Shown here piece by piece: positions 1 through 38,355 of a DNA stretch of 38,355 nucleotides (position 1 is the first letter of the stretch; the number at the start of each line of letters is the position of its first letter). The stretch lies in the NCBI GenBank assembly GCA_009909035.1, contig JAAAOB010000044.1, positions 1-38,355 of the forward strand. Direction: 5' to 3'. A program made the translations under genes and the position numbers. This DNA comes from Bacteroidota bacterium (lineage in GTDB: Bacteria > Bacteroidota > Rhodothermia > Balneolales > Balneolaceae). The notes under the pieces were generated by a model. The model worked only from the letters and a program-made list of their open reading frames with translations. It had not been told where the DNA came from and searched no databases.

Positions 1-1359
1 CCACTTTCGTTCATCAAGATCGAGCAGGTGCATATACTCCGCACCTATTTTGCTGCAATATGTATCACGCAGCAGCTTGATGATATCACGCAGTTTAGCA
101 GATTTGAACCCTCCAAGTCCGCCGCAATAAAATTCACGATCCAGGTCCCAAAGCGTCAGCCCGTAATATTCAAGGTCTAGTTCCGGGCCGTGGCCGGGCG
201 AGACTTCAAGCGGATCGAGATCAGCCAGCACGTGACCGCGCATGCGATACATATTGATGAGACGCCACACCGCAATTGCGCGGCGATCATGCTCGAGCGT
301 GTTGGTTCCGCCGCTCAGCTGGCCCTGGTATTGATCATCGCCAAATGGCAGGGGCTCGTAGGGAATGTCAAGATCTTTGAATATCGACTCGTAAAATGTC
401 TCTTCGCCGTTTAACAGCTGGTGGATTTTCTGTAAGAATGAACCCGATTCGGCACCTTGAATGATCCGGTGGTCGTAGGTACAGGTGATAGACATCACCT
501 TGCTGACACCAAGCTGGTTTAGAACATCCTGCGCCATGGACTGAAACTCGGCCGGGTAGTTGATGGATCCGGTTGCAATTATTGCGCCCTGTTTTTGCAT
601 CAGGCGGGGAACGGAAGAGACGGTGCCGATGGTGCCGGGATTTGTAACACTGATGGTTGTGTTTTGAAAATCACTGATTTCGAGATCGCCGTTCCTGGCT
701 TTATAAATAATGTCAGCGTAGGCGTAGAGAAACTCCTTGAAGTTCATCTGGTCCACACCTTTGATATTCGGAACCACAAGGTTCCTGGATCCATCCTTGG
801 ATTTTAAATCTACCGCAATCCCCAGATTTACCTGTCCCGGCTCAATTCTGTAGTGTGTACCATCTTCGTTTTTATAGTACGAGTTGAGAGTTGGAAACTC
901 TTTGAGAGCCTGTATTACTGCCCAGGCAATAAAATGCGTAAATGAGGCTTTGGGTTCGCCGTTTCGAAGCAGATGACGGTTGATAATCGCACGATCTTCG
1001 GTAAGCATCTTCATAGGGAGGACACGCAGAGAGGTAGCCGTGGGCACCTTGATGCTGTCGTCCATGTTTTCAACTATTTTAGATGCAACGCCTTTAATCT
1101 TATGCTTTTTTGCATCTTCGGGAACCGGCTCCTCTTTTTTCGGCTTTTTCTTTTTTTTCCTTTCCGGTGCGGGCTCTTTTTTCTGCGCAGGCTCTTTTTT
1201 GGGCTCCTTCTCGGCTGGCGGTGCTGCTGCATCTCCGTTTAATTCGTCAAAATAGGTACGCCAGTGATCCGGTACTTGATCGGGATCGTCCTGATATTGA
1301 TTGTAAAGCTCCTCAACGAGAGCGGAATTAGGGCCAAAAACAGCTTCTAAGGATTTCAA
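1..1359 (-). CDS. kgd: Multifunctional 2-oxoglutarate decarboxylase/dehydrogenase E1 with fused succinyltransferase domain, N-terminal part (3' end outside window)
   Basis: The first 453 codons are visible and the gene runs off the left edge. In the TCA cycle this enzyme decarboxylates 2-oxoglutarate and passes succinyl groups on. Residues 1-40 match the N-terminal helix of 2-oxoglutarate dehydrogenase E1. Residues 41-88 are a Lys/Glu/Pro-rich linker. Residues about 98-320 are an acyltransferase (E2) catalytic domain with the DHR..xG signature at Asp296-His297-Arg298. The E1 part begins near residue 355 (EHDRRAIAVWRLINMYRMRG). No lipoyl domain precedes the E2 core, as in mycobacterial Kgd and corynebacterial OdhA. 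The start is chosen as TTG: upstream in frame there is no ATG or GTG before the stop at 1411-1413, and the protein then begins MKSLEAVFGP. No Shine-Dalgarno is evident. Product very likely; start moderately sure. Confidence 0.93.
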   Translation of the reverse strand, partial: MKSLEAVFGPNSALVEELYNQYQDDPDQVPDHWRTYFDELNGDAAAPPAEKEPKKEPAQKKEPAPERKKKKKPKKEEPVPEDAKKHKIKGVASKIVENMDDSIKVPTATSLRVLPMKMLTEDRAIINRHLLRNGEPKASFTHFIAWAVIQALKEFPTLNSYYKNEDGTHYRIEPGQVNLGIAVDLKSKDGSRNLVVPNIKGVDQMNFKEFLYAYADIIYKARNGDLEISDFQNTTISVTNPGTIGTVSSVPRLMQKQGAIIATGSINYPAEFQSMAQDVLNQLGVSKVMSITCTYDHRIIQGAESGSFLQKIHQLLNGEETFYESIFKDLDIPYEPLPFGDDQYQGQLSGGTNTLEHDRRAIAVWRLINMYRMRGHVLADLDPLEVSPGHGPELDLEYYGLTLWDLDREFYCGGLGGFKSAKLRDIIKLLRDTYCSKIGAEYMHLLDLDERKW

Positions 1360-1586
1360 AATAGTTGAGTCTGTATAAGTTAAGTAGTTGCGAAGTACGA
1401 AAGTAAAGGTTCAAAAGCCAAGCCGGGCCAATTGTATTGGGCTAATTGTAGCAAATGAGCCAATGACTGATTGGATTTAAACAAATCCAAATTAACCATT
1501 ATATGACAAAAAAACGATTCCATTACGCATAGAGATGAATCAATATCTTTTATGAAACAAACATTTAATGCCTCTTAATGAATGGT

Positions 1587-1594
1587 TATATTTG
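1587..1594 (+). promoter_or_regulatory. Possible Bacteroidota-type -7 promoter element upstream of pepF
   Basis: The octamer TATATTTG fits the Bacteroidota -7 consensus TAnnTTTG. A TTTA lies 19 bp upstream in place of the usual TTTG -33 element. Transcription from here would start near 1601 and leave a leader of about 33 nt before the ATG at 1634. This would exclude the ATG at 1568 as start. It is a single motif match with an imperfect -33, so it stays tentative. Confidence 0.3.
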
Positions 1595-1633
1595 GTAAAT
1601 ATCAGAAGCAACATATCACTCCTACTGACGAAT

Positions 1634-3451
1634 ATGAAAAACCAGCACTCTCAAGAAAAAACCGGTGCAGAAGACATTTTTTGGAACCTGTCTGACCTGT
1701 ATGCATCACCTGAAGATGATGCGCTTCAATCAGATAAAACAGAGCTCCGCAAACTCGCCGACAATTACGCTGATAAATATAAAGGAAAGGTCGAACAACT
1801 CTCCGCTGAAGAGCATGCGGATGCTCTTCGGGAGTACGAACAGATCATCTCCCTGGCAGGTAAAGTTGGGTCATATGCGCAGCTGATCTGGTCTACCAAT
1901 ACAGAGGATCCGGCACTTGGCAAACTTTTACAGGAGTCGCGTGAATTGAGTTCGGAGATCAGTCAAAAACTTGTGTTTTTTGATGTTGAGTGGTTAAAAG
2001 TGGATGATAAGAAGGCCAGCGAACGGATGGCATCAGACGCATTGAAACCATGGAAGCACTACCTGGTCACATCCCGAAGATACAAGGAGTACACGTTGAG
2101 CGAGGAGGCGGAGAAAGTGATGAGCGCCAAATCCGTAACGTCGCGTTCGGCCTGGAACCGGTACTTTGATGAAACACTGGGTGCCGCCAGGTTTGAACTG
2201 GACGGGGAGTCATTAACAGAACAGCAGGCGTTGAGCAAGCTTCATCAGCCGGATCGTGAGCTGCGAAAACGAGCTCATCAATCATTAACGGACACGTTCC
2301 GGGATCACTCCCGTACGCTTACATTTGTGTTTAATACCATTTTGGCCGATAAATACACAAACGATAAACTCCGGGGCTACGAGAGCTGGATAACCTCGCG
2401 TAATCTGGCCAACGAAATTGATCAGTCAACAGTCGACAGCTTGATCGATACCGTAACCGGCAAATACGAACTCGTTCAGCGCTACTACAGGCTCAAACGC
2501 TCTCTTTTGGGATACGATAAATTTTATGATTATGACAGGTACGCACCCCTGGTAAAAACCCAAAAGCAGATTAGCTGGCAGCAGGCCCGGGAGCGTGTTT
2601 TGGAGGCGTATGGTGATTTCCACCCGGAGATGAAACGTGTGGCCGGTAAATTCTTTGACAACCAATGGATTGATGCAGCCATCAGGCCCGGGAAGCGGGG
2701 AGGGGCCTACTCGGCAAGCACGGTGACGTCGGTTCATCCTTACGTTTTTATGAATTATGATGGTCAGCTACGCGATGTACAGACGCTGGCTCACGAACTG
2801 GGTCATGGGGTTCATCAATATCTTTCGCGCGAACAGGGCGAGCTGCAGGCTTCAACACCACTAACAACAGCTGAAACAGCTTCAGTGTTTGGTGAGATGC
2901 TGGTGTTCAACCGGCTGATGGATTCGCTTGATGATCCGGAGGAAAAACTGGCCCTGCTGATGAGTAAAATCGATGATACCATAGCCACTGTGTTTCGGCA
3001 GGTATCGATGAACCGTTTCGAGGATAAAATACATTCGGCCAGGCGAACAAACGGCGAGCAGACAACCGAACAGTTTTCGGATATGTGGTACGAGACGCAA
3101 AAAGATCTGTATGGAGACTCGGTTGAGATAACCGACGACTACAGGCTGTGGTGGTGCTATATACCACACTTTCTGCATACACCGGGATACGTTTATGCAT
3201 ACGCATTCGGTGAACTGCTGGTGCTTGCACTTTACAGTTCTTACCGCAGCGGGCAACCCGGATTTGAAGAGAGCTACCTGGATCTTTTGAAGGCCGGAGG
3301 GTCGGATTGGCCGCATGAGCTTGTCAAAAAAATAGGAATTGACATCCGCGATCGTGAATTTTGGCAGCAGGGGCTATCACTTTTTGAAGATATGATTGAA
3401 CAGGCTGAAGAATTAGCTTCGCAACTCGAAGACAAGACAAAGATGAAATAA
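1634..3451 (+). CDS. pepF: M3 family oligoendopeptidase (PepF-like zinc metallopeptidase)
   Basis: Cytoplasmic zinc peptidase that trims oligopeptides. From the ATG at 1634 the protein has 605 residues, the usual size for oligoendopeptidase F. The active site HELGH lies at His387-His391 (zinc ligands His387 and His391, catalytic Glu388). A Glu in TTAETASVFGEM near 414 is the likely third ligand. The C-terminal part (YIPHFLHTPGYVYAYAFGELL) is typical of the family. An in-frame ATG at 1568 would add 22 residues (MPLNEWLYLV...) that do not look like M3 sequence, and a possible promoter lies between the two ATGs. The next gene follows after 7 bp, so the two are probably cotranscribed. Function sure; start likely. 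Confidence 0.92.
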   Translation: MKNQHSQEKTGAEDIFWNLSDLYASPEDDALQSDKTELRKLADNYADKYKGKVEQLSAEEHADALREYEQIISLAGKVGSYAQLIWSTNTEDPALGKLLQESRELSSEISQKLVFFDVEWLKVDDKKASERMASDALKPWKHYLVTSRRYKEYTLSEEAEKVMSAKSVTSRSAWNRYFDETLGAARFELDGESLTEQQALSKLHQPDRELRKRAHQSLTDTFRDHSRTLTFVFNTILADKYTNDKLRGYESWITSRNLANEIDQSTVDSLIDTVTGKYELVQRYYRLKRSLLGYDKFYDYDRYAPLVKTQKQISWQQARERVLEAYGDFHPEMKRVAGKFFDNQWIDAAIRPGKRGGAYSASTVTSVHPYVFMNYDGQLRDVQTLAHELGHGVHQYLSREQGELQASTPLTTAETASVFGEMLVFNRLMDSLDDPEEKLALLMSKIDDTIATVFRQVSMNRFEDKIHSARRTNGEQTTEQFSDMWYETQKDLYGDSVEITDDYRLWWCYIPHFLHTPGYVYAYAFGELLVLALYSSYRSGQPGFEESYLDLLKAGGSDWPHELVKKIGIDIRDREFWQQGLSLFEDMIEQAEELASQLEDKTKMK

Positions 3452-3458
3452 TTTTAGA

Positions 3459-4895
3459 ATGGATAGAGAACAAAAAGCACTTGTTGAATTTAAACAGATT
3501 GTAGATGACCTCGTGTACTTGCTGCGGGAATCAACAGGGGCGCAAACAGCCTATCTCTACTGGGTGAACCGCTCAAGAAAGCAGTTTGTGCTTGAAACAA
3601 ATTCAACATCTCTGCCAAATGTCATGTTTCGGGACAGAGTCCGGTTTGAACAGCATTTCCTGGAAAACTATATCGACCTGGAGTCGCTTCTTCAACTTAA
3701 AACCGGGCGGGATATCGGCCAAAGTGATCTACAGCACTACTACGATTTTGTACCTGTTCGGCACCTGCTGCTTATTCCTTTCATTAACAACGGCGAGAAT
3801 GTTGCCATAACCGTACTTGAAACAGAACAGAAATTTTTGCTCTCTGAGCACGAGGAGGCGATCGAGGCGTACAGAAATGCACTTGCCAACGTCCTGAACA
3901 CCTATCTTGAACTTAGTGATCAGTTTAAAAGCGAGTCTGTTTGGAGTGGCTATGAGCAGACCCTGAAGGCGATTTCGCCAAAACAACATAAGGCGGAAAT
4001 TCTGAATACAATGGCGGAAAAAATGCAGCAGTTGCTGCCGAACGGGGGAGTGACCGTGATGCTGCGGGGTATGGATGTCTGGACTACCGTTTTAAATGCC
4101 ACATCATCCGATAAAAGTATGGTGCCCGGGGTGGTAATGGAAGAAAAATCGATGGCGTACGATGCACTCCAAAAAGGGGAGCCGCAATTTTCGATTCATT
4201 TCAATCAAAATCCAAAAAGGGTTTCGGTAGACGAGAAAAACACGGAGGGAGCAACGCTGGCCGTTCCAATGCTTGTGAATGGCCGCAGGCACGGCGTTGT
4301 TCTGGCGTATGATAAAAACCCGCTGACGTTTAAAGAGTCCACAAAACATCAGCTAATCAATCTTGTGCGGATTGCCGTACTCTCCATTCAGGTAAATTTA
4401 GATAAACTCCCGGTAGATAAAGATTTGTTTACCACGTCTCATGGAAATTTTATACCGGATATTTGGGAAACGGCGTTGACGAAAGAGATCAGCCGCACCA
4501 CCGAATCTACCCGCAAGCTTTGGTTTGGAATGGTGACCATTGATAATTTGCAGTCTCTCCGCTCGAAGTACAGGCTGGAAGAACTCAACAGAATGCAGCG
4601 GGCAATCGTGGGCATTCTAAATCCTTCGAATTTCGGGTATCACGGGTACATCGGGTTCAACAGCGATTATGTGTTTACGTGTCTGCTCTTTTGCGAAACT
4701 GATGACGAACACCGGCAATGGACTGAGGCTGTCAATCAGAGATTTCAACACCCTGTTGAACTCAGTGATGGGAAACGAATTAATCTTGGGATTAAATTTG
4801 GCTTTATTAAAATCAATCCTGGCAGTGATGAGGTCCATGATGTGGTCAGAAAAGCAAAAAAGGAGCTTTCAGGGGTACTGAACGCTACGGGATAA
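3459..4895 (+). CDS. GAF-domain protein with a degenerate GGDEF-like C-terminal domain
   Basis: 478 residues, no signal peptide or membrane segment, so cytoplasmic. Two GAF-like alpha/beta regions can be traced, about 5-150 (VYLLRESTGAQTAYLYWV ... HLLLIPFINNGENVAITVLE) and 160-310 (TLAVPMLVNGRRHGVVLAYD). The last 130 residues have the order of a GGDEF fold: a VTIDNLQSLRSKY segment like the D-x-x-F start, then YIGFNSDYVFTCLLF where RYGGDEFxxxL would stand. The catalytic GG(D/E)EF signature is absent (GFNSDY), so diguanylate cyclase activity is not expected. A regulatory or scaffold role is inference. The gene sits 7 bp after pepF and 24 bp before deoB, suggesting one operon. A real gene without a firm family name. 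Confidence 0.75.
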   Translation: MDREQKALVEFKQIVDDLVYLLRESTGAQTAYLYWVNRSRKQFVLETNSTSLPNVMFRDRVRFEQHFLENYIDLESLLQLKTGRDIGQSDLQHYYDFVPVRHLLLIPFINNGENVAITVLETEQKFLLSEHEEAIEAYRNALANVLNTYLELSDQFKSESVWSGYEQTLKAISPKQHKAEILNTMAEKMQQLLPNGGVTVMLRGMDVWTTVLNATSSDKSMVPGVVMEEKSMAYDALQKGEPQFSIHFNQNPKRVSVDEKNTEGATLAVPMLVNGRRHGVVLAYDKNPLTFKESTKHQLINLVRIAVLSIQVNLDKLPVDKDLFTTSHGNFIPDIWETALTKEISRTTESTRKLWFGMVTIDNLQSLRSKYRLEELNRMQRAIVGILNPSNFGYHGYIGFNSDYVFTCLLFCETDDEHRQWTEAVNQRFQHPVELSDGKRINLGIKFGFIKINPGSDEVHDVVRKAKKELSGVLNATG

Positions 4896-4919
4896 TCAAA
4901 AAAACCAGTCATAAAACAA

Positions 4920-6092
4920 ATGCGAACGATGGGCAGAGTTTTCCTAATTGTAATTGACGGACTGGGTATTGGCGCACAGGAGGATGCCAAACAGTATGGC
5001 GACCAGGATGCTGATACACTGGGGCATGTGTGTGAGCATTCGGGCTGTCAATTGCCGAATTTACAGAAACTGGGACTTGGCAATATAAAACCCCTTCGCT
5101 CTGTGCCCCCATCTGATGCACCGGCGGCCTCCTATGGTAAAATGCGCGAGGTGTCTGCCGGCAAAGATTCAACAACAGGACATTGGGAGCTGGCGGGAAT
5201 TCATCTGGACTCTCCATTTCCCACATTCCCGGATGGATTTCCCGAGATGGTTATCAAACCTTTTTGTGATGGTATTGAAAAGGAGGCCGCACTTTGTAAT
5301 TTGGCCTACTCGGGTACGGATGCGATACGAGACTACGGAAAAACGCATCTTGAGACTGGTTTCCCAATTGTCTACACCTCGGCAGACAGTGTGTTCCAGG
5401 TAGCCTGCCATGAACAGATAGCATCACCTGAAACACTCTATCAATGGTGTGAATTTGCCAGGCACGAGGTGATGACCGGTGAATTTGAAGTGGGACGTGT
5501 CATCGCCCGTCCATTTACCGGTGAGCATGGCAGCTTTGAGCGGTTATCAGATCAGCGAAAAGATTTTTCGTCTATTCCCCCTGAGCCCAACTTGCTGACC
5601 ATGCTGCAGGCGCACAGCGTGAAGTCGTACTCCATTGGTAAAGTTATCGATCTTTTTGCGGGCCGTGGGTTTACTCAATATCGAAAGACAAGAAGTAATG
5701 CAGAAGGTATTTCTCAACTTCTGAGTCTAATGAGTGCCGGAATCGATAACAGTTTTACCTTTACGAACCTCATTGACACCGATCAGCTGTACGGCCACCG
5801 GCAGGATCCGGAAGGATATGGCCGCTGCCTGGAAGAGTTTGACAGGGCCTTGCCGGCGATGCTGGATAAATTAGACGACCATGATCTTTTAATAATTACA
5901 GGGGATCATGGAAACGACCCGGCAGACGACAGTACAGACCATACACGTGAATTTGTTCCTTTGATTCTCTATGGGAAAAACCGGCAGGTACGGGATCTTG
6001 GCATTTGTGAAACGTTTTCAGATATCTCGGCAACTGTACTTACCTATTTCGGGGCTGGACCGCTTGAGAACGGCCGTTCGCTAATCCAGTAA
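4920..6092 (+). CDS. deoB: Phosphopentomutase
   Basis: Interconverts ribose-1-phosphate (or deoxyribose-1-phosphate) with the 5-phosphate, linking nucleoside breakdown to the pentose pathway. 390 residues, normal family length. Alkaline-phosphatase superfamily metal sites are visible: Asp13 in VIDGLG, the phospho-acceptor Thr86 in KDSTTGHWE, the DTDQLYGHRQDPEGYG motif, and ITGDHGNDP followed by DHTRE. The start could be Met1 or Met4 (MRTMGRVF); nothing in the upstream A-rich stretch decides this. It is third in the run after pepF and the GAF protein, all on the same strand with short gaps. No nucleoside phosphorylase is adjacent, so the usual deo context is missing here. Confidence 0.95.
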   Translation: MRTMGRVFLIVIDGLGIGAQEDAKQYGDQDADTLGHVCEHSGCQLPNLQKLGLGNIKPLRSVPPSDAPAASYGKMREVSAGKDSTTGHWELAGIHLDSPFPTFPDGFPEMVIKPFCDGIEKEAALCNLAYSGTDAIRDYGKTHLETGFPIVYTSADSVFQVACHEQIASPETLYQWCEFARHEVMTGEFEVGRVIARPFTGEHGSFERLSDQRKDFSSIPPEPNLLTMLQAHSVKSYSIGKVIDLFAGRGFTQYRKTRSNAEGISQLLSLMSAGIDNSFTFTNLIDTDQLYGHRQDPEGYGRCLEEFDRALPAMLDKLDDHDLLIITGDHGNDPADDSTDHTREFVPLILYGKNRQVRDLGICETFSDISATVLTYFGAGPLENGRSLIQ

Positions 6093-6423
6093 TAAATCAT
6101 CAGGCCATCAACCCACGTTGAGATGCGCTGATGGTTTGCAGGTTTACATGATTGAAACTCGGCTCGATTCTACCGGAGATTCTCAAAAAAAGATGGACTG
6201 AAGAAAAAAGACGGTGTCGTGTAATGCCCAAAGGGATTGGACTCTTATGAACGGCAATGGCATTAACAGAAACCAACTTTCGATTTATTACTAAAAAAGG
6301 TATATTTCTCAGATGATCAAAAGCTTAATTAAGCAACATTTTACGCTCTCTGCCGTAGTAATGTTGAATGTCCCATTTGCTGAGACGTCCTATCGTAGTA
6401 AAATCAACTAAATAATATCAATT
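6093..6423 (+). other. Intergenic region between deoB and the sigma factor gene (331 bp)
   Basis: No coding frame I can defend. Just after deoB lies a hairpin (listed separately). The rest, about 6140-6423, is A/T-rich and must hold the promoter of the sigma factor gene. I could not fix a -33/-7 pair with confidence; GGTATATTTC near 6299-6308 is only a near match to TAnnTTTG. Confidence 0.5.
6098..6133 (+). terminator. Hairpin after deoB, possible terminator
   Basis: Outer arms CATCAG / CTGATG pair perfectly. Inside, CATCAAC pairs with GTTG-AG-ATG across a CCAC loop, with a small bulge. It begins 6 bp after the deoB stop. The following GTTTGCAGG is not a clean U-tract, so intrinsic termination is uncertain. 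Confidence 0.4.
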
Positions 6424-7278
6424 GTGGCTAAAAGCTCAGGAATTTCTACACGCGAATCCGAATCACTTGATCGGTACCTTCACGAAATTGGTAAAGAAAA
6501 ACTTATCACTCCTGACGATGAAGTTCGACTGGCGAAAGAGATACAAAAAGGGTCTCAGAGGGCTCTCGAGGATTTAACGAAAGCGAATCTCCGGTTTGTT
6601 GTATCCGTTGCAAAACAGTATCAAAACCAGGGGCTCTCTCTCGGTGATCTTATTAACGAAGGCAACCTTGGCCTGATCAAAGCGGCCAAACGATTTGACG
6701 AAACCCGCGGATTTAAGTTTATCTCGTACGCTGTATGGTGGATACGGCAATCTATCCTTCAGGCGCTTGCGGAGCAAAGCCGTATCGTGCGTCTTCCATT
6801 AAACCGTGTCGGTGCTCTCAATAAAATCGGTAAAGAGCTGTCGAAGCTTGAGCAGGAGTACGAGCGTGTACCTTCAGCTGCAGAGCTTGCTGAAAGCCTG
6901 GAAATGACGGTATCTGAAGTGGCCGATACGTTGAAAATTTCCGGACGTCATCTTTCCATGGACGCCCCGTTTGCTCAGGGAGAAGATAACCGTCTGCTGG
7001 ATGTCCTTGAAAACGAAGAGATTCCCGACCCGGATAATGAATTGATGGGGGAATCGCTGAAAGTTGAGATTGAACGCGCTCTTTCTAAATTGACAAAAAG
7101 AGAAGCCGAAGTGATAAGACTCTATTTTGGAATTGGGCGGGAGCATTCGCTCACACTCGAGGAGATTGGCGAACGTTTTGATTTGACACGTGAACGCGTT
7201 CGTCAGATTAAGGAGAAAGCGTTGCGTAAGTTGCGTCATCATAATAAAAGTGCTGCACTTCGTGCATATCTTGGTTAA
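6424..7278 (+). CDS. rpoD: RNA polymerase primary sigma factor (RpoD/SigA)
   Basis: Housekeeping sigma factor that directs RNA polymerase to promoters. 284 residues, lacking the long region 1.1 of E. coli sigma70, as is usual in Bacteroidota and relatives. Region 1.2 is about 12-45 ([21 protein letters not shown]). Region 2 is about 48-118, with [19 protein letters not shown] covering 2.3-2.4. Region 3 is about 127-203. Region 4 is about 214-275, with the helix-turn-helix [20 protein letters not shown]. The start is GTG: the frame is closed by a TAA at 6409-6411 and no ATG lies between. The gene stands alone, with a structured repeat just after it. Confidence 0.96.
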
Positions 7279-7714
7279 GTGAATATTCATAGGCTGTCCA
7301 AAAAGGGCGTCATCCCGTGCTCGATGCGGGATCTCTTATCCTTGATAACGGCAGGAGATGCCGGTTCGGGGTCCGGCATGACGATATCGATGATGATTAT
7401 TCTTATTTAGCGCCCTTTTTGGACAGCCTCAACCAACACCAGCAGAGCCCAAGCCGTGTGAGCCAATGGTAGGCGGCTTATGCCGGAATATCCCGTTTTG
7501 GAAATCAGGCGTGGCGGTACGATTCGCACCTTTTATTCAAATCCCTTCATTTTACCTGACAGAACAGGAGACATGTATTTTCTGCTACTCATCTATCGTT
7601 ATATCCGTGTGATGATTCCAATTTCCATCTGTTGTGGCAGATCTCTGTTTGCATACCGGCGGGTAGCATGAATATGCGGTTTGTACATCTGGATTATCTT
7701 GTTAGATTAAATAG
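7279..7714 (+). other. Intergenic region between the sigma factor and sensor kinase genes (436 bp)
   Basis: Positions 7291-7429 are a MITE-like element (listed separately). The remainder, 7430-7714, shows no recognisable gene. A 63-codon open frame at 7480-7671 has no family features or ribosome site and is not called. The promoter of the downstream kinase gene probably lies in 7640-7714. Confidence 0.5.
7291..7429. repeat. MITE-like element with 19-bp perfect terminal inverted repeats and nested hairpins
   Basis: The arms at 7291-7309 (AGGCTGTCCAAAAAGGGCG) and 7411-7429 are perfect reverse complements. Inside, CGTCAT (7308-7313) pairs with ATGACG (7378-7383). Three further hairpins are visible: ATCCCG/CGGGAT at 7312-7332, TTATC/GATAA at 7336-7348, and ATGCCGG/CCGGCAT at 7358-7379. 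There is no coding capacity and no clear target-site duplication. The element starts 13 bp after the sigma factor stop and could act as a transcription stop in either direction. The GTCATCCCG...CCGGCATGACG type of repeat is known from several bacterial groups; copy number here cannot be judged from one window. Confidence 0.8.
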
Positions 7715-10597
7715 ATGATTGCTCGCAAAATTTCAGTAATATTATGCAGCCTCCTGCTTCTGCTGATTTGTCCACCCGCGGATTCTCAGACTACTCCATT
7801 TCGAACCTACTCTATCGAACATGGGTTAAGTGAGTCTGTCGTCCACAGTATGATCCAGGATAACAGCGGGTATATCTGGCTGGGCACCGGTTTTGGTCTT
7901 AACCGGTTTGATGGTGCTGCGTTTGATCAATTCTATGAAGCGGACGGGCTTCCAAATAACCGCGTGAATACTCTGCTGCAGGACTCCTCCGGCAATATTT
8001 GGATTGGAACGAACAGCGGTATCGCGACTTTTGACGGCCAAAGCATAACAACACCTGAGGGATTTGCGCCGGTAGATGAGGCCGTGATCCTTGCTATTTT
8101 TGAAGATCATGACGGCAACATTTGGATCGCAACCGAAGGTAGTGGTCTCTGGATGGCAAACGGCGAGCAGGAACTGGTCAATGTATCAAGCAGCCACGGC
8201 TATCGAAATATGCATGCCCGCACGGTGGCTCAATCGAAGGACAGTACGATGTGGATTGGTACTGCAGATGGGCTTTTCAGCTTTGACGGGTCCGTATTCA
8301 GAAAATATCGGTCGCAAAATGGGTACCCGGAAGTGCCGATTAATGACCTTCAGTTTGATGATCAGGGCAGGCTCTGGATGGCATCAGACGCCGGGCTGAT
8401 TCGAAAAGAGGGAGAAGAATTTCAATTGTATCACGAAAATTCCGGCCTGAATGAGTGCATGTTGCACTCCGTATCATTGACCAAAAACGGCGGTGCGTGG
8501 GTCGGTTCAGAAGGCGGAGCCTCGTACTTTGACGGCGAAGAGTTTACAAATTATACCTCAGACGACGGGCTAAACGCGGTGATTGTGTACGAAACTTTCA
8601 TCGACCGCGAAGGCAATGTGTGGCTGGGTACTCTCGGCGCAGGCGCAAATATTTACCAGGGCGACCTGTTTCAGAACTACAATGTAGATTCCGGCCTGAG
8701 CAATAATGTTGTAAACGGCTTTGAAGAGGATCATGAAGGTAATATTTGGATTGCCACATACGGCGGGGGAATTATTCGTCACGATGGTGATTCGCTTGAA
8801 CATTTTAATTCTGCAGATGGCCTTGTTGACGACAAAACGTATACACTATTTGAAGATAGCCAACAACGGCTCTGGATTGGTGCCCGCGAGGGGCTCAGTT
8901 TATTTGAGAACGGAGAGTTCAATACCATCTCCTCTGACCGATTTCCCTTCTACTCCGTTCGCAAAATACATGAAGATGAAGAGACCGGTGATATCTGGAT
9001 AGCGACCTACAACGACGGAGTGTTTCGATTTGACGGGGAAAATTACGAACAGATCAATACCAACAGCGGTCTTTTGAGCAATACCGTAATGGACATTAAA
9101 GAGGATGAAGATGGCAGCCTCTGGTTTGCAACTTATGGCGGTGTCGCTATTTTACAGAATGGCACCATCGAACATGTAACAATATCCGATGGCCTGCCAA
9201 ATAATGGGGTTATTCATATTCATATCGACCATGAAGGTACAAAATGGTTTTCAACATTTAGCGGAATTGCCTCTTTTGATGGCGACAGTGTGCGGGCTAT
9301 AGGAGCCGAAAATCAATCGGGAACGATCAGCTATTACATGTTCCAGGATCAGCAGCATCGGTACTGGGTAGGCAGCAACCGAGGGGTCTTCAGGTTTGAT
9401 CCGCAGAGGTTTTACAGCGCGGCTACCAGTGTTGAACGAATAAAATCATTTAAACTTTATGACCAACATCAGGGTCTTGTGGCGAATGAATTAAATGCCG
9501 GAGCTCTTCTGACGGCATCTGACGGGTCCGTCTGGCTGGGGTCAGTTGAGGGAATGAGCCACTTCTTCCCCGACAGAACAAAACAGAATAGTATTCCACC
9601 CGGAATTGAGTTAGAAGAGGTGATGGTGAGTGGCCGAATGAAGGAAGAATTTAGTAATGCCGAATTTCAGCACGATCAAAACTTTTTGCAGGTCAGCTAC
9701 CAGGGTCTGAGTTTCGACAGTCCGCAACAAATTTTATATGAATACCGGCTGGCCGGCTTAGAGGATGAGTGGCAGACAACAAGAGAGCGTACCGTTAACT
9801 ATACCTCACTGCCCCCGGGTTCTTACAACTTTCGTATCCGTTCGTATAACGCGGACGGGGTGCGAAGTGATAAAGAAGCCTCTTTTCAGTTCAGGATCAA
9901 CTACCCGGTATGGCTTCAGTGGTGGTTCCTGGCGCTGGTGGCAGCCGTGATTGTTGGGCTAATTCTTTTTTACTACCGCTATTTTAAAGCCCGAAAACAG
10001 GTTGATATCGAGCGAATGAGGGTTCAGATCGCCAGCGACCTGCATGATGATGTAGGCTCATCGTTAACGGAACTTGCGCTGCAGACCGACTTTTTGAGGA
10101 CGGGAAACGTGTCGAATGAACTTCGAGACACGTTAAAGCAGTTGGGGGATCAGAGCCGAAAAATCGTATCAAGCCTGGATGATATTGTATGGTCGATCGA
10201 TGCCAGAAATGATACTGCAGGAGACGTCACCGATCGGATGCAGGACTATGTTAATCACATTTTCCGGGGCGATACGCCCAATGTACGCTACCATTTTGAA
10301 GATCTTAAAATGGACGATCGGCTCCCCGTACACGTTAAAGAGAATATATACCTTATTTTTAAAGAATCGGTAAATAATATCGCCAAACACTCCAATGCCG
10401 ATAAGGTAGACATAACGCTTGTTTATGATGGAAAACAGTTTGAACTTAAAGTGGAAGATAATGGAACCGCAGAAAACGGAAACCGGAAAAGTGGGCAGGG
10501 ATTAAGGAATATTGAAATGAGATCAAAACGCATTGGAGCTGATATGGATATTTATAATACGGACGGATTTACCGTTCACGTAAAAGGGAAAGTGTAA
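7715..10597 (+). CDS. Sensor histidine kinase with Reg_prop beta-propellers and Y_Y_Y domain
   Basis: Membrane sensor kinase of 960 residues. Residues 1-24 form a signal peptide. About 14 Reg_prop repeats (YIWLGTGFGLNRFDG, NIWIGTNSGIATFDG and so on) fill residues 30-630, enough for two seven-bladed periplasmic propellers. A Y_Y_Y domain follows at about 657-727 and one membrane span at 733-757. The cytoplasmic part has a HisKA_3 dimerisation domain with phospho-accepting His777 in DLHDDVGSSL and a HATPase domain from about 870 (N-box FKESVNNIAKHS, DNG, GQGLRNI). In Bacteroidota such propellers often sense polysaccharide fragments; the ligand here is unknown. The partner regulator starts 15 bp downstream. 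Confidence 0.93.
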   Translation: MIARKISVILCSLLLLLICPPADSQTTPFRTYSIEHGLSESVVHSMIQDNSGYIWLGTGFGLNRFDGAAFDQFYEADGLPNNRVNTLLQDSSGNIWIGTNSGIATFDGQSITTPEGFAPVDEAVILAIFEDHDGNIWIATEGSGLWMANGEQELVNVSSSHGYRNMHARTVAQSKDSTMWIGTADGLFSFDGSVFRKYRSQNGYPEVPINDLQFDDQGRLWMASDAGLIRKEGEEFQLYHENSGLNECMLHSVSLTKNGGAWVGSEGGASYFDGEEFTNYTSDDGLNAVIVYETFIDREGNVWLGTLGAGANIYQGDLFQNYNVDSGLSNNVVNGFEEDHEGNIWIATYGGGIIRHDGDSLEHFNSADGLVDDKTYTLFEDSQQRLWIGAREGLSLFENGEFNTISSDRFPFYSVRKIHEDEETGDIWIATYNDGVFRFDGENYEQINTNSGLLSNTVMDIKEDEDGSLWFATYGGVAILQNGTIEHVTISDGLPNNGVIHIHIDHEGTKWFSTFSGIASFDGDSVRAIGAENQSGTISYYMFQDQQHRYWVGSNRGVFRFDPQRFYSAATSVERIKSFKLYDQHQGLVANELNAGALLTASDGSVWLGSVEGMSHFFPDRTKQNSIPPGIELEEVMVSGRMKEEFSNAEFQHDQNFLQVSYQGLSFDSPQQILYEYRLAGLEDEWQTTRERTVNYTSLPPGSYNFRIRSYNADGVRSDKEASFQFRINYPVWLQWWFLALVAAVIVGLILFYYRYFKARKQVDIERMRVQIASDLHDDVGSSLTELALQTDFLRTGNVSNELRDTLKQLGDQSRKIVSSLDDIVWSIDARNDTAGDVTDRMQDYVNHIFRGDTPNVRYHFEDLKMDDRLPVHVKENIYLIFKESVNNIAKHSNADKVDITLVYDGKQFELKVEDNGTAENGNRKSGQGLRNIEMRSKRIGADMDIYNTDGFTVHVKGKV

Positions 10598-10612
10598 TCA
10601 CCGGAGGTAGCT

Positions 10613-11248
10613 ATGATACATGTTGGAATTGTTGAGGATAACACGAAAATCAGGGACTTGATCCAAAAATACCTGGATATGCAGGATGACATCAGTTGTA
10701 AAGCGGCTGTTGAATCAGTGGAAGAGATGCTCGAACACCTGGAGGAGGAGTCGCAAAAACCGGATGTCCTGCTGATGGATATTCAGTTGCCCGGCATGTC
10801 GGGGATTGAGGGTATTGGAATAATCAAAGAGAAATACCCTGAAATTGAAATTATTATGCTTACTGTCTACCACGATTCTCACAAGATTTTTGACTCCCTG
10901 GTAGCCGGTGCCTCCGGATACCTGCTGAAACATACCTCACTTCCGGAAATCAAGGAGTCTATCGAAAATCTTGCTGACGGAGGTGCCCCGATGTCTCCTC
11001 AAATCGCAAGAAAAGTTATTCAGCATTTTAACGATCCACAAAAAAAGAAAAAGCCGGAGAGCAATTTAACCCCGCGGGAGCAAGATATCGTGAATGGACT
11101 TGTAGACGGGTTGAGCTATAAACTGATTGCCGACCGGTTTGATATCTCCATAGATACGGTACGCGCGCACATACGAAACATTTATAAGAAATTGCACGTT
11201 AACTCTAAAGCAGAAGTCATTGCGAAATCTCTGCGGGGCGAAATTTGA
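10613..11248 (+). CDS. NarL/FixJ-family response regulator
   Basis: Cytoplasmic DNA-binding regulator of 211 residues, the evident partner of the HisKA_3 kinase just upstream. The receiver domain (1-120) has the acidic pair Glu8-Asp9, phosphorylated Asp56 in LLMDIQLPGMSG, Thr84 and Lys106. A LuxR-type helix-turn-helix lies at about 148-207 (LTPREQDIVNGLVDG ... DTVRAHIRNIYKKL). The start is well supported by GGAGGT four bases before the ATG. The downstream lipoprotein and outer-membrane genes are on the same strand and are possible targets, but this is only positional inference. Confidence 0.95.
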   Translation: MIHVGIVEDNTKIRDLIQKYLDMQDDISCKAAVESVEEMLEHLEEESQKPDVLLMDIQLPGMSGIEGIGIIKEKYPEIEIIMLTVYHDSHKIFDSLVAGASGYLLKHTSLPEIKESIENLADGGAPMSPQIARKVIQHFNDPQKKKKPESNLTPREQDIVNGLVDGLSYKLIADRFDISIDTVRAHIRNIYKKLHVNSKAEVIAKSLRGEI

Positions 11249-11281
11249 TAGATTATTGGCACATGTTGTAGTAATCGTAAG

Positions 11282-11352
11282 TTACATTTTGTCCGGGCTG
11301 ATTGAGCGGCCCTGCTGAATGCAGCTTCAGCGGAAGCTGGCTGAAAATGTAA
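11282..11352 (+). other. Structured intergenic element (nested inverted repeats) between regulator and lipoprotein genes
   Basis: TTACATTTT (11282-11290) pairs perfectly with AAAATGTAA (11344-11352). Inside lies a perfect hairpin CAGCTTC-AGCG-GAAGCTG (11322-11339), and GGGC/GCCC can pair in between. There is no U-tract after the inner hairpin. It lies 33 bp after the regulator gene and 90 bp before the lipoprotein ATG. It could be a terminator, a leader-RNA fold or a small mobile repeat; the sequence does not decide. Confidence 0.45.
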
Positions 11353-11442
11353 TTTAGCATGTTCATGTGATACAGAATAAGCCTAAAACATGGTATTTTA
11401 TAGACAGAGAAGAAATCTTCAATAAAGCACCCGGTGACAGAT

Positions 11443-13107
11443 ATGAAATCTTTAAATTTTAAATACCTCTTTACAGCAGCTATAGTCGGCGTTTTTACAA
11501 CTGGATGCTATACACAACTTGAAACCGTGGATCGTCAAAAAGGTCTCTACGGCACACCTGAAAGAACCACCACAACCACTACTCAGCAAAACGGGCAGCA
11601 GCAGGACGAGCGACCTGTGAGGAGGGAAAGGCCCGAGCGTGAAGAGGAGATAGTAAACGTTGAAGATTATGAACTGGGCTATTCTGACGGGTGGGAAGAT
11701 GCCGAATCGTATTTTTATAAAGATTATGAAACGGAACAGTGGTACCGTGAAAAAGGGATAACGCTGTCTGATCAGTATAAAGATGGTTCTACGGTCATAA
11801 ATAATTACTATAATTACTCTTATGATCCGTTTTACCACTCCCCGCGCCATTATGCTTACTACCCATATCCTTCCTACTACGTTACTCCCGGATTTAGAGT
11901 TGGCTTTTCATTCGGTATCCATTTTGGATGGGTGCATCCGTTCTACGGATATCACCACGCATACTCCCCGTACTACACGGTCTATCCCGGTGGATTCTAC
12001 TACGGAGGATTTCACCCGTTCTATGGCGGTTATTATGGAGCAAATCATATTTACATAGCGAATACCTCCTCAGGTGCTGTTCGTAGCAGAAGAGTGAGAA
12101 GCTCCGGTCTTCGATCCGGCGGATTACGAGCAACGCAGCGATCAAGAGGCCAGGTGAACCGAAGCAATATCCAGACAAGGCGCTCCTCTGCTCGTTCAAA
12201 CATACGAAGCCGTGTAATTGAGCGAAGCAATTCCAGGTCAAGCATTCAAAGGCGAAGTGGCACGGTTCGTTCACGATCATCATCAGGAACGGTTCGCAGC
12301 CGATCTTCAGGGCGTTCATCCAATCGTGGAACGGTCAATCGCTCATCCGGGAATAGCCGAAGCAGCAGCGGGAATGTACAACGTAGAAGCAGTAACAATC
12401 GCTCCGGCAGCGGCACCGTTAAACGCTCCACCGGCAACAACCGGAGTAGTGGAAAGCGAAATGTACAGCGCAGAAGCAACAATAGCAGATCGAACGGAAC
12501 GGTCAATCGATCCTCAAATAATAAGCGAAGCAGCAGTGGAAACGTAACCCGCAGTAATCGTTCAAACCGAACGGGAGCCTCAACATCACGGGCGAAGAAA
12601 CGAGAGAACAACAGGCAGTCTGTTTCGGATCTGCGGAGTTCACAACGCGAGAGATCAGCGGTTACGCGGTCTCGCTCAAATAGTAGCAGGAGCGGTACAT
12701 CTTCATCGTCATTAAGAAACCGCGAGAATTCTTTTATTCCAACCAGTATCCTTCAGCAGCGAGTTCGGAAGGTTGATAGAGGATCATCCGTCCGCTCTTC
12801 CATAAACCGTGTTCGAAGTAACAGAAACCGATCGTCAAACGGGATCGCGAAAAAGATTTTTGGAACCATCGGGCGCGAGTTGGTTCGCACAACGGTTAAC
12901 AGGGCAACTCGCTCAGGCGGGTCGACAGTACGCAGCCGGTCGTCATCCGGCAGCAGCCGTTCTTCCAGCAGCGTTCGCTCCTCGAATTCCAACAGGGGCA
13001 GCAAAGGATCTTCTGTGAAACGAAGCAGAGGAAGCAGTTCGAAATCATCGGGACGCTCCTCCAGAAGTCGATCCTCATCGGGATCTAATAGCAGAAGCAA
13101 TAATTAA
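11443..13107 (+). CDS. Ser/Arg-rich lipoprotein of unknown function
   Basis: About 554 residues from the ATG at 11443; a GTG three codons upstream is possible. A lipoprotein signal ends in VGVFTTGC, so the mature protein starts at a lipidated Cys. Next come a charged stretch (residues 25-110), a Tyr/Gly/Pro/His-rich block (about 125-210, PFYGYHHAYSPYYTVYPGGFYYGGF), then about 340 residues dominated by Ser, Arg, Asn and Gly. That tail holds degenerate repeats of the form RSSSG(T/N)V.RS. It is strongly basic and probably disordered. I know no function; binding to polyanions such as surface polysaccharide or extracellular DNA is speculation. The protein is long and continuous, with good upstream spacing, so I regard it as a real gene. 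Confidence 0.8.
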   Translation: MKSLNFKYLFTAAIVGVFTTGCYTQLETVDRQKGLYGTPERTTTTTTQQNGQQQDERPVRRERPEREEEIVNVEDYELGYSDGWEDAESYFYKDYETEQWYREKGITLSDQYKDGSTVINNYYNYSYDPFYHSPRHYAYYPYPSYYVTPGFRVGFSFGIHFGWVHPFYGYHHAYSPYYTVYPGGFYYGGFHPFYGGYYGANHIYIANTSSGAVRSRRVRSSGLRSGGLRATQRSRGQVNRSNIQTRRSSARSNIRSRVIERSNSRSSIQRRSGTVRSRSSSGTVRSRSSGRSSNRGTVNRSSGNSRSSSGNVQRRSSNNRSGSGTVKRSTGNNRSSGKRNVQRRSNNSRSNGTVNRSSNNKRSSSGNVTRSNRSNRTGASTSRAKKRENNRQSVSDLRSSQRERSAVTRSRSNSSRSGTSSSSLRNRENSFIPTSILQQRVRKVDRGSSVRSSINRVRSNRNRSSNGIAKKIFGTIGRELVRTTVNRATRSGGSTVRSRSSSGSSRSSSSVRSSNSNRGSKGSSVKRSRGSSSKSSGRSSRSRSSSGSNSRSNN

Positions 13108-13172
13108 TCTTCATTAGCCTGTTTTACCGGCTTGATATAATCTCATTCAACTAATCTATTTGAGGGTGCTCT

Positions 13173-14726
13173 ATGTCTGTCTATCTGCGAAATTTGTTCA
13201 TGGCACTGCTGTGTCTGCTGACAGCCGGTTCCGCTTTTTCTCAAAACAGGATCGACCCGCTTTTGTTCAGCAACCAGGCGGTGCAATTTGGCGATCAGAG
13301 AGAACTTGTGAATCCAATATCGGGTATCATGCCCGGCACTGCTTACGCCTCAGGTTTTGGGGCGTTTTTAGACAACCCGGCCAGTATTGCACTCTTTAAA
13401 GATAGTTTTGGAGAGTTTGGCCTGACGTTCAGTTCCGTTGATGAAGAGGCATCATTTCTGAATCAATCCCGCTCACTTGACGATGCTGCAACGAATATCT
13501 CCAACGTAGGATTTATCTACTCTTTTCCCACAGTGCGCGGAAGCCTCGTCATTGGCGCAGGTTATAACCAGCACAGCTCAGGCAACAGGGCACTGGGATT
13601 TGGCGCACGAAATACGAGAAGCACGATTACAGATCAATTTAAAGCTCCCGGCAATACCTTTTCTGAGATCGCGTTCAGGACGTTTGCAACAGATTTTGGC
13701 GACGATTTTGAAGACTGGGACGAATCAATTTTCAGAACAGGTTTCGATCAGTTTGGAGATTTTCTGGGGATCCGCCAGCAGGGTGAAATTATTGAAAGCG
13801 GCCACGGCGGGGAGTACTCTGCATTTATTGCTACAGAATTTCAGCCTAATTTTATGCTTGGTGCGAGCATTGGCCTGCTGGCCGGCCGATTTGATTACGA
13901 TCGCATCTTCCAGGAAATCGACGAGTTCAACGATTACAATTTCCAGGCCATTGACTCTGACGAAGACGGGGAGCCCGACACCGATATCGATAATATTATT
14001 TTTTCTGATGAAATAAGCAGCCGGTATAGTGGGTTTCGTGGGCGTATCGGAGGACTTTACAGGGTGACTCCAAATGTAAATATCGGGGCAAGCTATACGC
14101 TGCCGTCAGTAATTTCTGTGGATGAAGATTTTGGAGCCTCAATCCAAACAACCTTCGATAACGGCGTGGTGTTTGAAGATGCCCTCGAGGGGCAATTTTC
14201 CTACACTGTACGCTACCCGGGGAACGTCAATGTGGGGATAGCCCTGCAGGATCTTGATGGGTTCTCGATCTCCTTTGCAGCAGACTACACGGATTATTCC
14301 AACGTAGAACTGGAGTTTGACGAAGACGAGCTTTTTGAAGACGAGTTAGCTGAAAATCAATTTATTAGTAATGAGTTTGATGCCGTCTGGAATGTAAAAG
14401 GCGGGCTTTCCTACAAGGTGAATCCCGGTTTTACGGTTCGAGCGGGTTATGGCCGGCAGCCGTCACGGTTTAAAAACGGCATTGATGATCGTGATCTGTA
14501 TTCTGCAGGTGCCGGATTTGCAATCACCCCGAACACGACGTTTGAGGTTGGGGCACTCTATATACAGTGGGACGAAGATTCCGCGGTGTATACCTATACC
14601 GAATACGACTACACACCGCTTCCGGATGCCCCGCCTGCTGTTGCTGGCGTTCGATCCGAAGATGCAAGCAGGAGCGTAGACTTTTTACAGCTGATGGGAA
14701 CGATAAAGTTCAATTTCAATAACTGA
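13173..14726 (+). CDS. Outer-membrane beta-barrel protein, OmpP1/FadL-like
   Basis: 517 residues with a signal peptide (cleavage after GSAFS, before QNRID). The early segment GTAYASGFGAFLDNPASIALFKDSFG follows the FadL/OmpP1 pattern in which a Gly-rich stretch leads into an N-P-A motif. Alternating hydrophobic beta strands follow to the end, which finishes LMGTIKFNFNN, a typical barrel C-terminus. FadL-type barrels import hydrophobic compounds; the substrate here is unknown. An Asp-rich insert near residue 265 (DSDEDGEPDTDIDN) looks calcium-binding. GAGGGTG before the ATG supports the start. It lies 65 bp after the lipoprotein gene and converges on the usp gene with an 8-bp gap. Confidence 0.85.
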   Translation: MSVYLRNLFMALLCLLTAGSAFSQNRIDPLLFSNQAVQFGDQRELVNPISGIMPGTAYASGFGAFLDNPASIALFKDSFGEFGLTFSSVDEEASFLNQSRSLDDAATNISNVGFIYSFPTVRGSLVIGAGYNQHSSGNRALGFGARNTRSTITDQFKAPGNTFSEIAFRTFATDFGDDFEDWDESIFRTGFDQFGDFLGIRQQGEIIESGHGGEYSAFIATEFQPNFMLGASIGLLAGRFDYDRIFQEIDEFNDYNFQAIDSDEDGEPDTDIDNIIFSDEISSRYSGFRGRIGGLYRVTPNVNIGASYTLPSVISVDEDFGASIQTTFDNGVVFEDALEGQFSYTVRYPGNVNVGIALQDLDGFSISFAADYTDYSNVELEFDEDELFEDELAENQFISNEFDAVWNVKGGLSYKVNPGFTVRAGYGRQPSRFKNGIDDRDLYSAGAGFAITPNTTFEVGALYIQWDEDSAVYTYTEYDYTPLPDAPPAVAGVRSEDASRSVDFLQLMGTIKFNFNN

Positions 14727-14734
14727 ACCAACCG

Positions 14735-15601
14735 CTACAGCTGTTGCGGCCGGACGCTCAATACGGCAGTTTCCACATGACGAACTACATTGGCCGTGGT
14801 ACTGCCCATCATCATATATGTAATCCCCGTTTTTCCGACCGTTGCCATTACGATGAGGTTGTAGTCGGTATTTTTGACAAATTTTAGGATGGCTTCATGA
14901 GGCGAATCATCGGAAACGATTGCGTAGCTTCTTACGCTGTCCGACAGCGAATGAAAATGCTCTTTTTCAATTAGCTTCATCCGCTGTTCACGAATCTTTT
15001 TAATTGTGGGATCGGTCTCGTCATCTTCAAACTGATCCAGGCTTAAAACATGGAGAATATCGACGGATCCGCCGGTTTTCTCTGCGATATTTTTGGCGTA
15101 AGGAAAAGCAGCCTTCGCGTTATCGGAGAAGTCAGTCGTTACAAGGATCTTCTTAAATGAATCCACATCAGATTCATCCTCTACAATCATTACGGGAATT
15201 TTTGAAAGGCGCAGCACCTTTTCGGCTACTGATCCAAGCAGAAGACGGGTAAATCCGGTCCGCCCGTGTGTACTCATTATGATCATATCATGATTTGCAG
15301 ACTCCTCAACGATGCTTTGTGCAGGGTTTCCCACATGAACGATCACGCCATTTCTGAGCTCCTCGTCGATGTACTCCTCAGCCAGCACCTCGAGCCGATC
15401 GCGTATGGACTCTTCGATGGATTCGTAGTCCTTGTATATCTGGTTGCTCATTCCAAGTGCATATGGTTCGTCAAGTTCAGAAATCGGGATATGCGAATTG
15501 AAAAGGGAGATTTCACCACCAAATATCGTAGCGTACGTATTGGCCGTCTTTATAGCTTTTAAACTTAAATCTGAAAAATCGGTAGGGACAAGTATCTTCA
15601 T
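14735..15601 (-). CDS. Universal stress protein with two tandem UspA domains
   Basis: 288 residues from the ATG at 15601. Domain 1 starts MKILVPTDFSDLSLKAI and ends with STHGRTGFTRLLLGS; domain 2 starts KKILVTTDFSDNAKAAF and ends with ATVGKTGITYMMMGS. Both end motifs keep the G-9x-G(S) core of the ATP-binding loop, though the first Gly of the full motif is Ser or Ala. The open frame extends 56 codons further upstream, but that part (MNNLFQRTTKK...) is low-quality sequence overlapping a likely promoter region. Cytoplasmic stress protein; specific role unknown. Confidence 0.92.
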   Translation of the reverse strand: MKILVPTDFSDLSLKAIKTANTYATIFGGEISLFNSHIPISELDEPYALGMSNQIYKDYESIEESIRDRLEVLAEEYIDEELRNGVIVHVGNPAQSIVEESANHDMIIMSTHGRTGFTRLLLGSVAEKVLRLSKIPVMIVEDESDVDSFKKILVTTDFSDNAKAAFPYAKNIAEKTGGSVDILHVLSLDQFEDDETDPTIKKIREQRMKLIEKEHFHSLSDSVRSYAIVSDDSPHEAILKFVKNTDYNLIVMATVGKTGITYMMMGSTTANVVRHVETAVLSVRPQQL

Positions 15602-15838
15602 GGCAGTCAGATTTATATGGGATTTACTAAAATGTAGTAAAAAACTTTGAAGGGAACATGTAGTCCGGTAATATTTATTATGTATTTTTGATTTATTGTA
15701 AGTCATAATCACAAGAGTTGCCCTTGCCAGGGTTGGCTTCTTCGTGGTTCGCTGGAAAAGATTATTCATCGAACCCGGCGGCGGTCTGTCATGATCTTCG
15801 GTTCATCCATTCAGAACTCTTTTTTAACCCATTGCACC

Positions 15839-16093
15839 ATGCCATTAACAGAACGACAAATTGAACGCGTGAAAAAATTTTTAAACGATAAAGTTTTGAG
15901 TTCACGCTGCCGGATGTGCGGGGAAGGACGCCGGATGGTTCATCCCGATCTTGTTTGCACTGTGCATGCTGAAATAAAGAAGGGGGAGATGTCAATATTT
16001 CCACGCGAAGCCACGCCTCTCATCCAAGTTGTTTGTCCAACATGCAGTAATGTAGACCATTTTCTTGCAGATGCAATCCTTAGAGATGATTAG
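15839..16093 (+). CDS. Small Cys-rich protein, probable zinc ribbon
   Basis: 84 residues starting MPLTERQIERVKKF. Two CxxC knuckles (Cys24-Cys27 in CRMCGEG and Cys66-Cys69 in CPTCSN) could bind one zinc ion. An earlier in-frame ATG at 15791 would add 16 residues without clear character. No signal peptide or membrane span. The gene is divergent from the usp gene. Similar short zinc-ribbon proteins are annotated as hypothetical in Bacteroidota; I do not know a function. Confidence 0.7.
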   Translation: MPLTERQIERVKKFLNDKVLSSRCRMCGEGRRMVHPDLVCTVHAEIKKGEMSIFPREATPLIQVVCPTCSNVDHFLADAILRDD

Positions 16094-16098
16094 AGAAG

Positions 16099-16146
16099 AT
16101 GGCAGCCGAAGAGGAAGTCTTTATCTCTGGCTGCTCCGGCGTTTTT
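16099..16146 (+). terminator. Possible terminator after the Cys-rich gene
   Basis: GCAGCC (16102-16107) pairs with GGCTGC (16129-16134), with partial pairing GAAGAG/CTCT inside. It is followed by TCCGGCGTTTTTTATT. It starts a few bases after the stop of the plus-strand gene and overlaps the 3' end of the small minus-strand gene, so it may serve both converging units. The loop is long and the stem short. Confidence 0.4.
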
Positions 16147-16288
16147 TATTCAAAAAATAATGAATAACAGGAGGGGCAAAAATAATCACCAGGAATACCT
16201 GGCCGGTAAAAAGATAGACGGCCACCGCAATAAGTATACAGATGAGCAGAATCAGAGCCGACAAATACCATGTGGATCGATTTTCCAT
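16121..16288 (-). CDS. Small membrane protein, hypothetical
   Basis: 55 residues from the ATG at 16288 (MENRSTWYLSALILL); an ATG at 16312 would add eight. Two hydrophobic segments (about 8-28 and 31-46) and a basic tail NKKRRSSQR suggest an inner-membrane protein with the C-terminus inside. It lies downstream of the FtsX-like permease gene on the same strand and may belong to that operon. No family recognised; coding status rests on composition and position only. Confidence 0.5.
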   Translation of the reverse strand: MENRSTWYLSALILLICILIAVAVYLFTGQVFLVIIFAPPVIHYFLNKKRRSSQR

Positions 16289-16356
16289 CGTATCAAAAAA
16301 GTACAAGATCAACTACTTAATCCCAACGTTTTGCGACGTGCGATATCTTTTTATAG

Positions 16357-18909
16357 TTACCCCACTTCAGCCCTGAGAACATCGAGAGGCGACTTTTTGA
16401 AAATATGACGACTTCCGGTCCAGCCAATCAGCGTTGCTGCCAGGATAATAATGAGCGATAGAAGAGCCAGTGCCGTAAGATCAGGTACGAAAGCAAGATC
16501 AAAGTAAAAATAGGCAAGGCTCCAGCTTGCCGCCAGTGCAAGAATCAAACCGGTCAATGTGGCAAGAAGACCAAGAAGCACATATTCAATGGTTTGTATG
16601 CTGCTAACTTGCTGTTTTACAGCTCCCAACGTTCGCAGGAGCACAGATTCCCTGGTTCGCTGCTTTCGACTAATTGAAATAGAGCTTGCCAGTACGATCA
16701 GTCCCGTAATAATACTGAATAGAGCCATAAACTGGATGGCCATCGATATTTTGTCGAGGAACTCCTGCACGCTGGCCAGTGCAATACTGATGTCGATGGC
16801 AGACACATTCGGGTATTCTTCCACGATCTTCTGCTGAATGGTATACGCCTGTTCGTCACTCTCGGCATTGACCGTGGCAGCGTAAAATTGCGGTGCATTT
16901 TCCAGAACATTTACAGGAAAAAGAACAAAAAAGTTGGGTTGCGGCCGTTGGAAATCTACTTCCCGGATACTTGCAACCACCGTGGATACAGGCACACCCT
17001 GTACGTTGAAGGTGAGAGAATCGCCGACGGCGAGGTTCAGATCATCCCGAATATTTTCAGCAACAGATATGGGAACCGTTGAGCCGATGCCGTCTCCTTC
17101 GCCAATCCACTCTCCCTCAATCAGTGTCTCTGAGTCCGTGAGATTGCGCCTGTAGGTTGACCTGTACTCGCGTCTCAGCGCCCACCTCCGGAGGTCGAGC
17201 GTAGTATCCTGCCGGACGTCAGAGACGCTGCGTCCCCGAATCCGGCTGAGGCGCATGGAAACAATAGGTACATTTTGCATAATTGTTCCTCCCTCGCCGG
17301 TAATGATGTCACGCACCCCGGGATTCTGATCTGATTGGATATCGTAAAGCACAATATTGGGCAGCTCATCATTCGATTGCAGGCTGATCCTTTCCAATAG
17401 CATCTCCTGGCTCAGATATAGTGTTCCAATCAGCAGCATGCCCATTCCAAGCGTCGTGAGAAGCATGGGCGTCTGGTTATTGGGGCGAAACAGGTTTGCC
17501 ATACCCTGCCGCCACACATAGGTGAACGATTTGAGCCGGAGTCCTTTTACCACCCGCATCAGCAGCAGTGCCGTGAGCCAAAGCAGCACGACGGATAGCA
17601 TCAGGCCAAGTGTAAAAAACAGGGCGACGGTTAGGCTATCTGTTGTATAGGTGATTAAAAGAACAACAATAGAGTATACAATACCTGCAGTTGCTACTTT
17701 AGCTCGTTTGGAGAGAGATTGAAGGGGTGAAAAATCGGACGATTTCAGCGTTAACATCGGTGAAATGCTGCTGATGCCTACAAGGGGCAGAATCGAAAAC
17801 CCAACACTAATCGCCATCCCGATAAAAAGGCCAAGGAGAATTGCAGGAAGTGATAGACTTTGAACAATTTCAAACGGCAGGAATTCAGTAAAAAGAAGAG
17901 GCAGGTAAGATTGAAGAACCAGTCCAATAGCGGTACCAATGGCGGCCCCTGTAAACCCCATACAGGCAATTTGCAATCCAAAAGCCCCGATGATCTGGTG
18001 GGATTCCATGCCGAGACAGCGAAGAGTAGCAACGGATTGCGTCTTTCGTTTAATGTATACATACACAGCGCTTGCAACACCGAGACCACCCAGCATTAGG
18101 GCGATGAATGCAATCAGCCCTAAAAATTTACTAAGGTTATCAACTATTTCATCAAAATCTTTTTTACGAGACTCGACTGTTTCAGTTCGGACCCGGTTCT
18201 CAACACCAAGGGGTCTAAACTCAGACGCTATGCGTTCGGCCGTTTCCGCATTGTCAACCTTAAGATACTCCTTGTAGGTGATTCTGCTGCCCCGTTGTAA
18301 AAGGCCCGAATCTTCAATCAGGTCTTTCGAAAGATAGACCCTTGGCCCTACAAGCGAAAAGGCGGCTGATTCTCCCGGAACACTCTTCAGCTCCCCGGAA
18401 ATGGGGAGAGTAATCTGGCCAACCTGTATACTGTCGCCCACAGATATCCCAAATTGCCGCATGGCAGACTGCTCAACAAGGGCAGTTTTATTGGATTGAT
18501 ACGTAGCTGCGGCCTCTTTCGGGTTGGTGGTGATTGACCCGTAGAGAGGGAAGGGCCCCTCCACTGCACGTATTTGTGATAGTCGAGTGTCGCCCGAACG
18601 CAGGAACCGGACCATGGAGTTAAATTCCAATGCTGACGCCTGGCTGCCGCCAACGGAGTCGATAAAAGCTTCCACCGGTTCAGCGAACGGCTCTGATGAC
18701 CTGAATTCAACATCAGCTCCCAATAGCTCGCGGGACTGATCTTCAACCGTCAGCAGTACATCACTTCTAAATGAAAGGATGGCAACGAGGGCGGCCACTC
18801 CGGCAATGATGGCTGATGTGTATAGCAGTAAGCTTTTCCATTGTGGGCGAGCATCGCGCAGTGCCAGCCGCCAGGTAAAGGGAGAGAAAAGGGTTTTAAG
18901 CTGTTTCAT
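16357..18909 (-). CDS. ybbP: ABC transporter permease, FtsX-like family (YbbP type)
   Basis: 850-residue inner-membrane protein. TM1 is at about 27-47, followed by a large periplasmic domain (about 50-255). A first FtsX membrane block starts at 262-285 (FLGLIAFIALMLGGLGVASAVYVYI). A central membrane block and second periplasmic domain follow, then a C-terminal FtsX block (ITGLIVLASSISISRKQRTRESVLLRTLGA) ending near LIGWTGSRHIFKKSPLDVLRAEVG. Duplicated FtsX blocks and this size match E. coli YbbP. The start ATG overlaps the stop of the ATPase gene by 4 bp (ATGA), showing translational coupling. Substrate unknown; lipid or lipoprotein handling is suggested by the tesA neighbour and by family analogy. 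Confidence 0.9.
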   Translation of the reverse strand: MKQLKTLFSPFTWRLALRDARPQWKSLLLYTSAIIAGVAALVAILSFRSDVLLTVEDQSRELLGADVEFRSSEPFAEPVEAFIDSVGGSQASALEFNSMVRFLRSGDTRLSQIRAVEGPFPLYGSITTNPKEAAATYQSNKTALVEQSAMRQFGISVGDSIQVGQITLPISGELKSVPGESAAFSLVGPRVYLSKDLIEDSGLLQRGSRITYKEYLKVDNAETAERIASEFRPLGVENRVRTETVESRKKDFDEIVDNLSKFLGLIAFIALMLGGLGVASAVYVYIKRKTQSVATLRCLGMESHQIIGAFGLQIACMGFTGAAIGTAIGLVLQSYLPLLFTEFLPFEIVQSLSLPAILLGLFIGMAISVGFSILPLVGISSISPMLTLKSSDFSPLQSLSKRAKVATAGIVYSIVVLLITYTTDSLTVALFFTLGLMLSVVLLWLTALLLMRVVKGLRLKSFTYVWRQGMANLFRPNNQTPMLLTTLGMGMLLIGTLYLSQEMLLERISLQSNDELPNIVLYDIQSDQNPGVRDIITGEGGTIMQNVPIVSMRLSRIRGRSVSDVRQDTTLDLRRWALRREYRSTYRRNLTDSETLIEGEWIGEGDGIGSTVPISVAENIRDDLNLAVGDSLTFNVQGVPVSTVVASIREVDFQRPQPNFFVLFPVNVLENAPQFYAATVNAESDEQAYTIQQKIVEEYPNVSAIDISIALASVQEFLDKISMAIQFMALFSIITGLIVLASSISISRKQRTRESVLLRTLGAVKQQVSSIQTIEYVLLGLLATLTGLILALAASWSLAYFYFDLAFVPDLTALALLSLIIILAATLIGWTGSRHIFKKSPLDVLRAEVG

Positions 18910-19637
18910 TCGGCCACGGTAGCTTTGATTTCATCACCAGCAGCTACCTGATGTTCTGAATCAGTAAGGATCGATCCGTTGCTGAGCTCGATAATTCGAT
19001 CACATTTTTCAGCGAGACGTTTGTCGTGTGTTACAATAACAAGCGTTGTTCCCTGCTTTTTATTCAGGTTGAACATCAGTTGCTCTATTTGAGCACCCGT
19101 TTCGCCATCCAGATTTCCCGTGGGCTCATCCGCAAACAGGATATCGGGTTCATGTATAAATGCCCGCGCCAGACCTACCCGCTGCTGCTCACCACCTGAA
19201 AGCTGGTTTGGATAGTGGGTTAAACGATCAGCAAGGCCAACTTCTGCAAGTAGGGATGTAGCCCTTTCTTCAACTTTCCGGTAGGGCACACCGCGCAGTT
19301 CTACAGGAACCATGACGTTCTCGAGGGCTGTGAGTGTAGAGATCAGCTGAAACGATTGAAATACAAAACCGATTTGCCTGTTCCTGATGGTCGATAAATC
19401 CGCTTCGTTCAGATCGGATATCACCCGGCCGCTGAGTGATACGGATCCCGAGGTCGGTTGATCAAGACCCGCACAAAGGCCGAGAAGCGTGGTTTTACCG
19501 CTCCCGGATGGCCCAACGATAGCACATGACACTCCGGGCTGAATGTGGAACGAAATATTCTTCAGAACCGTCAACTCCTTTGAACCACTTACAAAGGATT
19601 TCGTTAAATTGTGTACGTCTAAAATCGGTTTTTCCAT
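18906..19637 (-). CDS. ybbA: ABC transporter ATP-binding protein (YbbA/LolD type)
   Basis: 243 residues. Walker [10 protein letters not shown] at 42-50, Q-loop [10 protein letters not shown] near 91-100, signature LSGGEQQR at 146-153, Walker B ILFADEP at 166-172 and H-loop His204 in VIVTHD. The pattern fits the MacB/LolD/YbbA class, which powers mechanotransmission through FtsX-like permeases rather than classic import. Forms a coupled pair with the permease gene (4-bp overlap). Divergent from the TesA-like esterase gene with 110 bp between them. Confidence 0.93.
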
Positions 19638-19747
19638 GTGTGGGATTTAACTGTGCGAATATTAATAGATGCAAATGGCTGCGGGGTAACGGAACAATAG
19701 CTCAACATTGCAATTTAAGTTAACCATTCCTTCGAAAATCTGTTTTT

Positions 19748-20395
19748 ATGAATTTTATTAAACGAATATATTTTTTTACAGTTTCACTGTTTTTTTTATT
19801 TGCTGCCCTGGCATCAACAGTCACCGCCCAGGAGAATAAGACGATTCTTTTTTTTGGAGATAGTATTACCGCGGGATATGGACTGAGTGAAGAGCAGGCC
19901 TACCCAGCCTTGATAGAGCAGAAAATCGATTCGCTGGATCTTCCATACGATGTTGTAAATGCCGGCCTGAGTGGTGAAACGACTGCCGGAGGTGCCCGAC
20001 GGGTAGACTGGATTCTGCAGCAGGATATCGCCCTGTTTGTCCTGGGCCTTGGCGGAAACGACGGACTGCGTGGCATCGATCCATCCAACACCAGGCAGAA
20101 CCTGCAAACAATTATCGATAAAGTGCGCGAACAAAAGCCTGCTGCTACGATTGTCCTGGCCGGAATGGAGGCACCCCCCAATCTTGGAGAAACGTACACA
20201 ACGCAATTCCGACAGGTTTTCGCCGATCTTGCGGAAGAAAATCAGCTGACCTTTATGCCTTTTTTGCTTGAGGATGTTGCGGGAATCAGGGAACTCAACC
20301 AGCCCGACGGTATCCACCCCACTGCCGAAGGCCAAAAAATTATCGCAGAAAATCTTTGGGAGATCCTCCGGCCACTGATTGATGATGCAGAATAA
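19748..20395 (+). CDS. tesA: Periplasmic SGNH-family esterase/lysophospholipase (TesA-like)
   Basis: 215 residues with a signal peptide (about 1-27, ending TVTAQ). SGNH blocks are complete: Ser39 in FFGDSITAGYG, Gly73 in NAGLSGETT, Asn104 in LGLGGNDGLRG, and the Asp187-His190 dyad in DGIHPTAEGQ. Length and motifs match E. coli TesA (thioesterase I/protease I/lysophospholipase L1), a periplasmic acyl hydrolase. It is divergent from the ybbA-ybbP pair, the same arrangement as in E. coli. The esterase gene converges on the SIMPL gene with 40 bp between. Confidence 0.92.
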   Translation: MNFIKRIYFFTVSLFFLFAALASTVTAQENKTILFFGDSITAGYGLSEEQAYPALIEQKIDSLDLPYDVVNAGLSGETTAGGARRVDWILQQDIALFVLGLGGNDGLRGIDPSNTRQNLQTIIDKVREQKPAATIVLAGMEAPPNLGETYTTQFRQVFADLAEENQLTFMPFLLEDVAGIRELNQPDGIHPTAEGQKIIAENLWEILRPLIDDAE

Positions 20396-20435
20396 TGCAT
20401 TGAGCGGATAACGGGCTGTCTAAATGGTTGATCTG

Positions 20436-21149
20436 TTAAAGATCATTGATCTCAAAGACGACAGACACGCGTTTTTGGACACGTACAGTTTGAGTGAAAT
20501 CAAACATCGAAGGACCCATATCGGCCACAGAAGAAAGCGCCTGTACTGACTCTGAGCGCGATGCAGCCTGGTAGCTAACATCCGATGTGTGGTCTATTGA
20601 CACAACGTTGCCAAGTGATCGACCGGCGGCCTCAGCAAGGATTTCAGCATCCTGTCGTGCATTTGAGATGGCAAAACGCAGAGCATCATTTCCGGCTTGT
20701 TCCAGCTTTGTGGACGACAGGTTTCCGGAAAAGTTATCAAATCCATTCTGAATGAGCGTCATCTGCAGTTCACTGAGCAACTCAATATCTGCAAGTTGAA
20801 GCTGAATCCGCTGGGATGTAGCCGAATGAACGGAGCCGTTCCTCTGGCGGTCAGGACGGATTGTAATGGGTTGATAGCTGATCTGTTCGTCGTCGAAGTT
20901 GAGCTCCTGTAGAAGGGAGGAGAGAAATTGCTCCCTCTCCTTGTGTATCCTAAACGCGCTGTCTGCTTCGGGTGCATGTATAGAAATGTTGATGGACATT
21001 GTGGCGATATCTGCCGGCACAACTGCTTCGCCTGTAGCTGAAATAGAGAGTCTGTGCCCATTTTGTTTGGCTTCAGGCTGCTGTTGAGCAGTCGCTGCAC
21101 CGGCACCCGCAGTAAAAAATAGCAGGAGAATAATGAGTGGTTTTTTCAT
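20436..21149 (-). CDS. SIMPL domain-containing protein (DUF541)
   Basis: 237 residues. The signal peptide is MKKPLIILLLFFTAGAGAATAQ. The SIMPL fold follows: SISATGEAVVPADIATMSINI near residue 33, a repeated half, then the typical AISNARQDAEILAEAAGRSLGNVVSI segment and a C-terminal VQKRVSVVFEI strand. SIMPL proteins are periplasmic or outer-membrane associated with unsettled function. The plus-strand neighbour converges; the gene appears to be alone. Confidence 0.88.
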   Translation of the reverse strand: MKKPLIILLLFFTAGAGAATAQQQPEAKQNGHRLSISATGEAVVPADIATMSINISIHAPEADSAFRIHKEREQFLSSLLQELNFDDEQISYQPITIRPDRQRNGSVHSATSQRIQLQLADIELLSELQMTLIQNGFDNFSGNLSSTKLEQAGNDALRFAISNARQDAEILAEAAGRSLGNVVSIDHTSDVSYQAASRSESVQALSSVADMGPSMFDFTQTVRVQKRVSVVFEINDL

Positions 21150-21398
21150 GATATGATCATTTTAGGTTTAAATTCTGAAGAACTTCTGTATGATGTTGGC
21201 GCATTGAAGGCAGCAGAAATGATGGTATTTTTCTGAAATTATTGTGTGTCTGCATCTAATAATACAGTTTTTTGTTTATGAACGCCGGACACCGAGTGGC
21301 AGATGCCATACACCGGATTTTCTATTTTTACAACAACAGTATAAATGGTACAAGGGAGTAGATTAAATGTTTCGTCTAACGTTTTGAAAATATTCACC

Positions 21399-21419
21399 TT
21401 GTTAAGTTAGTGTTAACAA
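21399..21419. promoter_or_regulatory. Inverted repeat, possible operator upstream of the TonB receptor
   Basis: TTGTTAA and TTAACAA form a perfect 7-bp inverted repeat around a 7-nt spacer, 120 bp before the receptor ATG. The size and symmetry suit a dimeric regulator site, but no regulator gene is adjacent. Confidence 0.35.
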
Positions 21420-21426
21420 ATATTAC

Positions 21427-21440
21427 TGGAAGCGCTTGCT
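21427..21440. promoter_or_regulatory. CG-centred palindrome resembling a LacI-family site
   Basis: TGGAAGCGCTTGCT carries the core AAGCGCTT and matches the LacI/CcpA-type pattern TGnAAnCGnTTnCA except at its last two bases. It is 8 bp after the TTGTTAA repeat and about 100 bp before the receptor gene. LacI-family control of TonB receptors is known for carbohydrate uptake; here it is only a pattern match. Confidence 0.3.
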
Positions 21441-21538
21441 TTAATCAGAAATCAGGGTTTTCTTTTATTACATTCTGACTCTGGAGAAATAGAATAACCA
21501 GCGGTCCGGCTTATAATTAGCAATAAAACCAGATTATA

Positions 21539-24412
21539 ATGATATCATCAGACACAGTTAAAAAATTCCTTTTGCTGCTGGTTATGATTTTTGCATTGCA
21601 TGCGCAGGCTGAAATCACATCCGCGGAAAGTATGCAGGATAGTCAAATTACCATCAGCGGCACTGTCTATGATGCGTCCACCGGCAGTGCGCTTACCGGG
21701 GTGAATATTACGGTGAAAAACCGTGTGGTGGGAACATCCACAAATTCAGACGGTGAGTTTACCCTTCGCGTGAACGGGGAACCTCCGATCACGCTTGTTA
21801 TATCGATTATTGGGTATGTTTCAAAAGAGATCCCGATAACGGAGAGTAATGTTACCGACTTAACCATCGAGATTGAAGAACAAACAATTCTTGGATCAGA
21901 TGTGGTGGTATCTGCCTCGAGGGTAGAGGAGAGCATTCTGGATGCCCCGATCAGTATTGAAAAAATAGATGCAATTGGCATTCAGCAGGCAGCCGCCCCT
22001 TCATTTTATGATGCCATTGCCAATTTAAAGGGTGTTGACTTCAGCACCCAGAGCATGACATTCAAATCAGTGAATATGCGGGGTTTTGGCTCTAACGGGA
22101 ATTTACGTTTTGTTCAGCATATCGACGGTATAGATAACCAGGCGCCGGGACTTAATTTTCCAGTGGGCAATATTGTGGGTATATCCGATCTGGACCTTGA
22201 AAGTGCCGAGCTTATACCCGGGGTGGCATCGGCACTCTATGGTCCCAACGCCATAAACGGAATTCTGCTGATGCGGAGTAAAAGCCCGTTTGATTACCAG
22301 GGGTTTTCAGCCATTGCCAAAACCGGCGTTAACCATATTGACAGCAATACGGAAGACGTATCGCTATATCACGACTACTCGGCACGGTACGCCAAATCGT
22401 TCAATGATCGCTTTGCCTTTAAACTAAATGTTTCCTACCTCGAGGCTCAAGATTTCAGGGCTACCGACAGGCGGGATACCGGGCCGGCTACTTTCGGAGT
22501 TATTGAACGTGGTGCAACCCAGCGCGGAGATAACCGGGTGTACAACGGCCTGAATGTCTACGGTCAGCCGCTTCTGACCATTGGGAATATTGCTGATGGA
22601 CTTATTGCCGGTGGAGGGGCCCAGGGCGCACAGATTGAGGCCATACGTACACTATTACCCGATGGGGAGGCGGGTGCGTTTACACCTGATGGTTTTGTTG
22701 AATCATCCTTTGTAGATAATACAACTGAAAGTTTAAAACTTGGGGCCGCAGCCCACTACCGTCTGTCAGACAATTACGAGCTTCTGGGGCAGTTCAACTG
22801 GGGAAGTGGAAGTACCGTTTATACGGCAAACGACAGATTTATTCTGGATGACTTTATTATCTGGACAGCAAAGCTGGAACTCCAAAATCCGAACTACTAC
22901 CTGAGGGCCTACACAACCCAGGAAAATTCAGGCGATACCTATGCGGCCAACACCGTGGCTTCTCTGATTAATGCGGAGACATTTATTCCGGCCTATTTCG
23001 AGGCCTTTGCCGGCGCGCGAACGCAGGGCGCCTCAGTGGAGGAGGCTCACAGTCTGGCACGTACTGCCGGTCGGCAGGCGCAGCCTCAGCCAGGCACACA
23101 AGAGTTCAATGAGCTTTTTAACCAGTTCAGGGATATCCCAATATCGGAGGGTGGTGCAAAATTCCTGGATAAAACCGGCATGTGGCATGCAGAGGGGCAA
23201 TATAGCTTTAACCAGCTCATAGACCCGGATGTTGTGGATGTAATTGCGGGTGCAAATGTCCGGAGGTTTACACTTAACTCGGATGGAACACTATTTGCAC
23301 TCGATGATGATGGCGAAGAATTTAATCTGGATGAGTTTGGGGCTTACCTGCAGCTATCAAAATCTGTTTTAGACGATAAACTGGATCTGCAGGGATCCCT
23401 GAGATATGATAAACACCAGGACTTTTCCGGACAGATTTCACCCCGGGCATCGGCTGTTTACCAGGTTGGAAATAATCACAATTTCAGGGCCTCTTTTCAA
23501 CGCGGATTCCGAATCCCATCAACGCAAAATCAGCTGATCGACCTTGATGTCGTTGCACGGAGATTGCTGGGGAACAATGATGTTATTATTGACCGCTACC
23601 GGCTAAGAGATAATCCTGTGTACCGGACCGAAAGCGTGGAAGCCGCCCGGGAGGCCCTCCTTGAAGGCGCATCACCACAGGAGGCCCGAAGCCTGTTAAA
23701 TCAAGTTGAGTTTGAACCGTTTCGGACGGAAAAAGTATCCACGTTTGAGGTTGGATATAAGTCGTTAATCAACAACAAGCTATTCATCGATGCATACTAC
23801 TACTATAACATTTATGACGATTTTATAGCAGATATTGAGCTTATCCAGGGTGTGCCAAACGGATTGCGACAGCCGGCAGGTGATTTCGACTCAACGACGC
23901 CGGAAGGACAGGATCAGATCATTAATCAAACCGTGGCTACACAGCGGTACGGCCTGAATATTAACGCAGACGGGGATGTACTTTCGCAAGGCTTTGCTGT
24001 TGGCGCGGAATACAGTCTGCCCAAAGGCTATAACGTAGGTGGTAATCTATCCTATAACGAGTTGATTTCGCAGGACGACTTGCTGGACCAGGGGTTTCGC
24101 GCAAGCTTCAATACACCGGAATGGCGCTATAATCTATCTCTGGCCAATCGAAGAGTAACGCCGGAATTTGGATTTAACGTCACCTACAGGTGGCAGGATG
24201 CATTTCTTTGGGAGTCTACGTTCGGGGAGGGCGTGATGCCGGCCTTCGGCACGATGGACGCACAGGTTAGCTACAAATTCCGCCAATATAATTCAATTCT
24301 AAAAATTGGTGGAAGCAATATCTTAAACGAGAGGTATGAAACCTCTATCGGAAACCCAACGATGGGAGCCATCTACTACATATCACTCACCTTTGATCAA
24401 CTTCTGAATTAA
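21539..24412 (+). CDS. TonB-dependent outer-membrane receptor with carboxypeptidase-like N-terminal domain
   Basis: 957 residues. Signal peptide about 1-24 (ending LHAQA). Residues about 36-120 form a carboxypeptidase D regulatory-like beta-sandwich (ISGTVYDASTGSALTGVNITVKN ... ISIIGYVSKEI). The plug domain is about 130-250 (VNMRGFGSNGNLRFVQHIDGIDNQ ... GVASALYGPNAINGILLMRSK), followed by the 22-strand barrel, ending NPTMGAIYYISLTFDQLLN. It imports a ligand across the outer membrane with TonB energy. There is no SusC-type signature or SusD partner. The lipoprotein gene begins 3 bp after the stop, so the two are one transcription unit and probably one functional unit. Confidence 0.92.
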   Translation: MISSDTVKKFLLLLVMIFALHAQAEITSAESMQDSQITISGTVYDASTGSALTGVNITVKNRVVGTSTNSDGEFTLRVNGEPPITLVISIIGYVSKEIPITESNVTDLTIEIEEQTILGSDVVVSASRVEESILDAPISIEKIDAIGIQQAAAPSFYDAIANLKGVDFSTQSMTFKSVNMRGFGSNGNLRFVQHIDGIDNQAPGLNFPVGNIVGISDLDLESAELIPGVASALYGPNAINGILLMRSKSPFDYQGFSAIAKTGVNHIDSNTEDVSLYHDYSARYAKSFNDRFAFKLNVSYLEAQDFRATDRRDTGPATFGVIERGATQRGDNRVYNGLNVYGQPLLTIGNIADGLIAGGGAQGAQIEAIRTLLPDGEAGAFTPDGFVESSFVDNTTESLKLGAAAHYRLSDNYELLGQFNWGSGSTVYTANDRFILDDFIIWTAKLELQNPNYYLRAYTTQENSGDTYAANTVASLINAETFIPAYFEAFAGARTQGASVEEAHSLARTAGRQAQPQPGTQEFNELFNQFRDIPISEGGAKFLDKTGMWHAEGQYSFNQLIDPDVVDVIAGANVRRFTLNSDGTLFALDDDGEEFNLDEFGAYLQLSKSVLDDKLDLQGSLRYDKHQDFSGQISPRASAVYQVGNNHNFRASFQRGFRIPSTQNQLIDLDVVARRLLGNNDVIIDRYRLRDNPVYRTESVEAAREALLEGASPQEARSLLNQVEFEPFRTEKVSTFEVGYKSLINNKLFIDAYYYYNIYDDFIADIELIQGVPNGLRQPAGDFDSTTPEGQDQIINQTVATQRYGLNINADGDVLSQGFAVGAEYSLPKGYNVGGNLSYNELISQDDLLDQGFRASFNTPEWRYNLSLANRRVTPEFGFNVTYRWQDAFLWESTFGEGVMPAFGTMDAQVSYKFRQYNSILKIGGSNILNERYETSIGNPTMGAIYYISLTFDQLLN

Positions 24413-24415
24413 ACT

Positions 24416-26092
24416 ATGGGACGCTCTATGAACTCTATCCAAACGTTTTTCTCTGTTGTACTTCTTGCAGCCCTCGTATTTGCGGGGTGCGAAAGTGAAT
24501 TTGATTCGCTGGTTGATGCAAATAAAGAACGGAACCCCATTCCGGATACCGAAGTTGAGGCTTCCCAGGGGGATGCTGATTTCTCAAATTTTATCACCAT
24601 TGGAAATTCCCTGACTGCAGGATTTATGGATGGTGCTCTATACAACAACGGCCAGGAGCACTCGCTGGGAGCGCTCATGTCTGCTCAATTTGAGTTTGCG
24701 GGGGCTCCTTCGGTGTTTAATCAGCCCGATATTAACTCAGAAAATGGCTGTAATACCAGTATTACAAGCAATTGTGCAAATCCAAATCCACTTGGCAGAT
24801 TTAAACTTGATACCAGCATACCCGGTCCGTCTCCCACGGTTAACGGGGAGCAAATCACCGCCTATTCGGGTGCGGCCGCCGATCTCAATAACTTTGGCGT
24901 TCCGGGAATCAGGGTTGGAGACCTCCTGAATGTGGGTGTTGGAGTCCAGGGTGATGCTGCATTTAACCCGTTTTACCAGCGCTACGCATCGTCTCCGGGA
25001 AGCTCAACAATTTTAGATGATGCAATCAGCTCAAATCCTTCGTTTTTCACGCTTTGGATTGGAAATAATGACGTGCTGGGCTATGCTTTGAATGGTGCCA
25101 GAAATAACGATCTCCTGACGTCACCGGAGGATTTCCAGAACGATTTCCAGGAGGTTATTTCACGGCTCACGACGGAAACGGAAGCTGACGGAGTTGTGGC
25201 TACAATTCCCCAAATACTTGCCATTCCGTTTTTCAGAGCTGTCCCATATAACGCCATTCCGCTCGACCAGGAGACTGCGGCCCAGGTGAATGCCGGTTTT
25301 GAAGGGTTTGATCAGGTCCTGGATGCAATTGTTGCAAATCTTGGCCATGACCCTGATGATGCCGACCGGCGCCGCGTCAATTACCAGGCGGGTCAAAACC
25401 CTATTTTGATTGTAGACCGCAATCTCGAAAATTTAGGGCCAAAGTTCGACATTATTGAGCAATTTGGCGGTATCACGGCTGAGCAGAGAGAAGCTCTGCA
25501 ACCATATGTTCAGTCGAGACCCATTGAGCAGGGCGAGCTGGTGCTTTTATCGGCCTCCACGCTGCTTGGAACACTTGCTAACCCGCAAAATCCCAACACA
25601 CCCATCGGGGTGGTAATTCCTCTTGGCCCGGAATTTACATTAACATTTGAAAATCAGGCAGAAATTGAGACCGCACGCCTAACCTTTAACTCGATCATTG
25701 AATCAACAGTAGCGGGAGCGTCCGGCGGTGATCAGCAGCTGGCGCTTTACAATACAGATGATCAAAATAGTGCCTTTTCGAAGATTTTTGGTCTCGATGG
25801 CAGCTCGCCGGGTATCACGATTGAAGGAGTTGACCTAAACCCTGACTTTAGTCCGAATGGCGTATTTTCAACCGATGGGGTTCATCCTAATCAGCGCGGA
25901 AACGGAATTATCGCAAATGAGTTTATTTCCGTGATTGAGACTGAATTTAATGCGCAATTGCCGCCGGTTGATGTGCTCTCGCTGCCGAGTGTAAGTGTTT
26001 GTGCAGGTGATTGTGTCAGTCAACAAGCAAAATCCATTCAAACCGCGGAGCGCACCAATGTCAACATTGACAACTCCTACATCGGGCATTAG
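24416..26092 (+). CDS. SGNH/GDSL hydrolase lipoprotein
   Basis: 558 residues. A lipoprotein signal ends in LVFAGC (Cys25); the ATG at 24428 (MNSIQTFF) would also give a good signal, so the start is open. SGNH motifs: Ser65 in FITIGNSLTAGF, Asn218 in WIGNNDVLGY, and Asp487-xx-His490 in STDGVHPNQRGN. The protein is more than twice the size of a plain SGNH esterase because of long inserts between motifs. It is predicted to be an esterase anchored in the outer membrane. Immediate coupling with the TonB receptor suggests it releases, or deacylates, a compound that the receptor takes up. A terminator follows. Confidence 0.88.
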   Translation: MGRSMNSIQTFFSVVLLAALVFAGCESEFDSLVDANKERNPIPDTEVEASQGDADFSNFITIGNSLTAGFMDGALYNNGQEHSLGALMSAQFEFAGAPSVFNQPDINSENGCNTSITSNCANPNPLGRFKLDTSIPGPSPTVNGEQITAYSGAAADLNNFGVPGIRVGDLLNVGVGVQGDAAFNPFYQRYASSPGSSTILDDAISSNPSFFTLWIGNNDVLGYALNGARNNDLLTSPEDFQNDFQEVISRLTTETEADGVVATIPQILAIPFFRAVPYNAIPLDQETAAQVNAGFEGFDQVLDAIVANLGHDPDDADRRRVNYQAGQNPILIVDRNLENLGPKFDIIEQFGGITAEQREALQPYVQSRPIEQGELVLLSASTLLGTLANPQNPNTPIGVVIPLGPEFTLTFENQAEIETARLTFNSIIESTVAGASGGDQQLALYNTDDQNSAFSKIFGLDGSSPGITIEGVDLNPDFSPNGVFSTDGVHPNQRGNGIIANEFISVIETEFNAQLPPVDVLSLPSVSVCAGDCVSQQAKSIQTAERTNVNIDNSYIGH

Positions 26093-26123
26093 CCGGGTGA
26101 GCAAGTGGTCAGGTTAAAGATAT

Positions 26124-26161
26124 AAAAAAGCCGCTCAACATGGTTTGACGCGGCTTTTTTT
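26124..26161. terminator. Bidirectional rho-independent terminator
   Basis: An 11-bp perfect stem AAAAAAGCCGC / GCGGCTTTTTT, extended by TCAA/TTGA with one bulged base, flanked by an A-run and a T-run. It lies 32 bp after the SGNH lipoprotein gene (+) and 19 bp after the Dabb gene (-), and suits both converging units. Confidence 0.92.
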
Positions 26162-26179
26162 AGTACAGAATCAGTAGAA

Positions 26180-26491
26180 TTACAGGTCAACTTTATAGTC
26201 TACGAAGTACCGCTTATCCGCAACGGATTCAATAAAACTGATCGCTTTTTGATGATGAGCATTTCGGGTATACATCTGAAAGTCCAGCTCTGTATCAAAA
26301 TCGCAGATAAGCACCACATCAAGCGCATCGTCTTCATCGGGGTTAATCTGAATGCCAACTTCCACAGCCTTAATCTCATCAATATTGGAGCGGAGTCCTT
26401 CCAGGATCAGCTTTAATTTCTGTGCATTCTTCTCTTTCGTGGCACCTTCAGCTTCATCTTTCAGTTTCCACATAACAATATGGCGTATCAT
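26180..26491 (-). CDS. Dabb (stress-responsive alpha/beta barrel) family protein
   Basis: 103 residues starting MIRHIVMWKLKDEAEGATKE, the characteristic Dabb opening (I-R-H-I-V-x-W-K), and continuing VGIQINPDEDDALDVVLICDFDTELDFQMYTRNAHHQKAISFI. Dabb proteins are small dimeric ferredoxin-like barrels with varied or unknown activities. The gene starts 30 bp after the HU-LysM gene and shares its strand, so it is probably the last gene of that operon. A functional link with the HU proteins is not apparent. Confidence 0.9.
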   Translation of the reverse strand: MIRHIVMWKLKDEAEGATKEKNAQKLKLILEGLRSNIDEIKAVEVGIQINPDEDDALDVVLICDFDTELDFQMYTRNAHHQKAISFIESVADKRYFVDYKVDL

Positions 26492-26521
26492 AATTAGTTC
26501 CTCGACGTTGGTTTTTGTTGA

Positions 26522-27619
26522 TTAGCGCTGAGTTGCGAATGCCAAATCCGATGGATCGACGCTGTCAGAAACTCGTTGAAGTTCCTCTTGAGAGTATGAT
26601 CCCATCGCCCAAAGGTAAAACCTGGCGTTTTGCGGTTGATTCTCTTTCATCCAATCATACACATAGAAATAACCTCTTGCAACTTCTCTTCTTTCAGTAT
26701 CTGTGAGATTATTTGGATCACCAAGCGGTGGCAGATAGATCAACATACCTGCTGGAATGAGTGTTGGATTGCCGATAACTGACCTGTTGTTGTGAAATAT
26801 CAGTGGCCACAAGTACCCATCACCATATTCGTTAATGGAAATATCCCACAAGGTGTCGTTACGGCGAATGGTATAAACGTTACGATCTTGTTCTTCAGTA
26901 TCCGCAGGGGTTGTATTTGAAGTTGCAGTATCGGATTCTTGAGAATTTGCAGCCGTAGATTCATGGAGCGTATCCATGGTTATTTCCATGCCGGATGATT
27001 GCTCAACCTGTGTCAGTTCAGGAGGCTCGCTTTCATTCGATCCCTGCAGATCGGATTCGTCGATCCCACCTTTGTATATCGCGAGGTAGAAGAGGAGAAA
27101 TAACACAAGCACGGCCAGCACCGATACGGCAAATGGGGACCAGTGAAACGTAAAATCATCACGATCGGAACGTTCCGTTTCGGACATTCCGACAGGCATC
27201 TGTTCATCATCTGTTGGTTCGGATGCCGCCCGGCCGGTCTGAGCATCGGCAGATTTTTTCAGGGAAATATAGTCAGCAAGAGGTTTAGGACGCTCTATGA
27301 GCAGATCCTCAACAGACTCTTCCCCCGACGTTGCATCAGGATCACTCGTGCGCCGCACCATACGGAGCTGAGCTGGGTGGTTGATGCGCTCCCGAAGCTT
27401 TTTGTACGGGCTGAAATTCAACACCCTGCCCGGTCCCGAATCACGGGGTTGAACTTCGAATTTACCAAATTCATCGATTTTAACGGAGTCACCCTCCCTG
27501 AGTTTCGTCTCAATGATGTCCACCAGCTCCGACAGGAAGCTGTTTACGGACTGCTCGTTTTCATTGGTTGACTGCGATATTTTTTCAACGAGCTCTTTGA
27601 AGGTAACCTTCTCACTCAT
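26522..27619 (-). CDS. HU-like DNA-binding domain joined by a membrane span to a periplasmic LysM domain
   Basis: 365 residues with an unusual order. Residues 1-82 are an HU/IHF-like domain (VTFKELVEKISQ ... GDSVKIDEFGKFEVQPRD ... NFSPYKKLRERIN). The DNA-grasping arm is very short and lacks the usual R-N-P tip. Residues 85-158 are a charged linker. Residues 162-183 form one membrane span (PFAVSVLAVLVLFLLFYLAI). Residues 185-246 are an acidic Ser/Thr/Glu linker. Residues 248-298 are a LysM domain (VYTIRRNDTLWDISINEYGD ... LIPAGMLIYLPP). An uncharacterised tail follows (REVARGYFYVYDWMKENQPQ). HU inside and LysM outside would bridge DNA and peptidoglycan. It overlaps the upstream HU gene by 8 bp. 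Confidence 0.88.
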   Translation of the reverse strand: MSEKVTFKELVEKISQSTNENEQSVNSFLSELVDIIETKLREGDSVKIDEFGKFEVQPRDSGPGRVLNFSPYKKLRERINHPAQLRMVRRTSDPDATSGEESVEDLLIERPKPLADYISLKKSADAQTGRAASEPTDDEQMPVGMSETERSDRDDFTFHWSPFAVSVLAVLVLFLLFYLAIYKGGIDESDLQGSNESEPPELTQVEQSSGMEITMDTLHESTAANSQESDTATSNTTPADTEEQDRNVYTIRRNDTLWDISINEYGDGYLWPLIFHNNRSVIGNPTLIPAGMLIYLPPLGDPNNLTDTERREVARGYFYVYDWMKENQPQNARFYLWAMGSYSQEELQRVSDSVDPSDLAFATQR

Positions 27620-27908
27620 CGACAGGCTCCTGTAACTTCAGATTGTTTTTCAGACGTTGAGATGGTTGAAAGTTCACAGTCTTTTTCAGCGATGGGGGTG
27701 TGTCGGGCAGATCGTCACGCATTGGAAGCGTGGGGGAAGACGTTGCTTGTCCAACTGAAAAGGTGCCAAAATCAGGCAGTGATATTTCGGAGCCGAGCTC
27801 AAGTTCAGTGCTGATGTTTTCAAAAATTTCATGAAGCAGATTCTCCGCATCAGTTTCGGTGATATTCCTCGATTCAGCAATAATATATATCAATTCTAAA
27901 TAAGTCAT
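27612..27908 (-). CDS. Small divergent HU-like DNA-binding protein
   Basis: 98 residues. The HU fold is recognisable: MTYLELIYIIAESRNITETDAENLLHEIFENI for helices 1-2, then LELGSEISLPDFGTFSVGQ for the first strands, and a C-terminal VNFQPSQRLKNNL helix. The arm between the strands (ATSSPTLPMRDDLPDTPPSLKK) lacks the conserved R-N-P intercalating tip, so sharp DNA bending is doubtful. It overlaps the start of the HU-TM-LysM gene by 8 bp, so the two are translationally coupled and could form a heterodimer. Its gene is divergent from aconitase with 278 bp between. Confidence 0.82.
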   Translation of the reverse strand: MTYLELIYIIAESRNITETDAENLLHEIFENISTELELGSEISLPDFGTFSVGQATSSPTLPMRDDLPDTPPSLKKTVNFQPSQRLKNNLKLQEPVDE

Positions 27909-28186
27909 TTACGTTCTTTCCTGCACATTCCCTGAGTCTGTAGTTATAAATATAAACGCAAAATTTGATCAAAATTCCTAACAATCGCGGTGTAAATGGT
28001 CTGAAAGGAGGAAGAGATTGGAAAACAGATAAAAAATCGATGATTCTCTCAATATCAGGGGCTAAAGTTTGAATAATCTCACTTTTTCAAATGGATTGGG
28101 GGGAATAGTTTAAGACTGAATGAAATTTTCTCAAAAATCTTTATATATATTGTACTCAAAAAGTTAACCAGAAAAATTCAGATCGT

Positions 28187-30148
28187 ATGGCACGCCCTTT
28201 GAATGTCACAGAGAAGCTAATTGAATCCCACCTTGTAGATGGTGAGCTAACAGCAGGTGAGGAGATAGGAATAAAAATAGACCAGACGCTCACCCAGGAT
28301 GCAACCGGAACGCTTGTAATGCTGGAGCTTGAGGCTATGGATCTTGACAATGCCAAGACAGATGTTTCATGCCAGTACGTTGATCACAATTTGCTGCAGA
28401 CTGATTTCAAAAATCCTGACGACCATCTTTTTCTAAAATCAGCGGCTGATCGCTTTGGTATCTGGTACAGCCGGCCGGGCAACGGGGTAAGTCATCCTGT
28501 TCACACAGAACATTTTGCCACACCGGGAAAAACACTTGCCGGCTCTGACAGCCATACGCCGGCATCAGGCTGTATGGGAATGTTTGCCCTGGGGGCTGGC
28601 GGCCTTGACGTGGCATTTGCTATTGCCGGAGAACCGATGTATCTGAAAATGCCCAAAGTTCTTGGAGTAAAGCTTACCGGTAATCTGCCCGACTGGGTAA
28701 GCGCGAAGGATGTGGTACTGGAAATGCTGCGCCGATACGACGTAAAAGGAGCCCGCGGGTTTGTTATCGAATATTATGGCCCCGGATTAGACCAGCTTTC
28801 TACGATGGATCGGCATGTGATTGCCAACATGGGAACGGAGATGGGCGCAACGACAACCGTTTTTCCATCTGATAATGAAGTAAAGCGATTTTTGAAAGAG
28901 CAACACCGGGAGGAAGACTGGGTTGAACTTGTGGCAGACGAAGGCGCTACCTACGATAAACATGAAGAAATTGTGCTTGACGAGGTGGAACCGCTGATTG
29001 CGCTTCCAAGCAGCCCGGGCAATGTTGTGCCTGTCAGGGAGGTTGAAGGGCGCGAAATCTATCAATCCTATATCGGTTCGTCGGCGAATCCGAGCTACCG
29101 CGATTTCTGGATTACGTCGGAAATTGTAAAAGGGAGAAGAATTAGTGACGAGGTGAGCTTTGATGTTAATCCCACTTCACGCCAGATTATCGAGAATATG
29201 GTGAAGAACGGCGTCATGCTAAACCTTGTACAGTCGGGCGCGCGGATTCACCAGGCTGGGTGTAACGGGTGTATAGGCATGGGGCAGGCACCTGCATCAG
29301 GCCGCAACAGTTTGCGGACTGTGCCGAGAAATTTTCCGGATCGGTCGGGCACGAAGGAGGATTCCGTCTATCTTTGCAGTCCTGAAACCGCCACAGCATC
29401 GGCACTGACCGGCAAGATTACGGATCCGAGAGATCTCGAAGATCTTTACGACATGAGCTATCCTAAATTTGAGCAGCCTGAAGAGGTTATTATTAACCGG
29501 GAAATGCTGCTTGAACCATCATCAAACGGGGAGAAAAAAGAGATTGTGAAAGGCCCGAATATTTCAACTCTTCCTGATTTTGATGAACTGAGTGATTTCA
29601 ACGTTCCTGTACTTTTAAAAATGGGGGATAATATATCTACAGATGAAATCCTTCGTGCAGGTGCTGATGTATTGCCATTCAGGAGTAACATACCCGAAAT
29701 TAGTAAATTTTCATTCACCGTAATCGATGAAAATTTCTATGATCGTGCGCAGGAGGCTAAAGATTCGTCGGGAGGTCATATTGTTGTGGCTGGTGAAAAT
29801 TATGCACAGGGATCGAGCCGTGAGCATGCGGCTATTGCTCCCCGATACCTTGGCCAAAAAGCTGCAATTGCCAAAAGTTATGCAAGAATCGGGTGGCAAA
29901 ACCTTATCAATTTCGGAATTGCTCCGCTTGAATTTGAAAATCCGGACGACTATGATGGCATTGAGCAGGGAGATGTGCTGAAAACGGAGAATATCCGCCA
30001 GCAGCTGAAAAATGGAAAACGTGTAATCGTTAAAAATGTGACAAAAGGAACCGAGTTTAATACTGTGCACACCCTCAGTGACCGCCAGCTTCAAGCACTG
30101 CTTAATGGTGGAATCATCAATACGTTCAAGAAAAAGAAGAGTGCCTGA
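28187..30148 (+). CDS. acn: Aconitate hydratase, single-chain (Aquifex-type family)
   Basis: TCA-cycle enzyme that isomerises citrate to isocitrate. 653 residues, with the opening EKLIESHLVDGELTAGEEIGIKIDQTLTQDATGTL and the DSHTPASGCMGMFALGAGGLDVA block of the short aconitase family. The C-terminal swivel domain holds NYAQGSSREHAAIAPRYLG. Cluster ligands: Cys359 and Cys362 are present in GCNGCIGMGQAP. The third, normally in GSCTN, is Ser299 here (YIGSSANPSYRDF). The cluster site is therefore altered or uses another Cys (62, 129 or the one in YLCSPETA). A hairpin follows the gene. Confidence 0.92.
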   Translation: MARPLNVTEKLIESHLVDGELTAGEEIGIKIDQTLTQDATGTLVMLELEAMDLDNAKTDVSCQYVDHNLLQTDFKNPDDHLFLKSAADRFGIWYSRPGNGVSHPVHTEHFATPGKTLAGSDSHTPASGCMGMFALGAGGLDVAFAIAGEPMYLKMPKVLGVKLTGNLPDWVSAKDVVLEMLRRYDVKGARGFVIEYYGPGLDQLSTMDRHVIANMGTEMGATTTVFPSDNEVKRFLKEQHREEDWVELVADEGATYDKHEEIVLDEVEPLIALPSSPGNVVPVREVEGREIYQSYIGSSANPSYRDFWITSEIVKGRRISDEVSFDVNPTSRQIIENMVKNGVMLNLVQSGARIHQAGCNGCIGMGQAPASGRNSLRTVPRNFPDRSGTKEDSVYLCSPETATASALTGKITDPRDLEDLYDMSYPKFEQPEEVIINREMLLEPSSNGEKKEIVKGPNISTLPDFDELSDFNVPVLLKMGDNISTDEILRAGADVLPFRSNIPEISKFSFTVIDENFYDRAQEAKDSSGGHIVVAGENYAQGSSREHAAIAPRYLGQKAAIAKSYARIGWQNLINFGIAPLEFENPDDYDGIEQGDVLKTENIRQQLKNGKRVIVKNVTKGTEFNTVHTLSDRQLQALLNGGIINTFKKKKSA

Positions 30149-30177
30149 AATAGTGGTTAATTATCTCTATTGAGTAT

Positions 30178-30217
30178 ATGCAAGAGCACGGCGCATGTTG
30201 CTGTGCTCTTGTATTTT
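30178..30217 (+). terminator. Terminator hairpin after aconitase
   Basis: CAAGAGCAC (30181-30189) and GTGCTCTTG (30203-30211) pair perfectly, with partial extension outwards, around a 13-nt loop. TATTTTG follows. It is 32 bp after the aconitase stop. Confidence 0.7.
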
Positions 30218-30289
30218 GAAACGAATGGTGTGGCAAATGACGTAGTGTCATGTCTACACTGAAATGTCGGTTAAAATTGCGAGCAAGGG

Positions 30290-30380
30290 AGACTTCTGAA
30301 GTCTGCGTGCTTGTAATAAAAGTGATAATTATAAAAGGAACTGAGCATTTATACAGCCAGAAAAGACTTCGGAAGTCTTT
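30290..30380. repeat. Pair of AGACTTCnGAAGTCT palindromes, possible small repeat element
   Basis: The palindrome AGACTTC-T-GAAGTCT is at 30290-30304, and AAAGACTTC-G-GAAGTCTTT is at 30362-30380. They are 57 bp apart, and the stretch between is A/T-rich and noncoding. The near-identical palindromes suggest ends of a small mobile element or a repeated hairpin unit. Copy number elsewhere is unknown. Confidence 0.55.
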
Positions 30381-30548
30381 GAGTACCTGATACTTTATGG
30401 TTCACACGACAGTAGTTTGATTGATGTAACTGAATAACAATGTAAGCGATCACTGTACAGAGGAGATCCACATTCCGCTATTATGAAATGGCGGGTGGAA
30501 GTCTTAATTTTAAGGTTTATAAATTATGCATAAGCAGCACATCAACGA

Positions 30549-31256
30549 ATGAATAAAAACAACCAGATTTTAGACTCAAAGGGTAGTAACCACTCTCCGG
30601 AAGATATTGATGATATTGGAGACGATCATATCGGAACATCGGCCCAAACACCTTTACGTGATGATGCATTTGAGCTCTCAGATGATGAAAAGATTGAGAA
30701 AATCAGCCATCACTTTACAGAAATAATGCAAACTCTTGGACTGGATCTTGAAGATGAAAGCCTGAAAGGCACGCCATACCGTGTCGCTAAAATGTATGTG
30801 AGAGAAATTTTTCAGGGTTTGGATCCCAACAACCGGCCGGATGCCAAAAAGTTTGACAATAATTACTCTTATGATGACCTGGTGGTTGTAAAAAATATCA
30901 ACGTAACATCGTTTTGCGAACACCATTTCTTGCCATTTTTGGGCAAAGCACATGTTGCCTATAAAAGCAGCGGCCGCGTCATCGGACTCTCGAAAATCAA
31001 TCGGCTGGTGGATTACTACTCCCGAAGGCCACAGGTGCAAGAGCGCCTGACGCTTCAAATTGCCGACGAACTTGAGGCCTCTCTGAATACAACGGATGTT
31101 GCGGTATTTATCGAGAGTAAACACTTGTGTGTGTCAACACGCGGAATCAAAGATCGAGAAAGCAGTACGGTGACGACTGAATATCGCGGTGCATTTAAGA
31201 AACAAAAGACGCAGCAGCGCTTTATTGATTACATCCGTGCTGAAACAGAGATGTAA
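30549..31256 (+). CDS. folE: GTP cyclohydrolase I
   Basis: Converts GTP to 7,8-dihydroneopterin triphosphate, the first step to tetrahydrofolate (and, in many bacteria, to queuosine). 235 residues. Zinc ligands Cys123 and His126 in FCEHHFLPF and Cys194 in KHLCVSTRG; catalytic His125 is present. VIGLSKINRLVDYYSRRPQVQERLT is the family core. The first 45 residues are an acidic, probably disordered extension (HSPEDIDDIGDDHIGTSAQ) beyond the usual start. The gene heads the run folE-cysS-yidD-hisI with short gaps or overlaps. Confidence 0.95.
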   Translation: MNKNNQILDSKGSNHSPEDIDDIGDDHIGTSAQTPLRDDAFELSDDEKIEKISHHFTEIMQTLGLDLEDESLKGTPYRVAKMYVREIFQGLDPNNRPDAKKFDNNYSYDDLVVVKNINVTSFCEHHFLPFLGKAHVAYKSSGRVIGLSKINRLVDYYSRRPQVQERLTLQIADELEASLNTTDVAVFIESKHLCVSTRGIKDRESSTVTTEYRGAFKKQKTQQRFIDYIRAETEM

Positions 31257-31274
31257 GCCAAACTGAGAAAAACT

Positions 31275-32786
31275 ATGAAGGATCCGCAACGTTTTCCTCT
31301 CCGTATATTTAACTCCCTTTCCAGAGAAAAAGAGATTTTTGAACCGATAAAACCTCCATTTGTTGGACTCTATGTTTGTGGACCCACCGTGTATGGTGAT
31401 CCGCACCTGGGCCACGCCCGTGCAGGCATCACATTCGATCTGATCTACCGTTATCTTGAGCATGTAGGGTATAAGGTTCGCTATGTAAGAAACATCACGG
31501 ACGTTGGTCATCTTGAAAATGAGGAGGAAGAGACCGGAGAGGATAAAATTGCCAAGAAGGCCCGTCTTGAAGAGTTGGAGCCGATGGAGGTTGTTCAACA
31601 CTACACGATAAAATATCATAAAGGTCTTGATGCACTGAATTGCAAAAGGCCAAATATTGAGCCAACCGCTTCCGGGCATATTATTGAACAGATAAAACTT
31701 GTGGAAAGGATTTTAGAGAACGGCCTGGCCTACGAAGTAAATGGCAACGTCTATTTTGACCTCGGGACGTACCGCAAGAGCAACAGCTATGGCGACCTGT
31801 CTGGCAAAGTTCTCGAAGATCTTCAGGCCGGAAGCCGCCAGACGGAAGGAATGGAGGATAAGAAAAGCCCACACGATTTTGCTCTCTGGAAAAAAGCAAC
31901 ACCCGAACACATCATGCGCTGGGACTCGCCCTGGGGAGAGGGATTCCCAGGCTGGCATATTGAGTGCACAACCATGAGCACAAAGTACCTGGGAAAAAGG
32001 TTTGATATTCACGGCGGGGGACTCGATCTCCAGTTTCCACACCACGAAGCGGAAATTGCCCAGTGCCGGGGGGCGCACGGCACCGATCCAGCCAATTACT
32101 GGATCCATAATAACATGATTACGATCGACGGCGCAAAGATGAGTAAGTCGGCCGGCAACTTTATTACGCTTGATCAGCTTTTTTCAGGCGACCATTCATA
32201 CCTGAACCGGGAGTTCAGCCCGATGGTCGTTCGCTTCCTGATGCTGCAGTCGCATTACCGCAGTAAAATTGACTTTTCAAATGAGGCTCTTGAAGCTGCC
32301 GAGAAAGGCTACCATAAAATGATGAACGCTCTTGAGGTGCTGGATGAATTATCGGCATCATCATCCGGTACATCGGGTAGCAGGGATCATGAAATTGACG
32401 ATTTATGTGAGCGCTGCTATGAAAAAATGGCTGATGATTTTAATACTGCACAAGTTCTGGCAGTCCTGTTTGAGCTGGTTACGATCATCAATGCGCTGTA
32501 TCACAACCAGGTGGAAGAGGATGCTATTTCAGCAACTGCACTGGAAAAGATGAAACGAACGTTCCGTCTCTTTGTGAAGGATCTTTTGGGACTAAAGCAA
32601 GAGTCGGCCTCAGAAAATCGGGTCTCGGAAGAGCTAATACAGCTGCTTATTGAAATACGTGCAGAGGCCAGGGCCAACAGAGATTTTCGGACGGCCGATA
32701 AAATTCGTGATGATTTAGGTGAGATGGGAATTGTACTAAAGGATGAAAAGAGCGGTAAAACAACATACGAGATCGAGAAGCAATAA
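31275..32786 (+). CDS. cysS: Cysteine--tRNA ligase
   Basis: Class I aminoacyl-tRNA synthetase charging tRNA-Cys. 503 residues. The HIGH-type motif is HLGH at 44-47 and KMSKS lies at 288-292. Zinc-site residues include Cys35 ([15 protein letters not shown]), the Cys in GWHIECTTM and HHEAEIAQ. The C-terminal DALR-like helical region ends [22 protein letters not shown], typical for CysRS. It begins 18 bp after folE. Confidence 0.97.
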
Positions 32787-33126
32787 TGACTCATACCGGT
32801 TTATAATAAATTTTCCATTGGATAGATCTGAACGAAATATTAAACATGGACTGCAGAGAGTCAGCGAGGGTCTGCAAGCATCTGCGCGCTGGTTGATACG
32901 TACCGTTATCAGGCTCTACCAGCTGACAATCTCTCCCTGGCTGGGACCAAGCTGCAGGCATTCGCCTACCTGCTCTGCATATATGATGGAAGCGGTGCAG
33001 GAGTGGGGCGCTACACGAGGCGTGTGGATGGGGATTAAGCGGCTTTCAAAATGCCACCCATGGGGCACGTCGGGATATGATCCGGTGCCCAGCCGCAAAA
33101 ATGATGACACCGAGGAAGACACATGA
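32743..33126 (+). CDS. yidD: Membrane protein insertion efficiency factor YidD
   Basis: Small amphipathic, inner-membrane-associated protein that helps YidC-dependent insertion. The family core is clear: [35 protein letters not shown] ... [22 protein letters not shown]. The start is uncertain. The only ATG (32743) lies inside cysS and gives 127 residues, far above the usual 70-85. TTG codons at 32818 and 32893 give about 102 and 77 residues; the last fits the family best. The stop overlaps the hisI start by 4 bp (ATGA). The usual rnpA-yidD-yidC context is absent. Confidence 0.85.
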
Positions 33127-33575
33127 AAAAACCTGAATTTGAACCCCCGGAGAATAAAAGCAGGAAGGAGATTGAACTGGGCAAAGAGTTCATCCCATCA
33201 TTCAATAGCCAGGGGCTTTTGCCATGTATTACAGTTGATGCGGAATCCAAAGAGGTTCTGATGTTTGCATGGATGTCACCCGACGCTTTGAAACAAACGA
33301 TTGAGACAGGGAAGGCAACATACTACAGCCGGAGCCGCGGGAAACTTTGGGTGAAAGGAGAGAGCTCCGGTCGTGAGCAGCAAGTGGAGCAGATACTTGT
33401 TGATTGTGACCAGGATGTTGTCCAGCTCAGAGTCCGTGTGCAAGGGGAAGGGACCTGCCATAATGGGTATCGAAGCTGCTTTTACAGGGCAGTGAAGAAC
33501 AATGATAAAAACGAACTTGAATATATAATCAGCGATCGCTCATTTGATCCTGAAAAAGTATACAATAAAAGCTGA
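33123..33575 (+). CDS. hisI: Phosphoribosyl-AMP cyclohydrolase
   Basis: Third step of histidine biosynthesis, opening the adenine ring of PR-AMP. 150 residues. Magnesium/zinc site residues are visible: Asp94-Cys95-Asp96-x-Asp98 in [12 protein letters not shown], and Cys112 and Cys119 in [11 protein letters not shown]. Upstream, FMAW-like [15 protein letters not shown] and [19 protein letters not shown] complete the family pattern. No HisE (phosphoribosyl-ATP pyrophosphatase) domain is fused. The first 20 residues are an extra charged extension. Translationally coupled to yidD; no other his gene is in the window. Confidence 0.95.
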
Positions 33576-33813
33576 GAGGCACAGATTTATTTTATATAAA
33601 TGATGTAATCTGTTGAAGTGTAGTAAATTAATTCATTTATCCTATAATTCTTAAAAGAAAGACGTTGGATTAGATTTTGGCCCGGACGACTCTAATTCAC
33701 CCGGTTAACGTTTGTTGTGACTTCCTTCTGAGCTGGTAAATTCGAAGAAAAAAAGTTCACGTCCGGCGCTCCATTGTAGATCCTGCGTCCGGAAATGCCG
33801 GCAGCGGTAATGA

Positions 33814-34728
33814 TTACACAGAGTACTGGGGGAGTAGGTTTTCCGGGTTGGATTCCGACAGGAACGAGATAAAGTTTTGGGTTACCGGTGATACCAGCCT
33901 GTTTTTATTGTAAAGGTAGTACCAGCTGGATTCTACCGGGTAATCCTCTATATCGATCGTGGCAATTCGGCCCGATGCCCGCTCGGGTATCAAGCTGAGT
34001 TCCGAAATTAACGAGATTCCGATTCCGGCCATGATAGCCTGCTTCACGGCCTCATTCGTGCCAAGCTCCATCGGGATTTTAGGCTGTATACCAGCTCGCT
34101 TGAGCAGACGCTCCATCACCATTCGGGTGCCGGATCCCTTTTCACGAAAAATAAACGGTTCACCTGAAAGTTCGTTCAACGATTTCAGCGTTTTGTGCCG
34201 CAATGGATGAGATCGGTGTGCAGCAATAACCAATGGATTTTCAAGGAACGGAACAGCTGTGATAGACGGATCGTCGGGAATCTGCGAAAGTATGGCAAGG
34301 TCGTACTCATAGCTTTCCAGGTTCTTTAAAACCTCATTCCGGTTGGTGACTTTGAGAGAGATATCAATCTGATCGTATTTTTTCTGAAACCGGCCCAGAT
34401 GGTAGGGTAAAAAATATTTAGCCGTGGAGGCTGCTGAAATCGTGAGTTTACCCCTGAGGCCGCCTTTCAACTGCGAAATTCGTGAATCGAAATGGTTCAG
34501 CCGTTCTGTAAAAGAGTTGCACAGTTCTAAAAATTCCTTTCCTGCATCCGTCAATTGAAGTTGCCTGCCAATGATGTCAATCAGCGGGATGCCAACGGCC
34601 TTCTGCAGCTGCTTCATTTGAATAGATACGGCCGGCTGAGTCATGAACAGAGCCTCCGCTGCCCTGGTTATACTCCCACGATGCGCCACTTCTTTGAAGA
34701 TATGAATTTGATGCAGTGTAAACTTCAT
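33814..34728 (-). CDS. LysR-family transcriptional regulator
   Basis: 304 residues from the ATG at 34728 (MKFTLHQIHIFKEVAHRGSITRAAEALFMTQPAVSIQMKQLQ), the standard LysR N-terminal winged helix-turn-helix. The effector domain is about 90-295 (GKLTISAASTAKYFLPYHLGRF ... AIMAGIGISLISELSL). The sequence resembles the CysB/CbbR branch. An open frame continues 109 codons upstream but that part overlaps the divergent isocitrate dehydrogenase gene in antisense. Divergence from that gene with 106 bp between, and palindromes in the gap, suggest that it controls isocitrate dehydrogenase and itself. Confidence 0.93.
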   Translation of the reverse strand: MKFTLHQIHIFKEVAHRGSITRAAEALFMTQPAVSIQMKQLQKAVGIPLIDIIGRQLQLTDAGKEFLELCNSFTERLNHFDSRISQLKGGLRGKLTISAASTAKYFLPYHLGRFQKKYDQIDISLKVTNRNEVLKNLESYEYDLAILSQIPDDPSITAVPFLENPLVIAAHRSHPLRHKTLKSLNELSGEPFIFREKGSGTRMVMERLLKRAGIQPKIPMELGTNEAVKQAIMAGIGISLISELSLIPERASGRIATIDIEDYPVESSWYYLYNKNRLVSPVTQNFISFLSESNPENLLPQYSV

Positions 34729-34737
34729 ATATGATTG

Positions 34738-34768
34738 TTTATGTAAAACATAAAATTTATTAAATAAA
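34738..34768. promoter_or_regulatory. Candidate LysR operator: two related A/T palindromes
   Basis: TTTATG-TAAAA-CATAAA (34738-34754) contains a T-N11-A LysR box with perfect 6-bp arms. TTTATT-A-AATAAA (34756-34768) follows directly. They lie 9 bp before the LysR ATG and 66 bp before the isocitrate dehydrogenase ATG, the normal layout for an autoregulating LysR protein with a divergent target. Confidence 0.5.
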
Positions 34769-34834
34769 ATATATGGAAGAAAGCTTTTATACTGCAATTT
34801 CAAAAATAAATCACAAAATAATATCCGATTAACG

Positions 34835-36295
34835 ATGTCAACCCCTACGATAACGGTAGCGTATGGTGACGGAATAGGCCCCGAAATTATGCGTTCAGTC
34901 CTCACGATCATCGAAAAAGCCGGCGCTGATATGAATGTGGATTGCATTGATATCGGTGAAAAATTGTACAAAAAAGGATTAAAAGCAGGCATTGAACCGG
35001 CGTCGTGGGATGTAATCAGGAGAAACAAAGTATTTCTGAAAGCCCCGATAACCACACCACAGGGTACCGGCGTAAAAAGCCTGAATGTGACGCTGAGAAA
35101 ATCACTTGGACTCTATGCAAACATCCGTCCTTGCCGTTCATATTATCCTTTTGTACAAACGAAGCATCCGGAAATGGATGTCGTTATAGTCAGGGAGAAT
35201 GAAGAAGATACATACGGTGGAATTGAACACCGGCAAACCTATGAGGTGTATCAGTGCCTGAAACTAATCACACTGCCCGGGACAGAAAAAATTGTTCGTC
35301 ATGCTTTTGAATATGCGCGGGTAAATAATCGGAAGAAGGTGACCTGTTTTACTAAAGACAATATCATGAAGCTGACGGATGGCCTTTTTCATCGTCTGTT
35401 TTCTACGGTTGCAGAAGAATATCCGGACATCAAAGCGGAAAATATGATTGTAGATATTGGGGCCGCACGTCTTGCAGATAGTCCGGAACAGTTTGATGTT
35501 ATCGTAATGCCAAATTTGTACGGTGATATTGTATCTGACATAGCCGCCCAGATTTCAGGGTCGGTGGGCCTGGCGGGTTCAGCTAATATCGGTGAGCGCT
35601 GCGCAATGTTTGAAGCGATCCACGGATCAGCACCGGATATTGCAGGACAAAATAGCGCCAATCCATCCGGTCTGCTGATGGCATCGACCATGATGCTGGC
35701 TCACATCGGGCAGCCGCGTATCGCTGAAAGAGTGCACAACGCCTGGTTGAAAACAATAGAAGAGGGAATTCACACACCGGATATTTACGATTCTGCCCAC
35801 TCCACCAGGCAAGTAACAACCGGGGAGTTTACGGAGAGCGTTGTCAAATTTCTGGATAACAAACCTGACCGGCTCGAACCCGCTGTATACCCGGATGTTG
35901 CCAAAATGATGAATGTAGAGCTTTCATTAAGCAGGGGAGAGAAGAAGCCATCCCTCATATCAAAACGAGAGTTGAAAGGGGTAGACGTATTTGTCTACTG
36001 GGAACCCGGCGATCCGGAGGAATTGGCTGCAGTACTTCAACAAGCATCAACCCGTCTGTTTTTTCTGAAGATGTTCACCAACAGGGGAACCAAAGTTTGG
36101 CCAGATGGTGTAGATGAGACGTTTTGTACCGACCACTGGCGGTGCAGATTTTTGACGGAGCAAAACTCGATTTCAAACAGAGACATTGTAGAGCTTCTAT
36201 CGAGCCTGGCTGCAAACAATCTGGACATCATCAAAACAGAGAACCTGTATGAATTTGACGGGGAGCGTGCATATTCCCTGGGACAGGGAGAATAA
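34835..36295 (+). CDS. icd: Isocitrate dehydrogenase (long Thermus/Rickettsia-type), probably NAD-dependent
   Basis: Oxidatively decarboxylates isocitrate to 2-oxoglutarate. 486 residues: a catalytic beta-decarboxylating dehydrogenase domain (1-345) and a C-terminal extra domain (about 352-486) found in the Thermus/Rickettsia branch. Visible sites are Ser82-x-Asn84 in KSLNVTLRKSLGLYANIRP, Tyr127 in EEDTYGG, Lys174 in TKDNIMKLTDG, and Asp231 and Asp235 in GDIVSDIAAQ. The cofactor loop reads HGSAPDIAG: Asp268-Ile269 stand where NADP enzymes such as E. coli Icd have Lys-Tyr, pointing to NAD. Divergent from a LysR gene. The enzyme supplies the substrate for the Kgd at the left edge. Confidence 0.93.
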   Translation: MSTPTITVAYGDGIGPEIMRSVLTIIEKAGADMNVDCIDIGEKLYKKGLKAGIEPASWDVIRRNKVFLKAPITTPQGTGVKSLNVTLRKSLGLYANIRPCRSYYPFVQTKHPEMDVVIVRENEEDTYGGIEHRQTYEVYQCLKLITLPGTEKIVRHAFEYARVNNRKKVTCFTKDNIMKLTDGLFHRLFSTVAEEYPDIKAENMIVDIGAARLADSPEQFDVIVMPNLYGDIVSDIAAQISGSVGLAGSANIGERCAMFEAIHGSAPDIAGQNSANPSGLLMASTMMLAHIGQPRIAERVHNAWLKTIEEGIHTPDIYDSAHSTRQVTTGEFTESVVKFLDNKPDRLEPAVYPDVAKMMNVELSLSRGEKKPSLISKRELKGVDVFVYWEPGDPEELAAVLQQASTRLFFLKMFTNRGTKVWPDGVDETFCTDHWRCRFLTEQNSISNRDIVELLSSLAANNLDIIKTENLYEFDGERAYSLGQGE

Positions 36296-36325
36296 CATCA
36301 TCCGGGGTGGTTTCGCTACTCCTTC

Positions 36326-36952
36326 TCAGCTTTTATTTTCGTTCATTTTTCCATTTACAGAAATCTTTAAATCCCTCAAGAGACCGGTTTTAAGACTGTA
36401 AATCAGCCCGTGAACGGATAGGTTTCGTCCAAGGTCCCACTGTTTCTGCACAAAGGGATTTTCGGCTACGTGCCGTACTTGTGCTTTCACATTTAGCTCA
36501 GACAACTGGTTTACTTTGTCAGATTCATCCGGGATGGACGAGATTTCATCTGTATGAAGGTTATAAATATCTTTAATATTGCGCAGCCAGTTATCAATAA
36601 GTCCCAGGTCTGCGGTATGCATTGCGGCTTTAATTCCGCCACATCCGTGGTGCCCACAAACGATAATGTGGTTGACCTTTAACGCCTCAACCGCGTACTG
36701 AATCACGGACTGGCAGTTCATATCCGAGTGTAGTACAAGGTTGGCAATATTTCTGTGTACAAAAATATCACCCGGTTTTAGATTTGTCACCTGGCTGGCG
36801 GGAACCCGGCTGTCACTGCAGCCAATCCAAAGAAGCTTGGGGTGCTGTTCTTGCGAGAGAGTTTTGAAAAATGAAGGGTTTGTCTTCTTTACGGATTCCA
36901 CCCACGTCCTGTTCTCGTCCAGCAGATTTTTGAGGTAATGGTTTTGGCACAT
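36326..36952 (-). CDS. can: Beta-class carbonic anhydrase
   Basis: Hydrates CO2 to bicarbonate. 208 residues from the ATG at 36952 (MCQNHYLKNLLDENRTW). Zinc and active-site residues: Cys45-x-Asp47-x-Arg49 in GCSDSRVPASQ, and His101 and Cys104 in CGHHGCGGIKAA. HRNIANLV and the C-terminal VHGLIYSLKTGLL complete the family. The frame stays open for 109 codons upstream but that part overlaps the divergent pseudouridine synthase gene in antisense and is rejected. Likely supplies bicarbonate for carboxylation reactions. Confidence 0.95.
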   Translation of the reverse strand: MCQNHYLKNLLDENRTWVESVKKTNPSFFKTLSQEQHPKLLWIGCSDSRVPASQVTNLKPGDIFVHRNIANLVLHSDMNCQSVIQYAVEALKVNHIIVCGHHGCGGIKAAMHTADLGLIDNWLRNIKDIYNLHTDEISSIPDESDKVNQLSELNVKAQVRHVAENPFVQKQWDLGRNLSVHGLIYSLKTGLLRDLKISVNGKMNENKS

Positions 36953-37169
36953 ATATCTGAATTTAGCTTCCGTTGGCACTATTCCTGCAGTAGCCTTTGA
37001 ATATAACAAAATGATGATCGACTGCGGGAAACTGTTTGGGATGAGCTCTCTTTCAGTACTCTTTTTAATTTTTATCGATTGTAGAACGGGATAATTAATG
37101 GTTATCTTTCCATATGTAATTGATAATAAAACCTGCCGTAAATACGAATGCAGGTTTAAAAAAACCGAA

Positions 37170-38048
37170 ATGAATAAGAAAAAACCAAGACCGGGCAGTG
37201 TAAGCAGGGGCTCTAAAAATGGCAGCGGCAAAAAAAAGCGGTCAAAGCGCTCTGATAAATCGATGAAAAATCCACGCACAGCTCCTCAGCGTCCCCAGGT
37301 GGAAAAAGAGATGAGAATTAATAAGTTTATCGCCCATGCAGGTCTCTGTTCCCGCCGGGACGCCGATGAGTATGTTGCTGCCGGAAAAGTGAAGGTTAAC
37401 GGCACCGTGGTATCGGAGTTGGGATCGAAGGTAAAAACGACCGATTCCGTAACGGTAAACGGTCAAAAGCTGACTTTGGAACCATTTGTCTACATCCTGT
37501 TAAATAAAAATTCAGGCACGATTACCACCACGGATGATGAGCGGGACCGGGAAACCGTGATGGATACCATTGAGGATGCGACGGGTAACCGTGTTTACCC
37601 GGTGGGACGTCTTGACAGAAAAACGATGGGGCTGCTTTTGTTGACCAATGACGGCGATTTGGCACACAGGCTCATGCATCCGAGTTACGAGGTGAAAAAG
37701 ACCTATTTTGTTCAGCCAAACCGCATACTTACGGAAGAAGAGATGTTGCGATTGAATGAGGGAGTTGAACTGGAGGATGGATTTGCAAAACCTGAGTCTG
37801 TAACCAGGGATCGTTTACGGCCAGATTCAATTATTATTACTGTTTTTGAGGGGCGGAATCACCTGATTCGGCGAATGATTGACTATATTGGGGCAGATGT
37901 AGACAAGTTAAAACGGATTCAGTATGCCGGCCTGCATGAAAAAGATCTTAAAGTTGGCAGATGGAGATATTTACGGACAGATGAGATTAATGATCTCAGG
38001 AAACTCGTAAAACTTGACACGTTAGATTTTAACCAGCCTGGACAATGA
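37170..38048 (+). CDS. rluB: 23S rRNA pseudouridine synthase, RluB/RsuA family
   Basis: 292 residues from the ATG at 37170; an ATG at 37098 would add 24 doubtful residues. The N-terminus (1-45) is a Lys/Arg/Ser-rich tail. An S4 RNA-binding domain follows (RINKFIAHAGLCSRRDADEYVAAGKVKVNG, about 50-95). The catalytic domain has Asp149 in YPVGRLDRKTMGLLLLTNDGDL and the FEGRNHLIRRM motif. RluB-type enzymes modify helix 89 of 23S rRNA; the exact target is inferred. The stop overlaps the next start by 4 bp (ATGA). Confidence 0.93.
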   Translation: MNKKKPRPGSVSRGSKNGSGKKKRSKRSDKSMKNPRTAPQRPQVEKEMRINKFIAHAGLCSRRDADEYVAAGKVKVNGTVVSELGSKVKTTDSVTVNGQKLTLEPFVYILLNKNSGTITTTDDERDRETVMDTIEDATGNRVYPVGRLDRKTMGLLLLTNDGDLAHRLMHPSYEVKKTYFVQPNRILTEEEMLRLNEGVELEDGFAKPESVTRDRLRPDSIIITVFEGRNHLIRRMIDYIGADVDKLKRIQYAGLHEKDLKVGRWRYLRTDEINDLRKLVKLDTLDFNQPGQ

Positions 38049-38355
38049 TATATAGCAGCGTAAAAAAAGAGACAGGATCAATACCTTCCGGCGAAAACCT
38101 ACCAATCTACTACGACCTGTATAGCCCCGTAACCACCCAGTCAAGGGTGTTCCCGATCATTCTTTTCGTTCACGGTTTTAAAGGATTTAAAGATTGGGGA
38201 GCGTTTCCTGATGCATGCGAAGATATTGCGCGACAAGGGTTCTGTGTGATTTCATTCAATTTATCGAAGAACGGTGTTGGAAAGCAAATGCTTGAATTTG
38301 ACGAGTTGGATCTTTTTCGAAAGCAGACGCTCAGCTCGGACCTGGACGACGCGAT
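38045..38355 (+). CDS. Alpha/beta hydrolase, N-terminal part (3' end outside window)
   Basis: 103 codons are visible, beginning MIYSSVKKETGSIPSGENLPIYYDLYSP. PIILFVHGFKGFKDWGAFPDACEDIARQGFCVISFNLSKNG has the strand-HGF oxyanion-hole region typical of alpha/beta hydrolases of the dienelactone hydrolase/prolyl oligopeptidase-like group. The catalytic Ser, Asp and His would lie beyond the window edge. The start overlaps the rluB stop by 4 bp, so they are translationally coupled. Substrate unknown. Confidence 0.8.
   Translation, partial: MIYSSVKKETGSIPSGENLPIYYDLYSPVTTQSRVFPIILFVHGFKGFKDWGAFPDACEDIARQGFCVISFNLSKNGVGKQMLEFDELDLFRKQTLSSDLDDA

Follow-up and report, generated by a model that had tools for sequence, protein, structure and literature searches.

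An overlapping gene pair for two HU-like proteins, one with a predicted membrane span and a LysM domain, as a candidate nucleoid-to-wall tether in Balneolaceae

Results

The gene pair and its surroundings

The window, by which we mean the whole stretch of 38,355 nucleotides that was analysed, carries two overlapping HU-like genes, the larger of which also encodes a predicted membrane span and a LysM domain; on these points an earlier note on this DNA is confirmed. The features of the pair, together with the gene that lies 3' of it, are as follows.

27612..27908, reverse strand: small HU-like gene, 98 aa, the proposed partner subunit; its arm has normal length and has lost the NPHY motif of its relatives
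26522..27619, reverse strand: large gene, 365 aa, encoding in order an HU domain (arm shortened), a linker, one predicted membrane span, an acidic linker, a LysM domain and a helical tail
27612..27619, reverse strand: overlap of the small and large genes, 8 bp, ATGAGTGA
27356..27619, reverse strand: HU-like domain, residues 1-88 of the large protein
27071..27136, reverse strand: predicted membrane span, residues 162-183 of the large protein
26723..26881, reverse strand: LysM domain of YgaU/Kbp type, residues 247-299 of the large protein
26525..26701, reverse strand: conserved helical tail, residues 307-365 of the large protein
26180..26491, reverse strand: Dabb (stress-responsive A/B barrel) gene, 3' of the pair

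A relative of the Dabb gene was present in all 26 loci compared (25 named loci and the window), and in the 16 loci whose positions were inspected it was the next gene after the large one. Among the neighbours of the pair, which were named partly by eye, we recognised no gene for partition or division. On the forward strand, at 21539-26092, there is a TonB-receptor-like gene followed 3 bp on by a lipoprotein-like gene of SGNH/GDSL type, named from inspection of the sequence; 18 of the 26 loci had a relative of the TonB-receptor-like gene in the vicinity of the HU pair. A role in anti-phage defence was considered and rejected, as no PADLOC model matched either protein.

Both proteins matched the HU/IHF family PF00216 above its cut-off of 22.4 bits (46.1 and 43.4 bits), and three large relatives gave 87-96 bits. 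The HU fold that had been claimed for residues 1-82 of the large protein was indeed predicted, for residues 1-88 and with modest confidence (block pLDDT 50-78); structural matching bore on the HU and LysM parts and barely on the helical tail. For the small protein, the best match among solved sequences was IHF alpha (1.2e-7). Neither PF18174 nor PF18175 was listed for the large protein of the window; for the small protein PF18175 reached 24.9 bits, below its cut-off of 35, and PF18174 was not listed. By profile the LysM-type HU domains are thus ordinary HU, with the CCDC81 models matched only below cut-off. These sub-cut-off matches, and the LysM domain standing where SPOR would be expected, led us to reject filing the pair under HU-CCDC81/SPOR. 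When L187, in which two HU domains occur naturally in tandem, was modelled as a single chain, it matched single-chain IHF weakly and aligned better to chains of microtubule doublets, which suggests that the fold may serve protein binding.

Conservation in the family

Searching with the large protein returned 83 sequences, the window's own included, 62 of which aligned over the whole query; searching with the small protein returned three. We searched 128 genomes of the order with a profile built from 35 of the 83 large sequences. Among the matches listed, HU and LysM were both spanned only in f1, the family of the window, and in the other four families the top listed match (E = 2.5e-19) covered an HU-only stretch. 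The named loci with the same proteins belong to Balneolaceae, including Rhodohalobacter halophilus, R. sulfatireducens and an uncultured Aliifodinibius, and one carries the label Chitinophagaceae; L041 and L048 are named Rhodohalobacter strains with the large protein.

Conservation of the pair in relatives, the check that the earlier note had called for, was examined in 70 loci, 30 of them from this profile search, from which we left out L153 and L154 as non-members and L032 as cut by a contig end. In every one of the 67 loci tested a small HU gene lay directly upstream of the large gene on the same strand, which rules out that the pair is an accident of this genome. The two genes overlapped by 8 bp in 38 of these relatives, by 4 bp in 18, by 11 bp in four and by 1 bp in two; in the other five they were separated by 2, 3 or 17 bp, the start of the gene being uncertain in the 17-bp case (L152). 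Outside the 67, the large gene was matched in five other genomes (G027, G028, G030, G072 and G081): the small-protein profile placed a small gene next to the large one in G027, G030 and G081 and found no small gene in G028 and G072, both of which are fragmented. Counted by hand at E <=1e-25, the same profile found the small partner in 72 of 92 family genomes and in 55 of the 66 with a completeness of 90% or more and a contamination of no more than 5%. At this threshold it was not found in 11 of the 66 (G089 matches at 1.5e-17), and the near-complete genomes G006, G008, G011, G012, G016, G017 and G039 yielded no LysM-type small gene.

Arms, charge and divergence of the HU domains

The DNA-gripping arm of the large HU domain is HU/IHF-like in most relatives (RxGxNPQTGEEITIPxQNKVVFKPYK), and that of the small HU domain reads YNPHYxxxMxxPPKRVVxF in most of them. 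The arm motif with its tip proline was kept in 145 of 149 large proteins; a strict pattern accepted 135, and ten of the other 14 had a full arm with the tip proline when the list was read by eye. The large proteins without such an arm were P0001-P0004, the window's clade, in which it is shortened (P0001-P0003) or altered (P0004). In the small partners N/S-P-H was kept in 66 of 67, the exception being L116, whose large arm is atypical too. The window's small protein has kept the length of the arm and lost its motif, as have P0084 and P0085, and P0086 keeps SPHH. The earlier note had described both HU-like domains as having eroded arms; this stands for the window pair and falls as a general trait of these proteins, arm erosion being, on sequence comparison, a derived condition confined to the clade of the window.

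The net charge of the HU domains averaged -0.2 in 146 other large proteins and -1.1 in 67 small ones. For the window pair the two domains summed to -11, and the L115 pair, with intact arms, had a net charge of -16, while the two ordinary HU proteins of the same genome as the window carried +3 and +9. The roughly neutral domains of the family and the acidic pair of the window, set against these ordinary HU proteins, count against a DNA tether. Because its arms are eroded and its HU pair is so negatively charged, the tether reading is weaker for the window species than for the family, and the grip on DNA has there probably been weakened or exchanged for another ligand.

To place this divergence, we compared identities to eight relatives, from loci chosen for strand, with the sister genome L007 as a yardstick. 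The Dabb protein gave 74-89% for the window and 75-84% for L007, and LysM plus tail gave 38-55% and 45-53%; the large HU domain gave 48-54% for the window versus 63-74% for L007, and the small HU protein 28-41% versus 40-53%. With the arm removed, median identity to 26 relatives was 55% for the large core of the window, 66% for L007 and 57% for L033, and 32%, 43% and 48%, respectively, for the small core. From the values with and without arms we conclude that both HU domains shifted together, mostly but not only in their arms; by these identities the window's large core appears hardly more diverged than that of one other relative, L033.

Membrane span, LysM domain and tail

For topology we used 150 large proteins (83 from the search and 67 from the loci), of which 149 were distinct and a few incomplete. 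All had exactly one hydrophobic segment above threshold, and lysine plus arginine averaged 3.9 in the 20 residues before the span versus 0.9 after it. The family-average charge supports the claim that the two ends of the large protein lie on opposite sides of the membrane, the asymmetry of the window's own protein being slight (2 versus 1). One span with the positive side N-terminal on the family average predicts the HU domain in the cytoplasm and the LysM domain in the periplasm. The linkers are long and of low confidence in the predicted structure.

A LysM fold is present, and its closest matches were the YgaU model by profile and Kbp structures, with E. coli Kbp the best structural match. 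E. coli Kbp is a cytoplasmic potassium-binding protein. A search with LysM plus tail retrieved the window's own protein and four of its close relatives, and in addition four further LysM proteins that aligned across 39% of the query and of which one is named YgaU. Simple patterns detected an LW motif after the span in 129 of 149 large proteins and the tail motif in 117, the latter being missing in part of the family. The helical tail (residues 307-365) matched no named family; W323, L336, W337 and D358 within it were invariant in 35 aligned proteins.

A second pair, and the HU tree

The same genome has a second overlapping pair (L005:454-1861, on contig C122 of G000), consisting of a 70-aa mini-HU gene and a gene for an HU-TM-SPOR protein. 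In Bacteroidota the corresponding protein, with two HU domains, is made as one fused chain, of which this pair is the split version. Relatives of this pair have a conserved gene upstream whose product, judged by eye, ends like an outer-membrane barrel. The alignment of SPOR-type relatives was drawn from 15 loci, of which L186 was left out as a fragment. A tree was built from 58 HU domains (96 columns, long branches), and in it 13 LysM-type large domains formed one group (95/85) and 15 small partners another (100/100), the window's small protein lying on a long branch. The best tree placed both groups with 22 ordinary HU domains, apart from five SPOR-type and three Bacteroidota domains (100/99), and the LysM-type large domains already fall together with the SPOR type across a weakly supported branch (82/74). 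Alternatives were as good or better (p-AU 0.53-0.59): small partners joined to the SPOR type, LysM-type large and small domains as one group (0.59, not rejected), or all anchored domains, LysM and SPOR types together, against ordinary HU (0.59, not rejected). With rival topologies at these values, reading the tree as proof of independent origins of the LysM and SPOR pairs is not borne out.

Discussion

We propose, at a probability of roughly 0.45, that the overlapping genes encode an HU heterodimer whose large subunit keeps it at the inner membrane, with LysM extending to peptidoglycan, and that it acts as a nucleoid-wall tether. A dedicated partner gene that is conserved as one of a pair, together with the two-HU plan that is fused in the SPOR relatives of Bacteroidota, favours the heterodimer. 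Coupled translation would yield both subunits, which would then pair as HU does; the large subunit would insert in the membrane with its N terminus inside, so placed that LysM would hold peptidoglycan in the periplasm and the HU heads would bind DNA in the cytoplasm, and the complex would serve in placing or segregating the chromosome. Most likely, the heterodimer serves most of the family as an anchor of DNA on the wall, and its DNA binding has been weakened or changed in the window species. In addition to the charges described above, several observations count against a tether: the good-quality family genomes in which the small gene was not found, the lack of a recognised partition or division gene beside the pair, the slight charge asymmetry of the window's protein, the better alignment of the tandem-HU model to chains of microtubule doublets than to single-chain IHF, and the cytoplasmic location of Kbp, the best structural match of its LysM domain.

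The strongest competitor, which we nevertheless consider unlikely, is that the HU heads bind protein instead of DNA, so that the complex would be a wall-anchored scaffold for a cytoplasmic partner, as HubP and FimV are through their cytoplasmic parts. The arm motifs argue otherwise, since most members keep them HU/IHF-like in both subunits, and this is hard to explain without DNA. A good deal less probable is that LysM is a ligand-binding domain of the Kbp/YgaU kind with no hold on peptidoglycan, as its closest matches would fit; the large protein would then be a membrane anchor lacking a wall link, which is compatible with a scaffold and also with a regulator. That the pair is such a regulator, its wall-facing LysM sensing the envelope and its HU heads altering DNA architecture at a few promoters, seems to us very doubtful: a DNA-binding fold and a predicted periplasmic domain are joined in one polypeptide and Dabb is a constant neighbour, but HU usually lacks sequence specificity, profile searches matched no signalling domain, and the long, low-confidence linkers would transmit a signal poorly. 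Equally improbable, and compatible with a tether in the family at large, is that the window species' pair is a once-functional tether decaying under relaxed constraint, as the low identities of both its HU domains beside a normal Dabb and the long branch of its small protein might suggest; against this, the excess shrinks when the arm is removed, both frames are intact with the 8-bp overlap kept, the invariant LysM and tail residues persist, and three further relatives (P0002-P0004) retain the large gene with an eroded arm.

How the proposed tether compares with known systems can be seen from four of them. The HU-CCDC81_bac_1/bac_2-TM-SPOR proteins of Bacteroidota likewise have two HU domains, one span and a C-terminal wall-binding domain; the window system differs in having LysM for SPOR and two genes for one, and its HU type differs in matching ordinary HU strongly, with the CCDC81 models below cut-off and the arm motifs kept in most members. 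These proteins, together with the clades of HU, were reportedly described by Burroughs et al. in 2017 (Cell Cycle 16:1093), in a paper whose title names chromosome partitioning. The split pair on contig C122 shares the arrangement of a small HU gene overlapping one for HU, TM and wall domain, but has its own SPOR domain and a shorter small HU that lacks the first helix. IHF alpha/beta is a heterodimer of two HU-type subunits, as we propose for the window pair; unlike it, IHF is soluble and has neither a membrane span nor a wall domain. The polar landmark proteins HubP and FimV resemble the large protein in having a periplasmic LysM, one span and a cytoplasmic part, but have no HU and reach the chromosome via ParA1 only; their cytoplasmic part is acidic with a FimV (TPR) domain, and that of the window's protein is HU plus linker, with no FimV family match. 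In HubP and FimV the LysM domain precedes the membrane span, whereas in the window's protein it follows it. HubP shows that a membrane protein with LysM can influence placement of the chromosome 1 origin via ParA1 (PMC8789113), and FimV of P. putida shows that anchoring by LysM does not have to involve the chromosome (PMC12918733).

In the open-licence literature we found no description of an HU-TM-LysM protein; automated names already join HU and YgaU for two homologues (P0052, P0056). Judged from its sequence, the LysM form would be a variant on the already known plan of HU, membrane and wall. Tentatively, and with less confidence than in the tether as such, we suggest that Balneolaceae run two HU-built chromosome-wall tethers, an HU-SPOR pair and an IHF-like LysM heterodimer of ordinary-HU type whose large subunit spans the inner membrane and grips peptidoglycan, that the two possibly evolved independently, and that the window species' pair is being retooled, both arms having changed in concert; DNA binding may there be weakened, lost or replaced. 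It has long been asked how bacteria attach their chromosome to the envelope, and one polypeptide that joined a nucleoid-type protein to the wall across the inner membrane would do so very directly. The occurrence of one plan with two wall domains in one genome suggests selection for the design, and its LysM and SPOR versions make that design testable by deletion, localisation and DNA-binding assays.
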